A stretch of 64,000 nt of DNA from Candidatus Bathyarchaeota archaeon. Its GTDB lineage: Archaea > Thermoproteota > Bathyarchaeia > Bathyarchaeales > Bathycorpusculaceae. This document shows, one piece after another, positions 1-64,000 of this stretch. Positions within the stretch are counted from its first letter, which is position 1, and every line of letters starts with the position of its first letter. Below the pieces are notes generated by a model. That model was not told where the DNA came from. It did not search any database and saw nothing but the letters and a program-made list of their open reading frames with translations. The stretch spans positions 1 to 64,000 of the forward strand of contig CAIUPH010000113.1 of the NCBI GenBank assembly GCA_903901015.1. Direction: 5' to 3'. The translations under genes were made by a program, and so were the position numbers.

Positions 1-270
1 AGCAAATGGGGCGCATTAATCCTGATATTCTCCATCATCGGTCTTGGCGGACTCTTCGGATTAATCGGCGGAATACTTGCACTAGTCTACAAACCCATAA
101 TGGCTGGAGCACAACCACAGTACGGTCCTCCACAACAGCAGTACGGACCACCACAAGCAGCCTACGCTCAGCCTCCACCACAGCCAATCACACGAATCTG
201 CCCACAATGCGGACGCGTCGTACAAGAAAACCTGCGTTTCTGCCCCAACTGCGGCAAACAACTTAACTAA
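1..270 (+). CDS. Membrane protein with C-terminal zinc ribbon (5' truncated)
   Basis: The reading frame is open from the first base of the window, so the N-terminus lies outside. The visible 89 residues are one hydrophobic Gly/Leu/Ile-rich transmembrane segment (about residues 4-30), then a Pro/Gln/Tyr-rich linker with repeated QYGPPQ-like units, then a zinc ribbon (CPQCG, 11 residues, CPNCG) and a short tail ending KQLN. The ribbon matches the generic zinc-ribbon module often attached to archaeal membrane proteins of unknown function. The linker suggests that the cytoplasmic ribbon hangs off a short membrane anchor. The gene converges with pgk, leaving about 77 bp of T-rich DNA between them. 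No enzymatic function can be assigned. The frame and stop are certain; the family is not. Confidence 0.75.
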   Translation, partial: SKWGALILIFSIIGLGGLFGLIGGILALVYKPIMAGAQPQYGPPQQQYGPPQAAYAQPPPQPITRICPQCGRVVQENLRFCPNCGKQLN

Positions 271-301
271 ACCAAAAAGCCAACACTTTTTGGGAAACTC
301 A

Positions 302-318
302 ACTTTTTTATTTTTAAA
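302..318 (+). terminator. T-rich terminator between convergent genes
   Basis: T-rich tract just after the stop of the upstream gene, of the kind used for archaeal termination. No hairpin is associated. The opposite strand carries A/T-rich DNA that could serve pgk. Confidence 0.3.
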
Positions 319-347
319 AATTTAGGGAAAACAAAAAGAAGGGAAAT

Positions 348-1580
348 TTAGATTTTCTTTGTTGCAACTGCAGTTTCCAACGCAGCAACGCCCGGCAGTT
401 TCTTACCCATCAAAAACTCGATAAGCGCGCCGCCTGCGGTGCTTATGTAACCGATTTTTTTGGTTAAGCCGTATTCTTGGATGGCTGCGATGGTGTTTCC
501 GCCGCCTGCGAGCGAGAAGGCTTTGCTGTTTGCGATGGCTGTGAGGATGCCTTTGGTGCCGAGGTTGAATTCTTTGTTTTCGTAGACGCCCATGGGTCCG
601 CTGACGACGATGGATTTGGCGGACAGGATGATTTTAGCGTATGTTTCGACGGTTTTGGAGCCGATGTCCATCATTGAGTAGTCGGTTGGCAGTTTGGAGG
701 CGGGGATTTCTTTGCGTTTACCATCCACATCCAAGGCGAAGTCAACTGGAACCATCACTTTATCGCCGAACTGCTCCTCCAGCGCCTTAATGCCTGGAAT
801 CAAACCTGTTAACTCCTTCTTTGCCAGATACGACATGTTTCCCTTCCCTAAATCGGCACCCTTCGCCGCCAAGAACAACTGCCCAGTTACGCCACCTGTA
901 AGAACATAGTCGGCTATGCCTTTGCCCAGTACGTACTTGCTGATTTCGAGGCTGTCGTCGGCTTTTGCTCCACCCATAACGTAAACGCAGGGTTTCTCGG
1001 GTTTCTCCAGTGCTTTGCTCAGGGATTTAAGTTCGCGTTCCATAACGCGTCCAGCGGCAGAGGGCAATACAGCGGTGAAGCCAACCATCGAGACATGTCC
1101 TCGGTGGGCTGCGGCAAAAGCGTCGTTAACAAACAGGTCCGCGAGGGGCGCAAGGTTCTGGACAAGCTCTGTTTTGCTGGCTTGTTCAGGGGTGCTACTC
1201 TTGGTTTCTCCGTCCCAGCCGCGCACGTTTCCCAAAACCAAGATTTCTCCGCTCTGCAGGGTTTTGATGGCTGCCTTGGCTTTGTCGCCGAACACGTCAT
1301 CCACGTATTTTACTGGGCACTTGAGGATTTTTCCAAGAATAGCCGCATGTTCCTTTAGGGGGGTGTAGTCGGGGTCGCCTTTTCTGCCCTGGTGCGCGAG
1401 GACAACGGTTTTGGCGCCCTTCTCCGCGAGTTCTTTAAGGGTTGATTCGCCATGAGCCCTTATTCGTACGTCGCTGGTGACTTTTTTGGTTGCAGGGTCA
1501 ATTTCTGAGTTAAAGTCAACTCTGACCAACACAACTTTGTTTTTAACTTGAAAATCATCTAAAGTCTTGTACTTTGCCAT
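348..1580 (-). CDS. pgk: Phosphoglycerate kinase
   Basis: Interconverts 1,3-bisphosphoglycerate and 3-phosphoglycerate with ADP/ATP in the cytosol. The protein is about 410 residues, the normal archaeal length. Visible landmarks are the substrate-binding VDFN near the N-terminus, the archaeal-style AHQGRKGD loop near residue 65, DAFAAAHRGH near 155, GGAKADDS near 205 and the C-terminal nucleotide loop GGGNTIAAI. ATG at 1580 is preferred over the in-frame GTG at 1589 because AGTGG lies just ahead of it. The gene lies downstream of gap on the same strand with a 72-bp gap, so the two are probably co-transcribed as a glycolysis/gluconeogenesis pair. Confidence 0.97.
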   Translation of the reverse strand: MAKYKTLDDFQVKNKVVLVRVDFNSEIDPATKKVTSDVRIRAHGESTLKELAEKGAKTVVLAHQGRKGDPDYTPLKEHAAILGKILKCPVKYVDDVFGDKAKAAIKTLQSGEILVLGNVRGWDGETKSSTPEQASKTELVQNLAPLADLFVNDAFAAAHRGHVSMVGFTAVLPSAAGRVMERELKSLSKALEKPEKPCVYVMGGAKADDSLEISKYVLGKGIADYVLTGGVTGQLFLAAKGADLGKGNMSYLAKKELTGLIPGIKALEEQFGDKVMVPVDFALDVDGKRKEIPASKLPTDYSMMDIGSKTVETYAKIILSAKSIVVSGPMGVYENKEFNLGTKGILTAIANSKAFSLAGGGNTIAAIQEYGLTKKIGYISTAGGALIEFLMGKKLPGVAALETAVATKKI

Positions 1581-1652
1581 GTTATCCACTTTCTCTGTTT
1601 GTTAATTTAAAAAAGGAAAAGAAAGAATGATTTAAGGCTGCTTACGCTTCTC

Positions 1653-2675
1653 TTAGAGGTTACCTTTTTTGCCGACCATCTCGATGAAGTCAACCATGCG
1701 GTTGCTAAAGCCCCATTCGTTGTCGTACCATGCGAAGACCTTCACGAAGTTGCTTTTCTCACCCATAACCATGGTTAAGTCTGCATCGAAGACGCTGCTG
1801 TATGCACTGTGAAGTACGTCTGTGCTGACGATTGGGTCTTCCGTGTACTGCAGTATGCCTTTGAGTTCGCCTTCAGCGGCTTTCTTCATAGCTGTGTTAA
1901 TCTCAGCTTTAGTAGTTTCTTTGCCTAGTATCGCAACTAAGTCAACGATGGATACATCTGGAGTTGGTACACGCAGTGAGTAACCGTTCATTTTTCCGGC
2001 ACAACTTGGCAAAACTAAACCGATGGCTTTTGCTGCGCCCGTGCTCGTTGGAATGATGTTGATTGCTGCCGCTCTTGCGCGTCTTGGGTCTTTGTGGACT
2101 ATATCTTGGATTTTCTGGTCATTGGTGTAGCTATGGCATGTTGTCATGAAGGCTTTTTCTAAGCCAAAGTTTTCTTCTAAGACTTTGCTGATTGGTGCGA
2201 GACAGTTAGTTGTGCATGAAGCGTTGCTCAGGATGTTGTGTTTAACTGGGTCGTAGGTTTTGTCGTTTACGCCTAAAACGAAGGTTGCATCGGGGTTTTC
2301 TGCTGGGGCTGAAATTAGGACTTTTTTGGCTCCTGCAGTTAAGTGTTTGGTTGCGCCTTCGCGGTTGGTGAATAAACCTGTGGATTCGACTGCTAAGTAA
2401 ACTCCTATGTCTTTCCATGGTAGTTGTAGAGGGTCTCTTACGCTTAGGCACTTGAGTTCTTTTCCGTTGACAACCAAGTCGTTGCCTTTCACTTCAACTG
2501 TGCCTGGGAAATGTCCGTGGACGGAGTCGTATTTGAGCAGTTGAGCGTTGGTTTTTGCATCTGCTAAGTCGTTGATGGCTACAAAATCGATTTTTGCGTT
2601 CTTTTCGATTGCGGCTCTGTAGAGAAGTCTTCCAATCCTTCCAAAACCGTTAATTCCAACTTTGATATTCGCCAT
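1653..2675 (-). CDS. gap: Glyceraldehyde-3-phosphate dehydrogenase, bacterial type I
   Basis: NAD(P)-dependent phosphorylating GAPDH of the bacterial/eukaryotic type (340 residues). It has the N-terminal Rossmann motif GFGRIGR, the catalytic cysteine in [11 protein letters not shown] near residue 152, and the C-terminal [12 protein letters not shown] signature. Most archaea use a distinct type II enzyme that lacks this context, so this copy was probably acquired from bacteria; that is inference from family knowledge. ATG at 2675 follows AAAGGTGA. A TATA-like AATTAATAAG lies about 50 bp upstream. pgk follows on the same strand. Confidence 0.96.
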
Positions 2676-2828
2676 TAATATTCACCTTTGTCTACGCGTT
2701 TGTACAATAAGCTATGAACTTATTAATTTTTCCGACCAAAAAACCTTCAAACAAACGCGCAGACGAAACTGCTTCAAAAGCCAATTGCTCTTGGCGACCG
2801 CCCCTCCAGTTAGGTTTAAACACTGAAA
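2676..2828. other. Promoter and spacer upstream of gap
   Basis: Short AT-rich stretch holding the gap promoter. A reading frame across 2714-2905 has no ribosome-binding site, no recognisable protein, and runs into the repeat, so it is not called. Confidence 0.4.
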
Positions 2829-3052
2829 TTCAACATGCCAATAGCCTTGAAAATCGCCAATATCGACCTACCCCCTCTATCGTTTCTGCAATGAGTTTCT
2901 ATTAGGATCCGAGATCTGTGCACAATTCGGTTTTGTGTTTTCTTTACTGTTTAACTTTCCTGACGGACAACTTTAGAGTAACAGAAAAAAAGCAACAAAC
3001 CACCCAAAAACAGAATACTGCACACCCCTCAGATCCAAATAAATTCGTGACT
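2829..3052 (+). repeat. GGATCC-centred intergenic repeat, copy A (interrupted)
   Basis: Copy A of a repeat seen five times in the window. The left arm (2829-2910) runs through TATCGACCTACCCCCTCTAT and TTTCTGCAATGAGTTTCT to GGATCC. The right arm resumes at 3031 with AGATCCAAATAAATTCGTGA. The two arms are split by a 120-bp insert (2911-3030). In copies C, D and E the same arms are joined directly at one GGATCC. Confidence 0.85.
2911..3030 (-). mobile_element. MITE-like 120-bp element, copy 1 (inverted)
   Basis: This 120-bp block is the reverse complement of 17253-17373, with only four substitutions and one single-base indel by eye. Its ends form an imperfect 20-bp terminal inverted repeat (GAGATCTGTGCACAATTCGG against GAGGGGTGTGCAGTATTCTG, 14 of 20 matching). 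It is flanked by GGATCC on the left and AGATCC on the right, as if the target GGATCC had been duplicated. It has no coding capacity. It behaves as a small non-autonomous transposable element inserted in a palindromic target. Confidence 0.75.
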
Positions 3053-3456
3053 TAGTAGAGGCCGCCTTCTTTGAAGTAGTGGTACTCTTCTTTTTTAGGA
3101 CCAAAACTTCTCACGCCATCCGCCTTCAGCTGGCACCGCATCTTCTCCGCGTCAGCGCAGGTTATCTCACCCTTCTTCTGCAAGTAAGCAATAATTTCTT
3201 CAGCCTGAGCAGCCGTGTCGCATCGACGGATAAAATCCACAGCGGATGGATTAAAATGACGCAGCTTATCAGCTGTCTCAGTGCTGGAAGTAAACTCTTC
3301 CTCAGTGCAATCTACATATTCCTCGCCCGCCGCAGCTTCTTCAGCTTCTACCGGGTTTTTTCGTACGGCGTTAATGGGAACTTTGACTTCTCCCGTTTCT
3401 AGTTCATCGTAGAGGTGGGGAAATATTTTTTTGATGGATTTCTTGTCGATTGCCAT
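3052..3456 (-). CDS. DUF2095 family archaeal protein
   Basis: The 134-residue protein matches the archaeal DUF2095 pattern. The N-terminus (KKIFPHLYDELE) is basic and aromatic. The middle is acidic and low in complexity. The C-terminal block FNPSAVDFIRRCDTAAQAEE is followed by a helix with GEIT and the signature GVRSFGPKKEEYHY. The family is restricted to archaea and has no established function. ATG at 3456 is supported by conservation of the start in the family. The gene is followed 79 bp upstream by the nucleotidyltransferase gene on the same strand. The repeat with its inserted element abuts its 3' end. Confidence 0.8.
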   Translation of the reverse strand: MAIDKKSIKKIFPHLYDELETGEVKVPINAVRKNPVEAEEAAAGEEYVDCTEEEFTSSTETADKLRHFNPSAVDFIRRCDTAAQAEEIIAYLQKKGEITCADAEKMRCQLKADGVRSFGPKKEEYHYFKEGGLY

Positions 3457-3535
3457 GTTTCATCCGTTGTACAAAAAATATTATTTGAAGGCGTTATTTA
3501 ATAGTTATTTATTGAAAACCCTTTTTTTGCGAGAA

Positions 3536-4213
3536 TTAGATGGGGATGAACTGTTGGGTTGGGTTGGATTCGAGAACTTTTTCAAGTTCTTTGATGTTTA
3601 AGCCTTTTAATTCGTCGCCAAACGTTTCGCATTTCCGTTTTTTCCCTTTTTCCTCACGGCTGCGCACAACGATTTCAAGTCCATGTTTAGCTGGTGTTTG
3701 AGCGTATATGTGGAAGGACTCCAGGGTTACGCCGCGTTTGTTAACAGTTGTCCACGCTGATTTCGAGACTTTTACGCCGCCTGCCTTGAGAATTCGTGTG
3801 ACTTCTTCGGGTTCATCAGCGTATACAGCGATGTCAATGTCACTTTCCATTTTGATGGTTCCGCGCCAAACGCTTCCGATTAAAACAGGGCAAAAACCGC
3901 TAAGCAGCCGCATAACATCCAACGCTTCCCTGCGCATCTGAACCAACCGCTCTTTCCTTTTGGCGCCTTCATTTTCCTCGGCTATCTTATCGAGTTCCAA
4001 AGCGATTTCCAAGTTAGATGGCAAAAAATGAACCCCGAAAGTTTGGGCGGCTTTATCTTTAGCTTGCTTGTACTCTTTTTCGGCTCCAAAATAAAGAAGA
4101 GTGGCTGCTTCCCTTGCGACTCGACGTTTCAAATCAAAGTCGTCGGGCAAAGCGTTTACCGTTTCACAACTGATTCGTAGAGCTCGATGGTTTTCTCGGC
4201 GATTTTGCTCCAT
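3536..4213 (-). CDS. Nucleotidyltransferase-fold protein (Pol beta superfamily)
   Basis: The 225-residue frame has a helical N-terminal half and a minimal Pol-beta nucleotidyltransferase core: GSVWRGT near residue 113, then ESDIDIAVY near 125, giving the metal-binding D-x-D. A later hydrophobic strand ending EIVV could supply the third acidic residue. The substrate cannot be told; relatives include tRNA-modifying, antibiotic-modifying and antitoxin-type enzymes. The first ATG (4213) overlaps the upstream glycosyltransferase gene by 58 bp. A TTG at 4150, just past that gene's stop, may be the true start and would keep the conserved region. The gene is probably translationally coupled to the glycosyltransferase. 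Confidence 0.75.
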   Translation of the reverse strand: MEQNRRENHRALRISCETVNALPDDFDLKRRVAREAATLLYFGAEKEYKQAKDKAAQTFGVHFLPSNLEIALELDKIAEENEGAKRKERLVQMRREALDVMRLLSGFCPVLIGSVWRGTIKMESDIDIAVYADEPEEVTRILKAGGVKVSKSAWTTVNKRGVTLESFHIYAQTPAKHGLEIVVRSREEKGKKRKCETFGDELKGLNIKELEKVLESNPTQQFIPI

Positions 4214-5406
4214 GTGAACTCTGCCAAAACCCGTTTTCTGCCGTTCTTCCCCAGCATCTTGCGTTTCTCGGGGTTTTCCAGTGCGCTAACGACTCCCCAT
4301 GCGATGTCGCTTGGGTTGTTTGGGTCAATGTGGTAGCCGCATTGTTCTTCGCCGCAGCAAATCACAATTTCCCGCATACCACTAACACCAGCAGCACCTA
4401 CCACCACGGGCTTCTCCATAGCCATGGCTTCCAATGCCACGATGCCGAAGGGCTCATAGAAACTTGGAAAAACCGCGATGTCGCATGAAGCATAGTGGAG
4501 GATGCGTTCTTCTTCAGGGATAAAGTCAAAACAGAACTTCACGTATTCATCCAGCTTCGTCATTTTGGTAAGGTTATATAAATACTCCTGCAGGTCGCCG
4601 ACGCCGACCACTACCAATTTGACTTTAGGAATCTTGGAGATTATATGCGGCATAGCCAGGATTAATTTGTCAACGCCCTTAACCATGACGAGGCGTCCCA
4701 AGAAAAGAATCATGTACTCGTCGTCTTTGATACCGTATTTGGCGCGGATTCTCTGGATGTCTTCTTTAGCGATGTTTGCTGGGTTGTATTTTTGTGGGTC
4801 AACGCCGTTGTAGCTAACTTTTATCTTTTCCTTTGGGAACCCAAGTTGGATAAGCTCATCTTTCATGGCATACGAAACCGTGACGACTAAATCAGCCATG
4901 TTGCCCGCACGCAACTCAATGTTACTGACAACACTTGAGCCATTACCCATGGTTCTACCTTTCTCGGTGGAATGCACATGGAAAGCCAGCGGCATCCCAG
5001 TTTCCCGTTTAACCGTGATTCCGCCCATAGCGGAAAGCCAATCGTGAGCAACCACTATGTCGTATTTCATGCCTTCTTTCTTGATAAGTTCGTTAACCAG
5101 CTTTGCCGCTGACAAATAATTGTACACCATCAACTTACCGAACAGGTGAATGCCTCTGCCCCATTTCCGTATGTCCTCAGCGATTACGTCGGGCAACGAG
5201 TCAGACACGTCTAAGTGGAGTGGACGGTGGATTTCTATGCCGCGCCAAATCTCCCGCGTCGGCAAGGAACCTGCATCGTCGTTCATCGTGAAAACGGTAA
5301 CGTCATGGTCGTTTAATACGAATTTTCGTGTAATCTCAGCAGCGTATGTGCCAAGTCCACCGACGATTTTAGGCGGGTACTCGTAAACAAAAACGGCAAT
5401 CTTCAT
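4156..5406 (-). CDS. GT4 family glycosyltransferase, possible glycogen synthase
   Basis: GT-B fold glycosyltransferase of 416 residues. The N-terminal domain opens with YEYPPKIVGGLGTYAAE, whose GGLG nucleotide-sugar loop is typical. The C-terminal domain holds LFLGRLVMVKGVDKLI near residue 235 and the acceptor/nucleotide motif FPSFYEPFGIVALEAMAM near 315, with the E-x7-E pair. It transfers sugar from an NDP- or UDP-sugar. A role in glycogen or related glucan synthesis is plausible because the same window encodes an alpha-glucan phosphorylase, but this is inferred. ATG at 5406 begins MKIAVFVYEY, a canonical GT4 start. Confidence 0.85.
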   Translation of the reverse strand: MKIAVFVYEYPPKIVGGLGTYAAEITRKFVLNDHDVTVFTMNDDAGSLPTREIWRGIEIHRPLHLDVSDSLPDVIAEDIRKWGRGIHLFGKLMVYNYLSAAKLVNELIKKEGMKYDIVVAHDWLSAMGGITVKRETGMPLAFHVHSTEKGRTMGNGSSVVSNIELRAGNMADLVVTVSYAMKDELIQLGFPKEKIKVSYNGVDPQKYNPANIAKEDIQRIRAKYGIKDDEYMILFLGRLVMVKGVDKLILAMPHIISKIPKVKLVVVGVGDLQEYLYNLTKMTKLDEYVKFCFDFIPEEERILHYASCDIAVFPSFYEPFGIVALEAMAMEKPVVVGAAGVSGMREIVICCGEEQCGYHIDPNNPSDIAWGVVSALENPEKRKMLGKNGRKRVLAEFTWSKIAEKTIELYESVVKR

Positions 5407-5572
5407 GTCTCAACAGTCACCATTATTCATTAGGAATTAGCCCCTATGTACTAAAGCTTTACTTATCTACAATTCGAAGCAAAAAACCCCAAAAAAACTA
5501 TCGCATCCACCGAAAATGTGGGAAAAGTTTGATTAGACCGTTCTGCATAACTCATATGGCAGGTGCCCGTAA

Positions 5573-6172
5573 ATGAGTTTATCACCGATTAAACAAGAAA
5601 TACTGGAAACCATGCTCCTAAATGGGAAACCACTCAAAGCCATGGATATCGCCAATGAAGCAAAAAAAGAGTACCAACCAGTAAACATGCACCTTTTGGG
5701 CTTAGTTAAAATGGGATACGTGAATCTGCCCGAGAAAGGTCTCTACGCGATTACCGAGAAGGGCAAAAAAGCACTCGGCTTACCAGAAGAAGTCACCAAA
5801 GAAAAAGCCGCAGCCATAATCGCCTACGCGCCCCACGATAAAGCCTTCAACTTCTACGTTACAGTTGGAAAACCATTGAGCATACACGCCCACAACATGC
5901 GGGATTTCGCCGTTAAACTCGACAAAGCCGACTTAACATCTATAGAGTTCCATATGCAACGCGGAGACTTTGAGGCTTGGTTCAAGATGCTCGGCGACGA
6001 GGAATTAGCCAAAAAAATCGTTCTTCTGAAAAAGAGAACCCTTGCTGGAGAAGACCTGCGAACCCAGTTGAAGCACATTGTTGAGCAGCGGTATGTTGAG
6101 TTGGCAAATCTGGCGGGTGAACCTATCCCAACTGAAGAAGAAAACCACACCCACGAACATACCCTCAGTTAA
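5573..6172 (+). CDS. Winged-helix protein with DUF5752 domain
   Basis: The 199-residue protein has an N-terminal winged helix (residues 1-70, including IKQEILETML and a YAITEKGKKAL wing) and a C-terminal DUF5752-like domain (about 85-165: FNFYVTVGKPLSIHAHNM, SIEFHMQRGDFEAWFK, LGDEELAKKI). DUF5752 occurs in archaea and some bacteria and has no known biochemistry. The HTH suggests a regulator that senses something through the second domain. The tail is His/Glu-rich (EENHTHEHT) and could bind metal. ATG at 5573 starts directly at the HTH. It is divergent from the glycosyltransferase gene. Confidence 0.8.
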   Translation: MSLSPIKQEILETMLLNGKPLKAMDIANEAKKEYQPVNMHLLGLVKMGYVNLPEKGLYAITEKGKKALGLPEEVTKEKAAAIIAYAPHDKAFNFYVTVGKPLSIHAHNMRDFAVKLDKADLTSIEFHMQRGDFEAWFKMLGDEELAKKIVLLKKRTLAGEDLRTQLKHIVEQRYVELANLAGEPIPTEEENHTHEHTLS

Positions 6173-6244
6173 CTGCATCCATCAAAATCTTTTATTTGAT
6201 ACTTTATTTTTTAGAAAGAAAAATTTTGTCCAAAAAAAGGGCAA

Positions 6245-7228
6245 TTAGGTTATTTGCTTGTAGATTGGGTGGTCCCTGAACTTCAAATTAGTCGTTGACC
6301 ATTCCAGAGTGCCGCTTGGAAGTCTAGTGCATATCGATTGGACAATTGCGCCGCCAGCCGTGAATCGTACGCCATCGAGCATTTCGCCCTTTGTCACGCC
6401 TGAAGCCGCAAAAATCATTTCATTGCCCTTCGCAAGTTCATCTTCAGTGTAGGTTTTAGTGACGTCAACGCCAGCCGCTTTCAACCGATCCATCCGTTTA
6501 GCATCGTCTTTTTTGTCTTTCCAAACCTTAACCAGCATCGTTCCGCCAAGACACTTAACAGCAACCGCCGCAATTGTCGCTTCTGCCCCCGCACCTGCAC
6601 CGATAAGCAAATCGACGCCTGAATCGGGTAAACATGTAACGATGGAGCCGCCTATGTCGCCGTCGGCTATGAGGATGATTCTTACACCCAGCTTCCGTAG
6701 GGTTGCAAGCAATTCGTTGTGTCTGTCGCGTTCAAGCATAATTACAGTAAAGTTTGCTAAGGGTCGGTTCTTGAGTTTAGCTATGGTTTTCACGATTTCT
6801 TCGACTGACATGTCAAGGTTGATTTTTCCCTTTGATTTGCCGTCAGTTGCAACCTTGAAGTAGTAGCCGTCGTCTGGCAGCACCTGCAGGCATCCCGCTG
6901 GAGCACAGCATAATGCGGAGATGGCGTCTTTTTTTCCTTTGGATGTTGCTGTTGTGCCGTCAACTTGGTCGATGATGAATTCTACTTTGGGTCCGTTTCC
7001 TGTGCCGACTTTTTCTTTGAAGCTAAATGCTGGCGCGTTGTCTTTGGGGCCTTCGCAGCAGATTACTTCACCGTCAACTTCTGTCTGGTTCAGTACGGCT
7101 CTTGAGAAGTCCAGAGCGGTTTGGTCAATTTTGTCCGGGTCGCCTTTCCCGATGTGCAAAGCCGCGCCTACAGCTCCTGCCGTAGTGATTCGCGTAAGCG
7201 ATGGCGACAGGGATCTTAGAGATGTCAT
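6245..7228 (-). CDS. glpX: Fructose-1,6-bisphosphatase, class II GlpX-like
   Basis: Hydrolyses fructose-1,6-bisphosphate to fructose-6-phosphate in gluconeogenesis. The 327 residues follow the GlpX layout: an early AGAVGAALHIGKGDPDKID, CEGPKDNAPAF (metal ligands), the inositol-phosphatase-type IIDQVDGTT near residue 90, LERDRHNELL near 165, DGDIGGS near 188, and VDLLIGAGAGAEATIAA. Archaea usually rely on the bifunctional FBP aldolase/phosphatase, so a GlpX protein here is notable. The gene begins 2 bp after the end of the aldolase-like gene, so the two form one transcription and probably one functional unit. ATG at 7228 is the only sensible start. Confidence 0.92.
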   Translation of the reverse strand: MTSLRSLSPSLTRITTAGAVGAALHIGKGDPDKIDQTALDFSRAVLNQTEVDGEVICCEGPKDNAPAFSFKEKVGTGNGPKVEFIIDQVDGTTATSKGKKDAISALCCAPAGCLQVLPDDGYYFKVATDGKSKGKINLDMSVEEIVKTIAKLKNRPLANFTVIMLERDRHNELLATLRKLGVRIILIADGDIGGSIVTCLPDSGVDLLIGAGAGAEATIAAVAVKCLGGTMLVKVWKDKKDDAKRMDRLKAAGVDVTKTYTEDELAKGNEMIFAASGVTKGEMLDGVRFTAGGAIVQSICTRLPSGTLEWSTTNLKFRDHPIYKQIT

Positions 7229-7230
7229 TT

Positions 7231-8163
7231 TTAGTTCCCCTTATTTTTGCATTCGTTCATCCAAAGCTCAGTGAATTCCTGATAGTTTTTCGCAACTTGC
7301 TCCACCGCTTCTTTTCGCGTGGTTTTGCCCGCTTTATGGTCAGCTAGCGGCTCCCAGAAAATGGTTCTTCCAACCGCGAACCCTATGATGCCTGGGATTT
7401 TGGCGCCGACTTTGAGCCATTCCTGAACTTTCTCCTTGGATTCTCCGCGCCCCAAAGTGATGACTCCTGCTTTGCGGCCGTTACTTTGAGCTTGCTTAAC
7501 TACGGCTTTGGCAGATTCAGGTTTATCCACGCCCTCCAGCTTCCAGATGGCTGGTTCAACACCCGCCGCCTGGATTTCTTTGAGGCTCTCCACCATCAGT
7601 TTAGGCCGCAGTTCCTGGTCGTATTTTTCTTTTGAGCCGCCCAGTTTCGCTAGCTGCGCCGATGTTGCAGGCACGATGAGCTCGAATAGGAACGCCCGTT
7701 TCTTCTGTGCGAGGTAATCGCTGAGTTTTTTGAGTCTGGCAAGCTGCCTCTTATTCATTGTAGCGTCGCCTTCTGGGTTGTAGCGCACCAGCACCTTCAC
7801 GTATGAGGGATCGAAATCTTCGATGTGCTTTGAGAAGTTTTCGCCGTAGTCAAAGTCGAATTCGTCTTGACCTGACTTCTCAACGGGCATAGCAAATGTT
7901 AAGCCGTCTTTTTTTGCTTCCCGAAGAACACCTGCACCGAATTCTTCGTCAACCAGCAAACCCGCGATTTCTTTGGGCACTTTCTTTTTTACAGACAGTT
8001 TGAAGCCTTCAAAGATGATTTTTTTGTAGTCTTCAATCTGTTTCTTTTCGTCGGCGGTTGGCGGACGGTTTTTTATCCCGAACATTTTTTCAAGGAAGGA
8101 CGCTCTATGGTCGAAGGCTAAGATTAACAGTTGTTTTTGAGAGTAATCAATCATTTTTTGCAT
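7231..8163 (-). CDS. DUF2090 aldolase-like TIM-barrel protein
   Basis: The protein of about 310 residues resembles the DUF2090 domain found at the C-terminus of some IolC proteins and allied to class I aldolases. It shows LLILAFDHRASF at the N-terminus, LLVDEEFGAG near residue 70, YVKVLVRYNPEGD near 120, FELIVPAT near 160, AIWKLEGVDKPE near 205 (a lysine in the place expected for a Schiff base), and GIIGFAVGRTIFWEPL near 255. Directly coupled to glpX, it is a good candidate for the sugar-phosphate aldolase that makes fructose-1,6-bisphosphate; that role is inferred from context. ATG at 8163 is preferred to TTG at 8166. Confidence 0.8.
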   Translation of the reverse strand: MQKMIDYSQKQLLILAFDHRASFLEKMFGIKNRPPTADEKKQIEDYKKIIFEGFKLSVKKKVPKEIAGLLVDEEFGAGVLREAKKDGLTFAMPVEKSGQDEFDFDYGENFSKHIEDFDPSYVKVLVRYNPEGDATMNKRQLARLKKLSDYLAQKKRAFLFELIVPATSAQLAKLGGSKEKYDQELRPKLMVESLKEIQAAGVEPAIWKLEGVDKPESAKAVVKQAQSNGRKAGVITLGRGESKEKVQEWLKVGAKIPGIIGFAVGRTIFWEPLADHKAGKTTRKEAVEQVAKNYQEFTELWMNECKNKGN

Positions 8164-8395
8164 CAACTCTACATTCTTTGGTTTTCTTTACGGTGGCAAA
8201 AAGTTTAGAAACAAAACGACATGCGGTCAAAAGACCATTATAACCTTTATTTTTAGAGATCGTGAAACCTTTCGCCACACGTTACCCCACATAGAGCGAG
8301 GAAACCAACGCATTTAAGTTTTTCACAAATCGCGTTAGCATCTATGGAAAAAATGAAATATACATAGCGCACTATGATGTGTTAAGGCGCCTCCT

Positions 8396-8896
8396 ATGAG
8401 TGAAGCTCGAATAGTCACGGTGAAAATACCTGAAGAAGTCTACCAGGAAATGGCACTGCGCATCCCCGAAGGCGACAGAAGCACCTTTATCCGCGAAGCC
8501 ATAGCTGAGAAACTACAGAAAACCCCCAAAGCCGACAAACTCCTATCCCTGCAGGAGCGCATGGGCAGAATAGAAGAGGAATTTGGGCAATTAAAAAAAA
8601 CCCTCTCAGACCTTGAAATCCTCACGTTCCAACATGGAAAAATCAACCCCCACTCCTTCAGCGTCGACGAAGTGGACCATAAAATAATGGAGTACCTGCT
8701 GCACTACAAATCTGGCACCACACCTGAACTGGCTGAATACGTTAAAACCAACCGCTGGTTAATACTTAACAGGCTGCAGAGAATCCAGAAAAATAGCAAA
8801 AAACAACTGGGCAAATCAATCATTGAGTACTATGCGGGTGAGCGTTCGGGCAAGAAGAAGGCTTGGTGGCTCGACGAAGAATTAATTCAGGAATAA
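8396..8896 (+). CDS. Ribbon-helix-helix / winged-helix regulator
   Basis: The 166 residues fall into three parts. A ribbon-helix-helix DNA-binding segment comes first (ARIVTVKIPEEVYQEM then STFIREAIAEKL). A heptad-rich coiled coil follows (about 48-80: LLSLQERMGRIEEEFGQLKK). The C-terminal winged-helix-like region reads VDHKIMEYLLHYKSGTTPEL and NRWLILNRLQRI. This looks like a dimeric transcription factor; the target is unknown. The ATG follows a weak ribosome-binding site. The gene lies 42 bp upstream of tRNA-Arg on the same strand, but a TATA-like box in between suggests separate transcription. Confidence 0.75.
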   Translation: MSEARIVTVKIPEEVYQEMALRIPEGDRSTFIREAIAEKLQKTPKADKLLSLQERMGRIEEEFGQLKKTLSDLEILTFQHGKINPHSFSVDEVDHKIMEYLLHYKSGTTPELAEYVKTNRWLILNRLQRIQKNSKKQLGKSIIEYYAGERSGKKKAWWLDEELIQE

Positions 8897-8902
8897 GTTA
8901 GC

Positions 8903-8908
8903 TTTAAA
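8903..8908 (+). promoter_or_regulatory. TATA box for tRNA-Arg
   Basis: TTTAAA lies about 31 bp upstream of the first tRNA base, the right spacing for an archaeal TATA element feeding a start site near 8933. Confidence 0.5.
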
Positions 8909-8938
8909 TCAGCAAGGCATGTTTGGTTTCTGCGTTGT

Positions 8939-9017
8939 GGGCTCGTAGTCTAGCACGGATTAAGGCATCGGCCTCCGGAGCCGAGAATCCTGGGTTCAAA
9001 TCCCAGCGGGCCCGCCA
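8939..9017 (+). tRNA. tRNA-Arg (CCG anticodon)
   Basis: Full cloverleaf. The acceptor GGGCTCG pairs with CGGGCCC, the anticodon stem TCGGC/GCCGA encloses CTCCGGA (anticodon CCG), the T-arm is CTGGG TTCAAAT CCCAG, the discriminator is G, and CCA is encoded. No intron. The last 26 bases recur at 9692-9717. Confidence 0.97.
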
Positions 9018-9062
9018 ATTGGTTCTCCGTGGTTATTGTTGGTAAAGTTTTAATACATGCAG

Positions 9063-9076
9063 TTATACATGTATAA
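9063..9076. promoter_or_regulatory. Palindromic operator of vapBC
   Basis: TTATACATGTATAA is a perfect 14-bp palindrome that ends 3 bp before the antitoxin start codon. It fits autoregulation by the AbrB-fold antitoxin. A TTTTAATACAT TATA-like stretch lies just upstream. Confidence 0.5.
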
Positions 9077-9079
9077 TTC

Positions 9080-9286
9080 ATGAATGCGAAAACCACGGTT
9101 AAATGCTGGGGAAACTCCTTAGGCGTTGTCCTCCCAAAAGCACTCGTTGACGAAGAGGAACTCAAAGAAGGCGAAGAAGTCGAAATCACAGTCCGCAAAA
9201 TATCAGATGTCCGTTCCCTTCGAGGAAAATATCCCTTTAAAAACCTGCAGCATGAAAAAGAAAAAATGAAACGCGGCTGGCAATAA
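9080..9286 (+). CDS. vapB: VapB antitoxin, AbrB/SpoVT fold
   Basis: The 68-residue protein has a swapped-hairpin AbrB-type DNA-binding domain (TVKCWGNSLGVVLPKALV, then LKEGEEVEITVRK) and a short basic tail that would wrap the toxin. It neutralises the adjacent PIN toxin and probably represses its own promoter through the palindrome that ends 3 bp upstream. The toxin gene starts one base after its stop, so translation is coupled. The pair sits alone between tRNA-Arg and a copied tRNA end. Confidence 0.85.
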   Translation: MNAKTTVKCWGNSLGVVLPKALVDEEELKEGEEVEITVRKISDVRSLRGKYPFKNLQHEKEKMKRGWQ

Positions 9287-9287
9287 A

Positions 9288-9668
9288 TTGGAAAAAACCA
9301 GATACTTCTATGACAGCTACGCGGTTATGGCTTACCTAAGCGACAGCCCCAATTATAGGGCTTATTTTGAAGAAAACGATGGTGTCTTAACCAAATTAAA
9401 CCTAACAGAAATCTGCTATCGAACAATAGAACTCCACGGAGAAGAAGCCGCTGCCCAAGTGGTGGAATTGTTCGCTAAATACACCATTGACTTTGCCCCG
9501 CGAGATATTGTGGGAGCAATGAAGCTCAGGTTGACACTCAAGAAAGATGACCGCAACATATCCTACGCCGACGCCGTCGGATACTATCTTGCGCTAAAAA
9601 ATAAGTTAAAGTTCTTAACAGGTGATAAAGAATTCGAGGGGCTATACGGCGTTGAATTTGTTAAGTGA
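9288..9668 (+). CDS. vapC: VapC toxin, PIN-domain ribonuclease
   Basis: The 126-residue PIN domain is presumed to cut RNA with Mg2+. The acidic residues are in place: D in FYDSYAVMAYL near residue 9, E in LTEICYRT near 40, D in SYADAVGYYLA near 98, and D in FLTGDKEF near 117. It starts at TTG, immediately after the antitoxin stop. The target RNA (tRNA or rRNA loops in studied relatives) cannot be told from sequence. Confidence 0.88.
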   Translation: MEKTRYFYDSYAVMAYLSDSPNYRAYFEENDGVLTKLNLTEICYRTIELHGEEAAAQVVELFAKYTIDFAPRDIVGAMKLRLTLKKDDRNISYADAVGYYLALKNKLKFLTGDKEFEGLYGVEFVK

Positions 9669-9691
9669 TAGCCGTCTAAGTTGAAAGTCAA

Positions 9692-9717
9692 GGGTTAAAA
9701 TCCCAGCGGGCTCACCA
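9692..9717 (+). repeat. Copy of tRNA-Arg 3' end (att-like)
   Basis: 26 bp matching the T-loop-to-CCA end of tRNA-Arg with three mismatches. No 5' tRNA half is recognisable upstream, so this is a fragment rather than a second gene. Confidence 0.75.
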
Positions 9718-9724
9718 CTTTCTG

Positions 9725-11200
9725 TTAAAACAGGTTTTTGAGGTACTTCAAGATTAGTTGCGGCTGATTAAACGCGGTTTTTAGCGCTTTCACGGGGTGT
9801 TTTATGTGACCTATTAACGAGAGCTTTTTGTATTCAGCCAGCGCTTTAGCGGCGATGTCTTTGACATCCGCGGGTGTAAACTCGTTGGTGGTTATCAACG
9901 GCATGCCTTTTGCCTGTCTTGCCTGCGCAAAACTGTTCCAAGTCAAGTCTGCAGGTAAGTAGCCTTTGGCTTTGCATTCATCATAGAGACGCGTGCCATA
10001 CGAGGGCGTAGCCGCGAACAGATGCATTCCCACATCGTATCGGCGTTTAAGGTCTAAAGCGAAATCCACCGTACGCTGCATGTTCTCTTTGGTTTCACCT
10101 GGAAAACCAATAATGTAGAAGGCACCCGTTTTTAAGCCGATGTATTGAGCGTTTTTGGCGAATTCAACCACGCGGTTAAGGTCAAGGCTCTTGCAGATGA
10201 CGTTATCGAGTATTTGCTGGTCGCCCGATTCCACACCGACGAAGATGCTGTTGACGCCTGACTTCTTCATTTTCTTGAGCAGTTCCATGTTCAGGCAGTC
10301 CGCACGGACTCCGTTGGGTGTTTCCCAGCCTATCTTGATTTTCCGCTGAATGATGCCGTCGCATATGGCTTCGAAACGTTTAATGTCCAACGTTAGGTTG
10401 TCGTCTTCGAAGAAGATGTTTTTAACCTTGAACTTTTCAACGACGAATTGAATGTGGTTTAAGACGTATTCTGCCGAGTGTGCCCTGAACTTTTGTCCCA
10501 TGTGAAGGTGCACGGCGCAGAAGCAGCAGTTGAATGGGCAACCGCGGCTGGTAATCATGGATATAGCTCGGTTCTGGAAGCTTCGGTAGCCGATTTTTTC
10601 GGGGTTAAGGTACTGCTCCATGTTCACGAGGTCGTAGGCTGGGTAAGGCAACACGTCTAAATCCTCAAGCAGCGGTCTTGAAGCATTCACGGTAACAGCC
10701 CCGTCTTGGCGGTAAGCTATCCCCAGCACTTCACTGAATTGTTTTTTGCCCTCAAACGCCTCTGCAACCTCAATCATTGCATATTCGCCTTCTCCGATGA
10801 CGGCGACGTCGACGGTTTTGGTTTCCTCCAAGAATTCTTTCGGAATCAATGTGACGTGTGGTCCACCCATCACGGTTAGGATTTTTGGGTTAACTTCTTT
10901 GGCTATGTTGCTTACTTTGATGGAGTTCCCAATTTGGCAAGTGAATGGTCCTGAAATGCCCACGATGTCTGGTTTTCGATTTTGTATTTCCTGTTTTATT
11001 TGTTCAAAGGGCAATCCGACCGTTACGGTTTCTCCGTCCTCCTGGAATGTTGCAGATATGAAAGCATCTAAAATCTCAACTTTTAAACCTGCCTTCTCCA
11101 GCACTGCGGCTATGTACATTAACCCAATGGGCAAGTTGCCCGCAGGCTGCTCCGAACCTGGGTAGAACGTTTGCGGCGGATTAATAAGGAGAACTTTCAT
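9725..11200 (-). CDS. B12-binding-domain radical SAM protein
   Basis: 491 residues. The N-terminal cobalamin-binding Rossmann region starts LLINPPQTFYPGSEQPAG and includes PDIVGISGPFTCQ and MGGPHVTLIP. The radical SAM core has the CxxxCxxC cluster motif in SRGCPFNCCFCAVHL near residue 217, then FEDDNLTLD and FVGVESGDQQILD. This class covers methylases, cyclases and lipid- or cofactor-modifying enzymes; the substrate is unknown. ATG at 11200 gives the canonical MKVLLINPP start. A TATA-like ATATTTAAATTA lies about 36-45 bp upstream. The gene ends 7 bp from the tRNA fragment. Confidence 0.9.
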   Translation of the reverse strand: MKVLLINPPQTFYPGSEQPAGNLPIGLMYIAAVLEKAGLKVEILDAFISATFQEDGETVTVGLPFEQIKQEIQNRKPDIVGISGPFTCQIGNSIKVSNIAKEVNPKILTVMGGPHVTLIPKEFLEETKTVDVAVIGEGEYAMIEVAEAFEGKKQFSEVLGIAYRQDGAVTVNASRPLLEDLDVLPYPAYDLVNMEQYLNPEKIGYRSFQNRAISMITSRGCPFNCCFCAVHLHMGQKFRAHSAEYVLNHIQFVVEKFKVKNIFFEDDNLTLDIKRFEAICDGIIQRKIKIGWETPNGVRADCLNMELLKKMKKSGVNSIFVGVESGDQQILDNVICKSLDLNRVVEFAKNAQYIGLKTGAFYIIGFPGETKENMQRTVDFALDLKRRYDVGMHLFAATPSYGTRLYDECKAKGYLPADLTWNSFAQARQAKGMPLITTNEFTPADVKDIAAKALAEYKKLSLIGHIKHPVKALKTAFNQPQLILKYLKNLF

Positions 11201-11437
11201 TCGATGTATCCAACATCATTTAGTTGGTTCGCTGGATATTTAAATTAACTTACAAAGCAAACTAGACCTTAAACGAACATGTTCCATCAAGATTTATGTC
11301 TAATCACCTGTTTTACCCCCAATTTGATTGACGCTTAACAGACATGTTACTGCTATGCGGCTACAACATAGGTTTATGAATGGTTGTTCGGCAGTATGCA
11401 TATCAACTTTTTCGTATTTTAAGTGGAGGTGAATTTT

Positions 11438-11755
11438 TTGGGTACTAGAACTGAGGAAAGAAAAGGCAAAATGACCGTTGCTGAAGCCGGAAGGAAAGGC
11501 GGCGAAAAAACCGCTTCAACACATGGACGCGAATTCTACGAGGAAATCGGACGCAAAGGCGGAGAAAAAGTCTCCATGGAGCGAGGTCCAGAATTCTACA
11601 GTGAAATCGGCAGCAAAGGCGGCTCCGAACGTGCAAAGCAGCATGATGGCTCCGCCGAAGCAGAAGGCAAAACAAGCTTAGAGGAAGCGGGGCATAGAGG
11701 CGGACAACGGGTTCGAAGGCTGATTCAAGCTGGAAAAGAACATGAGGAAGAATAA
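11438..11755 (+). CDS. KGG-repeat stress-type protein
   Basis: A hydrophilic protein of about 105 residues built from KGG units of the general-stress/Con-10 type: AGRKGGEKT, IGRKGGEKV, IGSKGGSER, AGHRGGQRV. The units are separated by HGREFYEE and RGPEFYSE. Such proteins are intrinsically disordered and are linked to stress and desiccation in bacteria; the archaeal role is unproven. Translation most likely starts at TTG 11438, five bases after a strong GGAGGTGA, rather than at GTG 11423, which lies inside the ribosome-binding site. A GAACATGTTC palindrome at 11275-11284 upstream may be an operator. A second KGG gene follows. Confidence 0.8.
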   Translation: MGTRTEERKGKMTVAEAGRKGGEKTASTHGREFYEEIGRKGGEKVSMERGPEFYSEIGSKGGSERAKQHDGSAEAEGKTSLEEAGHRGGQRVRRLIQAGKEHEEE

Positions 11756-11775
11756 GCAGTCTCTTAATTGAGAAG

Positions 11776-11813
11776 TTTTTTTTTTTTGGTTCACGCTTAT
11801 TTTTTCTTTTTTC
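11776..11813 (+). terminator. Poly-T terminator after KGG gene
   Basis: A run of 12 T followed by further T-rich blocks, in the spacer between two KGG genes. This is a typical archaeal T-tract terminator. The second gene has its own ribosome-binding site downstream. Confidence 0.6.
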
Positions 11814-11847
11814 TTAATTTATTCATTCTTTTTGTGGAGGTGATTTT

Positions 11848-12030
11848 TTGGAAGAAAAGAAAGGACAAATGACTGTTCAAGAAGCTGGTAGGCGAGGCGG
11901 ACTGAAGACTTCTGAGACACATGGAGAAGAATTCTACAGTGAAATCGGCAGCAAAGGCGGGCGAATTGGCGGACCAAATGGAGGGCAGAGAGTCCGAAAA
12001 CTCGTCAGGGAAGGCAAAAAACGAGTTTGA
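11848..12030 (+). CDS. Short KGG-repeat protein
   Basis: 60-residue paralogue of the preceding gene with two to three KGG units (AGRRGGLKT, IGSKGGRIGG) and the same FYSEIGSKGG and GGQRVRKLV blocks. It starts at TTG behind GTGGAGGTGATTTT, nearly the same leader as the larger paralogue, which confirms the TTG choice for both. Probably a tandem duplication followed by loss of internal repeats. Confidence 0.8.
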   Translation: MEEKKGQMTVQEAGRRGGLKTSETHGEEFYSEIGSKGGRIGGPNGGQRVRKLVREGKKRV

Positions 12031-12115
12031 ATCTGTGGATTTATTTTTTCTAACTAATTGATGCTTCGAGCGGAAAACATAATGTTGAAATAACTTGGCT
12101 CGTTAGTTTTTGTTT

Positions 12116-12559
12116 ATGAACAAAGTACTAGTTTTATACTATAGTCGAACTGGAAACACCGAGAAAATGGCAAACGCCGTCGCTGAGGGCGTCAAGAGCG
12201 GTGGCAACGCTGAGGTAGAACTAAGTTTTCATGTCCAGGCTGATGACTTGAGCGTTTATGATGCCATAGTGGTGGGTGCGCCAACGTACCATCATGACAT
12301 GCCAGTTGACTTCAAGAACCTCTTCGAAGAAGCCGCAGTGCAAGGCATAAGCTTGAAGGGCAAAATAGGTGCTGTGTTCGGGTCTTACGGTTGGAGTGGT
12401 GAAGCCCCCAAAATGATTCTGGAAATCATGAAGTACAAGTTTGAGATGCAGGTGATTGAGCCGCCTTTACTTGCGAAGTACACACCTGACCAAGCCGTGC
12501 TCGCAGCATGCAGGGACCTTGGAAAGCGGGTTTCCGAAACCTTGATGAATCGGACTTAA
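12116..12559 (+). CDS. Flavodoxin
   Basis: About 147 residues with a flavodoxin fold. The FMN phosphate loop SRTGNTEKMA sits near the N-terminus, the second loop is GAPTYHHDMP near residue 57, and the third is FGSYGWSGEAP near 90. It is a one- or two-electron carrier or part of an oxygen/NO defence chain. ATG at 12116 is preferred to the in-frame TTG at 12110. The ferritin-like gene follows after 24 bp with its own AGGAG site, so the two probably form an operon for redox or iron protection. Confidence 0.88.
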   Translation: MNKVLVLYYSRTGNTEKMANAVAEGVKSGGNAEVELSFHVQADDLSVYDAIVVGAPTYHHDMPVDFKNLFEEAAVQGISLKGKIGAVFGSYGWSGEAPKMILEIMKYKFEMQVIEPPLLAKYTPDQAVLAACRDLGKRVSETLMNRT

Positions 12560-12583
12560 CACTAAACATTAGGAGAAAAAGTT

Positions 12584-13066
12584 ATGGAAAAAAAGAAAGA
12601 GCTCCTTGATTTTTTGAAAAACCAAGTTACAGTTGAAAACGAAATAGTGGCTTCCCTTGAAAAAGCCGTTGTCGGCATGAAGAACCCCGCCGTTAAAGGC
12701 GTTTTGAAGGGTGTCTCTTTGGATTCAGTGAAGCACGCAGAGCTCTACTCCTCAGCAATCACTCTTCTGACTAATGCTTCCACCGCGTTGACACAGGATA
12801 ACCTGGACGAGCAAAGAGCACTCGTTAAAAAACACATCGAGATAGAAGCAAAACTAATCAAGAAGCTGCAAGAAATGATTCCCACCATCGAGAACGAAAA
12901 AGTCGTTTTCCTCTTGAAAGCAATACTCAACGACGAAATCAGACACCACGCAATGCTAAAGATGACACTGGAAATAATCGTTCACGGCGAAACCATAACT
13001 GAAGCTGACTGGTGGAAAATGCTCTGGGAAAACGTTCCGTTCCACGGCGCTCCAGGCGGCGGCTAA
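12584..13066 (+). CDS. Ferritin-like diiron protein
   Basis: The 160-residue four-helix protein has likely iron ligands spread over the helices: E in VENEIVASLE, H in SVKHAELY, E in IEIEAKL and E/H in NDEIRHHAML. No rubredoxin domain is present. The C-terminus adds a Trp-rich stretch and a Gly tail. It is likely a peroxide-reducing or iron-binding protein, close to rubrerythrin-like and Dps-like families; the exact family is uncertain. Coupling to the flavodoxin gene suggests that the flavodoxin donates electrons. Confidence 0.75.
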   Translation: MEKKKELLDFLKNQVTVENEIVASLEKAVVGMKNPAVKGVLKGVSLDSVKHAELYSSAITLLTNASTALTQDNLDEQRALVKKHIEIEAKLIKKLQEMIPTIENEKVVFLLKAILNDEIRHHAMLKMTLEIIVHGETITEADWWKMLWENVPFHGAPGGG

Positions 13067-13097
13067 AAAAACCGCTAAGCCGTGTATTTGTTTTTTT
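13060..13097 (+). terminator. Hairpin plus T-tract after ferritin-like gene
   Basis: CGGCT (13060-13064) can pair with AGCCG (13078-13082), followed by a T-rich run reaching 13097. This is a plausible terminator overlapping the stop codon. Confidence 0.4.
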
Positions 13098-13177
13098 CAC
13101 CTTTTCTGGTTAAATCGTTGCTTTTCTTGTGAAGAAAAAACCAATCGGTATGTTACTTTCACAACCACACCGTGAGC

Positions 13178-13293
13178 GGTTCAACATAGAACCATTCAGA
13201 GCATGTGAGAAAAAATGATTATCTCACATTGAAACAGGCATAGAAAAATGTTGCAAACACAAAACACAAGCAGGTCACAAACAGTCTTGTGAC
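13178..13293. other. Three successive hairpins in convergent spacer
   Basis: Perfect inverted repeats: GGTTC/GAACC (13178-13182 with 13189-13193), ATGTGAGA/TCTCACAT (13203-13210 with 13222-13229), and GTCACAA/TTGTGAC (13274-13280 with 13287-13293). They may act as a bidirectional terminator or belong to a small RNA. The first hairpin shares TTCAACATAGAACC with repeat copies B and E. Confidence 0.5.
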
Positions 13294-13340
13294 ACCCTTA
13301 AAACCGCTCCGCCCAAATAAAAGAAAAAAGGAAAAATAGG

Positions 13341-14279
13341 TTAATCGTTGCTTTCGATGACTTGCTTAGATGAACTCCATGTATCATCGACTATCAGCTG
13401 CAACTCAGATAGGACTGAAGCTAAATTTTCGCCTTTCCTAGTTAAACCGTAGGCTTTAGGGGTTCTTCTTATGAACACGAGTTTTTTGCCTTTTAAGCCT
13501 CTTAGGTACTTGTAGGTTCTCCTCATGGAAAGTCCAGTTTCTTTAGCAAGTTTCCCCGCGGAGATTCCTTCATCGTCTATTGCATCGTAGACACCGCGTT
13601 CCGTTTCCGAGAAATCTTCTTTTTCTGGGTCGCGTTTAGATTTGAAGAAAAATATGTAGTCGCGGTCTTCAGGGGTTTCTATTAAGCCGACTGAGCGTAG
13701 GCGTTTGAGGATTCGCGACGCAATTTTTGATGAGATTAAGCTTTCTATTTCCTCGAAAGTTTTCGGTCCCAAAAGCAAGGCGCGAAGGAGGGTTTCTTCG
13801 TAGCATTCAGAGTGGGCTGGAAGCATCTCTGCGAATTCGGGGAAAGCTCCAAGCGTTTCGGTTAAGCGTCCGCCGAATGTAGTGGCGTAGTATTCATCCC
13901 GCGATTCAGTTGCTAACCCAACCGCCATCAACGGCTGAAGGTACTCTTCGTTTATGGTGTCTTGGCTGTGCATGTGACCTGTTTTTTTGAGTTCTTGCTG
14001 AAGCTGGCTCACCGAGTACCTGCCATTTACGATGGCGTTTAAGATGTGGAGTCTTGTTTGGTTTTTTAGGACGTTGAATAACTCTTTTATGTAGTTTGGA
14101 TTATCCATTGTTTCGCGGAGCGTTCTAAGTTCATTCTTTAATTTGTAAACCTGACAACGAGTTATACATTCAAGGGGTGAAGTTGGGGCGCAGTTTCTAC
14201 ATTCTGCGTCAAGTTGACTTAGCATTCCAGCTAAGTCTTTATGTTCGCTGTTTCGGATTGTTATTAAGACATTGCCCAT
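13341..14279 (-). CDS. Double winged-helix transcription regulator
   Basis: 312 residues. An N-terminal cysteine cluster (CRNC, 11 residues, CITRC) may bind metal or sense redox state. A first ArsR-like winged helix follows (about 85-150: LFNVLKNQTRLHILNAI, with SVSQLQQEL as recognition helix), then a middle region, then a second HTH near 235-285 (GISAGKLAKETGLSMRRTYKYL). It is likely a transcription factor responding to an effector. It is divergent from another regulator, and a strong palindrome lies between them. ATG at 14279. Confidence 0.75.
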   Translation of the reverse strand: MGNVLITIRNSEHKDLAGMLSQLDAECRNCAPTSPLECITRCQVYKLKNELRTLRETMDNPNYIKELFNVLKNQTRLHILNAIVNGRYSVSQLQQELKKTGHMHSQDTINEEYLQPLMAVGLATESRDEYYATTFGGRLTETLGAFPEFAEMLPAHSECYEETLLRALLLGPKTFEEIESLISSKIASRILKRLRSVGLIETPEDRDYIFFFKSKRDPEKEDFSETERGVYDAIDDEGISAGKLAKETGLSMRRTYKYLRGLKGKKLVFIRRTPKAYGLTRKGENLASVLSELQLIVDDTWSSSKQVIESND

Positions 14280-14363
14280 TTATTTTTTCTCCTTTTGGGC
14301 GTGTGTCTTGGCGAGAGAAGGAGTGTGTGGTTGCGAGTTTATTCTGATGCCCGTCTTGACACG

Positions 14364-14399
14364 CGTCATAATTTATGACGTGCGGCATATTTAAATATG
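14364..14399. promoter_or_regulatory. Operator palindrome and TATA box between divergent regulators
   Basis: CGTCATAA-T-TTATGACG (14364-14380) is a perfect 8-bp inverted repeat with a one-base centre. Six bases later CATATTTAAATATG (14386-14399), itself a palindrome, supplies the TATA box for the rightward gene. Binding at the first site would block TBP/TFB. Confidence 0.6.
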
Positions 14400-14434
14400 T
14401 TTTCCCACAAAACTACAGTAACTTAGGTGTAAAA

Positions 14435-14812
14435 GTGATACTACCCTGCGAAGTCGGAGTAAAAACAGTCCTTCCCGCCGTAAAAGCCATCATGGCAAGA
14501 ACAATCGTAGAAAAACATGGATTAAACGAAAAACAAACAGCCGACCTCCTTGGCCTATCACAATCCGCCGTCAGCCGCTACATCGGACGCGAAAGAGGCA
14601 ACCTCCTAAACATCGAGAGCACACCCGAAGTATTAACCCTAATCGACCAAATGGTCAACCACCTCATAAAAACGCCCGACGACAAAACCGAAATCCTCAA
14701 ACTCTTCTGCCAAACCTGCACGACCATCCGAGAGAAAGGCTTAATGTGCCCCGCCTGCCAAAAACAAATGCCCCAAGCATGGGCGGAAAACTGCTCTTTC
14801 TGCAAAGAATAG
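14435..14812 (+). CDS. XRE-type HTH regulator with zinc-finger tail
   Basis: About 125 residues from GTG 14435, where the family-typical start ILPCEVGVKTVLPAVKA begins; the longer frame from 14375 adds a non-conserved leader. The HTH is at about 35-60 (LNEKQTADLLGLSQSAVSRY). The C-terminus holds cysteine pairs (CQTC, CPAC, CSFC) suited to zinc binding. It resembles the archaeal COG2522 predicted regulators. The short leader after the TATA box fits archaeal transcription. It probably controls itself and the divergent neighbour. Confidence 0.8.
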   Translation: MILPCEVGVKTVLPAVKAIMARTIVEKHGLNEKQTADLLGLSQSAVSRYIGRERGNLLNIESTPEVLTLIDQMVNHLIKTPDDKTEILKLFCQTCTTIREKGLMCPACQKQMPQAWAENCSFCKE

Positions 14813-14865
14813 GAGCAATTAATCTTTATTACAAACATCGTTCCTCCTTTTTTGAGGAAATCGTT

Positions 14866-15800
14866 TTGCCTTACGATGAAGACACGTCCTTGGACACCCT
14901 GGAAAAAGTCAGCAGAAGCGTGTAGTTAACATAAGCACCATCAAGCTTGTCCACAACATCTTCTATCAAGCTGTTCCCGTCGGAGGCACAGGTTCAGGCA
15001 CCATCATCTACAAAGACGGCTTGATTTTAACCAACAACCACGTGGTGGGCGGAGCAGAAAAAATCACCGTAACCCTCTGGAACAACCAGGTCGTCGAAGG
15101 CACCATCGCTGGTTCATGTGCAATCAACGACGTCGCAGTGGTGAAGGTTGAGGCGGAAGATTTGCAGTCTGCGCAGCTGGGCGATTCTGACAAGTTAAGG
15201 ATGGGGCAGCGGGTCTACGCCATCGGAAACCCGTTTGGTTTAGCAGGCGGCCCAAGCGTCACTTCAGGCGTGGTCAGCGCCATAAACCGCACCATCGAAT
15301 CTGAACGCGGCTTAATCGAGGGTCTGGTTCAAACTGACGCCTCCATAAACCCTGGCAACAGCGGCGGCCCACTCGTCGACATGAAAGGCAAAGTCGTAGC
15401 CATCAACACCGCCATCATCCCGTATGCTCAAGGTATCGACTTCGCAATCCCCATAAACTCGGCTAAAAGCTGCACCGACGACATAATCACTCAGGGATCA
15501 ACCAAAAAGCCGTGGTTTGGCATCGTTGGCTGAACCTTAACTCCAGAAATCGCACGTTACTACGGACTTCCATCGGACCACGGCGTCCTCGTAACCAGAG
15601 TTGCAGATGGAAGCCCCGCCGAAGCCGCAGATATGGCGAACGGCGACATAATCCTGCAAATCGGCAACGTTGAGCTGTGCAGGATTGAGGATTTGGTTTC
15701 AGAAATCCAGAAACGCAAAATCGGGGAATCAACGAAGATTTTTGCTCTGCGCAACGGTAGAAAACGCATCTGTGAGTTGACGTTCAACGAGGCTCCATAG
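14866..15800 (+). pseudogene. htrA: HtrA/DegP-like serine protease, broken
   Basis: All parts of an HtrA protease are present but not in one frame. The first ~18 codons (from TTG 14866, ending EKVSRSV) are separated from the rest by an extra TA at about 14923. The protease domain then reads through VVNISTIKLV, with the His (TNNHVV), Asp (NDVAVVKVE) and Ser (NPGNSGGPL) triad intact. An in-frame TGA at 15531-15533 falls between GIVG and TLTPEIARYYGLP. A PDZ domain follows to 15800 (LVTRVADGSPAEAADM, NGDIILQIG). No signal peptide is visible, so a cytosolic protease is likely. Two independent lesions point to a pseudogene; sequencing error is possible for the frameshift. Confidence 0.8.
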
Positions 15801-15811
15801 GAAGGACCCTT

Positions 15812-16237
15812 GTGAGTCAGGACCAAATCCGAAACATTTTACAAAAATACGACGTTATAGCAGTCGTCGGGTTATCCAGCGACCCCGAAAAAATGAGTTA
15901 CAAAGTAAGCGATTACCTAAAACAGCATGGTTTTCTCATCGTGCCCGTTAACCGGTTTGTCGAAGAGGTTTTAGGCGAAAAATGCTACAAAAGCCTATTG
16001 GACATTCCTGTGGAAATCCAGAAAACCATTGACATAGTGGATATTTTCAGGAAGGCTGAGGATGTGCCGCCGATTGTTGAGCAAGCCATCAAGCTTAAAG
16101 CCAAAGTTGGCAGGCCATTTGTGGTTTGGATGCAGCTCGGCATAGTTAATGAGCAGGCGGCGGAAGCGGCAAGGCACGCTGGTTTAGTTATAGTTATGGA
16201 TAAGTGCTTGATGACTGAGCACCGCCGCCTAACGTAA
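15812..16237 (+). CDS. CoA-binding protein (YccU-like)
   Basis: 141-residue Rossmann-fold CoA-binding protein. It shows YDVIAVVGLSSDPEKMSYKV at the N-terminus, VPVNRFVEEVLGEKCYKSL near 50, IVDIFRKAEDVPPIVEQA near 75, PFVVWMQLGIVNEQAAEAA near 100, and a C-terminal MDKCLMTEH. The small stand-alone family is widespread; its role is unclear beyond CoA or nucleotide binding. It starts at GTG 15812, 12 bp after the broken protease. Confidence 0.88.
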   Translation: MSQDQIRNILQKYDVIAVVGLSSDPEKMSYKVSDYLKQHGFLIVPVNRFVEEVLGEKCYKSLLDIPVEIQKTIDIVDIFRKAEDVPPIVEQAIKLKAKVGRPFVVWMQLGIVNEQAAEAARHAGLVIVMDKCLMTEHRRLT

Positions 16238-16240
16238 GTG

Positions 16241-17131
16241 CTATATTGAGCCAAGCAGCAAGGACACGACAGTCGCGATTATAACGATGGCTATGGTTTC
16301 CGCCAGCGTTACTTTCCAGTTTACCCTTGTCTTCTTCGAGCGGTAACGCGCAAGGAACACACCTGAGATGATGACGACTTCCAATAGCGAAACTGCAAGG
16401 TTGTAGACAGGCGGCAACACAAGGTAGGTTGCTATTGGAATGCTGCCTGCAACGAAAGTGGTTATTCCCGAGATTGTCGCGCCGTAAAGGTTGGACCGGT
16501 GAATCTGCTTGTCGAGTAGCGTGAACAGTTTCTGGACGAGCAGCAGCGATTTGTCGCGTTCTTTCTTGTCAGGGATGTCGCTTAAGCTGTAGTTCATCAG
16601 GTTTTGCAGTGTCATGATATCGGCTAAATCCGCCGTGATTCCGCCAAGCAGAAAACTCGAGAAACCAGTTATGGTTACGGCGCTCAACGTTAGCAATGCT
16701 GCGAAGATGAGGGTTCTTGGGTCGCCCAGCAATGTTCTGGTGCCTGTTAAAGAAGAAATGAAAGCTGAGAGAATTACAACTAAACTCGTTATCGAGCCAT
16801 CCACTAACCCTGCAACAATCTCCATGATGGGTTCTTTCTTTAGCAGCAGGCTTTCCCATTCTTTGCCCAACCGTTGCCCCTGCGCCGTCAACTGCACCAG
16901 GTCGTCTTTTTCCGTGATTAAGCCTTCAGTGGACATTTCTTTTAGTGCTTTGTCGAGTTCGTTCATTTCGATGCAGGCATAGTTGGCGCAGACGCGGTCA
17001 ACTCGGCTCTTCAGGGCTGTCTTCTTTATTTTGGCGCCTTTGCTCAGGTTCAATAGAACAATGACGCGGATAACGTCGGGTAACTCTTGAATTTCAAATG
17101 CCACTGAATAAATCCACCGATTAACAACCAA
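16241..17131 (-). CDS. Winged-helix domain fused to VIT1/CCC1-like transporter
   Basis: The N-terminal ~90 residues are soluble and look like a winged helix (VIRVIVLLNLSKGAKIKKTALKSR, then LTAQGQRLGKEW). The rest is membrane: EIVAGLVDGSITSLVVILSA is the VIT1/CCC1 signature first helix carrying the Asp, followed by four more hydrophobic segments near 135-160, 215-240, 240-262 and 275-295. VIT1/CCC1 proteins move Fe2+ or Mn2+. The loop between helices 2 and 3 (about 165-210) is charged, as expected for the metal-binding loop. The fused DNA-binding-type domain is unusual. The start is TTG 17131 or GTG 17104; neither is decisive. Convergent with the CoA-binding gene (3-bp gap). Confidence 0.72.
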   Translation of the reverse strand: MVVNRWIYSVAFEIQELPDVIRVIVLLNLSKGAKIKKTALKSRVDRVCANYACIEMNELDKALKEMSTEGLITEKDDLVQLTAQGQRLGKEWESLLLKKEPIMEIVAGLVDGSITSLVVILSAFISSLTGTRTLLGDPRTLIFAALLTLSAVTITGFSSFLLGGITADLADIMTLQNLMNYSLSDIPDKKERDKSLLLVQKLFTLLDKQIHRSNLYGATISGITTFVAGSIPIATYLVLPPVYNLAVSLLEVVIISGVFLARYRSKKTRVNWKVTLAETIAIVIIATVVSLLLGSI

Positions 17132-17200
17132 AAGAAGCTTGTTTAGGCTAATAACTTTTTTGAAGCCTAAAAAATGCTTGGGTTTACAAATTAGTTTTGC

Positions 17201-17252
17201 ATTGGGATACCTACCCCTCTATGGTTTCAACATAGAACCTCTAATAGGATCC
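17201..17252 (+). repeat. GGATCC-centred repeat, copy B (left arm)
   Basis: CTACCCCTCTATGGTTTCAACATAGAACCTCTAATAGGATCC. It belongs to the same family as copies A, C, D and E, in the TTTCAACATAGAACC variant shared with E. The GGTT...AACC part can form a small hairpin. The right arm is displaced by two insertions and resumes as CAAATAGGTTCGG at 17514. Confidence 0.8.
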
Positions 17253-17373
17253 GAGGGGTGTGCAGTATTCTGTTTTTGGGTGGTTTGCTGCTTTTTTCCT
17301 GTTAACTCTAAAGTTGCCCATCAGGAAAGTTAAACAGTAAAGAAAACACAAAACCGAATTGTGCACAGATCTC
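17253..17373 (+). mobile_element. MITE-like 121-bp element, copy 2
   Basis: Near-identical reverse-complement partner of 2911-3030 (about 96% by eye). It is bounded by GGATCC at 17247-17252 and again at 17374-17379. The same imperfect 20-bp terminal inverted repeats are present, with GAGGGGTGTGCAG at the left and CTGTGCACAGATCTC-type sequence at the right. The flanking repeat arms keep their orientation, so the element alone is inverted relative to copy 1. Confidence 0.75.
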
Positions 17374-17383
17374 GGATCCAAAT

Positions 17384-17513
17384 CAGAGTGTGTGAAAACT
17401 CAAGTTTAGTTTTAGAAACTGCATCTTATATGTGAAAACACGTCCCTAAGCCCCTACTATATCGGCATAAACTTGGCAATTTTCTGAAATTAAAATTATT
17501 TTTCACACAGTCT
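17384..17513. mobile_element. Second MITE-like ~130-bp element with CAAAT flanks
   Basis: The ends are inverted repeats: AGAGTGTGTGAAAA at the left against AGACTGTGTGAAAA read from the right (13 of 14). The segment is flanked by direct CAAAT repeats (17379-17383 and 17514-17518). Removing it restores GGATCCAAATAGGTTCG, the sequence uninterrupted in copies D and E. AT-rich, no coding capacity. Confidence 0.55.
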
Positions 17514-17580
17514 CAAATAGGTTCGGGCCCAATCGACCCCCTCCTCGGTTTCTGCAATGAGTTTCTAATAGGATCCAAAT
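17514..17580 (+). repeat. Right arm of copy B joined to copy C of the GGATCC repeat
   Basis: CAAATAGGTTCGG continues the right arm of copy B. It then runs into AATCGACCCCCTCCTCGG, TTTCTGCAATGAGTTTCT and AATAGGATCCAAAT, an uninterrupted copy C. B and C are thus tandem. Confidence 0.75.
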
Positions 17581-17621
17581 ATGCTCATTTGCAAAAAACA
17601 GGATTCAAAAATGAAGGAGAA

Positions 17622-17987
17622 CTATGATTGGAGCAGCAGAATTGCTTTTGCCAAGTCGCCGCCGCATTCTTGGAGGGCTTCCTTGGCTTTCTCGAGGCTT
17701 TTTCCCGTTTGGTCCACGACGAGCTGTACGTCTTCTTCGGAGAACAACGGCGCCGCAGCCGCGGATGCTCCCATCTTCGAGGGAGCTTGCTCGGAAACTT
17801 CTCCGCCGATAACCTGGTACATTTTTTGTCCCTGAACCTGCAAAATCGCAACTTCAGGCTCATCGATAACAATGTCTTTGGTTGCGGTTCTGATGATGAC
17901 TTGCTGGACATCTGCAACTGTATCCATGTTCATGCCCATGCGTTGCATCATTCGTTTCTGTTCGCGGGGATTCATGCGTCTATTCAA
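17622..17987 (-). CDS. nac: Nascent polypeptide-associated complex protein (NAC)
   Basis: 121-residue archaeal NAC, a ribosome-associated homodimeric chaperone for nascent chains. After a basic, Met-rich N-terminus (NRRMNPREQKRMMQRMGM) comes the NAC domain (about 22-65: DVQQVIIRTATKDIVIDEPE, VAILQVQGQKMYQVIG). After an Ala/Ser linker, the C-terminal UBA domain follows (about 80-121: FSEEDVQLVVDQTGKSLEKA). Length and order are standard. ATG at 17987. Confidence 0.95.
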   Translation of the reverse strand: MNRRMNPREQKRMMQRMGMNMDTVADVQQVIIRTATKDIVIDEPEVAILQVQGQKMYQVIGGEVSEQAPSKMGASAAAAPLFSEEDVQLVVDQTGKSLEKAKEALQECGGDLAKAILLLQS

Positions 17988-18330
17988 CGAGATTGCACCT
18001 TAACCAAGTATTCTGCGTATCAACTTGATATACTTAACTTTTCCAAAAGATTCTTTTCGATTTAGCTGGACTGAATCAGCAGGATTTGCTGCAATCTCTG
18101 GAAACGGTGTGTTCTCGTTAAACTGTCTTATGGAATGCTCAGAGTCCCGTAAAATGTGGTTGAGGGTATTCTTGAAGACCAATCGTAGAAACAACTCACG
18201 AATTGAATGTCTGTTGATTCAGCCCTGCCCTTCGGTGACATCTCCAGTAGGATAGAGGGTTCAAAGCCCTCCACATTGCACCATAAGTAAACAACATGAC
18301 AGTCAAACGTCTGTCTTGTTGTTCTTTCAT
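17988..18330. other. Spacer upstream of nac with T-arm-like motif
   Basis: Mixed-composition DNA without a credible gene. GAGGG-TTCAAAG-CCCTC at about 18256-18272 has the shape of a tRNA T-arm and is followed by CACATTGCACCA. The spacing to CCA is one base too long and no other tRNA arm is found. At most this is an eroded tRNA fragment. Confidence 0.3.
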
Positions 18331-19478
18331 TTACTTTGAGGTAGAAAAAGGCTGCACCGATTTTCTTCTCATGATTGCAATTGCACAAATAGTGACCACT
18401 ATCATTGCCGATGATATTGCGAAGAGCATGGAGCTGCTGAACTCAGGGACAGTTGGACTTGGTGCTGCGGTAGTGGTTGATGACGGACTGGAGGTATCTG
18501 AAAACACTGATAGACCCGTTGAAGAAACATCAAAAACTTCGCCCTTACCGGAATTATAGACCGTGTTTCCGAGTCCCGATGGAAGATTTGCGACAATTGC
18601 ATTTGTGCTATATGAAATGACTGAATCGCTTACGAATAATTCGCCTTTACTAGAGTCAAAGGCAATTGTATATGGGTGAATAGTGCTTGCCGCAACCCCT
18701 GTTACTGTCGCAACCACAGTGTTTGTGCTTTCCGATATGACTGAAACACTGCCTGCGTTTTCGTTATAGACAAACACTTCTCCTTTGCTATGGTCATAAG
18801 CTATACCGTAAGGGTAGGTTCCAACATTTATAGTTGCGACCAGGCTGTTGGTGCTGTCTGATATAACTGATACTGTGCCGCCTTCGTTTACGACAAAAAT
18901 CTCGCTCTTGGCTGAATCGTAAACTGCTTGTGCAGGGTAACTTCCGACTTGTATACTTGTAACGATGCTGTTGTCGCTGTCCGATATGACATAGACAGCC
19001 CCCAAAACGTTTCCTTTGTTACCTGCATCAGTCAAGAATATCTCCCCCTTGCCTGAATCATAAGCCATTCCCATAGGAGTCCACCAAGATTTTGAGGTGA
19101 TGGTTGTAAGAACAGCGTTTGTACTATCGGATATTACTGTAACTGTAGGAGTTTCACCCTCACCATTTGGAGTGCCTGAAGAAATGAGAATCTCACCTTT
19201 GCCAGAATCATACACTATTTCGTGTGCAGCACCATATGCCACTCCTGTGGCTATCGTTGCGACGACTTTGTTTGTGTTGTCCGATATTACTGAAACTGTC
19301 CCAGAGGAATCTAAAGCAAAACTTGGCCTTTGCCAGAATCATAAGCGAGGGTTCCTGAAACAGAAGGTACAGTTAAGGTTGGTGTGAGTGATGAAGTAGC
19401 ATGAACCATACTGACTGCCGAAAATGCACAGATCGCAATAAATATTAAACCTAAAAGTTTCCAAATTTTGACTTTCAT
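18331..19478 (-). pseudogene. YVTN beta-propeller surface protein with PEF-type tail, frameshifted
   Basis: The gene begins at ATG 19478 with a signal peptide (KIWKLLGLIFIAICAFSAVS) and a first propeller repeat. It loses frame at a four-base homopolymer at 19318-19321, where one missing T would restore GKGQVFALDSSG. From there the frame continues for about 300 residues with six more YDSGKGEIFV / VSVISDSTN repeats, making seven in all, enough for one seven-bladed propeller. The C-terminus has a Ser/Thr/Pro linker and then VPEFSSSMLFAISS, a transmembrane helix and RRK, which resembles the archaeosortase PEF-CTERM sorting signal. It is a surface protein, possibly an adhesin; the frameshift could be decay, phase variation or assembly error. 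Confidence 0.75.
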
Positions 19479-19785
19479 ATGTATTCCTTAACCTTTTATT
19501 TTTAACTTTAACATATACGTATAAGTTAACGCTGATTTGATTTGATTAAAACACTATTAAAAATAATTAAAAAACAATATAAAAAGCTTTACCCAGAACC
19601 TCCCAAAAATATTTTGCGACCAACATGTACTTTATGAACAATTGTTCAAAGAAGTTGATTATTAATCCATCACCCGCAAAACAAACAGAACAAGTATTCA
19701 AAACCCAAGAAAATGTTTAATCATGAACTATATCTTTGAAAATTAGAAAAAGAAACTTAACAGAGATTTAGCTCATCGGGGTTTA
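19479..19785. other. AT-rich spacer between two propeller genes
   Basis: No gene seen. It holds the promoter of the frameshifted propeller gene and a perfect 14-bp palindrome, TGAACAATTGTTCA, at 19635-19648. Confidence 0.4.
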
Positions 19786-21681
19786 TCACAGCATAAGTAG
19801 CCAGGCGACAAAGATAATTAAGGTAGCAATGAAAAGCCCTGCCCAAAGACGTTTGCTGTGGCTGAAGATGTCTTTCCCACTCATGGGCGATATTGGAAAC
19901 GTTCCAAAGAAAGATCCTATCACGCACATTGACAATCCTGCATCCCCAATAGCTGGGTAACCGCCCTGCAGCAGCAAGAAGAATATTCCAGCGAAGGCTA
20001 AGCTGATAAAGATTCCAGAGGCAGCAACCATAGCGCCTAAGTGCTCGGTGTATTTTTCGGAGTTTACACTTCGGGTTGGGGAGGAGAAAGGAACCTTAAA
20101 TGCAAAGGTTGTGAAAAGAAAAAGAACTATACCCAAAGGCCATATCGAGTGTTCGCTCCAAACGCCCTTGCTTCGCAAGTATACTATAGAGAAGAATTTT
20201 TGAACGAAGCCGACTATGAGGCTTGTTGCTAAGAAAACAGGTAATAGTATCCATATCTGGCTTAGAGTTATGACTTTGACATATGAGAAGGATATAGCCA
20301 AAACCACTACTAAGACCACGTACGCTAAAGTTTCTGTCTTTGTGGGTTTCAAAATAGAACCGGTTTTGTTCTCTACAACTAGCTTCCGTCTAGATGCAAC
20401 CACTTCTGCTATCCACTCTCTTATTTTGTCTGGAATCAAATCCCTTGTTTTTTCGCCGATTGCTCCACCCGCGCCTCCTAGCGGGTTACTTACTACCGCA
20501 AAAAGCGACGAAACCACCCCTAAAACTACTGCGGATACGCCAACCGCAGCTACTGCATTAGTTGGGGTAGGGACCCAAACCTGCTGTAAAATGTCGGATG
20601 AAGACGATGGTTGTGGTGATTGAGTCGGACTTGATGTAGGATTAGTAATCGGAGTTGATGTTGCAGTTGTACCTGGAGTTGGCGGATAGGAGCTTGGACT
20701 ATTAGTCGCAGAAGAATCTGATATTACGGAAACCGTGTTGGAGCCCAAGTTGGTTACAAATATTTCGCTTTTGGCGGAATCGTAAGCTACGCCTGATGGA
20801 GAAACGCCAACCGTTACAGTTGCAACCACTGCATTAGTGCTGTCAGATATAACTGAGACAGTTCCTGAACCGTGATTGGATACATAAATCTCATTTGTGC
20901 CTGAATCGTAAGCTAAGCCGTAGGGGGTGGTTCCAACTGGTATGGTTGCAACGACGGCGTTAGTGTTATCTGATACGACTGAGACTGTGTTGGCGCCTGA
21001 ACCATAATTTGCCACGAATATCTCACCCTTGCCGGAGTCGTATGCTGCGCCTGCGGGAGAGATTCCGACAATTATTGTAGCAACAACGGCATTATTGCTA
21101 TCTGAAATAACTGACAATGTATTGTAACCGGAATTGCACACAAACATCTCACCCTTGCCCGAATCATAGATTACTTTATTTGGATTTGTTCCGACAGCCA
21201 CTGTCGCAACTACAGTGTTAGAAACATCAGAAATAACCGAGACTGAGTTGTTCCCAGAATTAACCACAAAGACCTCGCCCTTGGCAGAGTCATAAGCTAA
21301 GTTACTTGGAGTTGTTCCAACTGGAATGGTGGCAACAACAATGTTATCGCTATCAGATATCACTGAGACCGAGTTGGAACCACGGTTGGCTACGAATATC
21401 TCTCCTTTACCGGAATCATAAGCTACACCTGTGGGGGAAGTTCCCACAGTTATAGTTTTAACCACTGCATTTGTGTTATCAGAAATTACTGTAATTGTGT
21501 TATAACCAGAATTAGCCACAAATATTTCGCCTTTGCTTAAATCATAAGCTAGGCCAGTGGGAGACGTTCCCACAGTTATTGTGGAAGTCACTTCTGATGC
21601 ATGAACACCGCTAACTACAATAGAGCAAGCGAAAACAACCGCGAACATTAATACTAAAAGCTCTAAAACTTTAGCTTTCAT
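19786..21681 (-). CDS. YVTN beta-propeller fused to degenerate site-2-protease-like membrane domain
   Basis: 631 residues. A signal peptide (about 1-28, ending VSGVHAS) is followed by seven repeats of about 42 residues of the YDSGKGEIFVANSG ... VSVISDNTNAVVATI type (about 30-330), forming one propeller outside the cell. A Ser/Thr/Pro linker (about 330-370) leads to a membrane domain with about six helices. That domain resembles archaeal M50/site-2 proteases: LRSKGVWSEHSIWPLGIVLFL corresponds to the conserved ARxxGxxxExxxWPxG region, and FPISPMSGKDIF corresponds to the P-x-x-PLDG motif. However, the HExxH expected before it reads IVGFVQKF, so the active site is absent. It is probably a receptor or scaffold. 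Confidence 0.75.
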   Translation of the reverse strand: MKAKVLELLVLMFAVVFACSIVVSGVHASEVTSTITVGTSPTGLAYDLSKGEIFVANSGYNTITVISDNTNAVVKTITVGTSPTGVAYDSGKGEIFVANRGSNSVSVISDSDNIVVATIPVGTTPSNLAYDSAKGEVFVVNSGNNSVSVISDVSNTVVATVAVGTNPNKVIYDSGKGEMFVCNSGYNTLSVISDSNNAVVATIIVGISPAGAAYDSGKGEIFVANYGSGANTVSVVSDNTNAVVATIPVGTTPYGLAYDSGTNEIYVSNHGSGTVSVISDSTNAVVATVTVGVSPSGVAYDSAKSEIFVTNLGSNTVSVISDSSATNSPSSYPPTPGTTATSTPITNPTSSPTQSPQPSSSSDILQQVWVPTPTNAVAAVGVSAVVLGVVSSLFAVVSNPLGGAGGAIGEKTRDLIPDKIREWIAEVVASRRKLVVENKTGSILKPTKTETLAYVVLVVVLAISFSYVKVITLSQIWILLPVFLATSLIVGFVQKFFSIVYLRSKGVWSEHSIWPLGIVLFLFTTFAFKVPFSSPTRSVNSEKYTEHLGAMVAASGIFISLAFAGIFFLLLQGGYPAIGDAGLSMCVIGSFFGTFPISPMSGKDIFSHSKRLWAGLFIATLIIFVAWLLML

Positions 21682-21828
21682 TTGACTCGGCTCTTCCTTC
21701 TAATCAGCTATCATTTAGTTTTCATTTAAGACTTCCGTTTAGACGTGTATCACGATTTAATAAAAGAATTCAATTCATTATAACTTTATATAGAAAAAGA
21801 AACGATATGAATTTGAGAAGGTTGGAGA

Positions 21829-22041
21829 ATGGAGAAACCAGTAAACACAAGTAACAATAATAAAATGCATGGATTAATTTTGGGCGTGTTGGGAATAATC
21901 TTAACGATAGTTGGAGTAGCAATCATAACTGTTAGAGGTATGCCATTTCGAGGCTCAGGTCTTGGCACTGTTTCCGTCTTGGTAGGTATCGTGTTGCTAA
22001 TCATTGGGGCACTAAGATTATTTTATAAACAGCCAAAATGA
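21829..22041 (+). CDS. Small two-helix membrane protein
   Basis: 70 residues. The N-terminus is polar (KPVNTSNNNK). There are two transmembrane helices (about 14-34 GLILGVLGIILTIVGVAII and 45-64 VSVLVGIVLLIIGAL) with a short GMPFRGSG loop, then a basic tail. No recognised family. ATG at 21829 follows GGAGA. A clean hairpin terminator overlaps its stop codon, which supports it as a real independent gene. Confidence 0.6.
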   Translation: MEKPVNTSNNNKMHGLILGVLGIILTIVGVAIITVRGMPFRGSGLGTVSVLVGIVLLIIGALRLFYKQPK

Positions 22042-22075
22042 GTCTTAGCCATAGACTCAGCCATTTTCTTTTTGT
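22039..22075 (+). terminator. Hairpin terminator
   Basis: TGAGTCT/AGACTCA (22039-22045 with 22053-22059), a perfect 7-bp stem, followed by CATTTTCTTTTTG. Confidence 0.6.
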
Positions 22076-22128
22076 TCCGTTCGCAACAATTTAGTTATCT
22101 CAAATAGTACGAAAAGAGCTTGATAAAA

Positions 22129-22596
22129 TTAATTTTCCGCCGTGCCATGCCTGATTTTGACGGCTACGCCTGTTTTAAACGCTTTCATTTCTTCGCTTGA
22201 GAGCACCGTGCGTCCGACCGCTAAAACCTTTCCGTCTTCGTCAAGCGCGATAACCTCATCTTTAGCGCCCACTTCCGCATCCACTTTGACAACATGCACG
22301 GCGAAAACGTCGCCTCCAGCGGCAATGAACTTTGAAACTTCACTCTTCACGGTAACGAAGCACTTGGCAAACGGCGTTTCCTGCGCCATGAACTGGGCGG
22401 CTTTGAGGCTCAACGAAAGCACCCCGTCCGTAGGTCGCAGCGTAGCTAATCTTTCGCCGTCCAAGTTAATGTAGCGTATTCTTCCTGTCCGCGGCGAATA
22501 CTGGATTTGGATGTTTTCGGAAAAAAGAAGTACGCCAACGCCTTTTCCGAATTGGTAATCAGCAATACTTCTAACTTTAGCCAGATTGTTATCCAT
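22129..22596 (-). CDS. PUA-domain RNA-binding protein
   Basis: 155 residues. The N-terminal half (IADYQFGKGVGVLLF, PRTGRIRYINLDGERLATLRP) and the C-terminal PUA domain (about 75-150: KCFVTVKSEVSKFIAAGGDV, VGAKDEVIALDEDGKVLAVG) match the small archaeal PUA proteins related to the C-terminal part of archaeosine tRNA-guanine transglycosylase. It probably binds tRNA or rRNA; there is no catalytic domain. Divergent from the MBF1 gene, with an 82-bp spacer. Confidence 0.85.
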   Translation of the reverse strand: MDNNLAKVRSIADYQFGKGVGVLLFSENIQIQYSPRTGRIRYINLDGERLATLRPTDGVLSLSLKAAQFMAQETPFAKCFVTVKSEVSKFIAAGGDVFAVHVVKVDAEVGAKDEVIALDEDGKVLAVGRTVLSSEEMKAFKTGVAVKIRHGTAEN

Positions 22597-22678
22597 GGAT
22601 GGTCACGTTCAAAGCTGTTTTGTTTCGACAAGTATAAACATTACAAGATTATAAAGACAGTTAAAAGGTGAACGTTTC

Positions 22679-23236
22679 TTGAGATGTGAAGTTTGCGGAC
22701 GCAAAATACACGATGAACCCGTAAAAGCAGTTATCGAAGGAGCCAAATTAACGGTGTGTTTGGAATGTTCCAAGCATGGAAGAGTAATTTTGCATGAACA
22801 AGCAGACATAGCCCCAAAAATCGCGGTAATCAAAAACACCAGTAAACCTGGCGCGCCCGGAACTCCAGTTGTTTTGGTTCAGCGAAGAAGACAACCAGTC
22901 GCCCAAGTTGCATTAACTAAGGAGCTCACCGACGATTACGCTAACAAAATAAGGGCAGCAAGAGAAAAAATGCTTCTCAGCCATGAGGAACTGGGCTTAA
23001 AAATCAACGAAAAAGCCTCCGTGTTAAGACACATCGAACTGGGAAAGATGGCGCCCGACAACATGTTAGCCTCCAAACTTGAGCACATGCTACGAATCCA
23101 GCTGCTGGTCAATGTTGCAGACGAAAAATCCACCACTCAAGTTCATAGGGCAGTGAATGAGGAAATGACTTTAGGTGACCTCGTCGAGTTGAATGAGAAA
23201 AGCGGGGAGGCGCCCAATAAACGAAAGCAATCGTAG
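22679..23236 (+). CDS. Archaeal multiprotein bridging factor MBF1
   Basis: 185 residues. The N-terminal zinc ribbon is RCEVCGRKIHDEP ... CLECSKHG. A basic linker follows. The C-terminal Cro-type HTH is at about 85-145 (YANKIRAAREKMLLSHEELG, then NEKASVLRHIELGKMAP). aMBF1 binds ribosomes and affects transcription and translation in archaea. It starts at TTG 22679 after GTGAACGTTTC, as dictated by the conserved MRCEVCG. Its last 16 bp overlap the start of hflX, so the two are co-expressed. Confidence 0.93.
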   Translation: MRCEVCGRKIHDEPVKAVIEGAKLTVCLECSKHGRVILHEQADIAPKIAVIKNTSKPGAPGTPVVLVQRRRQPVAQVALTKELTDDYANKIRAAREKMLLSHEELGLKINEKASVLRHIELGKMAPDNMLASKLEHMLRIQLLVNVADEKSTTQVHRAVNEEMTLGDLVELNEKSGEAPNKRKQS

Positions 23237-24489
23237 CACAACGTAGGCTCAACCGTGAACCGTCTACTTTAGATGAACTCAAGGCGTTGGCACGTGCCGC
23301 CGGTTACACGGTGGTTGGCACGATGGAGCAGACGCGTCCGCCTGACTCGCGCTACCAGATTGGCGCAGGCAAAGTTGAGGAACTCGCGCGGATGGTTGAG
23401 GAAACAGGCGCCACAAAAGTAATTTTTGACAACGTATTGCGCACAACACAAGTCTACAACCTTGCAAAAGCCACTAAAGTCGAAGTTATTGACCGCTTCC
23501 AACTTATCCTGGAAATCTTCACCCGAAGAGCTACAACAACTGAAGCGCAACTGCAAATCCAACTTGCATTGGTGCGCCATGAGCTTAAGCACGCAAGAGA
23601 AAAAGTGCGGTTGTCCAAAGGCAGTGAGCAACCGGGCTTTATGGGTCTTGGCGCTTATGAGGGAGACGTTTACCGCGACGCCATTAAAAGACAGGTTCAA
23701 ACTATCCTTAAAAAACTCGAAAGAGTACGGGAAAAGAGAGTGCTCCAAAGGGAAAGAAGGACGGAGCTTGGTTTTCTCACTGTTTCGCTTGCAGGATACA
23801 CAAATTCTGGAAAAAGCTCCCTTTTCAACGCAATGACACAGGACACAGTTGAAGTGGACAACGCCTTATTCACTACATTGTCAACTACGACGCGGATGGT
23901 GGAGTTTTCTAACCGCAAGTTCCTCATAACTGACACAGTGGGCTTCATCGACCGCTTACCCATCTCGCTAATCGAAGCGTTCCATTCAACACTTGAAGAA
24001 ACCATCTTCTCCGACCTGATAATAATACTTTTAGACTTAAATGAGCCCTTGGAAACTATCGAGAGGAAAAACAGCGTTTGCTTAGACACCATCGAAAAAC
24101 TTGGAGCATGCACCATACCCACGATAACTGCGTTGAACAAGATTGACCGGCTGACTGATGAAGAATGCCAGCAGAAACTCGAAGCCCTGAAAGACAAAGT
24201 GAAAAACCCAGTCTTCGTGTCTGCAAAATGCAAAACCAACCTTGACGAACTCCGAAAACAAATCCTTCGAATCCTCGAAAACTACCAGCGAGCCCAGTTC
24301 TCTGTACCCTTAACAGGCAAAGCTATGCCGTTTATCTCGTGGGTTCATGGAAAAACCCACATTGAAAAAGAAACCTTCACCAACGAAACAGTTGACGTCG
24401 TTTTCGAATCGGCTCCAGCATTGATTGAGCAAGTGAAAAAGAAAGTGGAAGAGCTACATGGAAAATTCCAAATCATCCCCCCAACCTGA
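23221..24489 (+). CDS. hflX: Ribosome-associated GTPase HflX
   Basis: HflX-family GTPase that binds the large ribosomal subunit and can split stalled ribosomes. The N-terminal HflX domain includes AAGYTVVGTMEQTRPPDSRY, GAGKVEEL, TTTEAQLQIQLALVRHEL and the Gly-rich SKGSEQPGFMGLGAYEGD. The G domain has the P-loop GYTNSGKSSLFNAM, the switch II motif DTVGFIDRLP and the base-recognition ALNKIDRL. The conserved N-terminal stretch KAIVAQRRLNREPSTLDEL lies upstream of the first normal start (TTG 23287). The frame opens after a TAA, directly at ACG 23221, ten bases after GGGGAGG, so initiation at ACG is proposed. The 3' end overlaps trm56. Confidence 0.92.
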   Translation, partial: TKAIVAQRRLNREPSTLDELKALARAAGYTVVGTMEQTRPPDSRYQIGAGKVEELARMVEETGATKVIFDNVLRTTQVYNLAKATKVEVIDRFQLILEIFTRRATTTEAQLQIQLALVRHELKHAREKVRLSKGSEQPGFMGLGAYEGDVYRDAIKRQVQTILKKLERVREKRVLQRERRTELGFLTVSLAGYTNSGKSSLFNAMTQDTVEVDNALFTTLSTTTRMVEFSNRKFLITDTVGFIDRLPISLIEAFHSTLEETIFSDLIIILLDLNEPLETIERKNSVCLDTIEKLGACTIPTITALNKIDRLTDEECQQKLEALKDKVKNPVFVSAKCKTNLDELRKQILRILENYQRAQFSVPLTGKAMPFISWVHGKTHIEKETFTNETVDVVFESAPALIEQVKKKVEELHGKFQIIPPT

Positions 24490-25045
24490 TTCCACCCCCC
24501 AAATCGTTGTGCTAAGATGGGGACACAGACCGCAACGGGATGTGCGGTTAACCACTCATGTTGCGTTGACTGCCAGGGCACTTTGTGCTTCAGGCTTCAT
24601 ACTCTCAGACACCCTTGACCCCCACATCAAGGAAACCGTAACCAAAATCACGCGTGCATGGGGCGGAAACTTCCACTTTGAAATGGGTACCCCGTGGAAA
24701 AAAGTTGTACGCGAATGGAAAGCCAAAGGCGGCGTAATCGTGCATTTAACGGCTTACGGCGAAAACATCCAAACCAGCGACGTAATGACCCGAATAAAAA
24801 ACACCAACAAAGACCTCCTGCTTATCGTTGGAAGCCAAAAGGTTCCAGGCGAGTTTTACTCGAGCGAAGTCTCAGACTTCAACCTATCAGTCGGTAACCA
24901 ACCGCATTCGGAGTGTTCTGCACTGGCGATTTTCTTGGACCGTTACTTTGAAGGCAAAGAACTCGCCAGACCCTTTGAGAAGGCTAAAATTGAGATTGTT
25001 CCCAAAGAGCGAGGCAAAGAAATCAGAAGCCACGTTGAAACATGA
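24458..25045 (+). CDS. trm56: tRNA (cytidine-56-2'-O)-methyltransferase Trm56
   Basis: 195-residue archaeal SPOUT methyltransferase that methylates C56 in the tRNA T-loop. It shows VVLRWGHRPQRDVRLTTHV at the N-terminus, GGVIVHLTAYGENIQ near 85, DLLLIVGSQKVPGEFY near 118 (the knot region), and ISVGNQPHSE-like FNLSVGNQPHSECSALAIFLDR near 140-165. ATG 24458 overlaps the end of hflX by 32 bp. It is part of the conserved archaeal run trm56-tfe-HD-DUF2110. Confidence 0.95.
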   Translation: MENSKSSPQPDSTPQIVVLRWGHRPQRDVRLTTHVALTARALCASGFILSDTLDPHIKETVTKITRAWGGNFHFEMGTPWKKVVREWKAKGGVIVHLTAYGENIQTSDVMTRIKNTNKDLLLIVGSQKVPGEFYSSEVSDFNLSVGNQPHSECSALAIFLDRYFEGKELARPFEKAKIEIVPKERGKEIRSHVET

Positions 25046-25121
25046 GTTTTCCCCAATGTTTTGGGAAGGGTTTTATTATAGAATGTTCCAATATTAAGGG
25101 TATTAAAAAGGAACTTAGAGT

Positions 25122-25634
25122 ATGTTATCAACAATTGATGATTCAACCTTAACGAAAGTAGCGTTGGCGTTAGGCGGCGAAGAAGCAGTTCAACTTATAG
25201 CTCACCTTAAAGGCGTGGAAGAGATAACGGACGATGAAATCGCGAATAAAACATGCATCCGCCTCAATACGGTCCGCAAAATTCTCTACAAACTCTACGA
25301 TCACTCCCTTGTTAGCCTGCGAAGGACACGGGACCCCAAGACGGGATGGTTTATTTTCCACTGGAAACTGCAGCCAGACCAACTTGAAGGATTCATCTTA
25401 AGCCAGAAAAGGCGTGTTCTAGAAAAACTAAACGTCAGGTTAGAATACGAAAAAAACCATGACTTCTACTACTGCGACAGCGCCGAGTGCAAACGGGTTC
25501 CCTTCGAAGAAGCCGTTGAACTGGTTTTCCACTGTTCCACATGTGGCAAGCCGTTAGTGCATTTTGAAAACGAACGAATGATAAATAAACTCTCGGGAAA
25601 AGTTGAGATATTAAGGAAGGAACTGGGTGAGTAG
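25122..25634 (+). CDS. tfe: Transcription factor E, alpha subunit
   Basis: 170 residues. The N-terminal extended winged helix (about 1-95: EITDDEIANKTCIRLNTVRKIL, YKLYDHSLVSLRRTRD) is followed by a C-terminal zinc ribbon (CDSAEC and CSTCGKPL). TFE stimulates promoter opening with RNA polymerase, TBP and TFB. ATG at 25122. The next gene overlaps its last codons. Confidence 0.95.
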   Translation: MLSTIDDSTLTKVALALGGEEAVQLIAHLKGVEEITDDEIANKTCIRLNTVRKILYKLYDHSLVSLRRTRDPKTGWFIFHWKLQPDQLEGFILSQKRRVLEKLNVRLEYEKNHDFYYCDSAECKRVPFEEAVELVFHCSTCGKPLVHFENERMINKLSGKVEILRKELGE

Positions 25635-26157
25635 CGGGCTTCCCAACAGGGAGCAAGCATTAGAACTCCTTCGCAAACATAAGTGTCCGCCACAAGTCAT
25701 CGAGCACACCACAGCCGTAGCAGACCTCGCAGTTGAAACCGCAGATAAACTCCAGAGCAAAGGAGTAAAAGTAAACGTGTACCTCGTTGAGGCAGGTGCA
25801 CTTTTGCATGACCTCGGACGCTCAAAAGTCCACACCGTTGACCACGCCGTGGTTGGAGCAGAGATCGCACAGTCCATAGGTTTACCGGAGCCTATCATCA
25901 GGATAATTAAGCGGCATGTTGGCGCAGGAATCACTGCTAAAGAAGCCCAAGCGCTGGGTTGGCCAAAAGACACCTACACACCACAATCGATTGAGGAAAA
26001 AATTGTTTCCTACGCCGACAAACGAATCGACAAATCAAAAAGAGTGCCGATTGAAGTCGAAATTGAGAAGCTGCAAAAAGAAAATAAGTTTGAAGCAGCT
26101 GAGAGAGTTAGGAAATTAAACGATGAAATAACCAGTTTACTGGGGCAAAAACCATGA
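25627..26157 (+). CDS. HD-domain phosphohydrolase, TIGR00295 type
   Basis: 176 residues with the HD metal motif. H in VIEHTTAVADL, the HD pair in GALLHDLGRSK near residue 60, H in VDHAVVGAEIA and H in IIKRHVGAG near 97 form the expected ligand set. The C-terminal helix is charged (EVEIEKLQKENKFEAAERVRK). It probably hydrolyses a nucleotide or phosphoester of unknown identity. It starts at GTG 25627 inside the end of tfe. Its ATGACT stop overlaps the DUF2110 start. Confidence 0.9.
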   Translation: MSSGLPNREQALELLRKHKCPPQVIEHTTAVADLAVETADKLQSKGVKVNVYLVEAGALLHDLGRSKVHTVDHAVVGAEIAQSIGLPEPIIRIIKRHVGAGITAKEAQALGWPKDTYTPQSIEEKIVSYADKRIDKSKRVPIEVEIEKLQKENKFEAAERVRKLNDEITSLLGQKP

Positions 26158-26936
26158 CTACGTTAACATTATTAGTTAAAGCCACAAACTTTGGGCAGGC
26201 AAAACAGATAGATGAGTTGTTGCAAACTGAGTTTGGAGAATTAGACCTCGAAGTCAAAGTTTTAACAAACTCCAAGAACAGATGGGTGCAGGTTTCGCTT
26301 TCAGGCGAAGATGAAGCCATAGCGACCAGTTACATTAACAGGGAAATAGGCACCTGCCCCGGCAGCCTTGAAAACGCAAAAAACTTCCCCGTCATGAGAG
26401 GGTTCATTTCTAAACTGGACCTCTCCAAGCAGGAAGTTGTGGTGGACGTGGGGATTTTTGAGCCTAAAATAGTTCAGGCAACCATACCGTTGACGACTTT
26501 TCACACGCAACTCATGAATGGCAAAGCGTTGGATTTGAAGAAAATCGCGGAAAGCTACGCTCTCGCCGAACGCTCGCCGTTGAGCATTAAAGCTGTTTCG
26601 CCCCTCACCGACGCGACAGAGGGTTTTCAGGCGGAGTTGGCTGCTGAACAGGTTGAGAAGCTGCATGCATGGCAACAGTCGCTTTTGGATAGGTTGATTG
26701 TTCTGGGTGCTTCTAAGGAGACGCTTGAGAACGTGCTTAAGCGGACAAGGTTGACTCGGGATGTGATTGATATTGAGGATTTGGGTATGTTTGAGCATGC
26801 GTTGACTTGTAAACTGGGCACTAATGCGGCTGGTTTGGTCTCCGTTGTGGGTAGGTACCTTAGGAATTCGGTGTTTGTTGTTTTTAACGCTAAAAAGAGC
26901 CTCGATTTACTGAGTGAACATACATTAACCTCATAA
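26154..26936 (+). CDS. DUF2110 family archaeal protein
   Basis: 260 residues matching the archaeal DUF2110 layout. An N-terminal ferredoxin-like part (TLTLLVKATNFGQAKQIDEL, WVQVSLSGEDEAIATSYI) leads to a central S1-like beta region (MRGFISKLDLSKQEVVVDVGI). A helical domain follows (LHAWQQSLLDRLIVLGASKE, then RDVIDIEDLGMFEHALTCK), then a Gly-rich end. Function is unknown; constant linkage to tfe and trm56 suggests RNA or transcription. ATG at 26154 overlaps the upstream stop. The 3' third is much richer in G and T than the 5' part. Confidence 0.9.
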   Translation: MTTLTLLVKATNFGQAKQIDELLQTEFGELDLEVKVLTNSKNRWVQVSLSGEDEAIATSYINREIGTCPGSLENAKNFPVMRGFISKLDLSKQEVVVDVGIFEPKIVQATIPLTTFHTQLMNGKALDLKKIAESYALAERSPLSIKAVSPLTDATEGFQAELAAEQVEKLHAWQQSLLDRLIVLGASKETLENVLKRTRLTRDVIDIEDLGMFEHALTCKLGTNAAGLVSVVGRYLRNSVFVVFNAKKSLDLLSEHTLTS

Positions 26937-26987
26937 TAGTGTACATAAATAATTAAATTCTAATTGAAAGGGGAGAGGGGCATACCC

Positions 26988-27143
26988 ATGAGCCAAAACG
27001 ACGATAAAAGAAAATACAGAATCGACATAGGTGCCTATGGCAGCATAGGAATTGAAGCTCCCACAAAAGAAGAATACCTGGAACTCTTCAAAGAAGTCAC
27101 ACGAACAAAACGCGACTCCAAAATAGACGAAGCCATAAGATAA
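26988..27143 (+). CDS. Small hydrophilic protein (51 aa)
   Basis: Short gene starting ATG after GGGGAGAGGGGCATACCC, a purine-rich ribosome-binding site. The product is charged: YRIDIGAYGSIGIEAPTKEEY, then a basic helix LELFKEVTRTKRDS ending KIDEAIR. No family recognised. The good ribosome-binding site and protein-like composition support it. Confidence 0.5.
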   Translation: MSQNDDKRKYRIDIGAYGSIGIEAPTKEEYLELFKEVTRTKRDSKIDEAIR

Positions 27144-27203
27144 ACCAGCCCAAGCACCCATATCTGATAGTTCACTATAGAAAAAATAGTGTATCCTGCA
27201 AGT

Positions 27204-27400
27204 CTACAGGGCATTATGCTCTTCTTTGCAATGTGACTCGTAATCCTCGCGGTTTTCATAAACCGTCTGGTCGATGGGGCACTTGAACTTTTTATTGCAG
27301 GTCATTTCGGGTTCAGGAACCGTAACTCGCGGCGCGGTACTCTTGCATTCGCTCTCAGCTCGCTTTTGCAGCCACATTCGCATTCATCTTTTTCATGCAA
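27204..27400 (-). pseudogene. Small zinc-finger protein, apparently frameshifted
   Basis: Two frames combine into one plausible protein. From TTG 27400, seven bases after GGAGGTG, it reads HEKDECECGCKSELRAN. Near 27330-27345 the frame must shift to give VTVPEPEMTCNKKFKCPIDQ and then VYENREDYESHCKEEHNAL, a C2H2-like finger, ending at 27204. The second half alone also opens with ATG at 27383 (59 residues). Either the gene is broken or only the second half is made. It lies on the opposite strand to its neighbours. Confidence 0.4.
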
Positions 27401-27586
27401 TCATTTTCACCTCCAACAAAACCCAGCCGCAAAAAACAATTATCCAAGCCAGTGCATAGTTATTCAAAATATGTGACTACACCAAACCAACAACCAACAA
27501 TTAAAAAACAAATAACCTTCGTGCCCTCACGTACAAACAAATACTGGAACCGCATCTTAACTAAGAAAAATACAGTTGGGAACTCG

Positions 27587-28465
27587 ATGGACACTTCAAA
27601 ACTGGAAAAAGCAAGCGCTTACGACCAAAACGGACAAAACAAAAAAGAAATCGACAACGCAATCACATGCCTAAAAGAGTTCAGACGCAAATTTCCCTTC
27701 ACCGAAAACCCAGCAGCAATAGACACAATCAAACCCGACGATATTTTCAATGAGAGTTCAGGTGAAGCTGGCGGGTTTTTCCATTATATAGAGTATTACT
27801 TTAAGCCTCTGGGTCACTCTGCAAATAGAGATACGGGCGTTTACCGCAATATAAGAACGCAAATCATTGATTTCAAGAACCTGCTCAAAGTTGCAGTTGA
27901 CAAGAAACGGTCGCTGACTGAAAAAGTCGACGCCAACTGGGGAAAAATAAAGGGTTTAGGAGAAGACAAGCAACTTGCCAAAAAAATCATATTCTGCTTC
28001 AACTACGAAAACGCCAAAGTCCTGCCGATCTTCAGCACAAATCACCTTAAGCACTTCATAGGCAAAGTCGCCGACACACCTATTCTTCCAGCAAAATACT
28101 ACACGCCTGGCGAAGAATACGAGACCTTAACTTCTGAGCTTTTGAAAGCCAAAAACAGCCTGCCAGCGACGCAGCCGTGGGAAATCACGTACTTCGCCCG
28201 TTTCCTCTACGAAAGTTACCCGCCGCCCGACAGAGAAAAAACCGCAGCCAACGGATCCAGTGGAAGAAAAACAGGAAACGTCGTCACAAAAGAGATGCTG
28301 GAGCAGGGAGAATTCATGCATCTGTTAGGCGAACTGCAAAAGCAAAGAAAAATCTCGGGTGAACAGTTCCGATTAAACCGCGAACTATGGGTGAACCAGC
28401 CGCAGGAAAGAAGCGGATTAACTAAACGGCTCAAAGCACAACTGAGCCAAAACACAACGATTTGA
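27587..28465 (+). CDS. Uncharacterised protein next to tRNA-Val cassette
   Basis: 292 residues from ATG 27587; the longer frame back to 27395 has basic, low-quality sequence and no ribosome-binding site. Blocks visible are AITCLKEFRRKFPFTEN, FFHYIEYYFKPLGH, NIRTQIIDFKNLLKVAVDKK, KKIIFCFNYENAKVLPIFSTNH (the best conserved-looking core) and a charged C-terminus with RNRELW-type repeats. No catalytic motif or membrane segment is seen. I do not recognise the family. It sits between a broken zinc-finger gene and a tRNA-Val-bounded cassette, so it is part of an accessory patch. Confidence 0.65.
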   Translation: MDTSKLEKASAYDQNGQNKKEIDNAITCLKEFRRKFPFTENPAAIDTIKPDDIFNESSGEAGGFFHYIEYYFKPLGHSANRDTGVYRNIRTQIIDFKNLLKVAVDKKRSLTEKVDANWGKIKGLGEDKQLAKKIIFCFNYENAKVLPIFSTNHLKHFIGKVADTPILPAKYYTPGEEYETLTSELLKAKNSLPATQPWEITYFARFLYESYPPPDREKTAANGSSGRKTGNVVTKEMLEQGEFMHLLGELQKQRKISGEQFRLNRELWVNQPQERSGLTKRLKAQLSQNTTI

Positions 28466-28489
28466 TTGATTCGGAAATGAAAAGGTTGA

Positions 28490-28515
28490 TGATGGGCCGA
28501 ACCGGATTTGAAGCA
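28490..28515 (-). repeat. Copy of tRNA-Val 3' end (att-like)
   Basis: 26 bp matching the last 26 bases of tRNA-Val (29485-29510) at 22 positions, in the same orientation. No other tRNA part is attached. Confidence 0.7.
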
Positions 28516-28592
28516 AAAATAGATTCAGGTGATGATTTACCACTTTTTTATTGGAAACAATTATAAATTGACCACTCAGAAATAACTCTCTT

Positions 28593-29420
28593 GTGCAGTT
28601 TAAATTTACAGCTAAAACCAAAAAATGGATCCTGCTAATCAAAATCATACCCATCCTATTAGCGATTTTCATTGCAAAGCTGATTGTTCATTGGTTAGGT
28701 TTTGAAATAGTAGATTTAAACGCGTTATTTACAAGCATAATAGCCGCAACCACTTTTCTGATAGGCTTTCTAATTGCTGGGGTAATAACCGATTACAAAG
28801 AAAGCGAAAAAATACCCGGCGACATATCAGCTAGCTTAGAAACAATATATGACGAAGCGTACATACTCGACAAAAACAAGCACAGCAAAGCAACCCAAGA
28901 CTTCCTCTTATACTACAACGATTTTCTATGGTCAGTAATTGAATGGTTTTACAGAAAGCAAAGAACAAAAGGCATCCTTGAAAAACTGCACGGCATGAAC
29001 AATTACTTTGGCGAATTTGAAAGCTTGATGCAGGCGGGTTTTCTTTCCAGAATGAAAAATGAACAGAGCAACCTTAGGAAAATGGTGATTCGGGTAGACA
29101 ACATAAGAGACTTACCGTTTATTCAATCAGCGTACACCATTGTAGAAATACTTGCATTTCTAGTCATCTCCGGTTTGCTTCTTATGAAACTGGAGCCTTT
29201 CTACGAAGCAATGTTCTTCTCGCTAACCGTCGCTTTTCTGCTCATATACATGATTAGGTTGATTAAGGATTTGGACAACCCGTTTGACTACGCTGCAAAT
29301 GGCGAGAGCGGAACCGAAGTATCCCTAAAACCGATACATGACTTAATAGCAAGAGTTAACGAGTACAAGCAAATACCCCCTGAAGCGTTAAAAAGCGAAA
29401 TACAAGAACCCCCCAGATAA
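28593..29420 (+). CDS. Bestrophin/DUF4239-like membrane protein
   Basis: 275 residues with four hydrophobic segments: near 13-35 (ILLIKIIPILLAIFIAKLIV), 45-65 (ALFTSIIAATTFLIGFLIAG), 185-205 and 208-225. Between them is a long soluble helical region with many aromatic residues (FLLYYNDFLWSVIEWFYRKQ). FLIGFLIAGVITDYKESEKI and the closing IRLIKDLDNPFDYA recall bestrophin-like DUF4239 proteins, which may be anion channels; the match is by eye and weak. It starts at GTG 28593. It is the only gene in the tRNA-Val-bounded cassette. Confidence 0.6.
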   Translation: MQFKFTAKTKKWILLIKIIPILLAIFIAKLIVHWLGFEIVDLNALFTSIIAATTFLIGFLIAGVITDYKESEKIPGDISASLETIYDEAYILDKNKHSKATQDFLLYYNDFLWSVIEWFYRKQRTKGILEKLHGMNNYFGEFESLMQAGFLSRMKNEQSNLRKMVIRVDNIRDLPFIQSAYTIVEILAFLVISGLLLMKLEPFYEAMFFSLTVAFLLIYMIRLIKDLDNPFDYAANGESGTEVSLKPIHDLIARVNEYKQIPPEALKSEIQEPPR

Positions 29421-29484
29421 CTCTACTTCGTATTTTGTTTTCTGCAAAAAACGAAAACACGGTACTTTATCGTGACGGGTTAAG

Positions 29485-29562
29485 TGGTGGGCCGAGCCGG
29501 AGTTGAACCAGCGACCTTTGGCGTGTAAAGCCAACGTCCTAACCAGGCTAGACGATCGGCCC
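29485..29562 (-). tRNA. tRNA-Val (TAC anticodon)
   Basis: Acceptor GGGCCGA pairs with TCGGCCC. The anticodon stem TTGGC/GCCAA encloses TTTACAC (anticodon TAC). The T-arm is GCTGG TTCAACT CCGGC, the discriminator is A, and CCA is encoded. No intron. A TAATATTA TATA-like box lies about 35 bp upstream. Confidence 0.97.
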
Positions 29563-29727
29563 ACAGTGTAGTTGACTTATGAGATTGCATTGGTTAATAT
29601 TAGAATTTTGTTTCTGTTTTTTGGTTTATGAGGTTCTGCGCGGTTTTGGATAGGGATAGATTTTTGGGTTGTCGGGCAAATTTTAAAATGCAGAGCACCA
29701 GAGTATGCTACTGCCGGGAACATTGAA

Positions 29728-31071
29728 TTGGATTGGAAAAACCTCAGAGCCCTCGTTTGCGAGCACTACCAGCTAATCGGGGTTCTCGTCGCCGCCTCCA
29801 TCATTCTGTTTTCTATGGGAACCTACACGAACTGGGACGCCCAAACAGAATTTACAGCGGCATCCAGCGTAGTCACCCGCGGTTTACCCTATGCCAACAG
29901 TGTCTACTTGATTGACCAGCCGCCGTTCGCTTTCTACATGACGGCGCCCATTCTGCAACTGATGGGGTCGTCATACGTGAACGGAGTGAGTTTTGTGACT
30001 GCCTTAGGATTGGGCTGTGTTGTGCTCATGTACGCTTTGGGCACGGTGCTCTATGGCAAAAGAAGCGGGTTAGCGGCGGCTGCACTCTTCGGGCTGGTGC
30101 CTTGGCAGGTGTTTATGGCGAGAACCTACCTCATCGACGTACAGTACATGTTCCTAAGCTTAATGTTCCTGTTCACGGGGATTTTGGCGGTGAAGCGGAA
30201 TTCCCAGAAGCTGCTGGCGACTGCGGGAGTCCTGTTTGCATTGGCGTTTTTAACCAAGCTATTCGCGATTTTCCTACTCATCCCTCTTGTACTCGTGGTT
30301 TTGCTTAAAGGAAAAGGAAGCGGCTTGAAGCTCACGCTAAAGAACATCCTGATTTTTCTGGTGCCCTCATTCATTTTCCAAGCTCTATGGTTTGGAGGTT
30401 TTGCGAACCAAAATTTCTATGGAGTTTACCAGCCCAGCGACTTCACACATCCTGCTGCTCGCATAGCTGACCCGTCGTTGACGTTTCTGCCCAGAATCTT
30501 CGTCGAGAGCGCCGGTTGGTTTTTGCCTGCAGCGGCTGTTTTCGCGGTGGTTTTAGCAGTTGGGTTTAGGCGTTTATTTGCGAGAACATTGTGGGTAGAT
30601 GTTGTTTGTGTTGCCACGATTTTGGTGGTTGTTGGGGTGGATTCATGGTTGGTTTTAGGTTCGCACCTGAGTGTGCCTTACACAAGCGCTTTCAAATACG
30701 ATTATGCGGCTCTGCCGTTTCTATGTCTGCTGGCGGCTTCTTTAATCGATAAGGCGGGAGTTCTGATGGGTTCCTTGGCCAAGCGAAGCATAAAACTGCT
30801 GACTGCTGGATTCGGAGTTGTTTTAGTTTTTGCTTCGATGTTTGAGAGCATCGTGTTCCTAAACCGTACCGAATCTTATCCGCTCGTCGATTTCAAAGTC
30901 GACTACATCGGACACTATTTCCCCTTCAACGTCTTGACACAAGTCAGCAGCAACTTCCAACTATGGCACTACGTCGCTGTAGCATTGATTTTTCTGAGTA
31001 TGGCAAGTCCCTTCCTTGTTAGATCGATGAGGTGGCGGCTGAGTTTGTTAATAAAAATATTATCAAGTTAA
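29728..31071 (+). CDS. Membrane glycosyltransferase, PMT/ArnT-like
   Basis: 447 residues and about eleven to twelve membrane helices. The first outer loop has GTYTNWDAQTEFTAASSVV, the acidic motif expected of dolichyl-phosphate-sugar-dependent GT-C enzymes, and LIDQPPFAFYMTAPI follows. Further signature-like text is PWQVFMARTYLIDVQYMF. These enzymes move a sugar or mannose-like residue from a lipid carrier to protein or lipid outside the cell. It starts at TTG 29728. The 3' end overlaps the convergent MFS gene by 4 bp. Confidence 0.8.
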   Translation: MDWKNLRALVCEHYQLIGVLVAASIILFSMGTYTNWDAQTEFTAASSVVTRGLPYANSVYLIDQPPFAFYMTAPILQLMGSSYVNGVSFVTALGLGCVVLMYALGTVLYGKRSGLAAAALFGLVPWQVFMARTYLIDVQYMFLSLMFLFTGILAVKRNSQKLLATAGVLFALAFLTKLFAIFLLIPLVLVVLLKGKGSGLKLTLKNILIFLVPSFIFQALWFGGFANQNFYGVYQPSDFTHPAARIADPSLTFLPRIFVESAGWFLPAAAVFAVVLAVGFRRLFARTLWVDVVCVATILVVVGVDSWLVLGSHLSVPYTSAFKYDYAALPFLCLLAASLIDKAGVLMGSLAKRSIKLLTAGFGVVLVFASMFESIVFLNRTESYPLVDFKVDYIGHYFPFNVLTQVSSNFQLWHYVAVALIFLSMASPFLVRSMRWRLSLLIKILSS

Positions 31072-32285
31072 AGTTGTGCAGCCTCTTTTGCGGTTTGCTT
31101 TTTGGATAACAGGAAAACGGCAATCGAAGCCACGAGCAACACGCTAAGGGAGAGAAACATGCCCGTGTAGCGCAGGCTGCTAGCGAAGATTACGCCACTG
31201 ACAATTGGTCCGAGAGTTTGACCGACATCCATCATGGTTGAGAGGAAACCCATTGAAGCGCCCACCAAAGCTGTGGGCACTAAGTCGCAGACCAGAGGCG
31301 AAGTCGAAGAGAGCACCGTGGCAAACGAAGCCCCATACGCAACCGCAATCAGCAACAGCACAGGGAACTGTGTTGTGAACGGCACCGCCGCCACCAAAAC
31401 GCAGCTAGCTACAGTGCCCAAGATGATTGGTTTAGTCCTGCCCGTCTTATCCGAGACCCTCCCGATTAATGGTCGAGCAATAACAAGCGCCACTATTTCG
31501 CTGCCCGTGATGATTCCAACCGAAAAAAGATTCAGCTTCACCACATCAATCAAGTAACCCACGAGAAAGAAATCGACGGAGCCAAAAACAAAGTACTGAA
31601 CCGCCTGCACGAAACTGACGCCTAAAACCTGGGTGTTCTTGATTATGATTAACCAGCCACTGAACATTTTCCTTGACGATTTAGCCGCAGGCGCTGGCTG
31701 GGCAGCAAAATTCTTTTTCTCAGCCAAAAACAGCAATGCGATGATGAAAGCGGTTACTCCAGCGATGCCCACTGCAACGTAGAGTGTGAAGAAACTTTGG
31801 TTTGTGGCAAAAAGTATGTAGCCGCCAAGAAACGGCGCTAAAGCTCGGCCTACGGCTGTGGCGGAGTTGAAGAGTGAAATGCGTTCTCCGCGTTTGGTGG
31901 GAAACAAGGTTGCGATTGAGGCTTCAGCTACAGGCATGAAGATTGCAGTTGCAAATCCATGGTAGAAACGCACAAGTGAGAGCATCCACCATGAACTCAC
32001 ACCCAAATAGAGGAAGGGCGCAGAAGCAAAGACGAAAGCGGCGAACAACAATACCTTGCGTCTGCCGAAAACGTCGGAGAGTGAGGCGGCGGGTAAACTG
32101 ATTAGTATGCCGGGGATGGTTGAGGCAGAAGCCACAATGCCCAGAAGGTTGTCGGGGGTTCCAAGGCTCGTGGCGAAAGGCTTCAAAACAGGGTTCTTCG
32201 ACATAGTTGAACTCAATATCGCGAACAAACCCACAGTGCAAATTACCAAGAAGAACGCGCGTTGTTTCCAGTTAGAGCCAAACAT
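31068..32285 (-). CDS. MFS transporter
   Basis: 405 residues, twelve predicted helices in two halves. It has the MFS loop signature LSDVFGRRKVLLF near residue 65 and its second-half echo IGRVSDKTGRTKPI near 280. It is a drug-efflux or small-solute transporter; the substrate is not evident. ATG at 32285. Confidence 0.88.
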   Translation of the reverse strand: MFGSNWKQRAFFLVICTVGLFAILSSTMSKNPVLKPFATSLGTPDNLLGIVASASTIPGILISLPAASLSDVFGRRKVLLFAAFVFASAPFLYLGVSSWWMLSLVRFYHGFATAIFMPVAEASIATLFPTKRGERISLFNSATAVGRALAPFLGGYILFATNQSFFTLYVAVGIAGVTAFIIALLFLAEKKNFAAQPAPAAKSSRKMFSGWLIIIKNTQVLGVSFVQAVQYFVFGSVDFFLVGYLIDVVKLNLFSVGIITGSEIVALVIARPLIGRVSDKTGRTKPIILGTVASCVLVAAVPFTTQFPVLLLIAVAYGASFATVLSSTSPLVCDLVPTALVGASMGFLSTMMDVGQTLGPIVSGVIFASSLRYTGMFLSLSVLLVASIAVFLLSKKQTAKEAAQL

Positions 32286-32404
32286 CGCTAAACCAGAAGA
32301 AAGTTGATTCAGGAACTATTTTTTGTTTGCCCTACCCAAAAAAGAATGCTGTTTATTAATGGTGTTTTCATTTTGTTTCAGGATTAACCCTTGAAGGCAA
32401 GACA

Positions 32405-33172
32405 GTGAGTACTGGAAAAAGCGTTTGGAAAAACGAATATTTCAAGTCGGCAGTGGTCATAGGGTTAATCGTAGCTGTAGTTCTTGGGGTTTTCTTAACT
32501 TTAGAATTCGGATTAGGAACAACCGTTCCAATACGGGTAGTAGAGAGCGGCAGCATGTGCGTTCCCTACGACAGCCTATGCGACGGATGGAGCCACCCCT
32601 TCGCCCACACCCTACATGTCGGCGACATAATAATCATCCAGAAAATAAATGCAGCAGACCTCAACGCCAACTACCCCAACAGCGACATAATCGTCTACGA
32701 AAACCCCAACGACCCAACTTCGACGCCAATCGTTCACCGCATAGTTTCAGAACATGTAGTCAACGGCACAATGTACTTCCAAACCAAAGGAGACGGCAAC
32801 GGCGCCGACAAATGGCCAAGCCCCCCATCAACGTTGGAATACGACGACGGCACCCTGTGGAACAACAACCACCAAGGAGTACCCCAAAACCTGGTAATAG
32901 GCAAAGTAGTCATGCGTATTCCATACTTTGGATGGGTTACACTTTTCCTTAAGGGCAATCAATGGGGCTTACCCGTGATTATCGGACTCATAATGCTACT
33001 AGTGCTTCTGGAATTCATCATTCCCATAATAAGAAAAGAAAGCACGCCTAAACCGGAAACAAAAACTGAGGGCACCGAAGTAAAAAATCCTGCGTTAATG
33101 TGCAGAACCGAGACTCGGACATCCACTTTATCAGCTAAAACCGCCACGATGCACATTTTCAAAAAAGGCTAA
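32405..33172 (+). CDS. Archaeal-type signal peptidase I
   Basis: 255 residues. A transmembrane helix (about 16-38) is followed by the catalytic Ser in VRVVESGSMCVPYD near residue 52. The His motif PIVHRIVS near 110 is that of the ER/archaeal S26B type, with His in place of Lys. DIIVYENP precedes it. A second transmembrane helix is near 190-212, then a charged tail of about 40 residues with no obvious role. It cleaves Sec signal peptides, such as those of the propeller proteins in this window. It starts at GTG 32405. Confidence 0.88.
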   Translation: MSTGKSVWKNEYFKSAVVIGLIVAVVLGVFLTLEFGLGTTVPIRVVESGSMCVPYDSLCDGWSHPFAHTLHVGDIIIIQKINAADLNANYPNSDIIVYENPNDPTSTPIVHRIVSEHVVNGTMYFQTKGDGNGADKWPSPPSTLEYDDGTLWNNNHQGVPQNLVIGKVVMRIPYFGWVTLFLKGNQWGLPVIIGLIMLLVLLEFIIPIIRKESTPKPETKTEGTEVKNPALMCRTETRTSTLSAKTATMHIFKKG

Positions 33173-33183
33173 AAAAACCGTTT

Positions 33184-33739
33184 CTAATATCCAGCTTTAC
33201 TTGCCAGTTCTTTAGCCCAAACGCGGATTTCTTCCCAGTCACACAGGTCATACACACCAGATGGCGACTCCTTGAAACCAGCCGCCTCAATCCGTGTCCT
33301 GAGCGAACCAACAGTTTTTCTTGTAATTATGTTCATTTTGTTGAAGTTCATGACTCCGCCAAAAAAACCCACGCTATCGGCTCAAGATTGTGCTTGACAA
33401 TTTTATCTTCCAGTTCCATCGTTCGGTCTTTTTTTAATTCCTCTGTTTTCCCTTCTCGCTCAAGAACCGTTTTCATGGATGAAACAAAAAACGCGAGTTT
33501 CTTTTGAGGCAGTTCCTTTTGGAACCGTTTTAAGAAACCCTCAACTTCACCTGTCCACCTTGCAAATTGCAGGCCAGTGCCAACGACTATTAGGTCGTAG
33601 GGGGAGATGTCGTTGATTTTCTCTTCTTCACGTTTGTAACTTTGACTTCAAAGCCCTGCGTTTGGAGGATTTTGGCGATTTCCTCTGAGGTGCTTGCGGT
33701 TGCGCCGTATCTGGTTCAGTAGACAAGCAGGGTTTTCAT
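33184..33739 (-). pseudogene. Flavodoxin (protoporphyrinogen-oxidase-like), broken
   Basis: A flavodoxin-domain gene is recognisable from ATG 33739 (KTLLVY, then TRYGATASTSEEIAKIL) to the end at 33184 (WEEIRVWAKELASKAGY). It has an in-frame TGA at codon 8 (33716-33718, where relatives have Gly), a frameshift near 33630, and another near 33365 joining EPIAWVF to FGGVMNFNKM. The middle still reads YDLIVVGTGLQFARWTGEVE. Three lesions make it a pseudogene. It sits directly downstream of an intact flavodoxin gene. Confidence 0.8.
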
Positions 33740-33764
33740 GGGTTTCCGCTCTGGATTGGATGTT

Positions 33765-34229
33765 TTAAGCTTTAGCGGGCTGTATGAGGCTCTTTGCGAA
33801 GGCTTCTGCTTGCTTTAAATCTTCTTCGTCGGGATGCCCCTTTTGGATACCGCCGAGAACTTTCAGGAAGCCGTAAGTGTCAAATCCCCCGCAGTTAAAC
33901 TCTCCAGCAACGGTGAAGCCTTTGGATTGGAGTATTTCCCGGAGTTTCTTGTGGAAGTTAGTGGTTTTTCCTGTTTGGCCGCTGGTTGAGAATATGAAGG
34001 CTTTTTTGTTGGTCACTGCGGGTAATTTGTCGGCGAAGTCAAGCAGAACCTTGTAGTGGCTTCCAAACGATATGCCTGAGCCGAACCCGACGAGGTCGTA
34101 GTCGGAGGGCGCATTTGGGTCAGTTTCAGAGGGTGATTTAACTTCAGAGCCGAGGGTTTTGGCTATGGCTGAAGCGATTTTCTCGGTGTTTTTGTGGTGA
34201 TAGGAAAAACAGATGATTAGGGTTTTCAT
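33765..34229 (-). CDS. Flavodoxin family protein
   Basis: About 154 residues. The FMN loop SYHHKNTEKIASAIA is near the N-terminus, GFGSGISFGSHYK near 50, and STSGQTGKTTNFHKKL near 88. It is a flavodoxin-type electron carrier, truncated relative to multidomain flavoproteins. The start is ATG 34229 (MKTLIICF); the longer frame adds MRI only. It neighbours a decayed flavodoxin and a decayed bacterioferritin, so it may be the last working gene of an iron/oxidative-stress set. Confidence 0.85.
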   Translation of the reverse strand: MKTLIICFSYHHKNTEKIASAIAKTLGSEVKSPSETDPNAPSDYDLVGFGSGISFGSHYKVLLDFADKLPAVTNKKAFIFSTSGQTGKTTNFHKKLREILQSKGFTVAGEFNCGGFDTYGFLKVLGGIQKGHPDEEDLKQAEAFAKSLIQPAKA

Positions 34230-34333
34230 TATTCTCACGGTTCCGGGGTTGATGGTTACGATAGTGTTTAGGTGCAGGTTGGTTATAAATTAATTTATAT
34301 TTTGAATTCTCCTTAATTTTTACAGGGATAATT

Positions 34334-34783
34334 GTGGTTTCTCAAAAACTTGTAGATTTTTTAAACAAAGCCATAGCGTGTGAACGCCAAATCAGCATAC
34401 AATACATGAGGCAGCATGTGCAGGTCACAGGCACAGACAGCGTCATAGTTGAAGACATTTTCCGAAGAGCCGCCATCGCCGAAATGAAACATGCCGAACG
34501 CCTGGACTACCTCAACGGCGTCGCCACCACACCATTCCTGAACCAATCTTCGTAGGCACCAGCCTCATCGAAATGCTCAAGCAAGACGAGCAGGACGAAG
34601 AAAGCGCCATCACACTATAAAAGCAGGCGGTTCAAGCAGCGGCGGAAGAAGACGACTACACCACGCGACGAATGTTGGAGGAGATTTTGGCAGACGAAGA
34701 AACCCACATCAACACATTCGACAAAACTGCTTGTAGGCATGACTGAGCCATTCACTCATCCGGGAACTTCACAGGTAGAATAA
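34334..34783 (+). pseudogene. bfr: Bacterioferritin-like gene, broken
   Basis: Bacterioferritin/Dps-like four-helix protein in pieces. GTG 34334 opens VSQKLVDFLNKAIACERQIS, with EMKHAERLDYL carrying the E/H ligands. The frame is lost by one base near 34540. The second part reads PIFVGTSLIEMLKQDEQDEE and meets a TAA (34618) where tyrosine is expected. The third, EEILADEETHINTFDK, shifts again at an A-run near 34727, with the natural end at 34783. Three lesions leave no functional product. Confidence 0.8.
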
Positions 34784-34874
34784 TGAAATCGGAGTTAACT
34801 CTAAAAATTCTTGTGCTTGCCCATCAATATGTATATCAATCGGGGAAACGCCGTTTTCTTCACTGGTGGCTAAT

Positions 34875-36677
34875 ATGGATAACACTGGATCTTTAAGATG
34901 CCCCGTCTGCGGAATACAAATAGATTTAGAGAATTTGCAGTCAAGAGTTGAAACGGCATGCGATAGCTTCGGCGGCAAAAAATACTGTTTCTGCAGCGAA
35001 AACTGCCGACGCCATTTCCTTGAAGATCCACGAATCGCTTACTTCTCCATGGAGATAGGAATATCCAGTAGCATGCCGACTTACAGCGGCGGTTTAGGCG
35101 TTTTAGCAGGCGACATCGTTAAATCCAGCGCTGATTTGCGCCTCCAGATGGTCGCCATCACTCTGGCAAGCAGAAAAGGCTACTTTAGACAGAAACTTTC
35201 TCCGCAGGGAGACCAAACAGAGTTTCCCGACGAGTGGGACCCATCTAAAACCTTAACCATAATGCCCAAAAAAGTCACGGTAAACATTGAAGGGCGCACG
35301 GTCAAGGTGCAAGCGTGGCTCTATGAGTACCAGAGCATCACGGGCGGCATGGTACCCATCCTGTTTTTAGATACTGACATGGAAGAAAACGCCCCTGAAG
35401 ATAGAAGAATCACGGATTCACTCTACGGCGGCGACAAACGCTACAGGCTAAAACAGGAAATCGTACTGGGCATCGCTGGCACGCGGATGCTTAAGAACTT
35501 GCCCTTCAAAATCCGAAAGTACCACATGAACGAAGGACACTCCAGCCTCCTAACGCTTGAACTGCTCCGCGAAAACAACATGGATACGGAGAAAGTGCAG
35601 AACCTCTGCGTCTTCACAACCCATAGCCCAGTGGAAGCCGCTTTTGACCAATTCACATATGAGTTGATTAAGCAGGTGCTTGACGACGAATACTTGCTGT
35701 CGGATATGCAGCAGTATGCTGGTAACGAAAACTTGAACATGGCTTTTCTTGCGTTGAACCTGAGCAAATACGTGAACGGCGTCTCGTTGGCGCATGTGGA
35801 TTATTCAAGAAAGCTCTTTCCAGGACGCTACATAAGGGCAGTCACCAACGGCGTCCACTCCTACACTTGGACAAACCTGTACTTTAGGCTGCTCTTCGAC
35901 AAGTACATTCCAGGCTGGACAAACGAACCCATCTTGCTTGCAAAAGCCAGCGAAATCCCCAACCGCGAAGTCTGGGATGCCCACGTCAAAGCAAAAACGG
36001 ATTTGCTCACGTTCGTCGAAAAAGCCAAAGGCGTTGCATTGGATCCTCAGGTGTTGACGATTGGTTTTGCCAGAAGAGCCACAGGATACAAACGTGCAAC
36101 CCTGATTTTCTCTGACCTTCATAGGCTCACTGATATTAACCGGAAAGCAAAGTTCCAGATGATTTTTGCTGGAAAAGCCCACCCCAACGACACTGGCGGC
36201 AAGGACCTCATAAGGCAAATCCACGATTACGCAGCCAAACTCAAAGACCAGATAGACATAGTTTACTTGGAAAACTACAACATGGACATTGCGGCGAAGC
36301 TTACGTCAGGCGTTGATGTTTGGCTCAACACGCCGTTGCCGCCGATGGAGGCATCTGGAACCAGCGGTATGAAGGCAGCTCACAATGGCGTCGTCAACTT
36401 CAGCGTGCTCGACGGCTGGTGGATGGAAGGCTGCATTGAAGGCGTCACAGGCTGGGCAATCGGACCGCACCCAAGAGAACTCCTCATCGAAAGCGAACGA
36501 AGGGAGGTTGAGCTTCAGGACCTCTACAGCAAACTCGAATACTTAATCAGCCCAACCTTCTACACGCAGAAAGACCAGTGGATAACACTCATGAAGAACT
36601 CTATCGCAAAAATCGCCTATTACTTCCAGACGCAATGGGTCATGCGCAGGTACATAACAGAAGCCTACCTCATCTAA
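34875..36677 (+). CDS. glgP: Alpha-glucan (glycogen) phosphorylase with YHS-like N-terminus
   Basis: About 600 residues. Residues 5-50 form a small metal-binding module (LRCPVCGIQIDLENL, then KKYCFCSENCRRHFLEDP) like a YHS/TRASH domain. The GT35 phosphorylase starts at once: RIAYFSMEIGISSSMPTYSGGLG, MNEGHSSLLTLELLREN near 215, TIGFARRATGYKRATL near 390, and the PLP-lysine region EASGTSGMKAAHNGVVN near 495. It releases glucose-1-phosphate from glycogen-like glucan. ATG 34875 with GGTGG six bases ahead is preferred over GTG 34866. No other glycogen gene is adjacent; the GT4 gene is 30 kb away. Confidence 0.9.
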   Translation: MDNTGSLRCPVCGIQIDLENLQSRVETACDSFGGKKYCFCSENCRRHFLEDPRIAYFSMEIGISSSMPTYSGGLGVLAGDIVKSSADLRLQMVAITLASRKGYFRQKLSPQGDQTEFPDEWDPSKTLTIMPKKVTVNIEGRTVKVQAWLYEYQSITGGMVPILFLDTDMEENAPEDRRITDSLYGGDKRYRLKQEIVLGIAGTRMLKNLPFKIRKYHMNEGHSSLLTLELLRENNMDTEKVQNLCVFTTHSPVEAAFDQFTYELIKQVLDDEYLLSDMQQYAGNENLNMAFLALNLSKYVNGVSLAHVDYSRKLFPGRYIRAVTNGVHSYTWTNLYFRLLFDKYIPGWTNEPILLAKASEIPNREVWDAHVKAKTDLLTFVEKAKGVALDPQVLTIGFARRATGYKRATLIFSDLHRLTDINRKAKFQMIFAGKAHPNDTGGKDLIRQIHDYAAKLKDQIDIVYLENYNMDIAAKLTSGVDVWLNTPLPPMEASGTSGMKAAHNGVVNFSVLDGWWMEGCIEGVTGWAIGPHPRELLIESERREVELQDLYSKLEYLISPTFYTQKDQWITLMKNSIAKIAYYFQTQWVMRRYITEAYLI

Positions 36678-36700
36678 AACAAACTCTTCAATAAGTCACT

Positions 36701-36785
36701 CACGAACCTATTTGGATCCTATTAGAAACTCATTGCAGAAACCGATAGGGGGTAGGTCGATATTGGCATTTTAGCCTCAATAGTA
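36701..36785 (-). repeat. GGATCC-centred repeat, copy D
   Basis: Read on the minus strand: ATGCCAATATCGACCTACCC, CTATCGGTTTCTGCAATGAG, TTTCTAATAGGATCCAAATAGGTTCGTGAG. It is uninterrupted at the single GGATCC (36713-36718). It lies between the convergent ends of the phosphorylase and oxidoreductase genes. Confidence 0.85.
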
Positions 36786-36834
36786 TGTTTTTTTTCAGTG
36801 CTGAAAATGGAAAAAGAAGAAAATGGGAAACGGC

Positions 36835-38181
36835 TTAGCGCAGTTTCATAAGTACCATTTCTGCGGCTAGCACCATGGGTTCCCATGTTTCACAAAGTGG
36901 CGGTGCATAAGCTGTGTCGGCTTTTGCGAGTTCGCGTACAGTCATGCCCATTTGGATTGCGAAGCTGAGGCAGTTTATGCGTTGGGTGACTTCTTCTCCG
37001 CCTATGACTTGTCCGCCTATGATGTGCTGGCTTTCTTTTTCGACGATGAGTTTGATTTTGATTGGTTTGGCGCCTGGGAAATAATCCGCCTTCGTCTTGC
37101 TGCTTATGGCTCCTGTGACGACTTCGATTCGGTTGCGTGCTGCGGCGGTTTCTGTTAAGCCTGTGTTTCCTGCTTCGATCTCAAAGAGCCTTGTGACTGC
37201 GGATGCTAAGATGCCGCTGAACTGGCTGTAGTCTCCGCCTGCGTTTGCGCCTGCAACCTTGCCCTGGCGGACCGCGATGGTTCCAAGCTGGGCGCACATT
37301 GGCCGATGGGTGATGATGTTTGGTGCTTCAGCGCAGTCGCCTACAGCGTAAATGTCTTTCACGTCGGTTTCCATTCTGCCGTTAGTCTTAATCGCACGCG
37401 ACTCACCAAGCACAATGCCTGCGTCCACGGCGAGTTTGGTGTTGGCTCGTACTCCGAAAGCGCTGATGAACATGTCAGCTTCGATTTTTTCGCCTCCAGC
37501 CATCACAGCTGACACTTTGGTTTCGCCGAGGAATTCTTCAACGCCTTTGCTGGTGAGAATAGCCATGCCTTTCTCTTGGAGGTGGTCTTGGACGAGTTTT
37601 GCCATGTCCGCGTCGAGCAGCTGGGGCAAAATCTGGGGGAGCATTTCAACTATGGTAACTTTTAAGCCGCGCTCCATTAAGCCGACGCCGACTTCCAAAC
37701 CAATTAAGCCTGCGCCCATGATTACGGCTGATTTGGCGCCTGCTTTAACGGCTGCATCGATTTTTTCGCCGTCTTCTATGCTTCGCAGACTCAGGATACC
37801 GGGTTTTTCTTTGCCTTTAATGGGTGGCATGAATGAGTCTGCGCCTGTGGCGATGACGAGGCTGTCGAATGGCAGCACTTCAGTTGCGCCTTCTTTGGTG
37901 ACGATGGTTACGGTTTTTTCTTTGGTGTTAATTGCTGTGGCTTTGGTTTCGGTACGCAGGTTGAGCTTGAGCATCTGGAAATATGCAGACGGATAAACGA
38001 TCAAGTCTCGAAAACACGAGATTTGTCCACCAATGACAAACGGCAAACCACAACGCGAGTACCCAGCGTTTTTCTCATTGGTTACGAGTGTGATTTCTGC
38101 TGTACGGTCTTTTTTGCGTGTCGCCGAAGCCGCTTCCACGCCCGCAGCATTTGCGCCGATAACAAGTACGCGTCTAACCAT
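36835..38181 (-). CDS. NADH oxidase / CoA-disulfide reductase-like flavoprotein
   Basis: About 448 residues from ATG 38181; the upstream frame to 38295 overlaps gcvH and is not conserved. Features are the FAD-binding GANAAGVEAASATR, the redox cysteine in AGYSRCGLPFVIGGQI near residue 43, the NAD-binding GAGLIGLEVGVGLMERG near 155, the second FAD motif DIYAVGDCAEAPN near 280, and a C-terminal dimerisation domain. The family includes NADH oxidases, CoA-disulfide reductases and persulfide reductases. It is 16 bp downstream of gcvH on the same strand, so the two are co-expressed. Confidence 0.88.
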   Translation of the reverse strand: MVRRVLVIGANAAGVEAASATRKKDRTAEITLVTNEKNAGYSRCGLPFVIGGQISCFRDLIVYPSAYFQMLKLNLRTETKATAINTKEKTVTIVTKEGATEVLPFDSLVIATGADSFMPPIKGKEKPGILSLRSIEDGEKIDAAVKAGAKSAVIMGAGLIGLEVGVGLMERGLKVTIVEMLPQILPQLLDADMAKLVQDHLQEKGMAILTSKGVEEFLGETKVSAVMAGGEKIEADMFISAFGVRANTKLAVDAGIVLGESRAIKTNGRMETDVKDIYAVGDCAEAPNIITHRPMCAQLGTIAVRQGKVAGANAGGDYSQFSGILASAVTRLFEIEAGNTGLTETAAARNRIEVVTGAISSKTKADYFPGAKPIKIKLIVEKESQHIIGGQVIGGEEVTQRINCLSFAIQMGMTVRELAKADTAYAPPLCETWEPMVLAAEMVLMKLR

Positions 38182-38197
38182 TCTGCTTTGCCTTCGC

Positions 38198-38617
38198 TTA
38201 GCATTTACCTGCGGCTTGAGCCTTATGCCACTCGACGGCTTTGTCGAAGTCCATGAGGTTGGCGAGTTCAGCTTGCAGGTTTGAGGGTTTAACAACGATT
38301 AACCATGCTTTTCCGTAGGGGTCTTCGTTTAGGCTTTCGGGTTTGGATTGGGCTTCGTCGTTGACTTCCTGGATGGTTCCGCTTACGGCGGAGACAAGGT
38401 CTGAGACGGCTTTAACGGATTCAAGCGTGCCATATGGCTCGTTCTGTTTAACTTCGGTGCCGACAGAGGGCAGTTCGGCGTAGACGATTTCCCGCAGCGA
38501 CTTCTGCGCGTAGTCAGTGATGCCCATGCGGATTTTGTCGCCTTCGACTTTTATCCATTCAAAATCTTTCGAGAAATAGAGTCCTTCAGGCACTTCGTAA
38601 TTTTCAACTTTAACCAT
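38198..38617 (-). CDS. gcvH: Glycine cleavage system H protein
   Basis: 139-residue lipoyl carrier protein. DFEWIKVEGDKIRMGITDYA opens the fold, the lipoylated lysine is in TLESVKAVSDLVSAVSG near residue 66, and NEDPYGKAWLIVV closes it. The P, T and L proteins are not in the window, and the gene is paired with a flavoprotein oxidoreductase. It may serve the glycine pathway encoded elsewhere, or act as a lipoyl carrier in another redox process. Confidence 0.95.
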   Translation of the reverse strand: MVKVENYEVPEGLYFSKDFEWIKVEGDKIRMGITDYAQKSLREIVYAELPSVGTEVKQNEPYGTLESVKAVSDLVSAVSGTIQEVNDEAQSKPESLNEDPYGKAWLIVVKPSNLQAELANLMDFDKAVEWHKAQAAGKC

Positions 38618-38697
38618 GTTCTGTGAACCTTCTAAATTTAGACAAGTATCCAGATTGGCATCGAAGATAAAAGTGTTTCAGGATAAGAAAAAAGGGT

Positions 38698-39783
38698 TTA
38701 GCGTTCCCTTTTGCCCGCTATCCAGTCTTCCGTCCACTGGCGGGCTTGGGAATCTGGCACTTGGACAGGCGGATGCTTGAAAGCGTAAGACGGCATGCTT
38801 AGCAGGGTGCCAGCGATTTTGCGGTCAAGCGCAATTTTTGCTGCCCTGATTAGGTCAATAACTACGCCTGCGCTGTTGGGGGAGTCTTCTACTTCGAGTT
38901 TTGCACTGATGGTTATGGGTCGGTCGCCAAAAGCGCGTGTTTTGATTGATAGGTAGCATATTTTCTTGTTTTTTAGGAAGGGCACGTAGTCTGAGGGTCC
39001 GATTCTTGTGGGCAGTGCGTAGGGGACGAGGCTGGTGACGGCTTCGGTTTTGCTGATGCGTTTGCTGGTGAGGCGGCTTTCCACGGTCATGTTCTGGAAG
39101 TCGGTGTCGCCGCCAAGGTTCAACTGGTAAGTTTCATCTACAATTGCGCCGCGGTCAAGACAGAGCCTGATAAGAGTGCGGTGAAGAATGGTGGCGCCAA
39201 CTTGGCTTTTGATGTCGTCGCCAAGAACAGGTAAGCCTGCTTCTTCAAATTTCTTTGGCCACTCGCCTGATTTGTCTGAGCCGATGAATTCAGGCATGCA
39301 GTTTACAAGAGCGCATCCTGCGTCGATTGCGCATTGGGCGTAGAATCGGACTGCATCGTGGCTTCCGACTGGCAGATAATTCACGAGGACTTGTGTTTTG
39401 GTGTCTTTGAGGGTTTTAACGATGCTTTCTTTGGTGGTTTTGGCGTCGTCGTAGACGTTGAAGGTTTCTCGCATGTGGGGTGCTGCGCCATCAAGAATTA
39501 TGCCGGGGGAGACTTTGACGCCAAGGTTTGGGACGTCACTGAATTTTTCGCAGCAGTTAGGCTTGACCCATATGGCTTCGGAGAGGTCTTTGCCGATTTT
39601 GTTTTTGTTAACTTCAAACGCGGCGACGAAGCGGATGTCGCGTATGTGGTAGCCGCCATAGTTCACGTGCATGAGCCCTGGAACCGTGGTGTCTTCTTTT
39701 GCATCGTTGTAGTATTGGGTTCCTTGAATGAGGGCTGAAGCGCTGTTGCCAACGCCGACGAGTGCTACGCGAATTTCAGGCAT
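38698..39783 (-). CDS. ino1: Inositol-3-phosphate synthase
   Basis: 361 residues. Converts glucose-6-phosphate to inositol-3-phosphate for archaeal phospholipids. It shows the NAD loop ALVGVGNSASALIQGTQYY, VNYLPVGSHDAVRFYAQCA near 135, NCMPEFIGSD near 157, GDDIKSQVGATILHRTLIR near 190, and LNLGGDTDFQNM near 220 with the active-site lysines following in LTSKRISKTEAV. Standard archaeal length. ATG at 39783. Confidence 0.95.
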   Translation of the reverse strand: MPEIRVALVGVGNSASALIQGTQYYNDAKEDTTVPGLMHVNYGGYHIRDIRFVAAFEVNKNKIGKDLSEAIWVKPNCCEKFSDVPNLGVKVSPGIILDGAAPHMRETFNVYDDAKTTKESIVKTLKDTKTQVLVNYLPVGSHDAVRFYAQCAIDAGCALVNCMPEFIGSDKSGEWPKKFEEAGLPVLGDDIKSQVGATILHRTLIRLCLDRGAIVDETYQLNLGGDTDFQNMTVESRLTSKRISKTEAVTSLVPYALPTRIGPSDYVPFLKNKKICYLSIKTRAFGDRPITISAKLEVEDSPNSAGVVIDLIRAAKIALDRKIAGTLLSMPSYAFKHPPVQVPDSQARQWTEDWIAGKRER

Positions 39784-39910
39784 GAAACGTTAACCATCCA
39801 ATGAATTGATTTAGTTTAGGCTTAATGTGTGCCTACGCTATAACTTTTTCTAAAGAAACCACATTGCATCCTTGAGAACAGATGCTTTTTGCTGTCAAAA
39901 ACCAAAGGAT

Positions 39911-40025
39911 ATTCAACATGCTATTGATAGTGAAAAACGTCAATACCAACCTACCCCTTAGAGACTGCCTACCCCTCTATCGTTTCAACATAGAACCACT
40001 AATAGGATCCAAATAGGTTGGTGAG
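39911..40025 (+). repeat. GGATCC-centred repeat, copy E
   Basis: ATTCAACATGCTATTGATAG, then CCAACCTACCCCTTAGAGACT with CCTACCCCT repeated as in a small internal duplication. CTATCGTTTCAACATAGAACC (variant shared with B) and ACTAATAGGATCCAAATAGG follow. Uninterrupted at GGATCC (40005-40010). Confidence 0.85.
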
Positions 40026-40047
40026 GAGAACCAATTTGCTCGAAGGG

Positions 40048-40241
40048 TTACCGGGATTTGGTTTTTTTATCGCTCTTCTTTTCCTCTTCCATAAGTTGCA
40101 CTAAAACGTAGCAAATGTAGGCTGAGAAGCTCCTTATGCCTCTTTTTATTGCGTATTCGTCTTTGACTTTGAGCCATTCGTTGAAAAAATAGTCGTAGAC
40201 TTCTGCTTTCACAGTGATGGTTTTGTAGCCTTTCTTGGCAT
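40048..40241 (-). pseudogene. Small DNA-binding protein with apparent frameshift
   Basis: From ATG 40239-40241 the frame gives MPRK and must gain one base in the AAA run to continue GYKTITVKAEVYDYFFNEWL and end KSDKKTKSR at 40048. The repaired protein is a paralogue of the divergent 43-residue gene (MPRKGYKCITVNE). An internal GTG at 40212 could still give a 54-residue product lacking the first strand. The layout, a beta strand then two helices, is that of ribbon-helix-helix repressors. Confidence 0.5.
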
Positions 40242-40266
40242 TCTTTCGCCTATGGTGTATATCGGG

Positions 40267-40274
40267 ACGTACGT
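40267..40274. promoter_or_regulatory. ACGTACGT palindrome and TATA box of the minus-strand gene
   Basis: ACGTACGT (40267-40274) is followed at once by TATTTAAA, the TATA box for the leftward gene. It shares a GTAC core with the palindrome at 40358. Confidence 0.4.
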
Positions 40275-40357
40275 TATTTAAAGTTTAAGACTACACGCGA
40301 TATTTCCCTTAAGCAATGTACGAACTAGTGTTACACCATTAATCTTATATTTGGTTT

Positions 40358-40371
40358 GTACTTTAAAGTAC
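40358..40371. promoter_or_regulatory. Palindromic operator GTACTTTAAAGTAC
   Basis: Perfect 14-bp palindrome between the TATA-like CTTATATTT (about 40344) and the ribosome-binding site of the 43-residue gene. Suited to autorepression by a small dimeric ribbon-helix-helix protein. Confidence 0.5.
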
Positions 40372-40391
40372 GGACAATGGAGGTTGGAATT

Positions 40392-40523
40392 TTGCCAAGA
40401 AAAGGGTACAAATGCATAACAGTTAACGAAAAACTACACGGAGAAATCAAAAAAAGAGCCACAGAAACCAACCGCACCATGAAAAAATACATCGAGTACC
40501 TGCTCGCCAGAGAAAGAAAATAG
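40392..40523 (+). CDS. Ribbon-helix-helix protein (43 aa)
   Basis: Starts at TTG after GGAGGTTGGAATT. The product PRKGYKCITVNEKLHGEIKK then ATETNRTMKKYIEYLLARER has the strand-helix-helix pattern of CopG/Arc-type repressors (the strand YKCITV, helix one EKLHGEIKKRA, helix two MKKYIEYLLA). It is the intact partner of the divergent, frameshifted paralogue at 40048-40241. The palindrome upstream is a likely self-operator. Confidence 0.65.
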   Translation: MPRKGYKCITVNEKLHGEIKKRATETNRTMKKYIEYLLARERK

Positions 40524-40638
40524 AGTTTTAAAAAAGCTAATGTTTTCCGCAAGAAAATATTGGTTGTTTTTCGTAAATCCAGTTTCAGAGATTAAGGCAA
40601 AATTAAAAGGGAACCGCAAACACAATAAGGTGTAACTG

Positions 40639-41019
40639 GTGAAATTATTGAGCACAAACGAAATCGCGGTTTCGTATGAACCATTCAAAGAAATCGTAAT
40701 CATGGAGAAAACCCGTTTTAACACTCCCGAAGACATAGCAAGGTTTACCTCGGTGATTGCCGGGGGCAAATTGGCGGGGTTGTACTGGGTTGACGGCGTG
40801 GTTTTCCTGTATTTTCCACTGACCGCTTCGACGGCGATTGTTGCGAAGGAACTTTTGGAGAAGCACAAAGTCTACTGGACATTTGTCGGATATTCGATGA
40901 TGCCAAAGTACATGCCGATTATTGAGACCAAAGAAAAAATGATTGTGCCAGTCGTCGAAATATCTTCTGACCCAATCCTCAAGTCGGTTGCGCAGTATCT
41001 AAAAGAACTAAAGCAGTAA
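40639..41019 (+). CDS. Uncharacterised protein upstream of ribK
   Basis: 126 residues, starting at GTG after AAGGTG. Text visible: FNTPEDIARFTSVIAGGKLA, LYWVDGVVFLYFPLTA, then IVAKELLEKHKVYWTFVGYS and VPVVEISSDPILKSVAQYL. An alpha/beta fold with no catalytic motif I can name. It lies 9 bp upstream of ribK and is almost certainly co-transcribed, so a link to flavin metabolism is possible but unproven. Confidence 0.65.
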   Translation: MKLLSTNEIAVSYEPFKEIVIMEKTRFNTPEDIARFTSVIAGGKLAGLYWVDGVVFLYFPLTASTAIVAKELLEKHKVYWTFVGYSMMPKYMPIIETKEKMIVPVVEISSDPILKSVAQYLKELKQ

Positions 41020-41028
41020 GGCTGTTTT

Positions 41029-41415
41029 TTGCCTGAACTAATTTTTTTGGGCAAGGTTTTTTCTGGTTTAGGCGAGGGAAAAAAATTCATCGGTTTGCCC
41101 TGGGTTAAACGGCAGGTAGAGATGAAACTGGGGTTTTCGCCGTATCTTGGAACCTTAAACATCCGCTTAACTGAAGAGGGCATCAAAAAGAAAATTTTGT
41201 TCCAAAACGCCAAGGGAATGGTGGTTGAGCCTCAGGCAGACTACTGTCCAGGCATACTATTTAGGGCATACATTGATGCAGTGGAGTGCGCAATCGTGTT
41301 TCCACAGATACCGAATTACCCAAACGACGTGTTGGAAATCATCGCGCCAGTTTGCCTGCGTGAAAAATTGAAACTGGCAGACGGCGACGCGGTAATTGTA
41401 GCGGTTACTGTTTAG
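41029..41415 (+). CDS. ribK: CTP-dependent riboflavin kinase
   Basis: 128-residue archaeal RibK, which makes FMN from riboflavin with CTP. Family motifs are GKVFSGLGEGKKFIGLPWV, the GTLNIRL strand near 40, and YPNDVLEIIAPVCLREKLKL with a closing DGDAVIVAV. It starts at TTG 41029. The 3' end overlaps the convergent acyl-CoA ligase gene by 11 bp. Confidence 0.93.
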   Translation: MPELIFLGKVFSGLGEGKKFIGLPWVKRQVEMKLGFSPYLGTLNIRLTEEGIKKKILFQNAKGMVVEPQADYCPGILFRAYIDAVECAIVFPQIPNYPNDVLEIIAPVCLREKLKLADGDAVIVAVTV

Positions 41416-42904
41416 GGCTGCAGGCTTTCTTGAAGGCTTCCATGTATTCGTCTGCGCACCCGGTTTTTTTGAGGTATTCTCCGTAGGTAACCAGTGCTTT
41501 CATGGCGCGGGCGGCGTCTTCTGGGGATTCAAACGAGGGAACGCAGAGTTTGTCGAAGCGGCTGCGGGTGTAGAGCGCCATTTCTGTTTCGCCGATGTCA
41601 CACATGACTATGGGTTTACTGTAGTTTGATGCGACTTTGACTATGCCGTCGATGTAAACCTCTCGCAATCCCGGCATATGATGGAGCCCGAGTAGGATTA
41701 TGCCGTCTATCTGCGGGTCCTGGAACATCAAGTCAGCAGCCATAACGAACATGTCGTCAGTCACTGAACCCGTAAGGTCCACGGGGTTCGAGGTCGCCGC
41801 AATTTTCAAAATGATGTTTTGGTCTTTTAGCTCCTGGAATTTCTTCAGGGTTTCTTCGCCGAAACGGTTCACCGTTAAGCCTAAGGCTTCGCATTCGTCC
41901 ACGGTCATTACGCCGGGTCCCCCTGCGTCGGTTAAGATGCCGATGTTTCTGCCCATGGCTGGAGGCTGCATGGCTAAGGCTTTGCCGATGTCGAAGAACT
42001 CCTCCATGTCTCGTGCCCTGATTATTCCGCCCTGTTCGAAGGCTGCGGCGTAGATTTTATCTGAACCCGCGATGGCGCCCGTGTGGGATGCTGCGGCTCT
42101 TGCTCCAGCGGCGCTTCTGCCTGATTTGATAATCACGATGGGTTTTTTAATGGTGACTTTCTTGGCTATCTTGAGGAATTCTCGTCCGCCCGTTACATCT
42201 TCAAGGTAAACAAGTATGACTTTGGTTTCTTTGTCGTGGAGCAGGTAGTGGAGGATGTCGGATTCGGTGACGTCGCATTTGTTTCCGAAACTTATGAATT
42301 TGCTAACGCCCATCTGGCGCCCAGTCAAGTAATCCAGGGCTGCGACTCCGAAGGCTCCGCTCTGCGTAATCATGGCTATGTTGCCCGGCATGGGGCGTGG
42401 GGTGGCAACGACTTCTTCGCCGGTTGTTAGAACTTTGGTTTCGGGTAGGAACAGGGTGTCGATTCCCGTTTTTGAGTAGTATACGCCAAGGCAGTTGGGT
42501 CCTAAAACGCGGATTCCGCCTTTTTTTGCTGTGGCAACCACTTGGTCTTCGAGTTCTTTGTTTCCGACTTCTTTGAAGCCTGAACTGATGATGATGGCGG
42601 TTTTGACTTTTTTAGCTACTGCCTCCTCCATGATGGAGGGCACAAATTTAGCTGGAACGATAACGACGATTAATTCGATTTCGCCGGGGATTTGAGTTAT
42701 GGATGGGTAGCATTTGTAGCCTAAAATGGAGTCTTCGCTGGGGTTCACGGGGTATAGTTCGCCTTTTAAGACGCCGTGCTGTTTGTTGGTGGCGAAGTTC
42801 TTGAAGATTACGTGACCTGCTTTGTCAGCTTTTTTGGTGGCTCCGATAACCGCGACTGAATGCGGGTTGAAGAATGCATCCATTCGCTGTAGTGTTTCTT
42901 CCAT
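41405..42904 (-). CDS. acdA: ADP-forming acetyl/acyl-CoA ligase, alpha subunit
   Basis: 499 residues with the CoA-binding domain first (FFNPHSVAVIGATKKADKAG, YPVNPSEDSILGYKCYPSI), then the succinyl-CoA-ligase-like domains. VLGPNCLGVY is near 135, the phosphorylated histidine is in AAASHTGAIAGSDKIY near 270, and ILTDAGGPGVMTVDECEA follows. It lacks the ATP-grasp (beta) part, so a separate beta subunit is needed. It makes ATP from acyl-CoA plus ADP and phosphate in peptide or sugar fermentation, fitting an acetogenic or fermentative archaeon. ATG at 42904. Confidence 0.92.
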   Translation of the reverse strand: MEETLQRMDAFFNPHSVAVIGATKKADKAGHVIFKNFATNKQHGVLKGELYPVNPSEDSILGYKCYPSITQIPGEIELIVVIVPAKFVPSIMEEAVAKKVKTAIIISSGFKEVGNKELEDQVVATAKKGGIRVLGPNCLGVYYSKTGIDTLFLPETKVLTTGEEVVATPRPMPGNIAMITQSGAFGVAALDYLTGRQMGVSKFISFGNKCDVTESDILHYLLHDKETKVILVYLEDVTGGREFLKIAKKVTIKKPIVIIKSGRSAAGARAAASHTGAIAGSDKIYAAAFEQGGIIRARDMEEFFDIGKALAMQPPAMGRNIGILTDAGGPGVMTVDECEALGLTVNRFGEETLKKFQELKDQNIILKIAATSNPVDLTGSVTDDMFVMAADLMFQDPQIDGIILLGLHHMPGLREVYIDGIVKVASNYSKPIVMCDIGETEMALYTRSRFDKLCVPSFESPEDAARAMKALVTYGEYLKKTGCADEYMEAFKKACSPKQ

Positions 42905-43002
42905 ACTTATCCCTCGTTCCGCTTAGTGCTGCAAGCCTCGTTCTTATTGTTTACTCTCCAAAAAGTCGGCTTTACTTCAAATGATAATTATTTTCTCAGC
43001 TA

Positions 43003-43854
43003 TTAACTTTCTTTTGCAGTTTGCCTAACGATTACTACGGGTTTATGCTTGATTGCAGCAAGCATCTCCCAGGTCACCAAGTTAATTTCCACGTGGAACC
43101 TTGCCGCCATGTCCCATACAGTTGCGCCTGAGCCTGGACCGCGGGCTTTGTCAGCGATGTTGGTGATTTTCAACGCTTCACCCGCCGATATAGTGCAACC
43201 TGCTGCGGTGAGGGGAGTGGAGCTTTTCTTTAGCTTGAGAATCCGCCCCAAAACAAAAGTTAAGCTTGCACCCAGCGAGTGTATACCTTTAAGCGGTTTT
43301 GGGCGCGGCGTAAAATAGAAGTTGCGGAACTTGTAGGTTTTGTCGGTGTCGGCGATTATTACGCAGACGTTTTTTTGTAGTTTCTGCTGAATTTGGCTTT
43401 GGATTTTCTGCGCCAGCTCCTCGGGATTGCAAAGCGGCAGGCTCACATACGAATAGGGCAGGTTGGAGCCGTCGATTCCGCCTTCCGAACCGAACATGAG
43501 TGATTGCCAGAACCCAGCGTACTGCAGTGCAACCTGTTTGTGGCGGCTGCCAGATTCCAAAGGATAGTTGCGCAAGCGTTTTAGGAGCCTTGGTCCAAAA
43601 CCACACAGAACCCCAAGCGGGTAACCCCATACAACGCGAATCCAGAAACCCGCAAGAGCTCTCGCGGTCAAACTCGGCTCCATGGTGCTTTCGTCAACCA
43701 TGCTGCCAAGAGATGTTGAAACTGCTTTCTCAGACACCACCACGAAGTCGCCGTCTTCCACTTTGTTCTCGATGGCAGTGAGGATTTTGTCCGTGTATCC
43801 GCTGTGAGGTCGCCAGTAATTGGTAGTTATCGCAAGTGCAGTATACTTGGTCAT
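43003..43854 (-). CDS. F420-0:gamma-glutamyl ligase-like protein (CofE family)
   Basis: 283 residues. DGDFVVVSEKAVSTSLGSMVDE near 35 corresponds to the CofE motif, and VCVIIADTDKTYKF near 165 carries its acidic metal/GTP-binding pair. A GATVWDMAARFH segment is near the C-terminus. The sequence is divergent, with a longer middle than characterised CofE. It may add glutamate to F420 or act on a related substrate. Confidence 0.75.
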   Translation of the reverse strand: MTKYTALAITTNYWRPHSGYTDKILTAIENKVEDGDFVVVSEKAVSTSLGSMVDESTMEPSLTARALAGFWIRVVWGYPLGVLCGFGPRLLKRLRNYPLESGSRHKQVALQYAGFWQSLMFGSEGGIDGSNLPYSYVSLPLCNPEELAQKIQSQIQQKLQKNVCVIIADTDKTYKFRNFYFTPRPKPLKGIHSLGASLTFVLGRILKLKKSSTPLTAAGCTISAGEALKITNIADKARGPGSGATVWDMAARFHVEINLVTWEMLAAIKHKPVVIVRQTAKES

Positions 43855-43921
43855 TAAGTGGCACTTTATAACTGCACAGTTTAGGTTTTAGCCTAATAAA
43901 GGCTTAATCCCAACGAGGAAC

Positions 43922-44977
43922 TTAGAAGAGCGCGTATGGGAAGCCTTGGTTGTTCTGGTACAGTTTGCCTTTTATCGGGATTTGATGGCCACAGACGGGG
44001 CATTTCATGTCGCCGGTTAGCTTCCATTCGGTGATGTCGAAGCTGCTGCGTTTGATGACGGCGGTGTCGCAGTTGGGGCAATACGTGTTCTCTGCGGCGT
44101 GTCCAGGCACGTTGCCGATGTAAACGTAGTTCAACCCCTGATTTTTCGCGGTAAGGTACGCCTGCTCCATCTCCTTCACGCCCGTCGCAGGAATAGTAGT
44201 CATCTTATACTCGGGATGAAACCTAAGCAGATGAAAAGGCGTGTCTGGTCCAAGATAGTTTTTTATCCATTTAGCCATTGCACGGATTCTATCCAGCGAA
44301 TCGCCGATTTTGGGAACAACCAGATTGGTAAGTTCGATGTGGACTCCGTTGAGTTTTAGTTCTTTGAGGGTTTCATAGATCGGCTCAACGCTTGGCACTG
44401 CCATGACGGATTTGTAGAAGTCGGGGTCGCCGCCGCCTTTGAAGTCGATGGTTGCCGCGTCCAAGTAGGGCGCGATGGTTCGTACGGCTTCAGGAGTCAT
44501 ATACCCGTTGCTCACAAACGTGTTGAATAAGCCTGCTTCATGCGCGAGTTTGGCGCTGTCGTAGGCGTATTCCATGAAGATGGTGGGTTCAGTGTAGGTG
44601 TAGCTGATTCCCTGGCACCCAGCGTTCAGTGCCGCCTTCACAACTTCTTCGGGCGAGAAAGGGTTGCCTGCGACTTCGTGGTCTTGGCTTATCAGCCAGT
44701 TGTCGCAGAATTGGCAGCGGAAATTGCAGCCAGCCGCCGCAACTGACATGACTAGGGCGCCTGGGTTGAAGTGGCTGAGTGGTTTTTTGCTGATGGGATC
44801 AACGCCTGCGGAGACGGCTTTGCCGTAGTTGAGTGTGTAGAGGACGCCGCCTTGATTTTTTCTGACTAAACAGAACCCCGAGGCGCCGTCGTTGATTAAG
44901 CAGCGTCGGGCGCAGAGGCAGCATTTCACCTTGCCCTCGCTTTGCTTCTCATACAGCATGGCTTCATGTAGAGACAT
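43922..44977 (-). CDS. amrS: AmmeMemoRadiSam system radical SAM enzyme
   Basis: About 351 residues from ATG 44977 (MSLHEAMLYEK). The N-terminal cysteine cluster (CCLCARRCLINDGASGFC) precedes the radical SAM CxxxCxxC motif AAGCNFRCQFCDNWLISQ near 75-92. GISYTYTEPTIFMEYAYDSA is near 120. The C-terminal zinc ribbon is YCPNCDTAV ... CPVCGH. AmrS is part of a widespread three-gene set with AmmeMemo domains; the partners are not in this window. Product chemistry is undetermined. Confidence 0.92.
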   Translation of the reverse strand: MSLHEAMLYEKQSEGKVKCCLCARRCLINDGASGFCLVRKNQGGVLYTLNYGKAVSAGVDPISKKPLSHFNPGALVMSVAAAGCNFRCQFCDNWLISQDHEVAGNPFSPEEVVKAALNAGCQGISYTYTEPTIFMEYAYDSAKLAHEAGLFNTFVSNGYMTPEAVRTIAPYLDAATIDFKGGGDPDFYKSVMAVPSVEPIYETLKELKLNGVHIELTNLVVPKIGDSLDRIRAMAKWIKNYLGPDTPFHLLRFHPEYKMTTIPATGVKEMEQAYLTAKNQGLNYVYIGNVPGHAAENTYCPNCDTAVIKRSSFDITEWKLTGDMKCPVCGHQIPIKGKLYQNNQGFPYALF

Positions 44978-45139
44978 AACAATCATCCACAAAGAGAATA
45001 GAACAGGTTTTGTTTAAAAGGCTTCATTACAAGAACTTGTTACAAACTGTTCAACAGCAAAAGTGCCTGCTTTTTAGTTGGAGAAAATGAGGTTTATGGA
45101 GAAAACCCAAAAAAGCTCTTGCTTAAAGAGCGTTTCCAT

Positions 45140-45475
45140 TTAGATCATTTTGTTGAAGAAGCAGCTGTATTCGCCTGTGTGACATGCGGGGCCAGTCTGT
45201 TCAACCACATAGAGTAGTGAGTCGTAGTCGCAGTCGGTTGATACAGAGATGATTTTTTGGGTGTGTCCTGAGGTTTCGCCTTTCACCCAGAGTTCGTTGC
45301 GGCTGCGGCTCCAGTAAGTGGCTTTTTTGGTTTTAAGGGTGAGTTCAACGGCTTCTTTGTTAGCGTATGCCTGCATCAAAAGCTCTTTCGTTTTTGCATC
45401 TTGCACTACGACTGGGATGAGTCCGTTGCCTTTCTTGAAGTCCAGTTTCTCGAGCAATTCTTTTTGTGTTGTCAT
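45140..45475 (-). CDS. hisI: Phosphoribosyl-AMP cyclohydrolase
   Basis: 111 residues. Opens the adenine ring of PR-AMP in histidine synthesis. It shows [32 protein letters not shown], the Mg2+ motif [13 protein letters not shown] and the zinc cysteines in [11 protein letters not shown]. No HisE (PR-ATP pyrophosphohydrolase) domain is fused. Last gene of the his operon; overlaps hisF by 4 bp. Confidence 0.96.
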
Positions 45476-46275
45476 TGTCTAATTGTCACCCCCATCTTAC
45501 GAAGGTAATCCTTAACGATTGGGACTGGATACTGGTTGTAGTGGAAGATTGAAGCTGCCAATGCGGCGTCTGCTTTGCCTTCGGTTAGGACGTCGAAGAG
45601 GTGTTTTGGGATGCCTGCGCCGCCGCTTGCGATGATGGGCACGTTGACCCGTTCAGAGATGGCACGGGTTAACTCGATGTCGTAGCCGTCCTTTGTGCCA
45701 TCTTTATCCATGGAAGTGACGAGGAATTCGCCTGCACCAAGCTTCTCAGCCTGCATCGCCCACGCCAACGCGTCGATTCCTGTGGGTTTCCTGCCGCCGT
45801 AAGTAACCACTTCAAACCACAGCTTGCCCTCGGCGGTGTCGACCATAACTTTGCCTTCGCATGGGGTACGATTTCTTCTGGCGTCGATTGCTGTTACCAC
45901 GCATTGCCTTCCAAAAACGTCGGCTAATTCCGTGATGACTTGGGGGTTTTCGACTGCCGCCGTGTTAACCGACACTTTATCGGCGCCACTGCAGAGTACA
46001 AGTCGTGCATCCGACACATTTCTGATGCCACCTCCGACAGTGAAGGGTATGCTGATTGCTTTGGCGACGCCTTCAACGACACCGCGCAAAATATCTCTTT
46101 TCTCAGAAGAAGCAGTTATGTCGAGAAAAACCAGTTCATCGGCGCCGTCGTCAGAGTAGCGTTTAGCCATCTCCACAGGGTCACCCGCCTGCTTGGGATT
46201 CACAAAGTTAATGCACTTAACCACTTTTCCGTGGTCAACATCGAGGCATGGAATTATGCGTTTTGCAAGCGGCAT
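45472..46275 (-). CDS. hisF: Imidazole glycerol phosphate synthase cyclase subunit
   Basis: 267-residue TIM barrel. The catalytic Asp pair is in [15 protein letters not shown] and in [16 protein letters not shown]. The phosphate site VGGGIRN is also present. Uses ammonia from HisH to form imidazole glycerol phosphate and AICAR. Three bases separate it from hisA. Confidence 0.97.
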
Positions 46276-46278
46276 AGT

Positions 46279-47004
46279 TTAGGCTCCTATTTTTTGTATG
46301 GCTTCCTTTAGGGTGAAACGCCCTTCATAAAGGGCTTTGCCGATGACTGCGCCTTCAACGCCGATTTCTTTGAGAGCAACCAAGTCGCCTATGGTACCGA
46401 TTCCTCCTGCCGCCACGATTTTGGCGTTGGGGTACAGGGCGGCTTGGCTAAGCGTCTGCAAGTCTGGGCCTGTGAGCATACCATCTTGGACAATAGATGT
46501 TATGAGGAAACGTTGGACACCAAGCCCAGTGTACTTTTCAAGAGCGTCATCCACGGTCATTGCTGTAGCGGTTTTCCATCCTTCCACCATGATAAGCCCA
46601 TCCTTATTGTCCAGGGCTACAATGACGGATTCTGCACCGAATTTCTTCCAGATTTTCCCGATTGCCGAAGGGTCACTGAAAGCTAAAGCGCCGAGAATCA
46701 CTTGTGTAATGCCTAATTCGAAGAGTTTTTCCGCGGTTTCGTAACTGCGGATTCCGCCGCCCACCTGGATGGGCAACTTGACATTTTTCGCAACTTCAGC
46801 GATAACGGAGTGGTTATCACCGAGCGCAAAAGCGGCATCCAAATCGATGATGTGCAGTTTACCTGCGCCTTCATCCCGCCAGCGTTTCGCGGCTTCGACG
46901 GGGCTGCCAAATTTGCTTTCGTATATTTTGGCGGTTTTAGCTTCGCCGCGAGTTAAACGCACGATTTTGCCGTTCATTAAATCGATTGCTGGAATCAACT
47001 GCAT
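46279..47004 (-). CDS. hisA: ProFAR isomerase
   Basis: About 241-residue TIM barrel starting at ATG 47004 (MQLIPAIDLMNGKIVRLTRG), the conserved N-terminus. The in-frame GTG at 47013 overlaps hisH and is less likely. The second catalytic Asp is in TSIVQDGMLTGPDL, and GGIRSYET is the phosphate loop. Confidence 0.96.
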   Translation of the reverse strand: MQLIPAIDLMNGKIVRLTRGEAKTAKIYESKFGSPVEAAKRWRDEGAGKLHIIDLDAAFALGDNHSVIAEVAKNVKLPIQVGGGIRSYETAEKLFELGITQVILGALAFSDPSAIGKIWKKFGAESVIVALDNKDGLIMVEGWKTATAMTVDDALEKYTGLGVQRFLITSIVQDGMLTGPDLQTLSQAALYPNAKIVAAGGIGTIGDLVALKEIGVEGAVIGKALYEGRFTLKEAIQKIGA

Positions 47005-47009
47005 AAAAG

Positions 47010-47615
47010 TCACCTAACAACTGTTTTGACAAAATTTTTTAGAATTTTTATTCCTACATCCCCGGATTTTTCGGGGTGAAACTGGGTGCCGTAGATGTTT
47101 TTGCTGACTATCGACGAGGTGAACGTGGTTCCGTATTGGGTTGTGGTGCAGACGATTTTTTTGTCTTTGGGCACGGGGTAGAGTGAATGTACGAAGTAGA
47201 CGTATGTGTCTTCGGCGATGCCGTCGAAGAGCTCGTTGGGTTTCACCATGTTCAGGGTGTTCCATCCCATGTGCGGCACTTTCACGGTGCCGGGCAACTG
47301 CATGTTTTTGCCCTTGAAGAGTGATAATCCGTCGCCGGGTCCTTCCTGACTTGATTCAAAGAAAAGCTGCAAGCCCAGACAGATGCCGAGGAGCGGTGTA
47401 CCCTCTTGGATTTTGGTTTGTAATGTTTCTTTGACGGCATCGAGTTTGCTTGAAGCTGCAGTGAAGCTCCCGACGCCTGGCAATGCAATGGCATCTGCTT
47501 TCATCAAGTCCTTAGCGGTGGTGCCTATTGACGCAGATAACCCTGCTTTCTCCAACGCCGTCTTGAGGCTCAGCAGGTTCCCTACGCCGTAGTCGAATAT
47601 GACTGCTTGCGGCAT
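47010..47615 (-). CDS. hisH: Imidazole glycerol phosphate synthase glutaminase subunit
   Basis: 201 residues, class I glutamine amidotransferase. The nucleophile Cys is in GICLGLQLFFESS near 80, and the His-Glu pair is in TQFHPEKSGDVG near 180. GVGSFTAA is near 50. Supplies ammonia to HisF. The start overlaps the hisB stop by one base. Confidence 0.96.
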   Translation of the reverse strand: MPQAVIFDYGVGNLLSLKTALEKAGLSASIGTTAKDLMKADAIALPGVGSFTAASSKLDAVKETLQTKIQEGTPLLGICLGLQLFFESSQEGPGDGLSLFKGKNMQLPGTVKVPHMGWNTLNMVKPNELFDGIAEDTYVYFVHSLYPVPKDKKIVCTTTQYGTTFTSSIVSKNIYGTQFHPEKSGDVGIKILKNFVKTVVR

Positions 47616-48190
47616 TAGATAACTCCCTTGGAACTTGGCACGCCCTTGCGTCTTGGATCCATAGCTACCGCTTGCCTTAGCGAGAGTGCGAGTGCTTTGG
47701 TGGCGGCTTCGGCTTTGTGGTGGTCGTTGCTGCCGTACTCGACAAAGATGTGGACGTTTGATTGGAGTGCAGTGGCGAAGGATTCGAAGAAGTGATTGAT
47801 GTCTTCGGTTGGCATTTCTTCTACTTTTTTGCCGCGGAGTTTGAGGTCGATTTTGAAGTAGGGACGTTTGACGAGGTCGACGGCGGCGAATGCGAGGGAA
47901 CAGTCCATGGGTGCCGCTGCGCTGCCAAAGCGCGTGATGCCTTCGCGGGTGCCCAATGCTTTGTTGAGTGCTTCGCCCAAGCCGATGGCGAGGTCTTCGA
48001 CGCAGTGGTGCACCAAATCGGCCTTCACCGACGCAGAAATGTCGATTAAGCTGTGGGTGGCAAGCGAAGTAAGCATGTGGTCAAGAAACGGCACAGCCGT
48101 GTTTACTGCGGCTTTTCCTTCGCCGTCAAGGTTCACACAGACTTTAACTTCGGTTTCCTTGGTTTTACGGTAAACTTCTTCTGTTCTCAT
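47615..48190 (-). CDS. hisB: Imidazoleglycerol-phosphate dehydratase
   Basis: 191 residues, the single-domain dehydratase without a fused histidinol-phosphatase. The duplicated metal motifs are VPFLDHMLTSLATHSL near 35 and DINHFFESFATAL near 130. LVHHCVEDLAIGLGEAL and YGSNDHHKAEAATKAL supply the His ligands. Overlaps hisC by 4 bp. Confidence 0.97.
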   Translation of the reverse strand: MRTEEVYRKTKETEVKVCVNLDGEGKAAVNTAVPFLDHMLTSLATHSLIDISASVKADLVHHCVEDLAIGLGEALNKALGTREGITRFGSAAAPMDCSLAFAAVDLVKRPYFKIDLKLRGKKVEEMPTEDINHFFESFATALQSNVHIFVEYGSNDHHKAEAATKALALSLRQAVAMDPRRKGVPSSKGVI

Positions 48191-49311
48191 TCGTCAGCCT
48201 CTTCAATCTCTTTTAGTGCATCAACTAGTTTAGCGTTCATTTCAGGCAAACCAACCGTGACGCGGAAGCAGTTTTGGTACTTTAGGATTTTGCCCCATTT
48301 CTTAACCATGATGCCCTTCCAAAGCAGCTTCTGGTTGACTAAGTCGGCGGGTTTTTCTGTGTGCATAAGTACAAAGTTTGCTTGGGAGTCGAATGCTTGT
48401 ACGCCTTCTATTTCGTTGAGTGCTTTTATCAGTTTTTCGCGTTCGCTCTTGGATTGCCTTACAGATTCCAGCATCAAATCGATGTTATCCAGCATTTTAG
48501 CGCCCATCCTGAGTGTAAAACCGCTCACTGGGTATGGAAGAGGCGCCTTTTCGGCTAATATCTTAGCTAACTCGGGATTTGCCACCGCGTAACCAAGCCG
48601 AAGCGCCGCCAACCCGAACGCTTTGGAGAATGTGCGCAGAATAATCATGTTCTCAAACTCACGTATCCTTGGCACAAACGAGTAGTCTGCGAATTCGCCG
48701 TATGCCTCATCCAAGATTACTATTCCCGGGAATGATGTAACTAGTTTTTCGATGTCTTTGGCTTTGTACTGTGTTCCAGTTGGGCTGTTAGGTGAGCAAA
48801 TGTAGAGCAATCTTGTTTTGTCTGAGAATTTAGAGAGCATTCCTTTAACGTCGAGCTGCAGGTTTTTCTGAAGCGGCACCGCGACGTATTCGCCTTCTTG
48901 GCGTTTAACGCAGAGTCTTGGAATCGAGAACGTCGGCGCAAACGAGACTGCAATGTCGCCTTTCTCGATGAAGAGGCGGGTGATGCGGTCGATTAATTCG
49001 TCGCTTGCGTTGCCTACCACAAGGAAGTCTTTTGGAACTTTCAGGTAGACAGCAAGTTTTTCACGCAGCTTACCCTCCTCATCTTCGGGGTACAACCGCA
49101 AATCGATTTCTTCCGCCAACTCCTTCACAATTTTAGCCTGCTTCACGCGGGGCATGAACAGGTTCTCGTTGAAATCCAACTTAACTATCTGCTTTGTCGT
49201 AACGCCCAGCTGTTTCGCTACTGTTTCCGCTGTGGCTCCAGCGCTGTAGCAGTCTACTGCTTGGAGCTTTTCGATTTTTTGTTCTATCCATTTCCTGTAT
49301 GATTCGCTCAT
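48187..49311 (-). CDS. hisC: Histidinol-phosphate aminotransferase
   Basis: 374 residues, PLP fold type I. It has LDFNENLFMP near 50, VGNASDELIDRITRLFI near 100, SPNSPTGTQ near 172, the PLP lysine in ILRTFSKAFGLAALRLGYA near 240, and a C-terminal NCFRVTVG. Overlaps hisD by 4 bp. Confidence 0.96.
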   Translation of the reverse strand: MSESYRKWIEQKIEKLQAVDCYSAGATAETVAKQLGVTTKQIVKLDFNENLFMPRVKQAKIVKELAEEIDLRLYPEDEEGKLREKLAVYLKVPKDFLVVGNASDELIDRITRLFIEKGDIAVSFAPTFSIPRLCVKRQEGEYVAVPLQKNLQLDVKGMLSKFSDKTRLLYICSPNSPTGTQYKAKDIEKLVTSFPGIVILDEAYGEFADYSFVPRIREFENMIILRTFSKAFGLAALRLGYAVANPELAKILAEKAPLPYPVSGFTLRMGAKMLDNIDLMLESVRQSKSEREKLIKALNEIEGVQAFDSQANFVLMHTEKPADLVNQKLLWKGIMVKKWGKILKYQNCFRVTVGLPEMNAKLVDALKEIEEADE

Positions 49312-50609
49312 CTCTCAAACCTTGCCTTTATCGCTTTATAGTGATTCGGAAGGTTCTCTGCTTCCGTCATTACCTTGATGCTGTCTTTTACCCTTTCCAA
49401 TCCCACTTTGGTGCTTTCAACTATGCTGACGCGTCGCATAAAATCCAGTGCGGACAAGCCCGAGAACGATTGGGCAAAACCGCCTGTGGGCAACACGTGG
49501 TTGGTTCCGCTGCCATAGTCGCTTAGTGCAACGGGGCTGTAGGGACCCAAGAGGATTAACCCCGCAGTTAGTTTTTCCGCAACTTCCCTGGGCTGGGCAG
49601 TCATGACTTCCAAGTGCTCCGCGGCAAACTGATTCACTAAGCCTATTGCCTCATCCATGGTGCTGCAGATTATTATGAAGCCAAACTTGTTTAGTGACTC
49701 AGAGACTTTTTCGCCCCGTTCAGCCGTGGCAGTTATCTTTGTAAGGTAATCTTGAACTTTCAGCGCAACCTTCTCCGAAGTCGTTATGAGACCAGCAACG
49801 CTGTCGCCGCCGTGCTCAGCCTGCGAAACCATGTCAAACGCAATCAACCGTGAATCAGCACATTCATCCGCAAGCACAAGCACCTCGCTTGGACCCGCAG
49901 GCATATCAATCGCAACATCGTTGGAAACCAACATCTTCGCCGCCGTCACGTATTTGCTGCCTGGACCCACGATTTTCCGCACGGGCTCAATAGTTTTTGT
50001 TCCGTAGGCTAATGCGGCTATGGCTTGTGCTCCGCCAACCCTGTAGACTTCGTCGACTCCGCAGATGTCCGCGGCAACCAGAACCAGAGGGTTAACTTTG
50101 CCCTTGTCGTCTGAGGGTGAACATGCAACTATTCTTTTGACGCCTGCAACTTTGGCTGGAACCGCCGTCATAACCAATGTGCTTGGGTAAGCGGCTTGTC
50201 CGCCTGGAACGTAGCAGCCCACACTTTCGATGGGGCGCAGAACCGTCTGGACACAGATGCCGTCGCCAGCGGTTTTGATGTCGGTTTGGGTAAGCAGCTG
50301 TTTTTGGTAGGCGTTTACCTTTTCCTTCATGAACTTTAGTGCAAAGACTTGTTCTGGGGGTGCTTTGTTGTATGCTTCTTTGATTTCTGCGGGTTTCACC
50401 CTGAGACCGCGCACGTTGAGTTCAGCTTTGTCGAATTTCATTGCCAACTCAACCAACGCACCATCGCCGTCTGCCTTGACCTGGTTTACGATGGCTTTAA
50501 CGCTGGTTTCAACTTCCAAAACGGCTTTTTCGTCTGCCTTCTGCCGTTTGAACCAGTCGGCAGGCAGCTCTTTTGAGTCCCAAACTTTTATTTGGAGTCC
50601 TTCGCGCAT
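49308..50609 (-). CDS. hisD: Histidinol dehydrogenase
   Basis: 433 residues; two-step NAD-dependent oxidation of histidinol to histidine. It has CYVPGGQAAYPSTLVM near 130, GAQAIAALAYGTKTI and GPSEVLVLADE near 240, the zinc-site QAEHGGDS near 260, and the signature AAEHLEVMT near 330. Starts inside hisG (22-bp overlap). Confidence 0.96.
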   Translation of the reverse strand: MREGLQIKVWDSKELPADWFKRQKADEKAVLEVETSVKAIVNQVKADGDGALVELAMKFDKAELNVRGLRVKPAEIKEAYNKAPPEQVFALKFMKEKVNAYQKQLLTQTDIKTAGDGICVQTVLRPIESVGCYVPGGQAAYPSTLVMTAVPAKVAGVKRIVACSPSDDKGKVNPLVLVAADICGVDEVYRVGGAQAIAALAYGTKTIEPVRKIVGPGSKYVTAAKMLVSNDVAIDMPAGPSEVLVLADECADSRLIAFDMVSQAEHGGDSVAGLITTSEKVALKVQDYLTKITATAERGEKVSESLNKFGFIIICSTMDEAIGLVNQFAAEHLEVMTAQPREVAEKLTAGLILLGPYSPVALSDYGSGTNHVLPTGGFAQSFSGLSALDFMRRVSIVESTKVGLERVKDSIKVMTEAENLPNHYKAIKARFER

Positions 50610-51589
50610 TGACCTTCGGTTCTCCGTGCAATCTCATCTAGCGCCAGCACCTGACGTGGTTCATACACGACCAGTCCTTGGGCTAGTTTACGAATCTTGG
50701 GCAACAGCCCGATTAAACAGTCTTTTTCGATAACTGTGTTTACGCCTACCCAACCGTCATCTGCCAAAGGCGATATGGTTGGATTCTTAAGGGCGGGAAG
50801 TTCAGTTAGCAATGTTTGGAGGTTTTCTTTTTTGACGTTGACGAAGATGTGGATTCTCTTTGAACCGTCCACGACGCCTTTGAGCAATGCGACTATGTCG
50901 TAGATTTTCTCGCGTTTCTCATGATCTTCCAGAGATTTCTTGTTTGCGATGAGAACTGCCGAGGATTTCATGACGGTTTCGATGATACGCAGGTTGTTAG
51001 CGTCTATGGTGGTTCCTGTTTCGGTTACGTCCATGATGCAGTCGGAATCTTCTGGCGGCTTAGCTTCAGTGGCGCCAAACGACAGGAAAATCTTTGCGTG
51101 TGAGTTGTCGCCTTTCTTCCACCATGGTGTCACAAGCATCGGGTCAGAGTTACCGAACCGTTTCTTGTATTGCGGGGTGTTTTTGAGGTAGTCGGATGCG
51201 ATGTTGAGGTATTCGGTGCTGATGCGGAAGTTTTTGCCCTGGCTCCAAATCGACTCCATGAACTCGCCTACCGTTGTGCCTTCAGGAACGCTTTTGGGCA
51301 CGGCTATGACGAGTTTGATTTTTCCGTATTCGAGGTTCTGGAGGATTTCGACGTCAGCGCGGTTTTCTTTAACCCAATCTTCCCCGGTGATGCCAAGGTC
51401 CTGTAAGCCTTCGTTGACGAAGACTGGGATTTCTTGGGGTCGAAGAACTTTCATTTCGATTTGGGGGTCGTTTATTGTGGGTCGGTATGTGCGTTCTGTT
51501 CCGCCGATTTTGAATCCTGATTTAGAGAAGAATTCCGCTGTTGCTTTTTCTAGGGAGCCTTTTGGGATTGCAAATTTTAGTTTGTCCAT
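50588..51589 (-). CDS. hisG: ATP phosphoribosyltransferase, long form
   Basis: 333 residues with the catalytic periplasmic-binding-like domains (FAIPKGSLEKATAEFFSKSG, DLGITGEDWV, DVTETGTTIDANNL) and a C-terminal ~90-residue HisG_C domain (IHIFVNVKKENLQTLLTELP ... ADDGWVGVNTVIEKD). The long form is feedback-inhibited by histidine and needs no HisZ. First gene of the operon. An insert near 150-175 (PQYKKRFGNSD, WWKKGDNSH) is longer than in typical enzymes. The operon lacks hisE and a histidinol-phosphatase. Confidence 0.95.
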   Translation of the reverse strand: MDKLKFAIPKGSLEKATAEFFSKSGFKIGGTERTYRPTINDPQIEMKVLRPQEIPVFVNEGLQDLGITGEDWVKENRADVEILQNLEYGKIKLVIAVPKSVPEGTTVGEFMESIWSQGKNFRISTEYLNIASDYLKNTPQYKKRFGNSDPMLVTPWWKKGDNSHAKIFLSFGATEAKPPEDSDCIMDVTETGTTIDANNLRIIETVMKSSAVLIANKKSLEDHEKREKIYDIVALLKGVVDGSKRIHIFVNVKKENLQTLLTELPALKNPTISPLADDGWVGVNTVIEKDCLIGLLPKIRKLAQGLVVYEPRQVLALDEIARRTEGQCAKDSK

Positions 51590-51610
51590 AATTTTTCACC
51601 TATTTTTTCA

Positions 51611-51632
51611 AAGAAACCACTGGGGGTTTCTT
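51611..51632 (-). promoter_or_regulatory. Leader hairpin upstream of hisG
   Basis: AAGAAACC/GGTTTCTT, a perfect 8-bp stem with a 6-base loop, 22 bp before the hisG start and just upstream of its AGGTGA. TTATTTAGA at about 51673 is a likely TATA box, so the hairpin would lie in the mRNA leader and could regulate the operon. Confidence 0.45.
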
Positions 51633-51831
51633 GTTTTGTTAAAAGGGTTTTTTGACGGGATGCGACTGATTCTAAATAACTAAACGTTTCACTGTTTACG
51701 CGATTCTTGCATTTAGTTGCAATGAAGACAATCGCCCTGTATGAACGCAATCCCTCATCATATACCACTGAAGACACCTGAACCTCTGTCTTCTTAATAA
51801 ATCTGTTTCCCCATATTTAACTGTCGGGAAG

Positions 51832-52419
51832 CTAAACTGAGGCTAACTTGGGCTTTTTTATCTCAAAAACCAGTGGAGCCACCGAATTACGCGTTTCCAG
51901 CTCTATTCCCAGCAACCCTTCCAGTATGCCCTTCCAGATTTCGCAGTCGTGAATAAAAGGGGTTTTCAGAAGCAGGAATTTGTCTTTAAGGTAAAAGTCT
52001 CCGAAGCCCTGCACTTTTAATCTGTGGAAAATGGCGTCCCAATTCTCCTGCTTGTTCGCATCTACGCCAAGCGTGGATTGAATGGAGACTTTCAATGCGT
52101 CACCCATCTTTGCACCCACTGCAGGCCATTTTTCTTTGGGTATCTGCTGGGTCAGTATGTTGAGGAGTTCGACGTTGACGAATGCGGTGCGGCTGATTCC
52201 GCAGTAGTATTCACCTGGGAAATGCCAGTCATATATCATCATGTTCTTGTAGATGTCGAGCATTTTTGAGATTAGCGGTTTGATGCCGGGTTCTTTGCCT
52301 TCTTTTATGAGTTGCTCGATGAATTCGCGCTCGTTCTTCTCCAGAATGATGGTTGTGCGTTTTGCTTCTTCGTTTTTCTCTCTTGGCGCATCGGAATTGT
52401 TACGTCTGGTGTCGAGCAT
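51832..52419 (-). CDS. Uncharacterised protein with possible RHH N-terminus
   Basis: 195 residues. The N-terminus has a strand-helix segment like ribbon-helix-helix proteins (KRTTIILEKNEREFIEQLIK). The rest is an alpha/beta domain with YCGISRTAFVNVELLNIL and LKVQGFGDFYLKDKFLLLKT, then CEIWKGILEGLLGIELET. The closing region resembles ligand- or metal-binding 4-vinyl-reductase-like domains only loosely. Possibly a regulator; not identified. It stands alone between the his operon and a membrane gene. Confidence 0.6.
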   Translation of the reverse strand: MLDTRRNNSDAPREKNEEAKRTTIILEKNEREFIEQLIKEGKEPGIKPLISKMLDIYKNMMIYDWHFPGEYYCGISRTAFVNVELLNILTQQIPKEKWPAVGAKMGDALKVSIQSTLGVDANKQENWDAIFHRLKVQGFGDFYLKDKFLLLKTPFIHDCEIWKGILEGLLGIELETRNSVAPLVFEIKKPKLASV

Positions 52420-52610
52420 AATACCTATTCATATCGTAATATTTAATATGCCTTATGTATTCCAACTCAAGGTTACTCAAAAATAAGAATTTTCGAAAGA
52501 AAACCAAAGAATCTTAATAAAACAGGTTCTGCCTCTAAGGTGCCGCCGATGAAGAGACTAATTAGCTGATCTTGATGATGCACCCTAGGGTATCTGAGGC
52601 AAAATTTTTG

Positions 52611-52844
52611 TTACTCAACAATTTTCTTTCGGGCAAGGAACACAATCATTGCTAAACCAACGATGAACAGCACAATTCCAATGAGGTTGGATGCGCCGTA
52701 GTCAAGTTTAAGGATGTCTGAGAGCAAGTATGGAACGTAAACTGCACCGCCGAACATCAGCAACACAGAAACAATCGTTAATGCTACTTTCGTGAATTTC
52801 GAGTCTAAACCGCTTGCTTGTACATTTTCATTATTTTCAGTCAT
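52611..52844 (-). CDS. Small two-helix membrane protein
   Basis: 77 residues. The N-terminus is polar, with two helices (about 18-36 VALTIVSVLLMFGGAVYVPY and 52-70 LIGIVLFIVGLAMIVFLA) and a KKIVE tail. It begins 12 bp after the PAC2 gene on the same strand, so it may be co-transcribed. No family recognised. Confidence 0.6.
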   Translation of the reverse strand: MTENNENVQASGLDSKFTKVALTIVSVLLMFGGAVYVPYLLSDILKLDYGASNLIGIVLFIVGLAMIVFLARKKIVE

Positions 52845-52856
52845 GACGCCAACTTC

Positions 52857-53543
52857 CTACTCTTCAGTTGCATTGTTTTCTACTGACCCTTCTTTTATCT
52901 CTTTTCCTAATGACTTCATTAAAAACTTGAAAACCAAGAATCCAGCGCCCTTATCAGCCTTAAAACCCATCGTTGTACCCAGCAGGCTGATGCCGTCGAT
53001 TTTTCTTTCCTTTGCCAGCGCCAACGTGAGGCCTGTTCCGCCGACTATTCTGCCCTTGCTGTAGATGACCGCGCCCTTCTCCATGAACTCAGCGGCTAAC
53101 CGCGGCGAAGTGGCTGCGATGTAAACTTGCGTTTTATCTTCAGTTATGGGAACTCCGCCCATTGTTACTATGAATTTGCAGCCTAAAGTCTCAACGAAAT
53201 CGAGGACAGAATCGCAGACAGTGTAATGCGCAACAACATCATCAAACGACGGCTGAATCTCACCCGTCATGATGACCAGGTTGTTCTTCTCCATCGGAGC
53301 ATAGTAGAACTCGTACCGTGGCAGATGCGTAATGCCTTTGGATGATATGGCGACGTAATCGGGGAAAGATGGCGAATACAACTCGGCAAACGGCTTCGCA
53401 TCGAAGAATTTTATGAGCAGATGCGCCGCTATTCGCCCCACGTTTCCAAAGCCCGGCAACCCTTGAACAAAGATTGGGTTTTCAAGAGTTGGACTCGAAA
53501 GTTTGCGCAAATACGGCTTATCCAAAGCTAACCATCTGTCCAT
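52857..53543 (-). CDS. PAC2-family proteasome assembly chaperone-like protein
   Basis: About 228 residues from ATG 53543 (MDRWLALDKPYLRKL); the longer frame to 53609 adds a non-conserved basic leader. PAC2/DUF75 motifs are FVQGLPGFGNVGRIAAHLLI, YAPMEKNNLVIMTGEIQPS and GGVPITEDKTQVYIAAT. GRIVGGTGLTLALAKE follows. Archaeal relatives assist proteasome assembly or bind related ligands. It is divergent from initiator tRNA-Met. Confidence 0.88.
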   Translation of the reverse strand: MDRWLALDKPYLRKLSSPTLENPIFVQGLPGFGNVGRIAAHLLIKFFDAKPFAELYSPSFPDYVAISSKGITHLPRYEFYYAPMEKNNLVIMTGEIQPSFDDVVAHYTVCDSVLDFVETLGCKFIVTMGGVPITEDKTQVYIAATSPRLAAEFMEKGAVIYSKGRIVGGTGLTLALAKERKIDGISLLGTTMGFKADKGAGFLVFKFLMKSLGKEIKEGSVENNATEE

Positions 53544-53650
53544 AGAAAGAATGTTCGACACTAAAATCCTTTTGCGAAAAACCGAAAAGAAACTATTAAT
53601 ATTCGACACACAAGAGTAATAGGTTACCCAAAATTATGTCGGCAAAGTAT

Positions 53651-53729
53651 AGCGGGGTGGGGTAGCCAGGATTAACCCGCTGGGCTCATAACCCAGAGAT
53701 CAGTAGTTCAAATCTACTCCCCGCTACCA
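53651..53729 (+). tRNA. Initiator tRNA-Met (CAT anticodon)
   Basis: Acceptor AGCGGGG pairs with CCCCGCT, giving the A1-U72 pair that marks archaeal initiators. The anticodon stem CTGGG/CCCAG carries the three G-C pairs of initiators and encloses CTCATAA. The T-arm is AGTAG TTCAAAT CTACT. CCA is encoded. No intron. Confidence 0.96.
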
Positions 53730-53796
53730 ATCGTTTTGGCTTATTGCTTTTAAAAATAAGAACTTTAATTAGGAAGTCAACCACTTTTACCACTTA

Positions 53797-54057
53797 GTGT
53801 CTTATGTGTCAGAAAGCAAGTCCATCAAAGTCAGCAGAGAAACCTATGCCGAACTAAGCGAGATAGCAGGAGAACTGCAACTCAGACTAAAGCGACCTGT
53901 TTCGATAGAAGAAGCGATTAAACAGCTTACCAAACGACGCAAAAAAGGCGCCAAAATATCCGATTTAGCAGGATCTTGGAAGATGAGCGACAAAGACGCT
54001 GAAGAAATCAAGGCTTCAATCAATGCAGCGTGGAAAAATTGGAAAATGCCAGAGTAA
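53797..54057 (+). CDS. vapB: VapB-type antitoxin
   Basis: 86 residues. The N-terminus (SIKVSRETYAELSEIAGELQ, then RPVSIEEAIKQLTKRRK) is a ribbon-helix-helix DNA-binding element. The C-terminal acidic/aromatic tail (MSDKDAEEIKASINAAWKNW) is the toxin-binding part. The start is GTG 53797 or GTG 53806. Its end overlaps the PIN toxin gene by 28 bp. It lies just downstream of initiator tRNA-Met. Confidence 0.85.
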   Translation: MSYVSESKSIKVSRETYAELSEIAGELQLRLKRPVSIEEAIKQLTKRRKKGAKISDLAGSWKMSDKDAEEIKASINAAWKNWKMPE

Positions 54058-54446
54058 TAATAGATACCGACATACTTGTAGACTTTTTGAGGGGCAACCA
54101 AGAAGCTACATCATTAGTTAATCGCCTCGAAAAGGACAGGTTCTTGTTAGCCACAACTGCCATCAACGCGTTTGAATTATATTATGGTGCCCACAAATCG
54201 AAAGAGCCAGAAAGAGGAATAAAATCAACTAGACAACTGTTAGTAAAGCTTGTCCTTTTGCCGTTGACTGCAAAATCAGCTCAAAGGGCAGGGCACATTT
54301 ATGCTGACTTAGAAAAGCAGGGTCAACCGATAGGGCTTAGAGACACCCTGATAGGCGCGATCGCCCAAACAAGAGACTTTAGCCTTGCCACTAAAAACCT
54401 AAACCACTTCCAAAAAATCAGTGAACTTGAGCTAATTCATATTTGA
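54030..54446 (+). CDS. vapC: VapC toxin, PIN-domain ribonuclease
   Basis: 138 residues. PIN acidic residues are in VIIDTDILVDFLRGNQE, NAFELYYGA near 45, and GLRDTLIGAIAQ near 100, with the fourth region at LATKNLNHF. It starts at GTG 54030 within the antitoxin gene. This is a different subfamily from the VapC at 9288. Confidence 0.9.
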   Translation: MEKLENARVIIDTDILVDFLRGNQEATSLVNRLEKDRFLLATTAINAFELYYGAHKSKEPERGIKSTRQLLVKLVLLPLTAKSAQRAGHIYADLEKQGQPIGLRDTLIGAIAQTRDFSLATKNLNHFQKISELELIHI

Positions 54447-54658
54447 TTCACATAAGCTGACAACATGCGCTTACTTCCAAAAAAAATTGTGCAGTTAACA
54501 AAAAGAAGCGTCTTTTTCACGGCTGTTTAAGCGGAGCAAGGTTTCTGAGTTTGGCACCGTTTGTGTTTATACTTAACTCTAAAATACAACTTTGTTTACT
54601 GTAAAAGTAAATAAACAGGTTGACGTTACATTACAGAAACCTCGTTTGGTGAACTTGC

Positions 54659-56461
54659 GTGAAGCGAACATTTGCAGTCCTCTTGATTACGGCTTTCTTA
54701 TTACTTGTTTTGTTGCCAGCGGCTTTACCTACTGGCGTTTCTGCCCAGTCCAGCGGTTACACCATAGATAAAGTCGACCACCAGATTCAAATCATGTACT
54801 CCGGACACGTCGTCATCCTGGACACAATCCATGTTTCTGGGCAGATAACTGACGGCTTCATGATTGGACTACCCTATCAGTACAGCGCCGACGTCCTCGA
54901 AGGCTTCGCCTACGACGCCAACCACGTCTACCAGTTGAATTTAGGTGTTCAACTGGGAGAGCACAGCGGATTCTACGGGGCAACCGTCGACTTCAACGGA
55001 AACACACCCAGCGTCTTCACAGTTGCCTTTGTCCTATCAAACCAACTCATCACTGAACAGGGCAACGGAGTTGACGTTCTTAGTTTTCCAGCTTACCCAA
55101 GTTTAGCAAGAGACGTTGGCATCTGCAACGTAACCATTGCATTCCCAAGCACACCCATCTCCTTTACGATTAACAAAGATGATGGAGCAACCAGCGATCA
55201 AATTTACACAAGAACAAACTTGCCAGCATACACTTATGCGCCTGCAACCGCCACTTTCCAGGTGACCAGCGGAACCCTGACGTTAGTAACAATAACGAAT
55301 TTAAACCGCCAAATAACCATCGACCCATCGGGTAAAGTAACTGCTTCGGATACCTACCGAATCATAAACAACTCCACATCACCGCTGAGTTCATTCATCT
55401 TAACCTTGCCACTTGAAGCGACGAATGTGAATGTAATGGATCAATTCGGAAACCTACAGGGAACCGTATCCAGTTACCCCAGCCAAAACATGATTTTGGC
55501 AAACGCAACTTTACAAACTCGTCTGTCAACCGGGGAAACAGTAGTGTTGACGGCAGAGTACAATTTACCCAGTGCAAAACTTCAAGGCTCAAACTATGTT
55601 TTAGCTGATTCTAACCTCTTTCCAAACTTCGGCTACTACGTAAACCAAGCAACCATAACTTTTACGCCTCCTCAAGGAGCAACGATTGTCTCGCCGAAAA
55701 CCTCAGAGTTAGATTCGTCATCAACCTTGACGCGAAACACATACCAAGACACCCTTGCGATAACAAAAGACGGCTTAAGCTACGTGAGCTACCTTGAACC
55801 TCAACAGAGCACACTCCAACTATCATTCAACTATAACCCAGTCTGGGTTTCTTTTTTGCCTACCTTCTGGGCTACAATCTTAGCAGTTGCCATCTGCATA
55901 GGGGTGTTCTACGTTAGAACCCGCAAACCAAAAGAAGAAACACACTCCGAAAAGAAAGAGCAGCTAAAAGCAACTGAACAAGCCCAAACTTTGGCTGCAG
56001 GGGCACCGAAGACGTCTGGAGCAAAAACCAGCCAGCAAGCCTCCGACAACGACATAACAGAATTCATCGACGCATACGAAGACAAAAAAGAGCTAAACAA
56101 CGAATTGAAATCGATGGATGCGAAGGCACAGAAAGGAAAGATTCAGCGACGCCAATACAAAGCTCAAAGAAGCGCCATAGAAACCCGCTTAGAAGGCATA
56201 CAACGAAAAATAGATAGAACAAAAGAAACCTTCAAGGGCACAACCGGCGGCTACGGTGACTTAGTTAAGCAGCTGGATTTGGCAGAAGCCGACTTAGCTG
56301 AATCGGAAGAAGACATCAAATCCTTGGAGTCACGCCAAAGCACGGGTGAAATCTCCATTGAAGAGTACAAGGAAAACATAGGCGACTACCAGAAGCAAAG
56401 AGACAAAGCTGAAGCAACCATAAACGGAATCCTGCTGAGGTTACGTGAAAAAATCCGTTAA
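54659..56461 (+). CDS. Large single-pass membrane protein with cytoplasmic coiled coil
   Basis: 600 residues. A signal peptide (about 1-30: FAVLLITAFLLLVLLPAALP) is followed by a 380-residue extracellular region of beta-rich sequence with repeated ITIDPSGKVTASDTYRI-like and NLPSAKLQGSNYVL strands. One transmembrane helix lies near 400-420 (FLPTFWATILAVAICIGVFY). The cytoplasmic part has a Lys/Glu-rich linker and long heptads (ITEFIDAYEDKKELNNELKS to the end). It looks like a receptor or anchoring protein rather than an enzyme. I do not recognise the family. It starts at GTG 54659. Confidence 0.7.
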   Translation: MKRTFAVLLITAFLLLVLLPAALPTGVSAQSSGYTIDKVDHQIQIMYSGHVVILDTIHVSGQITDGFMIGLPYQYSADVLEGFAYDANHVYQLNLGVQLGEHSGFYGATVDFNGNTPSVFTVAFVLSNQLITEQGNGVDVLSFPAYPSLARDVGICNVTIAFPSTPISFTINKDDGATSDQIYTRTNLPAYTYAPATATFQVTSGTLTLVTITNLNRQITIDPSGKVTASDTYRIINNSTSPLSSFILTLPLEATNVNVMDQFGNLQGTVSSYPSQNMILANATLQTRLSTGETVVLTAEYNLPSAKLQGSNYVLADSNLFPNFGYYVNQATITFTPPQGATIVSPKTSELDSSSTLTRNTYQDTLAITKDGLSYVSYLEPQQSTLQLSFNYNPVWVSFLPTFWATILAVAICIGVFYVRTRKPKEETHSEKKEQLKATEQAQTLAAGAPKTSGAKTSQQASDNDITEFIDAYEDKKELNNELKSMDAKAQKGKIQRRQYKAQRSAIETRLEGIQRKIDRTKETFKGTTGGYGDLVKQLDLAEADLAESEEDIKSLESRQSTGEISIEEYKENIGDYQKQRDKAEATINGILLRLREKIR

Positions 56462-56526
56462 AACACCTAAACCCTTTTATTTTACTTTCCAACTTTTGAT
56501 GAAAATATCCCAGAGGTAAGACAAAA

Positions 56527-56706
56527 ATGGTAAAAATCGTTGTCGATCCTAAATGCACTGGATGCGAAACTTGTGTCAACACTTGCCCAGTCGGCGTATA
56601 CGAAATCAAAAACGGCAAGTCAGTGCCCAGCAAAGTAAGCGAATGCTTAGTTTGCAGAGCATGTGAAGCACAATGTCCCGAAGGTGCAATTCAGGTAATC
56701 GAATAA
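56527..56706 (+). CDS. 2[4Fe-4S] ferredoxin (59 aa)
   Basis: A short ferredoxin with two CxxCxxCxxxCP motifs: KCTGCETCVNTCPVGVYEIK and ECLVCRACEAQCPEGAIQVI. All eight cluster cysteines are present. ATG 56527 follows AGAGGTAAGAC. A general low-potential electron carrier for anaerobic metabolism. Confidence 0.92.
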   Translation: MVKIVVDPKCTGCETCVNTCPVGVYEIKNGKSVPSKVSECLVCRACEAQCPEGAIQVIE

Positions 56707-56822
56707 ATCAAATTTTTTTCTAAACCTCTCATTTAACTGAGAGAGTTTTCCCTTTTATTAGTAAAGTTTTATCGAAACAGTTTTTTGAAGCCAAAAGCGA
56801 TTTTAACAGAACGACTGCGAGA

Positions 56823-56933
56823 TTAGTCTTCGAGGTTCAGTAAAAACTCAACGACTCGGGCAAGCTGCTTTGCGGTTGCCACGTCTAGGATTTGCTCTTC
56901 ATCTATTTTTGTGAGCACATTATCGGGTTGCAT
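56823..56933 (-). CDS. Very small ORF (36 aa)
   Basis: MQPDNVLTKIDEEQILDVAT then AKQLARVVEFLLNLED, an amphipathic helical peptide. The ribosome-binding site is weak (AGGGAA). A 19-bp palindrome lies 45 bp upstream. Possibly a small regulator or an eroded gene end; it may not be real. Confidence 0.3.
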   Translation of the reverse strand: MQPDNVLTKIDEEQILDVATAKQLARVVEFLLNLED

Positions 56934-56977
56934 AGTTCCCTATTAGCTGCTTTTGTTATAACAATTTCTCTGGCTTG

Positions 56978-56996
56978 TACTTCGAACTTCGAAGTA
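56978..56996. promoter_or_regulatory. 19-bp palindrome TACTTCGAA-C-TTCGAAGTA
   Basis: Perfect 9-bp inverted repeat with a one-base centre, between a small minus-strand ORF and the parvulin gene. This is the longest clean palindrome in the window that is not tied to a transcript end, so an operator is likely. Confidence 0.55.
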
Positions 56997-57166
56997 GCGG
57001 GTAAACGCGACTATACGATTTAACACTTTCATGCATATTCAACGGCATCAACTTAACGCTTCACCATGTAAGATATAGAGAAAACGTGTTAATCCAGTTT
57101 TTCCCATCGAAACCCGCTCACCTCGCCGAGCAAAAGTTATATGCACAAACACACTAAACCTTGATT

Positions 57167-57442
57167 ATGCCAGACAAAGTACATTGCTGCCACATCTTGG
57201 TCAAGACCCTAACAGAAGCACAAAACGCCAAAGCCCGACTGGACAAAGGCGAAAAATTCGGCGCCGTAGCCCAACAAGTCTCCCAATGCCCATCTGGAAA
57301 AAAAGGCGGAGACCTCGGCACATTCACAAGAGGCAAGATGGTTAAGGAATTCGAGAAAGCCGCCTTCGAACTTGAGAAAGGCCAAACTTCTGCTCCAGTC
57401 AAGACAAAGTTCGGGTACCACATCATAAAAAGAATAGAGTAA
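57167..57442 (+). CDS. Parvulin-type peptidyl-prolyl isomerase
   Basis: About 91 residues, a stand-alone parvulin. CCHILVKTLTEAQNAKARL, then FGAVAQQVSQCPSGKKGGDL, GTFTRGKMVKEFEKAAFELE and FGYHIIKRIE follow the family order, with the active-site His and Cys positions present. ATG 57167 is preferred over the in-frame TTG at 57161. It assists proline isomerisation in folding. Confidence 0.92.
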   Translation: MPDKVHCCHILVKTLTEAQNAKARLDKGEKFGAVAQQVSQCPSGKKGGDLGTFTRGKMVKEFEKAAFELEKGQTSAPVKTKFGYHIIKRIE

Positions 57443-57534
57443 AATGAATACTAAGCAGGGTTAAATCCAGCCCTGACACTGTTTTTAATTTGGACAAGCA
57501 TATATCAACTACTTATTGTCGCAGGAACTGAAAA

Positions 57535-58287
57535 GTGAAAAACAGAATTCCGAAGTTGCCTCGAAAGGAAAGAGCACTGTTCATCGTTTGCACAGTGCTG
57601 CTCCTTAGTTTTCTGCTCGTCACACTATTCAGAACCAACTTCCACGCCATAGATACTTCAATTAACGTTTGGATACCCTCAATCCAATCAAGCGGCCTGA
57701 CGTTGCTTGCCAAAGGAATAGCAGTTGTCTTTGACACAACCAGCCTCGTCGTGTTTTCTCTGGTTATTTCAGGAATTCTTTTCTTAAAAAACTACAAACC
57801 GCATGGTCTCCTGCTGCTGGCAGCCATGGGCGGCGACGGCTTAATCGTTTCAATCCTAAAAACTTTAGAACACGCATCCAGGCCAACCAACGGGATATTT
57901 TCTGACAACAGTTTTTCTTATCCCAGCGGTCACAGCGCGGGCTGCATAGTTTTCGGCGGGATACTGGCTTATTTTGCTTGGCAGTATTGGCAGAGCAAGC
58001 GTTCAAGAGCCCTTATTGGAGTGAGCATGGGTGCGGTTGTGGGTGTTGTGGGGTTTGATAGGGTTTACTTGAATGTTCATTGGTTTAGTGATGTTTGGGG
58101 TGGGTGGTTGTTTGGGGGTTTTTGGTTGTTGTCTGTTTTGTTGGTGTTTCGGCTATTGCATGTGAATGGGAGGTTTGGGTCAAAGAGGTTTGGTTTGGTT
58201 GCTAACTGGCTTTATGTGGCGGCTGTTGTGGTTTCGGTTTTTGTGGTTGTTTTGAGTATGTTTGGTAGTTACTTTGGTTCATGGTAA
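57535..58287 (+). CDS. PAP2-family membrane phosphatase
   Basis: 250 residues, about six helices. Phosphatase motifs occur in order: ASRPTNG (RP), [10 protein letters not shown] near 130, and [16 protein letters not shown] near 178 (R-H-D triad). It hydrolyses lipid phosphates such as polyprenyl diphosphate. It starts at GTG 57535. The 3' third (about 58020-58262) is very rich in G and T on the coding strand, unlike the 5' part. Confidence 0.85.
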
Positions 58288-58288
58288 A

Positions 58289-58302
58289 AAAGATATATCT
58301 TT
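58289..58302. promoter_or_regulatory. Palindrome and TATA box upstream of copA
   Basis: AAAGATATATCTTT, a perfect 14-bp palindrome, lies about 10 bp before CTTATATTT (58311-58319), the probable TATA box. A candidate copper-responsive operator. Confidence 0.45.
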
Positions 58303-58369
58303 ATCAGACATACTTATATTTGCGCAAAACAAAATAAACCACACAGAAAAAGCAAGCGAGGCACAAACG

Positions 58370-60790
58370 ATGACTCAGGAAAAAAACAAAAGAAGCACAT
58401 TCAACATTGGCGGCATGAGCTGCATAAACTGCGCCCACACCATCGAAAAAGAACTCGCCAAACTAAACGGCGTAACCCAAGCCACCGTAAACCTCGCCGC
58501 GGAACAAGCACTCATAGACTACAACCCCGCCCTCATCAGCCAAAAAACCATCGAAGCCGCCATCACCCAAGCAGGCTACCATGTAATCCACGAAAAAATA
58601 AGTCTCCAAGTCGGCGGCATGTTATGCGTTAACTGCGCCAAAACCATAGAGAAAGCCTTAGGCAACCGCGAAGGCATCTACAACGCAGCCGTCAACTTTG
58701 CCTCTGAAACCGTCTCAGTTGAATACAACCCTTCGCAAATCAGTTTGCCAAGCATCAAAAAAACCATCCAAGACAGCGGCTACCAAGTCATTGAGCAACA
58801 ACAAAAAAACAGCGAGGACACAGCGGGTGAAGAACGCAAACGCCACATTCGGCACCTAAAAATCCTCTTAGCCACAAGCGTCGCCCTGACTATTCCCATC
58901 CTATCTTTGATGTGGCTGTCGCCTCTGCCCATGGAGCAAAACAACATCCTCATGTTCCTGCTTGCAACACCAGTGCAATTCATCGTGGGCTGGACATTCT
59001 ACGTTGGCACATACAAGGGACTAAGAAACAAAACCGCAAACATGGATACCTTAATCGTGATGGGCACGTCCACCGCTTGGATCTACAGCACCGCCGTTAC
59101 CTTCGCACCAGCCACATTCCCGGGTGCAGGAGTATTCTTCGACACCGCCACCATGATTATGAGCTTCATCTTGCTGGGCAAACTCTTAGATGCAGTGGCG
59201 AAAGGCAGAACCTCAGAAGCAATCCGAAAAATCATGGGTCTACGAGCTAAAACAGCCCGAATTGTCAGGAATGGCGAGGAACAGGAAATTCCAGTTGAAG
59301 ATGTCCAAGTCGGCGACATCGTCGTTGTTAGACCTGGAGAAAAAATCCCCGTCGACGGTACCGTCACCGAAGGCTACTCGGCGGTAGATGAGAAAGTCAT
59401 CACGGGCGAAAGCATCCCCGTTGAGAAGAATATCGGCGACCAAGTCGTAGGTGCAACAATGAACAAGACGGGCATGCTTAAGTTCAAAGCCACCAAAGTC
59501 GGCAAAGACACCGTTCTCGCCCAAATCATAAGCATGGTTGAAGACGCCCTAACTTCGAAAGCGCCCGTTCAAAGATTAGCTGACATCGCGTCGGGATATT
59601 TTGTTCCAGCCATCATAATCACGGCGACACTTTCAGCGTTAGCATGGTACTTCATCGCTGGAGCGTCCTTCATATTCTCACTCACAGTTTTCATCGCCGT
59701 GTTAATCGTGGCTTGCCCATGCGCGTTAGGTTTAGCCACTCCGACAGCGATAATGGTTGGTGTCGGAAAAGGAGCAGAAAACGGCATACTAATCAAAAGC
59801 GGCGAAGCACTGGAAGCGGCGTACAAGCTTCAAACCGTAGTTTTCGACAAAACAGGCACACTTACGAAGGGCGAACCAGAAGTAACCGACATCGCCCCAT
59901 CTGCACTGTTCGAGGAAGACCAGATTTTGCAGTTCGCCGCCATCGCGGAGAAAAACTCTGAGCACCCATTGGGAGCAGCCATAGTGAAGAGGGCGAAGGA
60001 GAAGGGAATCCAGGTTGATGAACCCGAATTGTTCAACGCCATCCCCGGGTACGGAGTGGAAGTGGAGCATAAGGGCACCAGAATATTGTTGGGCAACCGA
60101 AAATTTATGGAAGCAAACAACTTGGACATCAGCTCGGTTGAAGGCAAAATGGTGGTGTTTGAGGAAGAAGGCAAAACCGCTATGCTACTTGCGGTCGATA
60201 ACCAAATTGCCGGTTTGATTTCGGTAGCCGACACATTGAAGGAGCACTCTGCCGATGCAGTAAAGACTTTGCAGCAGATGGGGTTAGAAGTCATCATGAT
60301 TACGGGCGATAACCAGAGAACAGCCAAAGCCATCGCGGCACAGGTAGGCGTAGACCGCGTCTTTGCGGAGGTTCTTCCAAGCGATAAAGCCGCTGAAATA
60401 AAACGGCTGCAATCTGAGGGTAAAATCGTAGCGATGGTGGGTGATGGAATAAACGATGCTCCAGCTCTCGCGCAGGCAAACATCGGAATCGCAGTTGGCA
60501 GCGGAACAGACGTTGCAATCGAGACAGGCGACATCGTGTTGATAAAGAACGATTTGCGAGATGTAGTTGTAGCCATTCAATTAAGCAGGGCAACTATGAA
60601 GAAGATTCGGCAGAACCTGTTCTGGGCGTTCTTCTACAACATCGTTTTGATTCCGTTGGCGGCAGGCGCGTTCTACCCCATCCTGCATGTGCTCTTTGAT
60701 CCAGTGTACGCGGCAGCAGCCATGGCAAGCAGTTCAGTAACGGTGGTTTCGAACGCTTCGCTGCTCAGGAGATTCAAACCAAAAATCTAG
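58370..60790 (+). CDS. copA: Copper-exporting P-type ATPase
   Basis: About 806 residues from ATG 58370; the longer frame back to 58262 is not conserved. Two heavy-metal domains come first ([16 protein letters not shown] and [16 protein letters not shown]). The P1B-1 core follows: [12 protein letters not shown] in the membrane, the phosphorylated Asp in [23 protein letters not shown] and [14 protein letters not shown]. It pumps Cu+ out of the cell. A YHS metal-binding protein follows 39 bp downstream, likely a copper carrier or sensor. Confidence 0.96.
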
Positions 60791-60829
60791 TTATAGAACA
60801 TCAAACATTGTTGTTGGAGGTGAAAAAGT

Positions 60830-61027
60830 ATGGTTAAAGATTTAGTTTGTAACATGGATGTAGATGAGAAAACTGCAAAGTACAAGACAATCTACCAAGG
60901 AAAATACTATTATTTCTGCGCGGCAGGATGCAAGAAAACGTTCGAAGCTGACCCACAGAAATACATCAGCGGCGCTTCATCAGGAAAGATGGGTCACAGT
61001 TGCGGCTGCGGCGGCGACCACTGCTAA
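60830..61027 (+). CDS. YHS-domain metal-binding protein
   Basis: 65 residues. The YHS/TRASH-like fold is VKDLVCNMDVDEKTAKYK, then YYFCAAGCKKTFEADPQKY. The tail is Cys/His-rich (HSCGCGGDHC). It starts at ATG after TTGGAGGTGAAAAAGT. Genetic coupling to copA suggests that it binds copper or delivers it to the pump. It shows the same type of module as the N-terminus of the phosphorylase at 34875. Confidence 0.9.
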   Translation: MVKDLVCNMDVDEKTAKYKTIYQGKYYYFCAAGCKKTFEADPQKYISGASSGKMGHSCGCGGDHC

Positions 61028-61060
61028 ACCGTTAAGGTTTAGTTAACTTTTTTTTCTTTT
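61025..61060 (+). terminator. Hairpin plus T-tract terminator
   Basis: TAAACC/GGTTTA, a perfect 6-bp stem that includes the stop codon, followed by nine T and further T-rich bases. Confidence 0.6.
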
Positions 61061-61076
61061 TATTTCCCTCAAACAT

Positions 61077-61775
61077 CTAGTGTGTTTGACCAGAAATACT
61101 GATTTTTTCGGTTACAACTGGTTTCTCAGTCGAGAACGCGCCCAGCAACACGTTTTCCGCGAACAAATCCTCATTGAAGACACCCATAAACTCCACAGTC
61201 TCGTTGATTACAACCTTTGGCACACCAATCACGTTGTACTTCAGGGCTAAATCTGGGAACTCTCCGCTTTCTATGACGTCGGCTTTAACCATGTCACTTT
61301 CGATGGCTAACTTATGAGCCACGGCTGCGGCGGCGGGGCAATGCGGGCAGGTTAATGTGACGAAGACTTGGATGTGGACGGGCAATTTGACTTCAGTTAA
61401 TATCTGTTTGGTTTTGTCGGAGAGGTCCGTTTTGCCCTTGGAAACGTTGATGACGGCTTCAATTAGGGTTTGCAGTTCGTAACCGTATGGGATGCCGTAG
61501 ATTCTTACGCCATAGTCTTTTTTGCCGATTATCGCCATGGCCGGAATCTTGTCTATGCCGTATTCTTTGGCTTTGGCGGCGTCAGCCAAGAAATCGTGGA
61601 CTTCCACGGTTATTTTACTGTTGAAGGCGGCTAGTTCCTCCGCGAGTTTTCGTGTGTCAGTGCAATATTGGCATTCGAACTCCTGGGTAAACATGACTAT
61701 TTTTACTGGGTCAACTAGTTTTTCCTCAAAATCTTTCTTAAGTAACTCTTTTTTATCGTCAGGCAGTAAACTCAA
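61077..61775 (-). CDS. Protein disulfide oxidoreductase (glutaredoxin-like, two thioredoxin folds)
   Basis: About 232 residues, two thioredoxin folds in tandem, with active sites FECQYCTDTRKLAEEL near 40 and TCPHCPAAAAVAHKL near 150. cis-Pro regions are DKIPAMAI and IGVPKVVI. This is the archaeal PDO, which forms or isomerises disulfides and reduces partners with thioredoxin reductase. TTG 61775 is preferred: GGAGGAAAAACC precedes it, and the upstream frame to 61796 adds only CGGKT-type residues. Divergent from fprA, with a palindrome between. Confidence 0.9.
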   Translation of the reverse strand: MSLLPDDKKELLKKDFEEKLVDPVKIVMFTQEFECQYCTDTRKLAEELAAFNSKITVEVHDFLADAAKAKEYGIDKIPAMAIIGKKDYGVRIYGIPYGYELQTLIEAVINVSKGKTDLSDKTKQILTEVKLPVHIQVFVTLTCPHCPAAAAVAHKLAIESDMVKADVIESGEFPDLALKYNVIGVPKVVINETVEFMGVFNEDLFAENVLLGAFSTEKPVVTEKISISGQTH

Positions 61776-61837
61776 GGTTTTTCCTCCGCAAAACAAAACT
61801 GGGATTCTACAGGTAACCTTTGTTGGTTCCAGAATAT

Positions 61838-61849
61838 AACTCTAGAGTT
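61838..61849. promoter_or_regulatory. Palindrome AACTCTAGAGTT between PDO and fprA
   Basis: Perfect 12-bp palindrome in the shared promoter region of two redox genes. A candidate site for a redox-responsive regulator. Confidence 0.4.
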
Positions 61850-61922
61850 CACTGGCGGTTTGGGAACGAAAGTGATATTAAGAGTTTTCGCCAGTTTTCT
61901 TTGTTAGAAAGTTTTGGAGAAG

Positions 61923-63119
61923 ATGATTATGGTTAAAGTTACTTTGAAGGATGGAGTTTTCTGGGTTGGCGTCGTCGACTGGAACATAAGGGATTTCCAC
62001 GGCTACATCACCCGCAGAGGAAGCAGCTACAACGCATACCTGATTGCAGACGAGAAAACCGCTTTAGTCGATACCGTGAAGGTGGCATTCTGCAACGAAC
62101 TCATCGAACACGTATCCGAACACGTGGGCTTAGACAAACTTGATTACATCATCGTTAACCACGTGGAAATGGACCATTCCAGCAGCCTCCCAACCATCGC
62201 GAAACTCGCCAAGAACGCGAAAATCCTCTCTTCAGTGCGCGGCAAAGAAGAATTAATCAAACACTATGGCTCAGAGTTCGAGCGGGTTGAAACAGTCAAG
62301 TCAGGCGACACGCTCAAGCTTGGCAAGAAAACCCTCACGTTCCTCGAGGCACCGATGCTTCACTGGCCCGACAGCATGTTCACCTACCTAATCGAAGATA
62401 AAATATTGATGCCAAACGATGCGTTTGGGCAGCATCTTGCAAGCTCGGGACGCTTCGACGACACAGTCGACCAAGAAGTGTTGATGGAAGAAGCAGTCAC
62501 ATACTACGCTAACATTCTCACGCCGTTTGCGCCTCTCATAGTCAGGAAGATCGAGGAGGTTGTCGCCATGAAGTTGCCCATCGACATGATTGCGCCCAGC
62601 CACGGAATCATCTGGCGAAAAGACCCCATGAAAATCATCAACGCCTACATGGACTGGTGCACGGGCAAAGCAGTGAAGCAAAAAGCAGTCATTGTTTTTG
62701 ACACGATGTGGGGCAGCACCGACAAGATGGCAAGGGCAATTGGCGAAGGCATAGCAAGCCAAGGCGTAGAAGTTAAACTGCTCAAGCTTCGCGCAACAGA
62801 CAACACCGACGTTGTCACCGAAATCGTGGACGCGAAAGTTGTGCTCGTGGGTTCCCCGACGTTAAACAATGGAATGTTCCCGTCCTTGGGGCAATTCCTC
62901 ACCTACATTACGGGACTTAAGCCCAGAGGCAAACTGTGGGGTTTCTTCGGTTCTTACGGATGGGGCGGCGGCGCAGTGAAAGGCATGGTTAAAACCGCTA
63001 AGGAAGCAGGCTTTGACGTTATGGAACAGAGCATAGAACTAAAATGGGTTCCAACGGAAGAAGAAATGAAAAAATGCTTTGAGTTTGGGCTGCAAATAGC
63101 CCAAAAAATCAAAGCCTAA
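61923..63119 (+). CDS. fprA: A-type flavoprotein FprA (oxygen-reducing)
   Basis: About 398 residues. The metallo-beta-lactamase domain holds the diiron site (NHVEMDHSSSLPTI near 80; MLHWPDSMFTYL near 145; PNDAFGQH near 165; PSHGIIWR near 225). The C-terminal flavodoxin domain starts at VFDTMWGSTDKMARAI near 260 and ends FFGSYGWGGGAVKGM. It reduces O2 to water with F420H2 or a similar donor, protecting an anaerobe. The start is ATG 61923 or 61929, behind GGAG. Confidence 0.95.
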   Translation: MIMVKVTLKDGVFWVGVVDWNIRDFHGYITRRGSSYNAYLIADEKTALVDTVKVAFCNELIEHVSEHVGLDKLDYIIVNHVEMDHSSSLPTIAKLAKNAKILSSVRGKEELIKHYGSEFERVETVKSGDTLKLGKKTLTFLEAPMLHWPDSMFTYLIEDKILMPNDAFGQHLASSGRFDDTVDQEVLMEEAVTYYANILTPFAPLIVRKIEEVVAMKLPIDMIAPSHGIIWRKDPMKIINAYMDWCTGKAVKQKAVIVFDTMWGSTDKMARAIGEGIASQGVEVKLLKLRATDNTDVVTEIVDAKVVLVGSPTLNNGMFPSLGQFLTYITGLKPRGKLWGFFGSYGWGGGAVKGMVKTAKEAGFDVMEQSIELKWVPTEEEMKKCFEFGLQIAQKIKA

Positions 63120-63126
63120 CTTTTTT

Positions 63127-63630
63127 CTAATTTATTTTCATGAATTTTTCTTTCGGTGTCGCACAAATCTGGCAATTGTCGGGCACGGAGCCTTCAAAAG
63201 TGTTTCCGCAAACAGGGCACACATAGTAGTCTGCTTTCGCGAGTTCCTTCTTGCCTTTGAGGGCGTCGAGTGCTTTCTGGTAGAGTTTTGCGTGGATTTG
63301 CTCAACCTGGTTGGCGTAGTTGAAGCTTACTTCAGCTTTTTTGTTTCCCTCTTTCTTTGCGTCAGCGATGAAGTCAGGGTACATTTTCTTGAATTCGTAG
63401 GTTTCGCCCGACACAGCGGTGCCGAGGTTGTCTTGGGTTGATTTAACTTGTCCCATTACTTCAAGGTGGTTTAGGGCGTGGACGGTTTCGGCTTGTGCCG
63501 CGGCTCGAAAGAGCTTGGCGATTTGGGTTAATCCTTCTTGGTCTGCCTTCTTCGCGAATGCAAGGTACATTCTGTTGGCTTGGGATTCGCCTGCGAAGGC
63601 ATCTTTTAGGTCTTGTTCAGTTTTAGCCAT
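63127..63630 (-). CDS. rbr: Rubrerythrin
   Basis: 167 residues from ATG 63630. Diiron four-helix domain (DLKDAFAGESQANRMYLAFA, then AQAETVHALNHLEVMG, QVEQIHAKLYQKALD) plus a C-terminal rubredoxin site (CPVCGNTFEG ... CQICATPKEKF). Reduces hydrogen peroxide. Convergent with fprA, 7 bp apart; the pair and PDO make an oxygen-defence group. Confidence 0.95.
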   Translation of the reverse strand: MAKTEQDLKDAFAGESQANRMYLAFAKKADQEGLTQIAKLFRAAAQAETVHALNHLEVMGQVKSTQDNLGTAVSGETYEFKKMYPDFIADAKKEGNKKAEVSFNYANQVEQIHAKLYQKALDALKGKKELAKADYYVCPVCGNTFEGSVPDNCQICATPKEKFMKIN

Positions 63631-63733
63631 AAAATTCACTGGAAAATAGAAGAGTAACAAGCAGGTAATAAGTTATACCGTCTATGGTAAAGACCTCATG
63701 ACTCCGTCCCAACTACTTTAAGCAGGTAACGTA

Positions 63734-64000
63734 TCAAACTTCGGGTTTTTTGCCGCTGTTCTTGAAGATTTTGTCCGAGTTCGAAATAAAGTAGCCGCTA
63801 AGTATCGAGAGAACCAACGATGGAAGTATGATCAACCATGGGTTCGCTAACCCGTACATATCGAGCGAGGATTTAACGCCGACTACGTTCATAAACAGAG
63901 GGACAACGAGTGCAAAGATGGCTAGTGCTTGACGTTTCTTCTGAAGCGCCGTTACAATGCCCAGAAGCCCGCATGCAAACGATACAATGCCCAACGACGC
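63734..64000 (-). CDS. Small multi-helix membrane protein (5' truncated)
   Basis: The frame is open to the window edge. The visible part has three hydrophobic segments (VSFACGLLGIVTALQ, ALAIFALVVPLFMNVVGV, PWLIILPSLVLSILSGYFIS) and a basic C-terminus. No family recognised. The true start lies beyond 64000. Confidence 0.55.
   Translation of the reverse strand, partial: ASLGIVSFACGLLGIVTALQKKRQALAIFALVVPLFMNVVGVKSSLDMYGLANPWLIILPSLVLSILSGYFISNSDKIFKNSGKKPEV

Follow-up and report, generated by a model that had tools for sequence, protein, structure and literature searches.

A 120-bp inverted-repeat element at the core of a dispersed repeat in a Bathyarchaeia genome is very probably a MITE mobilised by a transposase from a 1.04-kb IS family

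Two copies of an inverted-repeat element in the window

How does a non-coding sequence of about 120 bp come to stand twice, in opposite orientations, between similar flanks in the 64-kb stretch of DNA analysed here (the window)? An earlier note on this DNA had proposed that one element, which we call B, was inserted into the palindromic target GGATCC with duplication of that target. Alignment of positions 2905-3036 with 17247-17379 showed that the two stretches are near-identical reverse complements, with four substitutions and one indel over the ~120-bp core, and that the two B copies are oppositely oriented, as that note had claimed. In a hand count the outer 20 bp of copy 1 agree as inverted repeats at 14 of the 20 positions, and the hexamers bounding the copies are as first described, one boundary being AGATCC and not GGATCC. 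B is flanked by the two halves of A, an intergenic repeat that is dispersed through the genome and reads roughly TTTCAACATGCTAATG...GCCAATACCGACCTACCCC...GGTTTCTGCAATGAGTTTCTATTAGGATCCAAATAGGTTCGTGA. The three loci at which the same flanks had been seen joined at a single GGATCC (17571, 36714 and 40005) were also recovered; the 19-bp flank pattern matched 3 times where chance would give 0.02. The features are as follows.

2911..3030, plus strand: B copy 1, ~120 bp, non-coding, with imperfect inverted repeats GAGATCTGTGCACAATTCGG / GAGGGGTGTGCAGTATTCTG
2905..2910, no strand: left target hexamer of copy 1, GGATCC
3031..3036, no strand: right target hexamer of copy 1, AGATCC
2830..2904, plus strand: left part of the A split by copy 1, CAACATGCCAATAG...GACCTACCCCCTCTATCGTTTCTGCAATGAGTTTCTATTA; the orthologous A is empty in the related genome G013
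3037..3050, plus strand: right part of the A split by copy 1, AAATAAATTCGTGA
17253..17373, minus strand: B copy 2, in reverse orientation
17247..17252, no strand: GGATCC on one side of copy 2
17374..17379, no strand: GGATCC on the other side of copy 2
17203..17246, plus strand: left part of the A split by copy 2; its orthologue is empty in G013 and IS-occupied in G019
17536..17581, plus strand: empty A, single GGATCC at 17571
36700..36758, minus strand: empty A, single GGATCC at 36714
39996..40015, plus strand: empty A core, single GGATCC at 40005

B is a multicopy element of two related genomes

The genome and its relatives were searched for the 120-bp core and the flanks were listed, as the earlier note had advised, and further copies were found in the source genome and in G023. 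The source genome, a 2.05 Mb draft of 117 contigs from an uncultured archaeon that its nearest GAPDH relatives place in Bathyarchaeia, contained 17 full copies and two fragments of B on 13 contigs. Since the copies are spread over 13 contigs and their outer flanks are unrelated, the two copies of the window are separate loci and not one locus assembled twice. Among 100 relatives, B was present in number only in G023, of the same genus, where seven copies are full or nearly so and an eighth is partial, all with at most 84% identity to the query. The mean identity of B is 92% within the source genome, 95% within G023 and 81% between the two. One weak relative of B (70%) was found in G014, adjoining decayed IS remains; this locus (L204, 474-1470) exhibits a diverged B-like element beside a decayed IS of the B-linked transposase family. 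B was not detectable in G013 and was not found in a plasmid search, and an exact 27-base B pattern, which is a narrow one, had no match in the named genome collection, records near the source genome being excluded, which speaks only weakly for its absence there. Two candidate larger elements (L018 and L019) were rejected, as they appear to be truncated B ends. One copy (L014, contig C95, position 68135) lies exactly at a contig end; the B repeat therefore breaks the assembly of its own genome, a warning for metagenome work that such repeats break assemblies.

The target is the core of the dispersed repeat A

All full copies of B, in the source genome and in G023, are located at the GG-N-TCC core of A. 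The repeat is ~100 bp long and its core is a 16-bp near-palindrome (a REP, for comparison, is a palindrome of 20-40 bp). There are about 70 A cores per genome, mostly empty, the empty ones being several-fold commoner than the filled ones. The exact core (TANTAGGNTCCAAATA) matched about 66 times in the source genome, and a 15-base core pattern matched 43 times there, 81 times in G013, 26 times in G023, 18 times in G019 and not at all in many congeners. All 34 A copies checked (34/34) were intergenic. A is often tandem with a spacing of ~62 bp, and is plentiful in some congeners and missing from others.

The proposal of a GGATCC target stood as regards the core of the site, but not as regards the hexamer as sole target, the true target being the core of the dispersed repeat, about TAWTAGGNTCCAAATA. 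None of the four GGATCC sites of the window that lie outside A (28253, 28627, 36041 and 47655) is filled and every B copy is in A, so that GGATCC alone is not the target. In the source genome a hand count gives an 8:8 orientation of B relative to A, the remaining copy being ambiguous. Two copies have unusual flanks: at L007 two left halves of A face each other, and at L017 the core is inverted relative to the A arms. Both look rearranged after insertion.

We compared both window sites with their orthologues. The first site, in the interval between a 134-aa gene and the GAPDH gene, holds in G013 an A in the same orientation, which is empty (L207). At the second site, upstream of the ORF at 16241-17131, A is likewise in the same orientation and empty in G013 (L213), and in G019 it carries a remnant, one end, of a full-size IS from the B-linked family (L215). 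Because the orthologous A is empty in G013 and IS-occupied in G019, A is most likely older than B at both sites. Two loci syntenic with the first site (L092 and L095) have no A there at all, and PLYI01000087, whose GAPDH is 92% identical, was discarded as a comparison for this site as it is not syntenic.

A full-size IS with the same ends is found in the same core

The earlier note had recommended a search for a full-size transposase element with the ends of B, and an IS of ~1.04 kb was found in the same A core. The source genome was searched with the B end motif, three mismatches being allowed, which led to two unpaired ends adjoining A, one of them belonging to an element on contig C31. This element is 1,038 bp long, lies in A with GGATCC on both sides and has the arms CTAATAGGATCCGAGGGGTGTGCACAATT / AATTATGCACACCTCTCGGATCCAAATAG; its inverted arms extend over 29 nt with 86% complementarity, target included. 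Its transposase gene, the sole one of the B-linked family found in the source genome, is broken by frame changes and stops. Contigs C31 and C46 (L171 and L172) exhibit the same gene followed by A and an IS of this family, one of them without the far IS end; the pair reflects either duplication of the region or strain variation within the assembly. Intact transposases were found in relatives: in G013 one of 284 aa, from an IS in A with GGAGCC on both sides, and in G029 one of 336 aa, from an IS with GGAATC on both sides in a core-like palindrome that is not clearly in A. More distant intact relatives are present in G014, G006, G072 and G081. B and the ISs of the source genome and of G013 have in common the terminal motif GAG-nnn-TGTGCA-[C/T]-AATT. 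B resembles the known ISs over roughly the terminal 15-25 bp only, and no autonomous element with the exact inner ends of B (TGTGCACAATTCGGTTTTGTG) was found. There was no transposase match in the B-bearing G023, and no relative of the transposase in phage records or viral contigs.

The transposases match DDE_Tnp_1 (PF01609) with E values of 3e-16 or better and 60-63.5 bits against a gathering threshold of 23, and residues D110, D178, E226 and K233 are invariant in five of these proteins. They resemble IS5, IS1182 and IS4-type ISs in their DDE_Tnp_1 and DUF772 transposase domains, short inverted repeats and target duplication, but differ from them in that the partner transposase lies below every NCBIfam cut-off (IS5_4, 66.8 vs 140; IS5_3, 64.5 vs 110; IS1182, 63.9 vs 270). 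As no family cut-off is reached, they are a divergent group relative to the NCBIfam families.

Evidence for duplication at the target

Twenty-three B insertions and three IS insertions, 26 elements in total, were used in a hexamer test in which the hexamers, entered by hand, were shuffled among elements. Direct hexamer matches amounted to 131 against 120.4 expected (P = 5e-5), and inverted matching gave no signal for the same 26 elements. Non-palindromic hexamers were present on both sides of one element in the case of GGAGTC, GGCTCC, GGAGCC and GGAATC. It is these non-palindromic pairs that produce the signal, mainly those of the ISs and the G023 copies; the B copies of the source genome alone gave P = 0.35 for direct matching, and they cannot show duplication because GGATCC is palindromic. 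Insertion with duplication, as first proposed, was thus supported for insertion by the empty orthologues, the 8:8 orientation and the same-end IS, and for duplication by the family-wide test, but not by the source-genome B copies taken alone.

Several hexamer pairs differ between the two sides of an element. The outermost bases, G on the left and C on the right, are invariant, and at the positions next to the element T stands in 8 of 26 cases and A in 7 of 26. It follows from these variable junction bases either that four bases are duplicated and a junction base travels with the element, or that a junction CpG mutates often; the duplication may span six bases, or four if the element carries one junction base at each end. 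Mismatched pairs can also arise by recombination between copies, by analogy with what was proposed for ISRm22 (PMC1525189).

Proposed mechanism

We consider it very likely that B is a MITE which the transposase of the ~1.04-kb IS family moved into the A core. B has the size of such elements (~120 bp, at most 40 codons) and is multicopy; it has terminal inverted repeats in common with an autonomous element, the similarity being limited to the termini, and target duplication was detected over the 26 elements. As a DNA transposon B would be non-autonomous: it has inverted-repeat ends but carries no gene, and it would be moved in trans by a DDE transposase, that of the IS with the same terminal motif. 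Both B and the IS would be placed by this enzyme where the near-palindromic core (about TAWTA-GGNTCC-AAATA) has its axis of symmetry, and a staggered cut would duplicate the central hexamer. A target so close to symmetry would accept the element in either orientation. No movement of B was observed; that this transposase moves it is what we infer, and the core itself is presumably what the enzyme recognises. The repeats of the window would thus be explained by a passenger transposon together with its presumed parent and the dispersed site at which both land, sister genomes supplying before and after examples.

Alternative explanations

B might instead owe its spread to homologous recombination or gene conversion among the A repeats and not to transposition. 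The reshuffled flanks at L007 and L017 would agree with such a process, as would an enrichment of TATTT at the A-left side of filled sites (5/13 vs 2/68 at empty sites, P = 0.0009, counts entered by hand); this enrichment would also be explained by a preference for fully palindromic cores or if one arm had later been corrected from the other. However, most filled copies have ordinary-looking A flanks and B is found in both orientations, and a same-end IS occupies the same site with matched non-palindromic hexamers, so that we regard this explanation as very improbable. Conversion may nevertheless act on B copies after insertion.

B could also be the original inner part of a longer A-B-A repeat, an empty A being then the product of slippage deletion between the GGATCC copies across a hairpin. 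Two features agree with this, the GGATCC copies as possible primers of a precise deletion and the ability of B to fold back (RNA fold z about -4.4 and -4.3), but such an origin is hard to reconcile with equal numbers of B in the two orientations relative to A, with the 81 exact-core A copies of a G013 in which B is not detectable, with an IS of very different length at the same core, or with filled A being outnumbered several-fold by empty A. We judge it highly improbable. Just as improbable is a role as a structured RNA gene or regulatory hairpin that selection maintains and recombination spreads: the foldback potential on both strands and the intergenic position of the copies, one of them upstream of GAPDH, are compatible with it, but the RNA-gene reading was rejected on the absence of any Rfam match at B within the window and of any compensatory change over 24 consensus pairs in 23 copies from two genomes (covariation term 0.16), the arms moreover retaining specific mismatches, like the left and right ends of a transposon, and the orthologous sites of G013 being without B.

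Comparison with known systems

Insertion of bacterial ISs at one position of dispersed REP palindromes is established (Tobes and Pareja 2006, PMC1525189). ISRm22, an IS4-family element of Sinorhizobium meliloti, lies at the axis of palindromy with six-base direct repeats, some of them mismatched pairs (PMC1525189). The B copies likewise occupy one position in a dispersed intergenic repeat, the axis of symmetry, and are flanked by six-base repeats of which some are mismatched; the position described for REP-targeting ISs of type 1 has its counterpart here in the A core, where all full B copies and the ISs of the source genome and G013 are located. In contrast to ISRm22, B and its IS family have an archaeal host and another target repeat, and it is the 120-bp non-autonomous derivative, not the IS, that is abundant. 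MITEs have been reported in Archaea, in Sulfolobus, Halobacterium, Haloquadratum and others (PMC10969869), and B resembles them in being short, non-coding and multicopy, with inverted-repeat ends and presumed mobilisation by an IS transposase. It differs from them in that its insertion is confined to one repeat core, and Bathyarchaeia are not named in the list of PMC10969869. In the open-licence literature we found nothing relevant on mobile elements of Bathyarchaeia, and no prior description of this IS/MITE pair or of A; the pair belongs to a known kind of mobile DNA and is unusually precise in its targeting. The combination of a small transposase and a long near-palindromic intergenic target makes it a useful case for archaeal target specificity.

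We tentatively suggest, with somewhat less than even confidence, that target choice was switched within one transposase family. If true, this switch would offer a natural series in which to trace how a DDE transposase gains a sequence-specific, harmless landing site. Family members with 64-66% identity (G006, G014, G072/G081) are flanked by 7-bp AT-rich duplications, AATTCTT, TCTTTGT and AACTAAT (by eye), and the B-linked members (source genome, G013 and G029) exhibit a GG-NN-YC palindrome with 6-bp duplications, those of the source genome and G013 being within A.

Follow-up and report, generated by a model that had tools for sequence, protein, structure and literature searches.

A 969-bp single-gene insert between tRNA-Val(TAC) and a partial copy of its 3′ end in a Bathyarchaeota genome, a candidate integrase-free tRNA cassette

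In archaeal tRNA-integrated elements, the anticodon loop, the T stem-loop and the 3′ end of the tRNA gene are the target regions according to the accessible part of the source (PMC8371274). In a 64,000-nucleotide stretch of a Bathyarchaeota genome (the window, by which the whole stretch is meant), a single membrane gene lies between tRNA-Val(TAC) and a partial copy of that gene's 3′ end, which raises the question of how one gene came to be enclosed in this way. The window belongs to contig C113 of a 2.05-Mb genome of 117 contigs that is 97% complete (G000). The features discussed below are collected in Table 1.

The final 26 bases of the tRNA-Val(TAC) gene reappear on its 3′ side, with 22 of 26 identities and 969 bp in between, as the initial annotation had described. 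A tail copy of this kind is the usual trace of insertion by an integrase that targets tRNA genes. The copy is the best non-self match for the tRNA-Val tail on both strands of the 64-kb window. When up to 3 mismatches are allowed, its core of 23 bases occurs in the window at the tail and at the copy alone, and it never appeared in 100 dinucleotide shuffles; from base composition, a match of 22/26 or better within 3 kb has a probability of 2.5e-7. The similarity is confined to tRNA positions 53-78, which run from the T stem through the terminal CCA, and it breaks off abruptly at the T stem, positions 1-52 being unrelated. The enclosed DNA has a GC content of 0.38 against 0.466 for the window, and a tblastn search (E <= 0.01) found neither an integrase ORF nor a fragment of one within its 969 bp.

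Table 1. Location of the features at the tRNA genes of the window, and of tRNA 3′-end copies and T-loop-class integrases elsewhere in the genome (G000).
Feature	Location	Strand	Basis or remark
tRNA-Val(TAC), intact	29485..29562	-	ARAGORN
tRNA-side attachment repeat (tRNA-Val(TAC) 3′ end)	29485-29510	-	repeat comparison
Distal attachment repeat (partial tRNA-Val 3′-end copy)	28490..28515	-	T stem to CCA, 22/26
Inserted DNA, 969 bp	28516..29484	.	between both Val repeats
Cargo gene, 275-aa membrane protein, predicted bestrophin fold, GTG start	28593..29420	+	ORF, profile, structure prediction
ORF just past the Val copy	27587..28465	+	homologues in order
Conserved flank (DUF2110 gene and intergenic DNA)	26154..27505	.	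homology to relatives resumes
tRNA-Arg(CCG), tRNA-side repeat of companion insert	8939..9017	+	ARAGORN
tRNA-Arg 3′-end copy, 23/26	9692..9717	+	repeat comparison, empty site in G012
Small ORF, 68 aa, antitoxin-like	9080..9286	+	
PIN-domain toxin (PF01850)	9288..9668	+	Pfam
tRNA-Met(CAT)	53651..53729	+	ARAGORN
VapBC-like pair behind tRNA-Met(CAT)	53797-54057, 54030-54446		
G000 tRNA-Ala(GGC) copy	9.9 kb downstream		46/46
G000 tRNA-Gly(TCC) copy	6.3 kb downstream		45/45
G000 tRNA-Thr(GGT) copy	774 bp downstream		33/33
G000 tRNA-Asn(GTT) copy	7.0 kb downstream		17/17
G000 tRNA-Arg(CCG) copy	700 bp downstream		23/26
G000 tRNA-Val(TAC) copy	995 bp downstream		22/26
G000 T-loop-class integrase	C54:24333-25172		383-codon open frame
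G000 T-loop-class integrase	C111		
G000 T-loop-class integrase, contig-edge piece	C96, beside tRNA-Ala(CGC)		91% identical over 22 residues

The interval had been said to hold just one membrane gene, and it indeed contains a single full ORF, which is convergent with tRNA-Val. The encoded protein matches the Bestrophin-like profile PF14023 with an E-value of 1.2e-4, under the Pfam cut-off, and 18 of 21 homologues match the bestrophin profile at E <= 0.01. Its AlphaFold2 model (pLDDT 81.3, pTM 0.69) finds the Klebsiella bestrophin among the best PDB matches listed by Foldseek (E 9.5e-6, TM 0.72). By its predicted structure the protein has the bestrophin fold and belongs to this family; it would be ion-channel-like, any channel function being a prediction from the model. 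The gene was found in none of the 161 other genomes of the order. In GTDB, 158 relatives were found, and the best eight of the best 80, which were kept, are 63-70% identical and come from Gracilibacteria, Moraniibacteriota, Patescibacteria, unnamed bacteria and two Nanoarchaeota records. This distribution, rather than a tree, points to acquisition by cross-domain transfer. The gene was not found in viral contigs, and its five plasmid matches are all distant. Among the best 80 of the 158 relatives, four have a tRNA within ~3 kb and none of these four has a tRNA-tail copy, so the gene does not seem to be habitual tRNA cargo. A Nanoarchaeota relative (L295) lies 53 bp behind tRNA-Arg, without a tail copy.

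Beyond the Val copy, the conserved flank does not follow directly. In the relatives, tRNA-Val is followed by a different gene and homology to the window restarts only near 27505; therefore, the ORF just past the copy is also displaced with respect to the relatives. The arrangement originally described at tRNA-Val is real, but the divergent stretch was drawn too short, since DNA unlike that of the relatives reaches ~27505. The displaced ORF has homologues in 32 of the 161 other genomes of the order and a weak PADLOC match to PD-T4-1 (E 1e-3). The homologues in G008 (C19:19029-19895) and G010 both lie 3′ of tRNA-Lys(CTT), 84 bp and ~1.4 kb away, respectively, and at the tRNA-Lys(CTT) of G000 itself a decayed, 44%-identical fragment (C92:36888-37145) is left at a distance of 82 bp. 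No tRNA-Lys tail was found near the ORF of the window; an older second tRNA-Val copy beyond it was also sought, and the best candidate, 16/26 at 3650 bp, is at background level. On this sequence comparison, the ORF may be an earlier acquisition at the same tRNA-Val hot spot.

The same tRNA-Val is indeed occupied in other genomes. Downstream copies of its 3′ part were found in five of 27 relatives (G008, G009, G011, G012 with two copies, and G014). The G011 insert is 5.4 kb long and carries its own integrase, while in G012 a leftover of 186 bp is followed by the same flank as that behind the G011 element. The 1.9-kb insert of G014 contains an FkbM-methyltransferase gene and keeps a 58-aa integrase piece (67% identical) at its distal repeat. 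Past the G014 copy, the sequence aligns with what immediately follows tRNA-Val in G013, and the next gene after tRNA-Val, 213-241 bp away in G003 and G002, is 2198 bp away in G014; judged from these alignments, the G014 insertion is precise relative to G013, G002 and G003. Three more contigs (G005, G023 and G031) have an integrase beside a detached 3′ half of tRNA-Val. In G005, tRNA-Val(TAC) is apparently divided between two contigs (L092 and L093), with positions 1-50 on one and 30-78 on the other, and the 3′ part lies near an integrase. The contigs of G007 and G029 break off within 5 bp behind tRNA-Val, as would be expected at a variable site.

The parallel that had been drawn with tRNA-Arg(CCG) stands as well. 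From 10 bp past its tail copy, the DNA aligns over 1.48 kb (73%) to G012, where the match begins 24 bp behind tRNA-Arg and no insert is present; by this alignment, the tRNA-Arg insertion is precise and G012 provides a clean empty site. The cargo is a PIN toxin after a small antitoxin-like ORF, which we take from its appearance to be an AbrB-type antitoxin. The tRNA-Thr(GGT) insert of G000 encloses VapBC alone (PF02697 and PF01850) within an intact repeat, so that two sub-1-kb inserts carry PIN toxin-antitoxin pairs, and no integrase trace was found in either the Arg(CCG) or the Thr(GGT) insert. A 0.84-kb VapBC insert lies behind tRNA-Val in G009, and a VapC-bearing insert with a tail copy of 25/27 at 881 bp lies behind tRNA-Met in G012. 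No tail copy was found at the homologous insert behind the tRNA-Met of the window, indicating that copies can decay or be lost. Within 1 kb of a tRNA, eight PIN genes lie on the 3′ side, where 1.6 are expected (p 3e-4; 63 PIN genes, 126 tRNAs), and one lies on the 5′ side; comparison of the two sides gives p 0.04. This test covers three genomes, G000, G021 and G008, because G024 has no PIN gene. At another site of G000 (L103, C69:37540-38460), tRNA-Ala(TGC) is followed by a PIN gene and then, ~775 bp downstream, by a near-full degenerate tRNA-Ala.

Copies of tRNA 3′ ends were then counted genome-wide, with the best copy within 10 kb taken for each of 39 Rfam tRNA hits in G000 at a threshold score of 14. 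Six of the 37 tRNA genes that have downstream sequence show a copy there, versus none of 39 upstream (best score 12) and none on the reversed strand (best 10). The relatives G024 (44 tRNAs) and G021 (30 of 45 tRNA genes) give 12/71 downstream versus 0/74 upstream, with control maxima of 10 and 11, and the pooled count of the three genomes is 18/108 downstream and none upstream (Fisher p ~1e-6; the Fisher tests took 112 and 38 upstream controls where the listings give 113 and 39). Because the near-full copy of tRNA-Ala(TGC) had been masked as a tRNA, it does not enter the count. The genome-wide excess of downstream partial copies anticipated from the window is therefore present. A full integrase occurs in seven of the 18 inserts, a fragment in one and no trace in ten, several of which are shorter than 1 kb; integrase traces in the G024 C1:963219 insert were sought only up to the copy at 4313 bp. 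The insert at G024 C3:406468 retains an integrase C-terminus. At C1:963219 of G024 (L213), three successive 3′-end copies of one tRNA lie at 1999, 4313 and 6056 bp, and each of them delimits a unit with one or two genes.

Repeat length sorts by integrase family, and at least two families are at work. Elements with PF16795-type integrases (n=3; G000 Ala, G000 Gly and G011 tRNA-Val) have repeats of 45-47 bp that start in the anticodon loop, and their integrase lies at the repeat away from the tRNA; in the G000 Ala element, PF16795 and PF00589 both match the integrase. In PF00589-class elements (n=5, of which two were scanned with Pfam and the other three are their homologues), the repeats are 21-28 bp long and start in the T arm, and the integrase adjoins the tRNA (G024 C3:245514, C2:135448, C1:634752 and C3:139103, and G021 C10:51775). 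The 26-bp Val and Arg repeats of the window fit this T-loop class by length. Of the 32 genomes of the genus, 31 have integrases of the class, and those encoded by G000 make a shared trans-acting integrase for the mini-inserts plausible. The initial annotation had suggested a general mechanism for very small cargo; integrase-free mini-inserts do recur, but a single mechanism is not upheld, given the two or more families. Two integrase elements elsewhere in G000 are apparently complete, one of 9.9 kb at tRNA-Ala(GGC) with a perfect 46-bp repeat (L112, C4:101.4-111.4 kb) and one of 6.3 kb at tRNA-Gly(TCC) with a perfect 45-bp repeat (L113, C66:15-21.4 kb).

Two tRNAs of G024 have integrase-free inserts whose far ends are alike in sequence (z 9.5-21), and a G021 insert end resembles them more weakly. 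A sequence model, R1, was built from six insert ends; the sites in which the motif was first noticed are part of its training set, and its E-values are rough. Across the 32 genomes of the genus, R1 matches at 111 places in 28, among them G024, G021, G005, G007, G009, G006 and G010. In these sites an A-rich tract precedes the palindrome GGCGATATCKCC, which is separated by ~11 nt from the captured T arm and 3′ end of a tRNA. The spacer is 11 nt in 17 of the 21 sites used, and the captured tail comes from one of several tRNAs. Site pairs within 4 kb are all on the same strand (11, versus none on opposite strands), and the R1 sites look like head-to-tail arrays of integrase-free cassettes with a common site. 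A listed T-loop-class integrase (90 rows, E <= 3.6e-16) lies within 10 kb on the element side of 7/111 sites, a proportion lowered by the fragmentation of the contigs. There is no R1 match in the window, and the Val and Arg copies are without the shared palindromic end. Against that end, the Val copy scores at a fraction of the null of 0.53 ungapped and 0.17 gapped; the Arg copy reached 0.001 in one gapped test, with nine sites tried, and was not counted. Because the DNA upstream of the Val copy is unlike the shared end, no integrase can be assigned to the Val insert.

What, then, is the Val insert? A chance match was rejected as the origin of the copy and has a negligible probability, with the empty shuffles, the low expectation and controls all below score 14. 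That the copy is a decayed tRNA-Val duplicate, or pseudo-tRNA, is highly improbable and was likewise rejected: near-full tRNA copies do exist, such as that of tRNA-Ala(TGC) on C69, but similarity at the Val copy halts at the T stem, as in the integrase-bearing elements, and tail copies were never found upstream of a tRNA. To the reading that the Val insert is a non-autonomous tRNA-integrated cassette, with its integrase supplied in trans, we give about an even chance. The boundaries and length of the repeat, the downstream-only excess, the precise insertions at tRNA-Arg and at the tRNA-Val of G014, the absence of the cargo from relatives, the occupation of tRNA-Val elsewhere, the fitting integrases in G000, the ten inserts without an integrase trace and the common end sequence of integrase-free inserts at two different G024 tRNAs all speak for it. 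It is weakened by the DNA past the copy, which is another acquired ORF and not the flank of the relatives, so that none of the relatives displays the exact junction that preceded this insertion. The lack of an assignable integrase, the rarity of tRNAs near the relatives of the cargo gene and the stripped remnant at the same tRNA-Val, the integrase stub of G014, weaken it further.

That stub leads to the reading that ranks next, since inserts of G014 and G024 both keep integrase pieces: the Val insert may be the remnant of a larger, integrase-bearing element that was stripped to one gene and the distal repeat, which we regard as a serious possibility of less than even probability. The four mismatches in the Val copy suggest time enough for such decay, and the 186-bp leftover of G012, ahead of the flank that follows the 5.4-kb element of G011, is of the kind expected. 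However, the G000 inserts at tRNA-Val, tRNA-Arg and tRNA-Thr yielded no integrase trace, the intact 33/33 repeat at tRNA-Thr(GGT) encloses VapBC alone, and small units arrayed head to tail with a common end would be hard to produce via random deletion. A wider scheme, in which T-loop-class integrases acting in trans stack recombinase-free cassettes with tRNA tails behind tRNAs in an integron-like system across the genus, with the Val and Arg inserts as old members or as a sister site family, is conceivable, but we hold it to be rather unlikely.

If the Val insert is a cassette moved in trans, its formation can be envisaged as follows. A tyrosine recombinase of the T-loop class would bring the chromosomal tRNA gene together with mobilised, perhaps circular, DNA that contains a tRNA-Val tail, and site-specific recombination at the 3′ end of tRNA-Val(TAC) would bring in the 969-bp cassette. 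tRNA-Val would thereby be rebuilt, and the displaced tail would stay behind as the 26-bp copy. As the cassette would have brought in a single gene of horizontal origin, for the bestrophin-fold membrane protein, without a recombinase, the enzyme would have to be supplied in trans, from another resident element; both the circular intermediate and the trans supply are postulated. The tRNA-Val site would further be an accretion hot spot, with a second acquired gene just past the copy.

Known systems share parts of this arrangement. As in elements of the SSV and pNOB8 classes, to judge from the available portion of the source, the tRNA 3′ end is targeted, the tRNA is rebuilt and a direct repeat lies at the far side; those elements are larger and carry their own integrase, whereas the Val insert is 1 kb long with one gene and no integrase (PMC8371274). 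The Val insert has the intact tRNA and 3′ direct repeat of a tRNA-integrated element and lacks an integrase of its own. Gene capture, in which trapped elements are left in a tRNA gene after integrase function is lost, was reportedly described in Archaea by She and co-workers. Such trapped elements likewise sit in a tRNA, but here there are many sub-kb units, some of them arrayed, with toxin-antitoxin pairs as sole cargo. Thaumarchaeal integrated elements span 2.6-140 kb, with the integrase as their shared gene in the text available (PMC6563490). Tycheposons, as far as the consulted part of the source describes them, are 4-200 kbp long with XerD and feature a tRNA border, a tyrosine recombinase and cargo, a likeness that ends with the 1-kb length and missing recombinase of the Val insert (PMC10872708). 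Archaeal integron cassettes and CALINs are alike in their single-gene units, frequent toxin-antitoxin cargo, integrase-free arrays and cross-domain genes; integron cassettes use attC, while here the tRNA tail is the site, a separation that goes by description, and the word tRNA is absent from the main text of that paper as accessible (PMC9668308). Sub-kb integrase-free tRNA cassettes in Archaea were not described in the literature searched, which covered few subscription papers, a weak indication at most. tRNA-integrated elements are already known; what appears to be new is the ~1-kb integrase-free form.

Archaeal surveys look for integrases and would miss integrase-free inserts of 0.6-3 kb; 10 of the 18 inserts in the three genomes are without an integrase trace. 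Should such inserts be mobilised in trans, single genes and toxin-antitoxin pairs would have a general way in through tRNA tails, and cross-domain genes such as the bestrophin-like channel would be among those entering.
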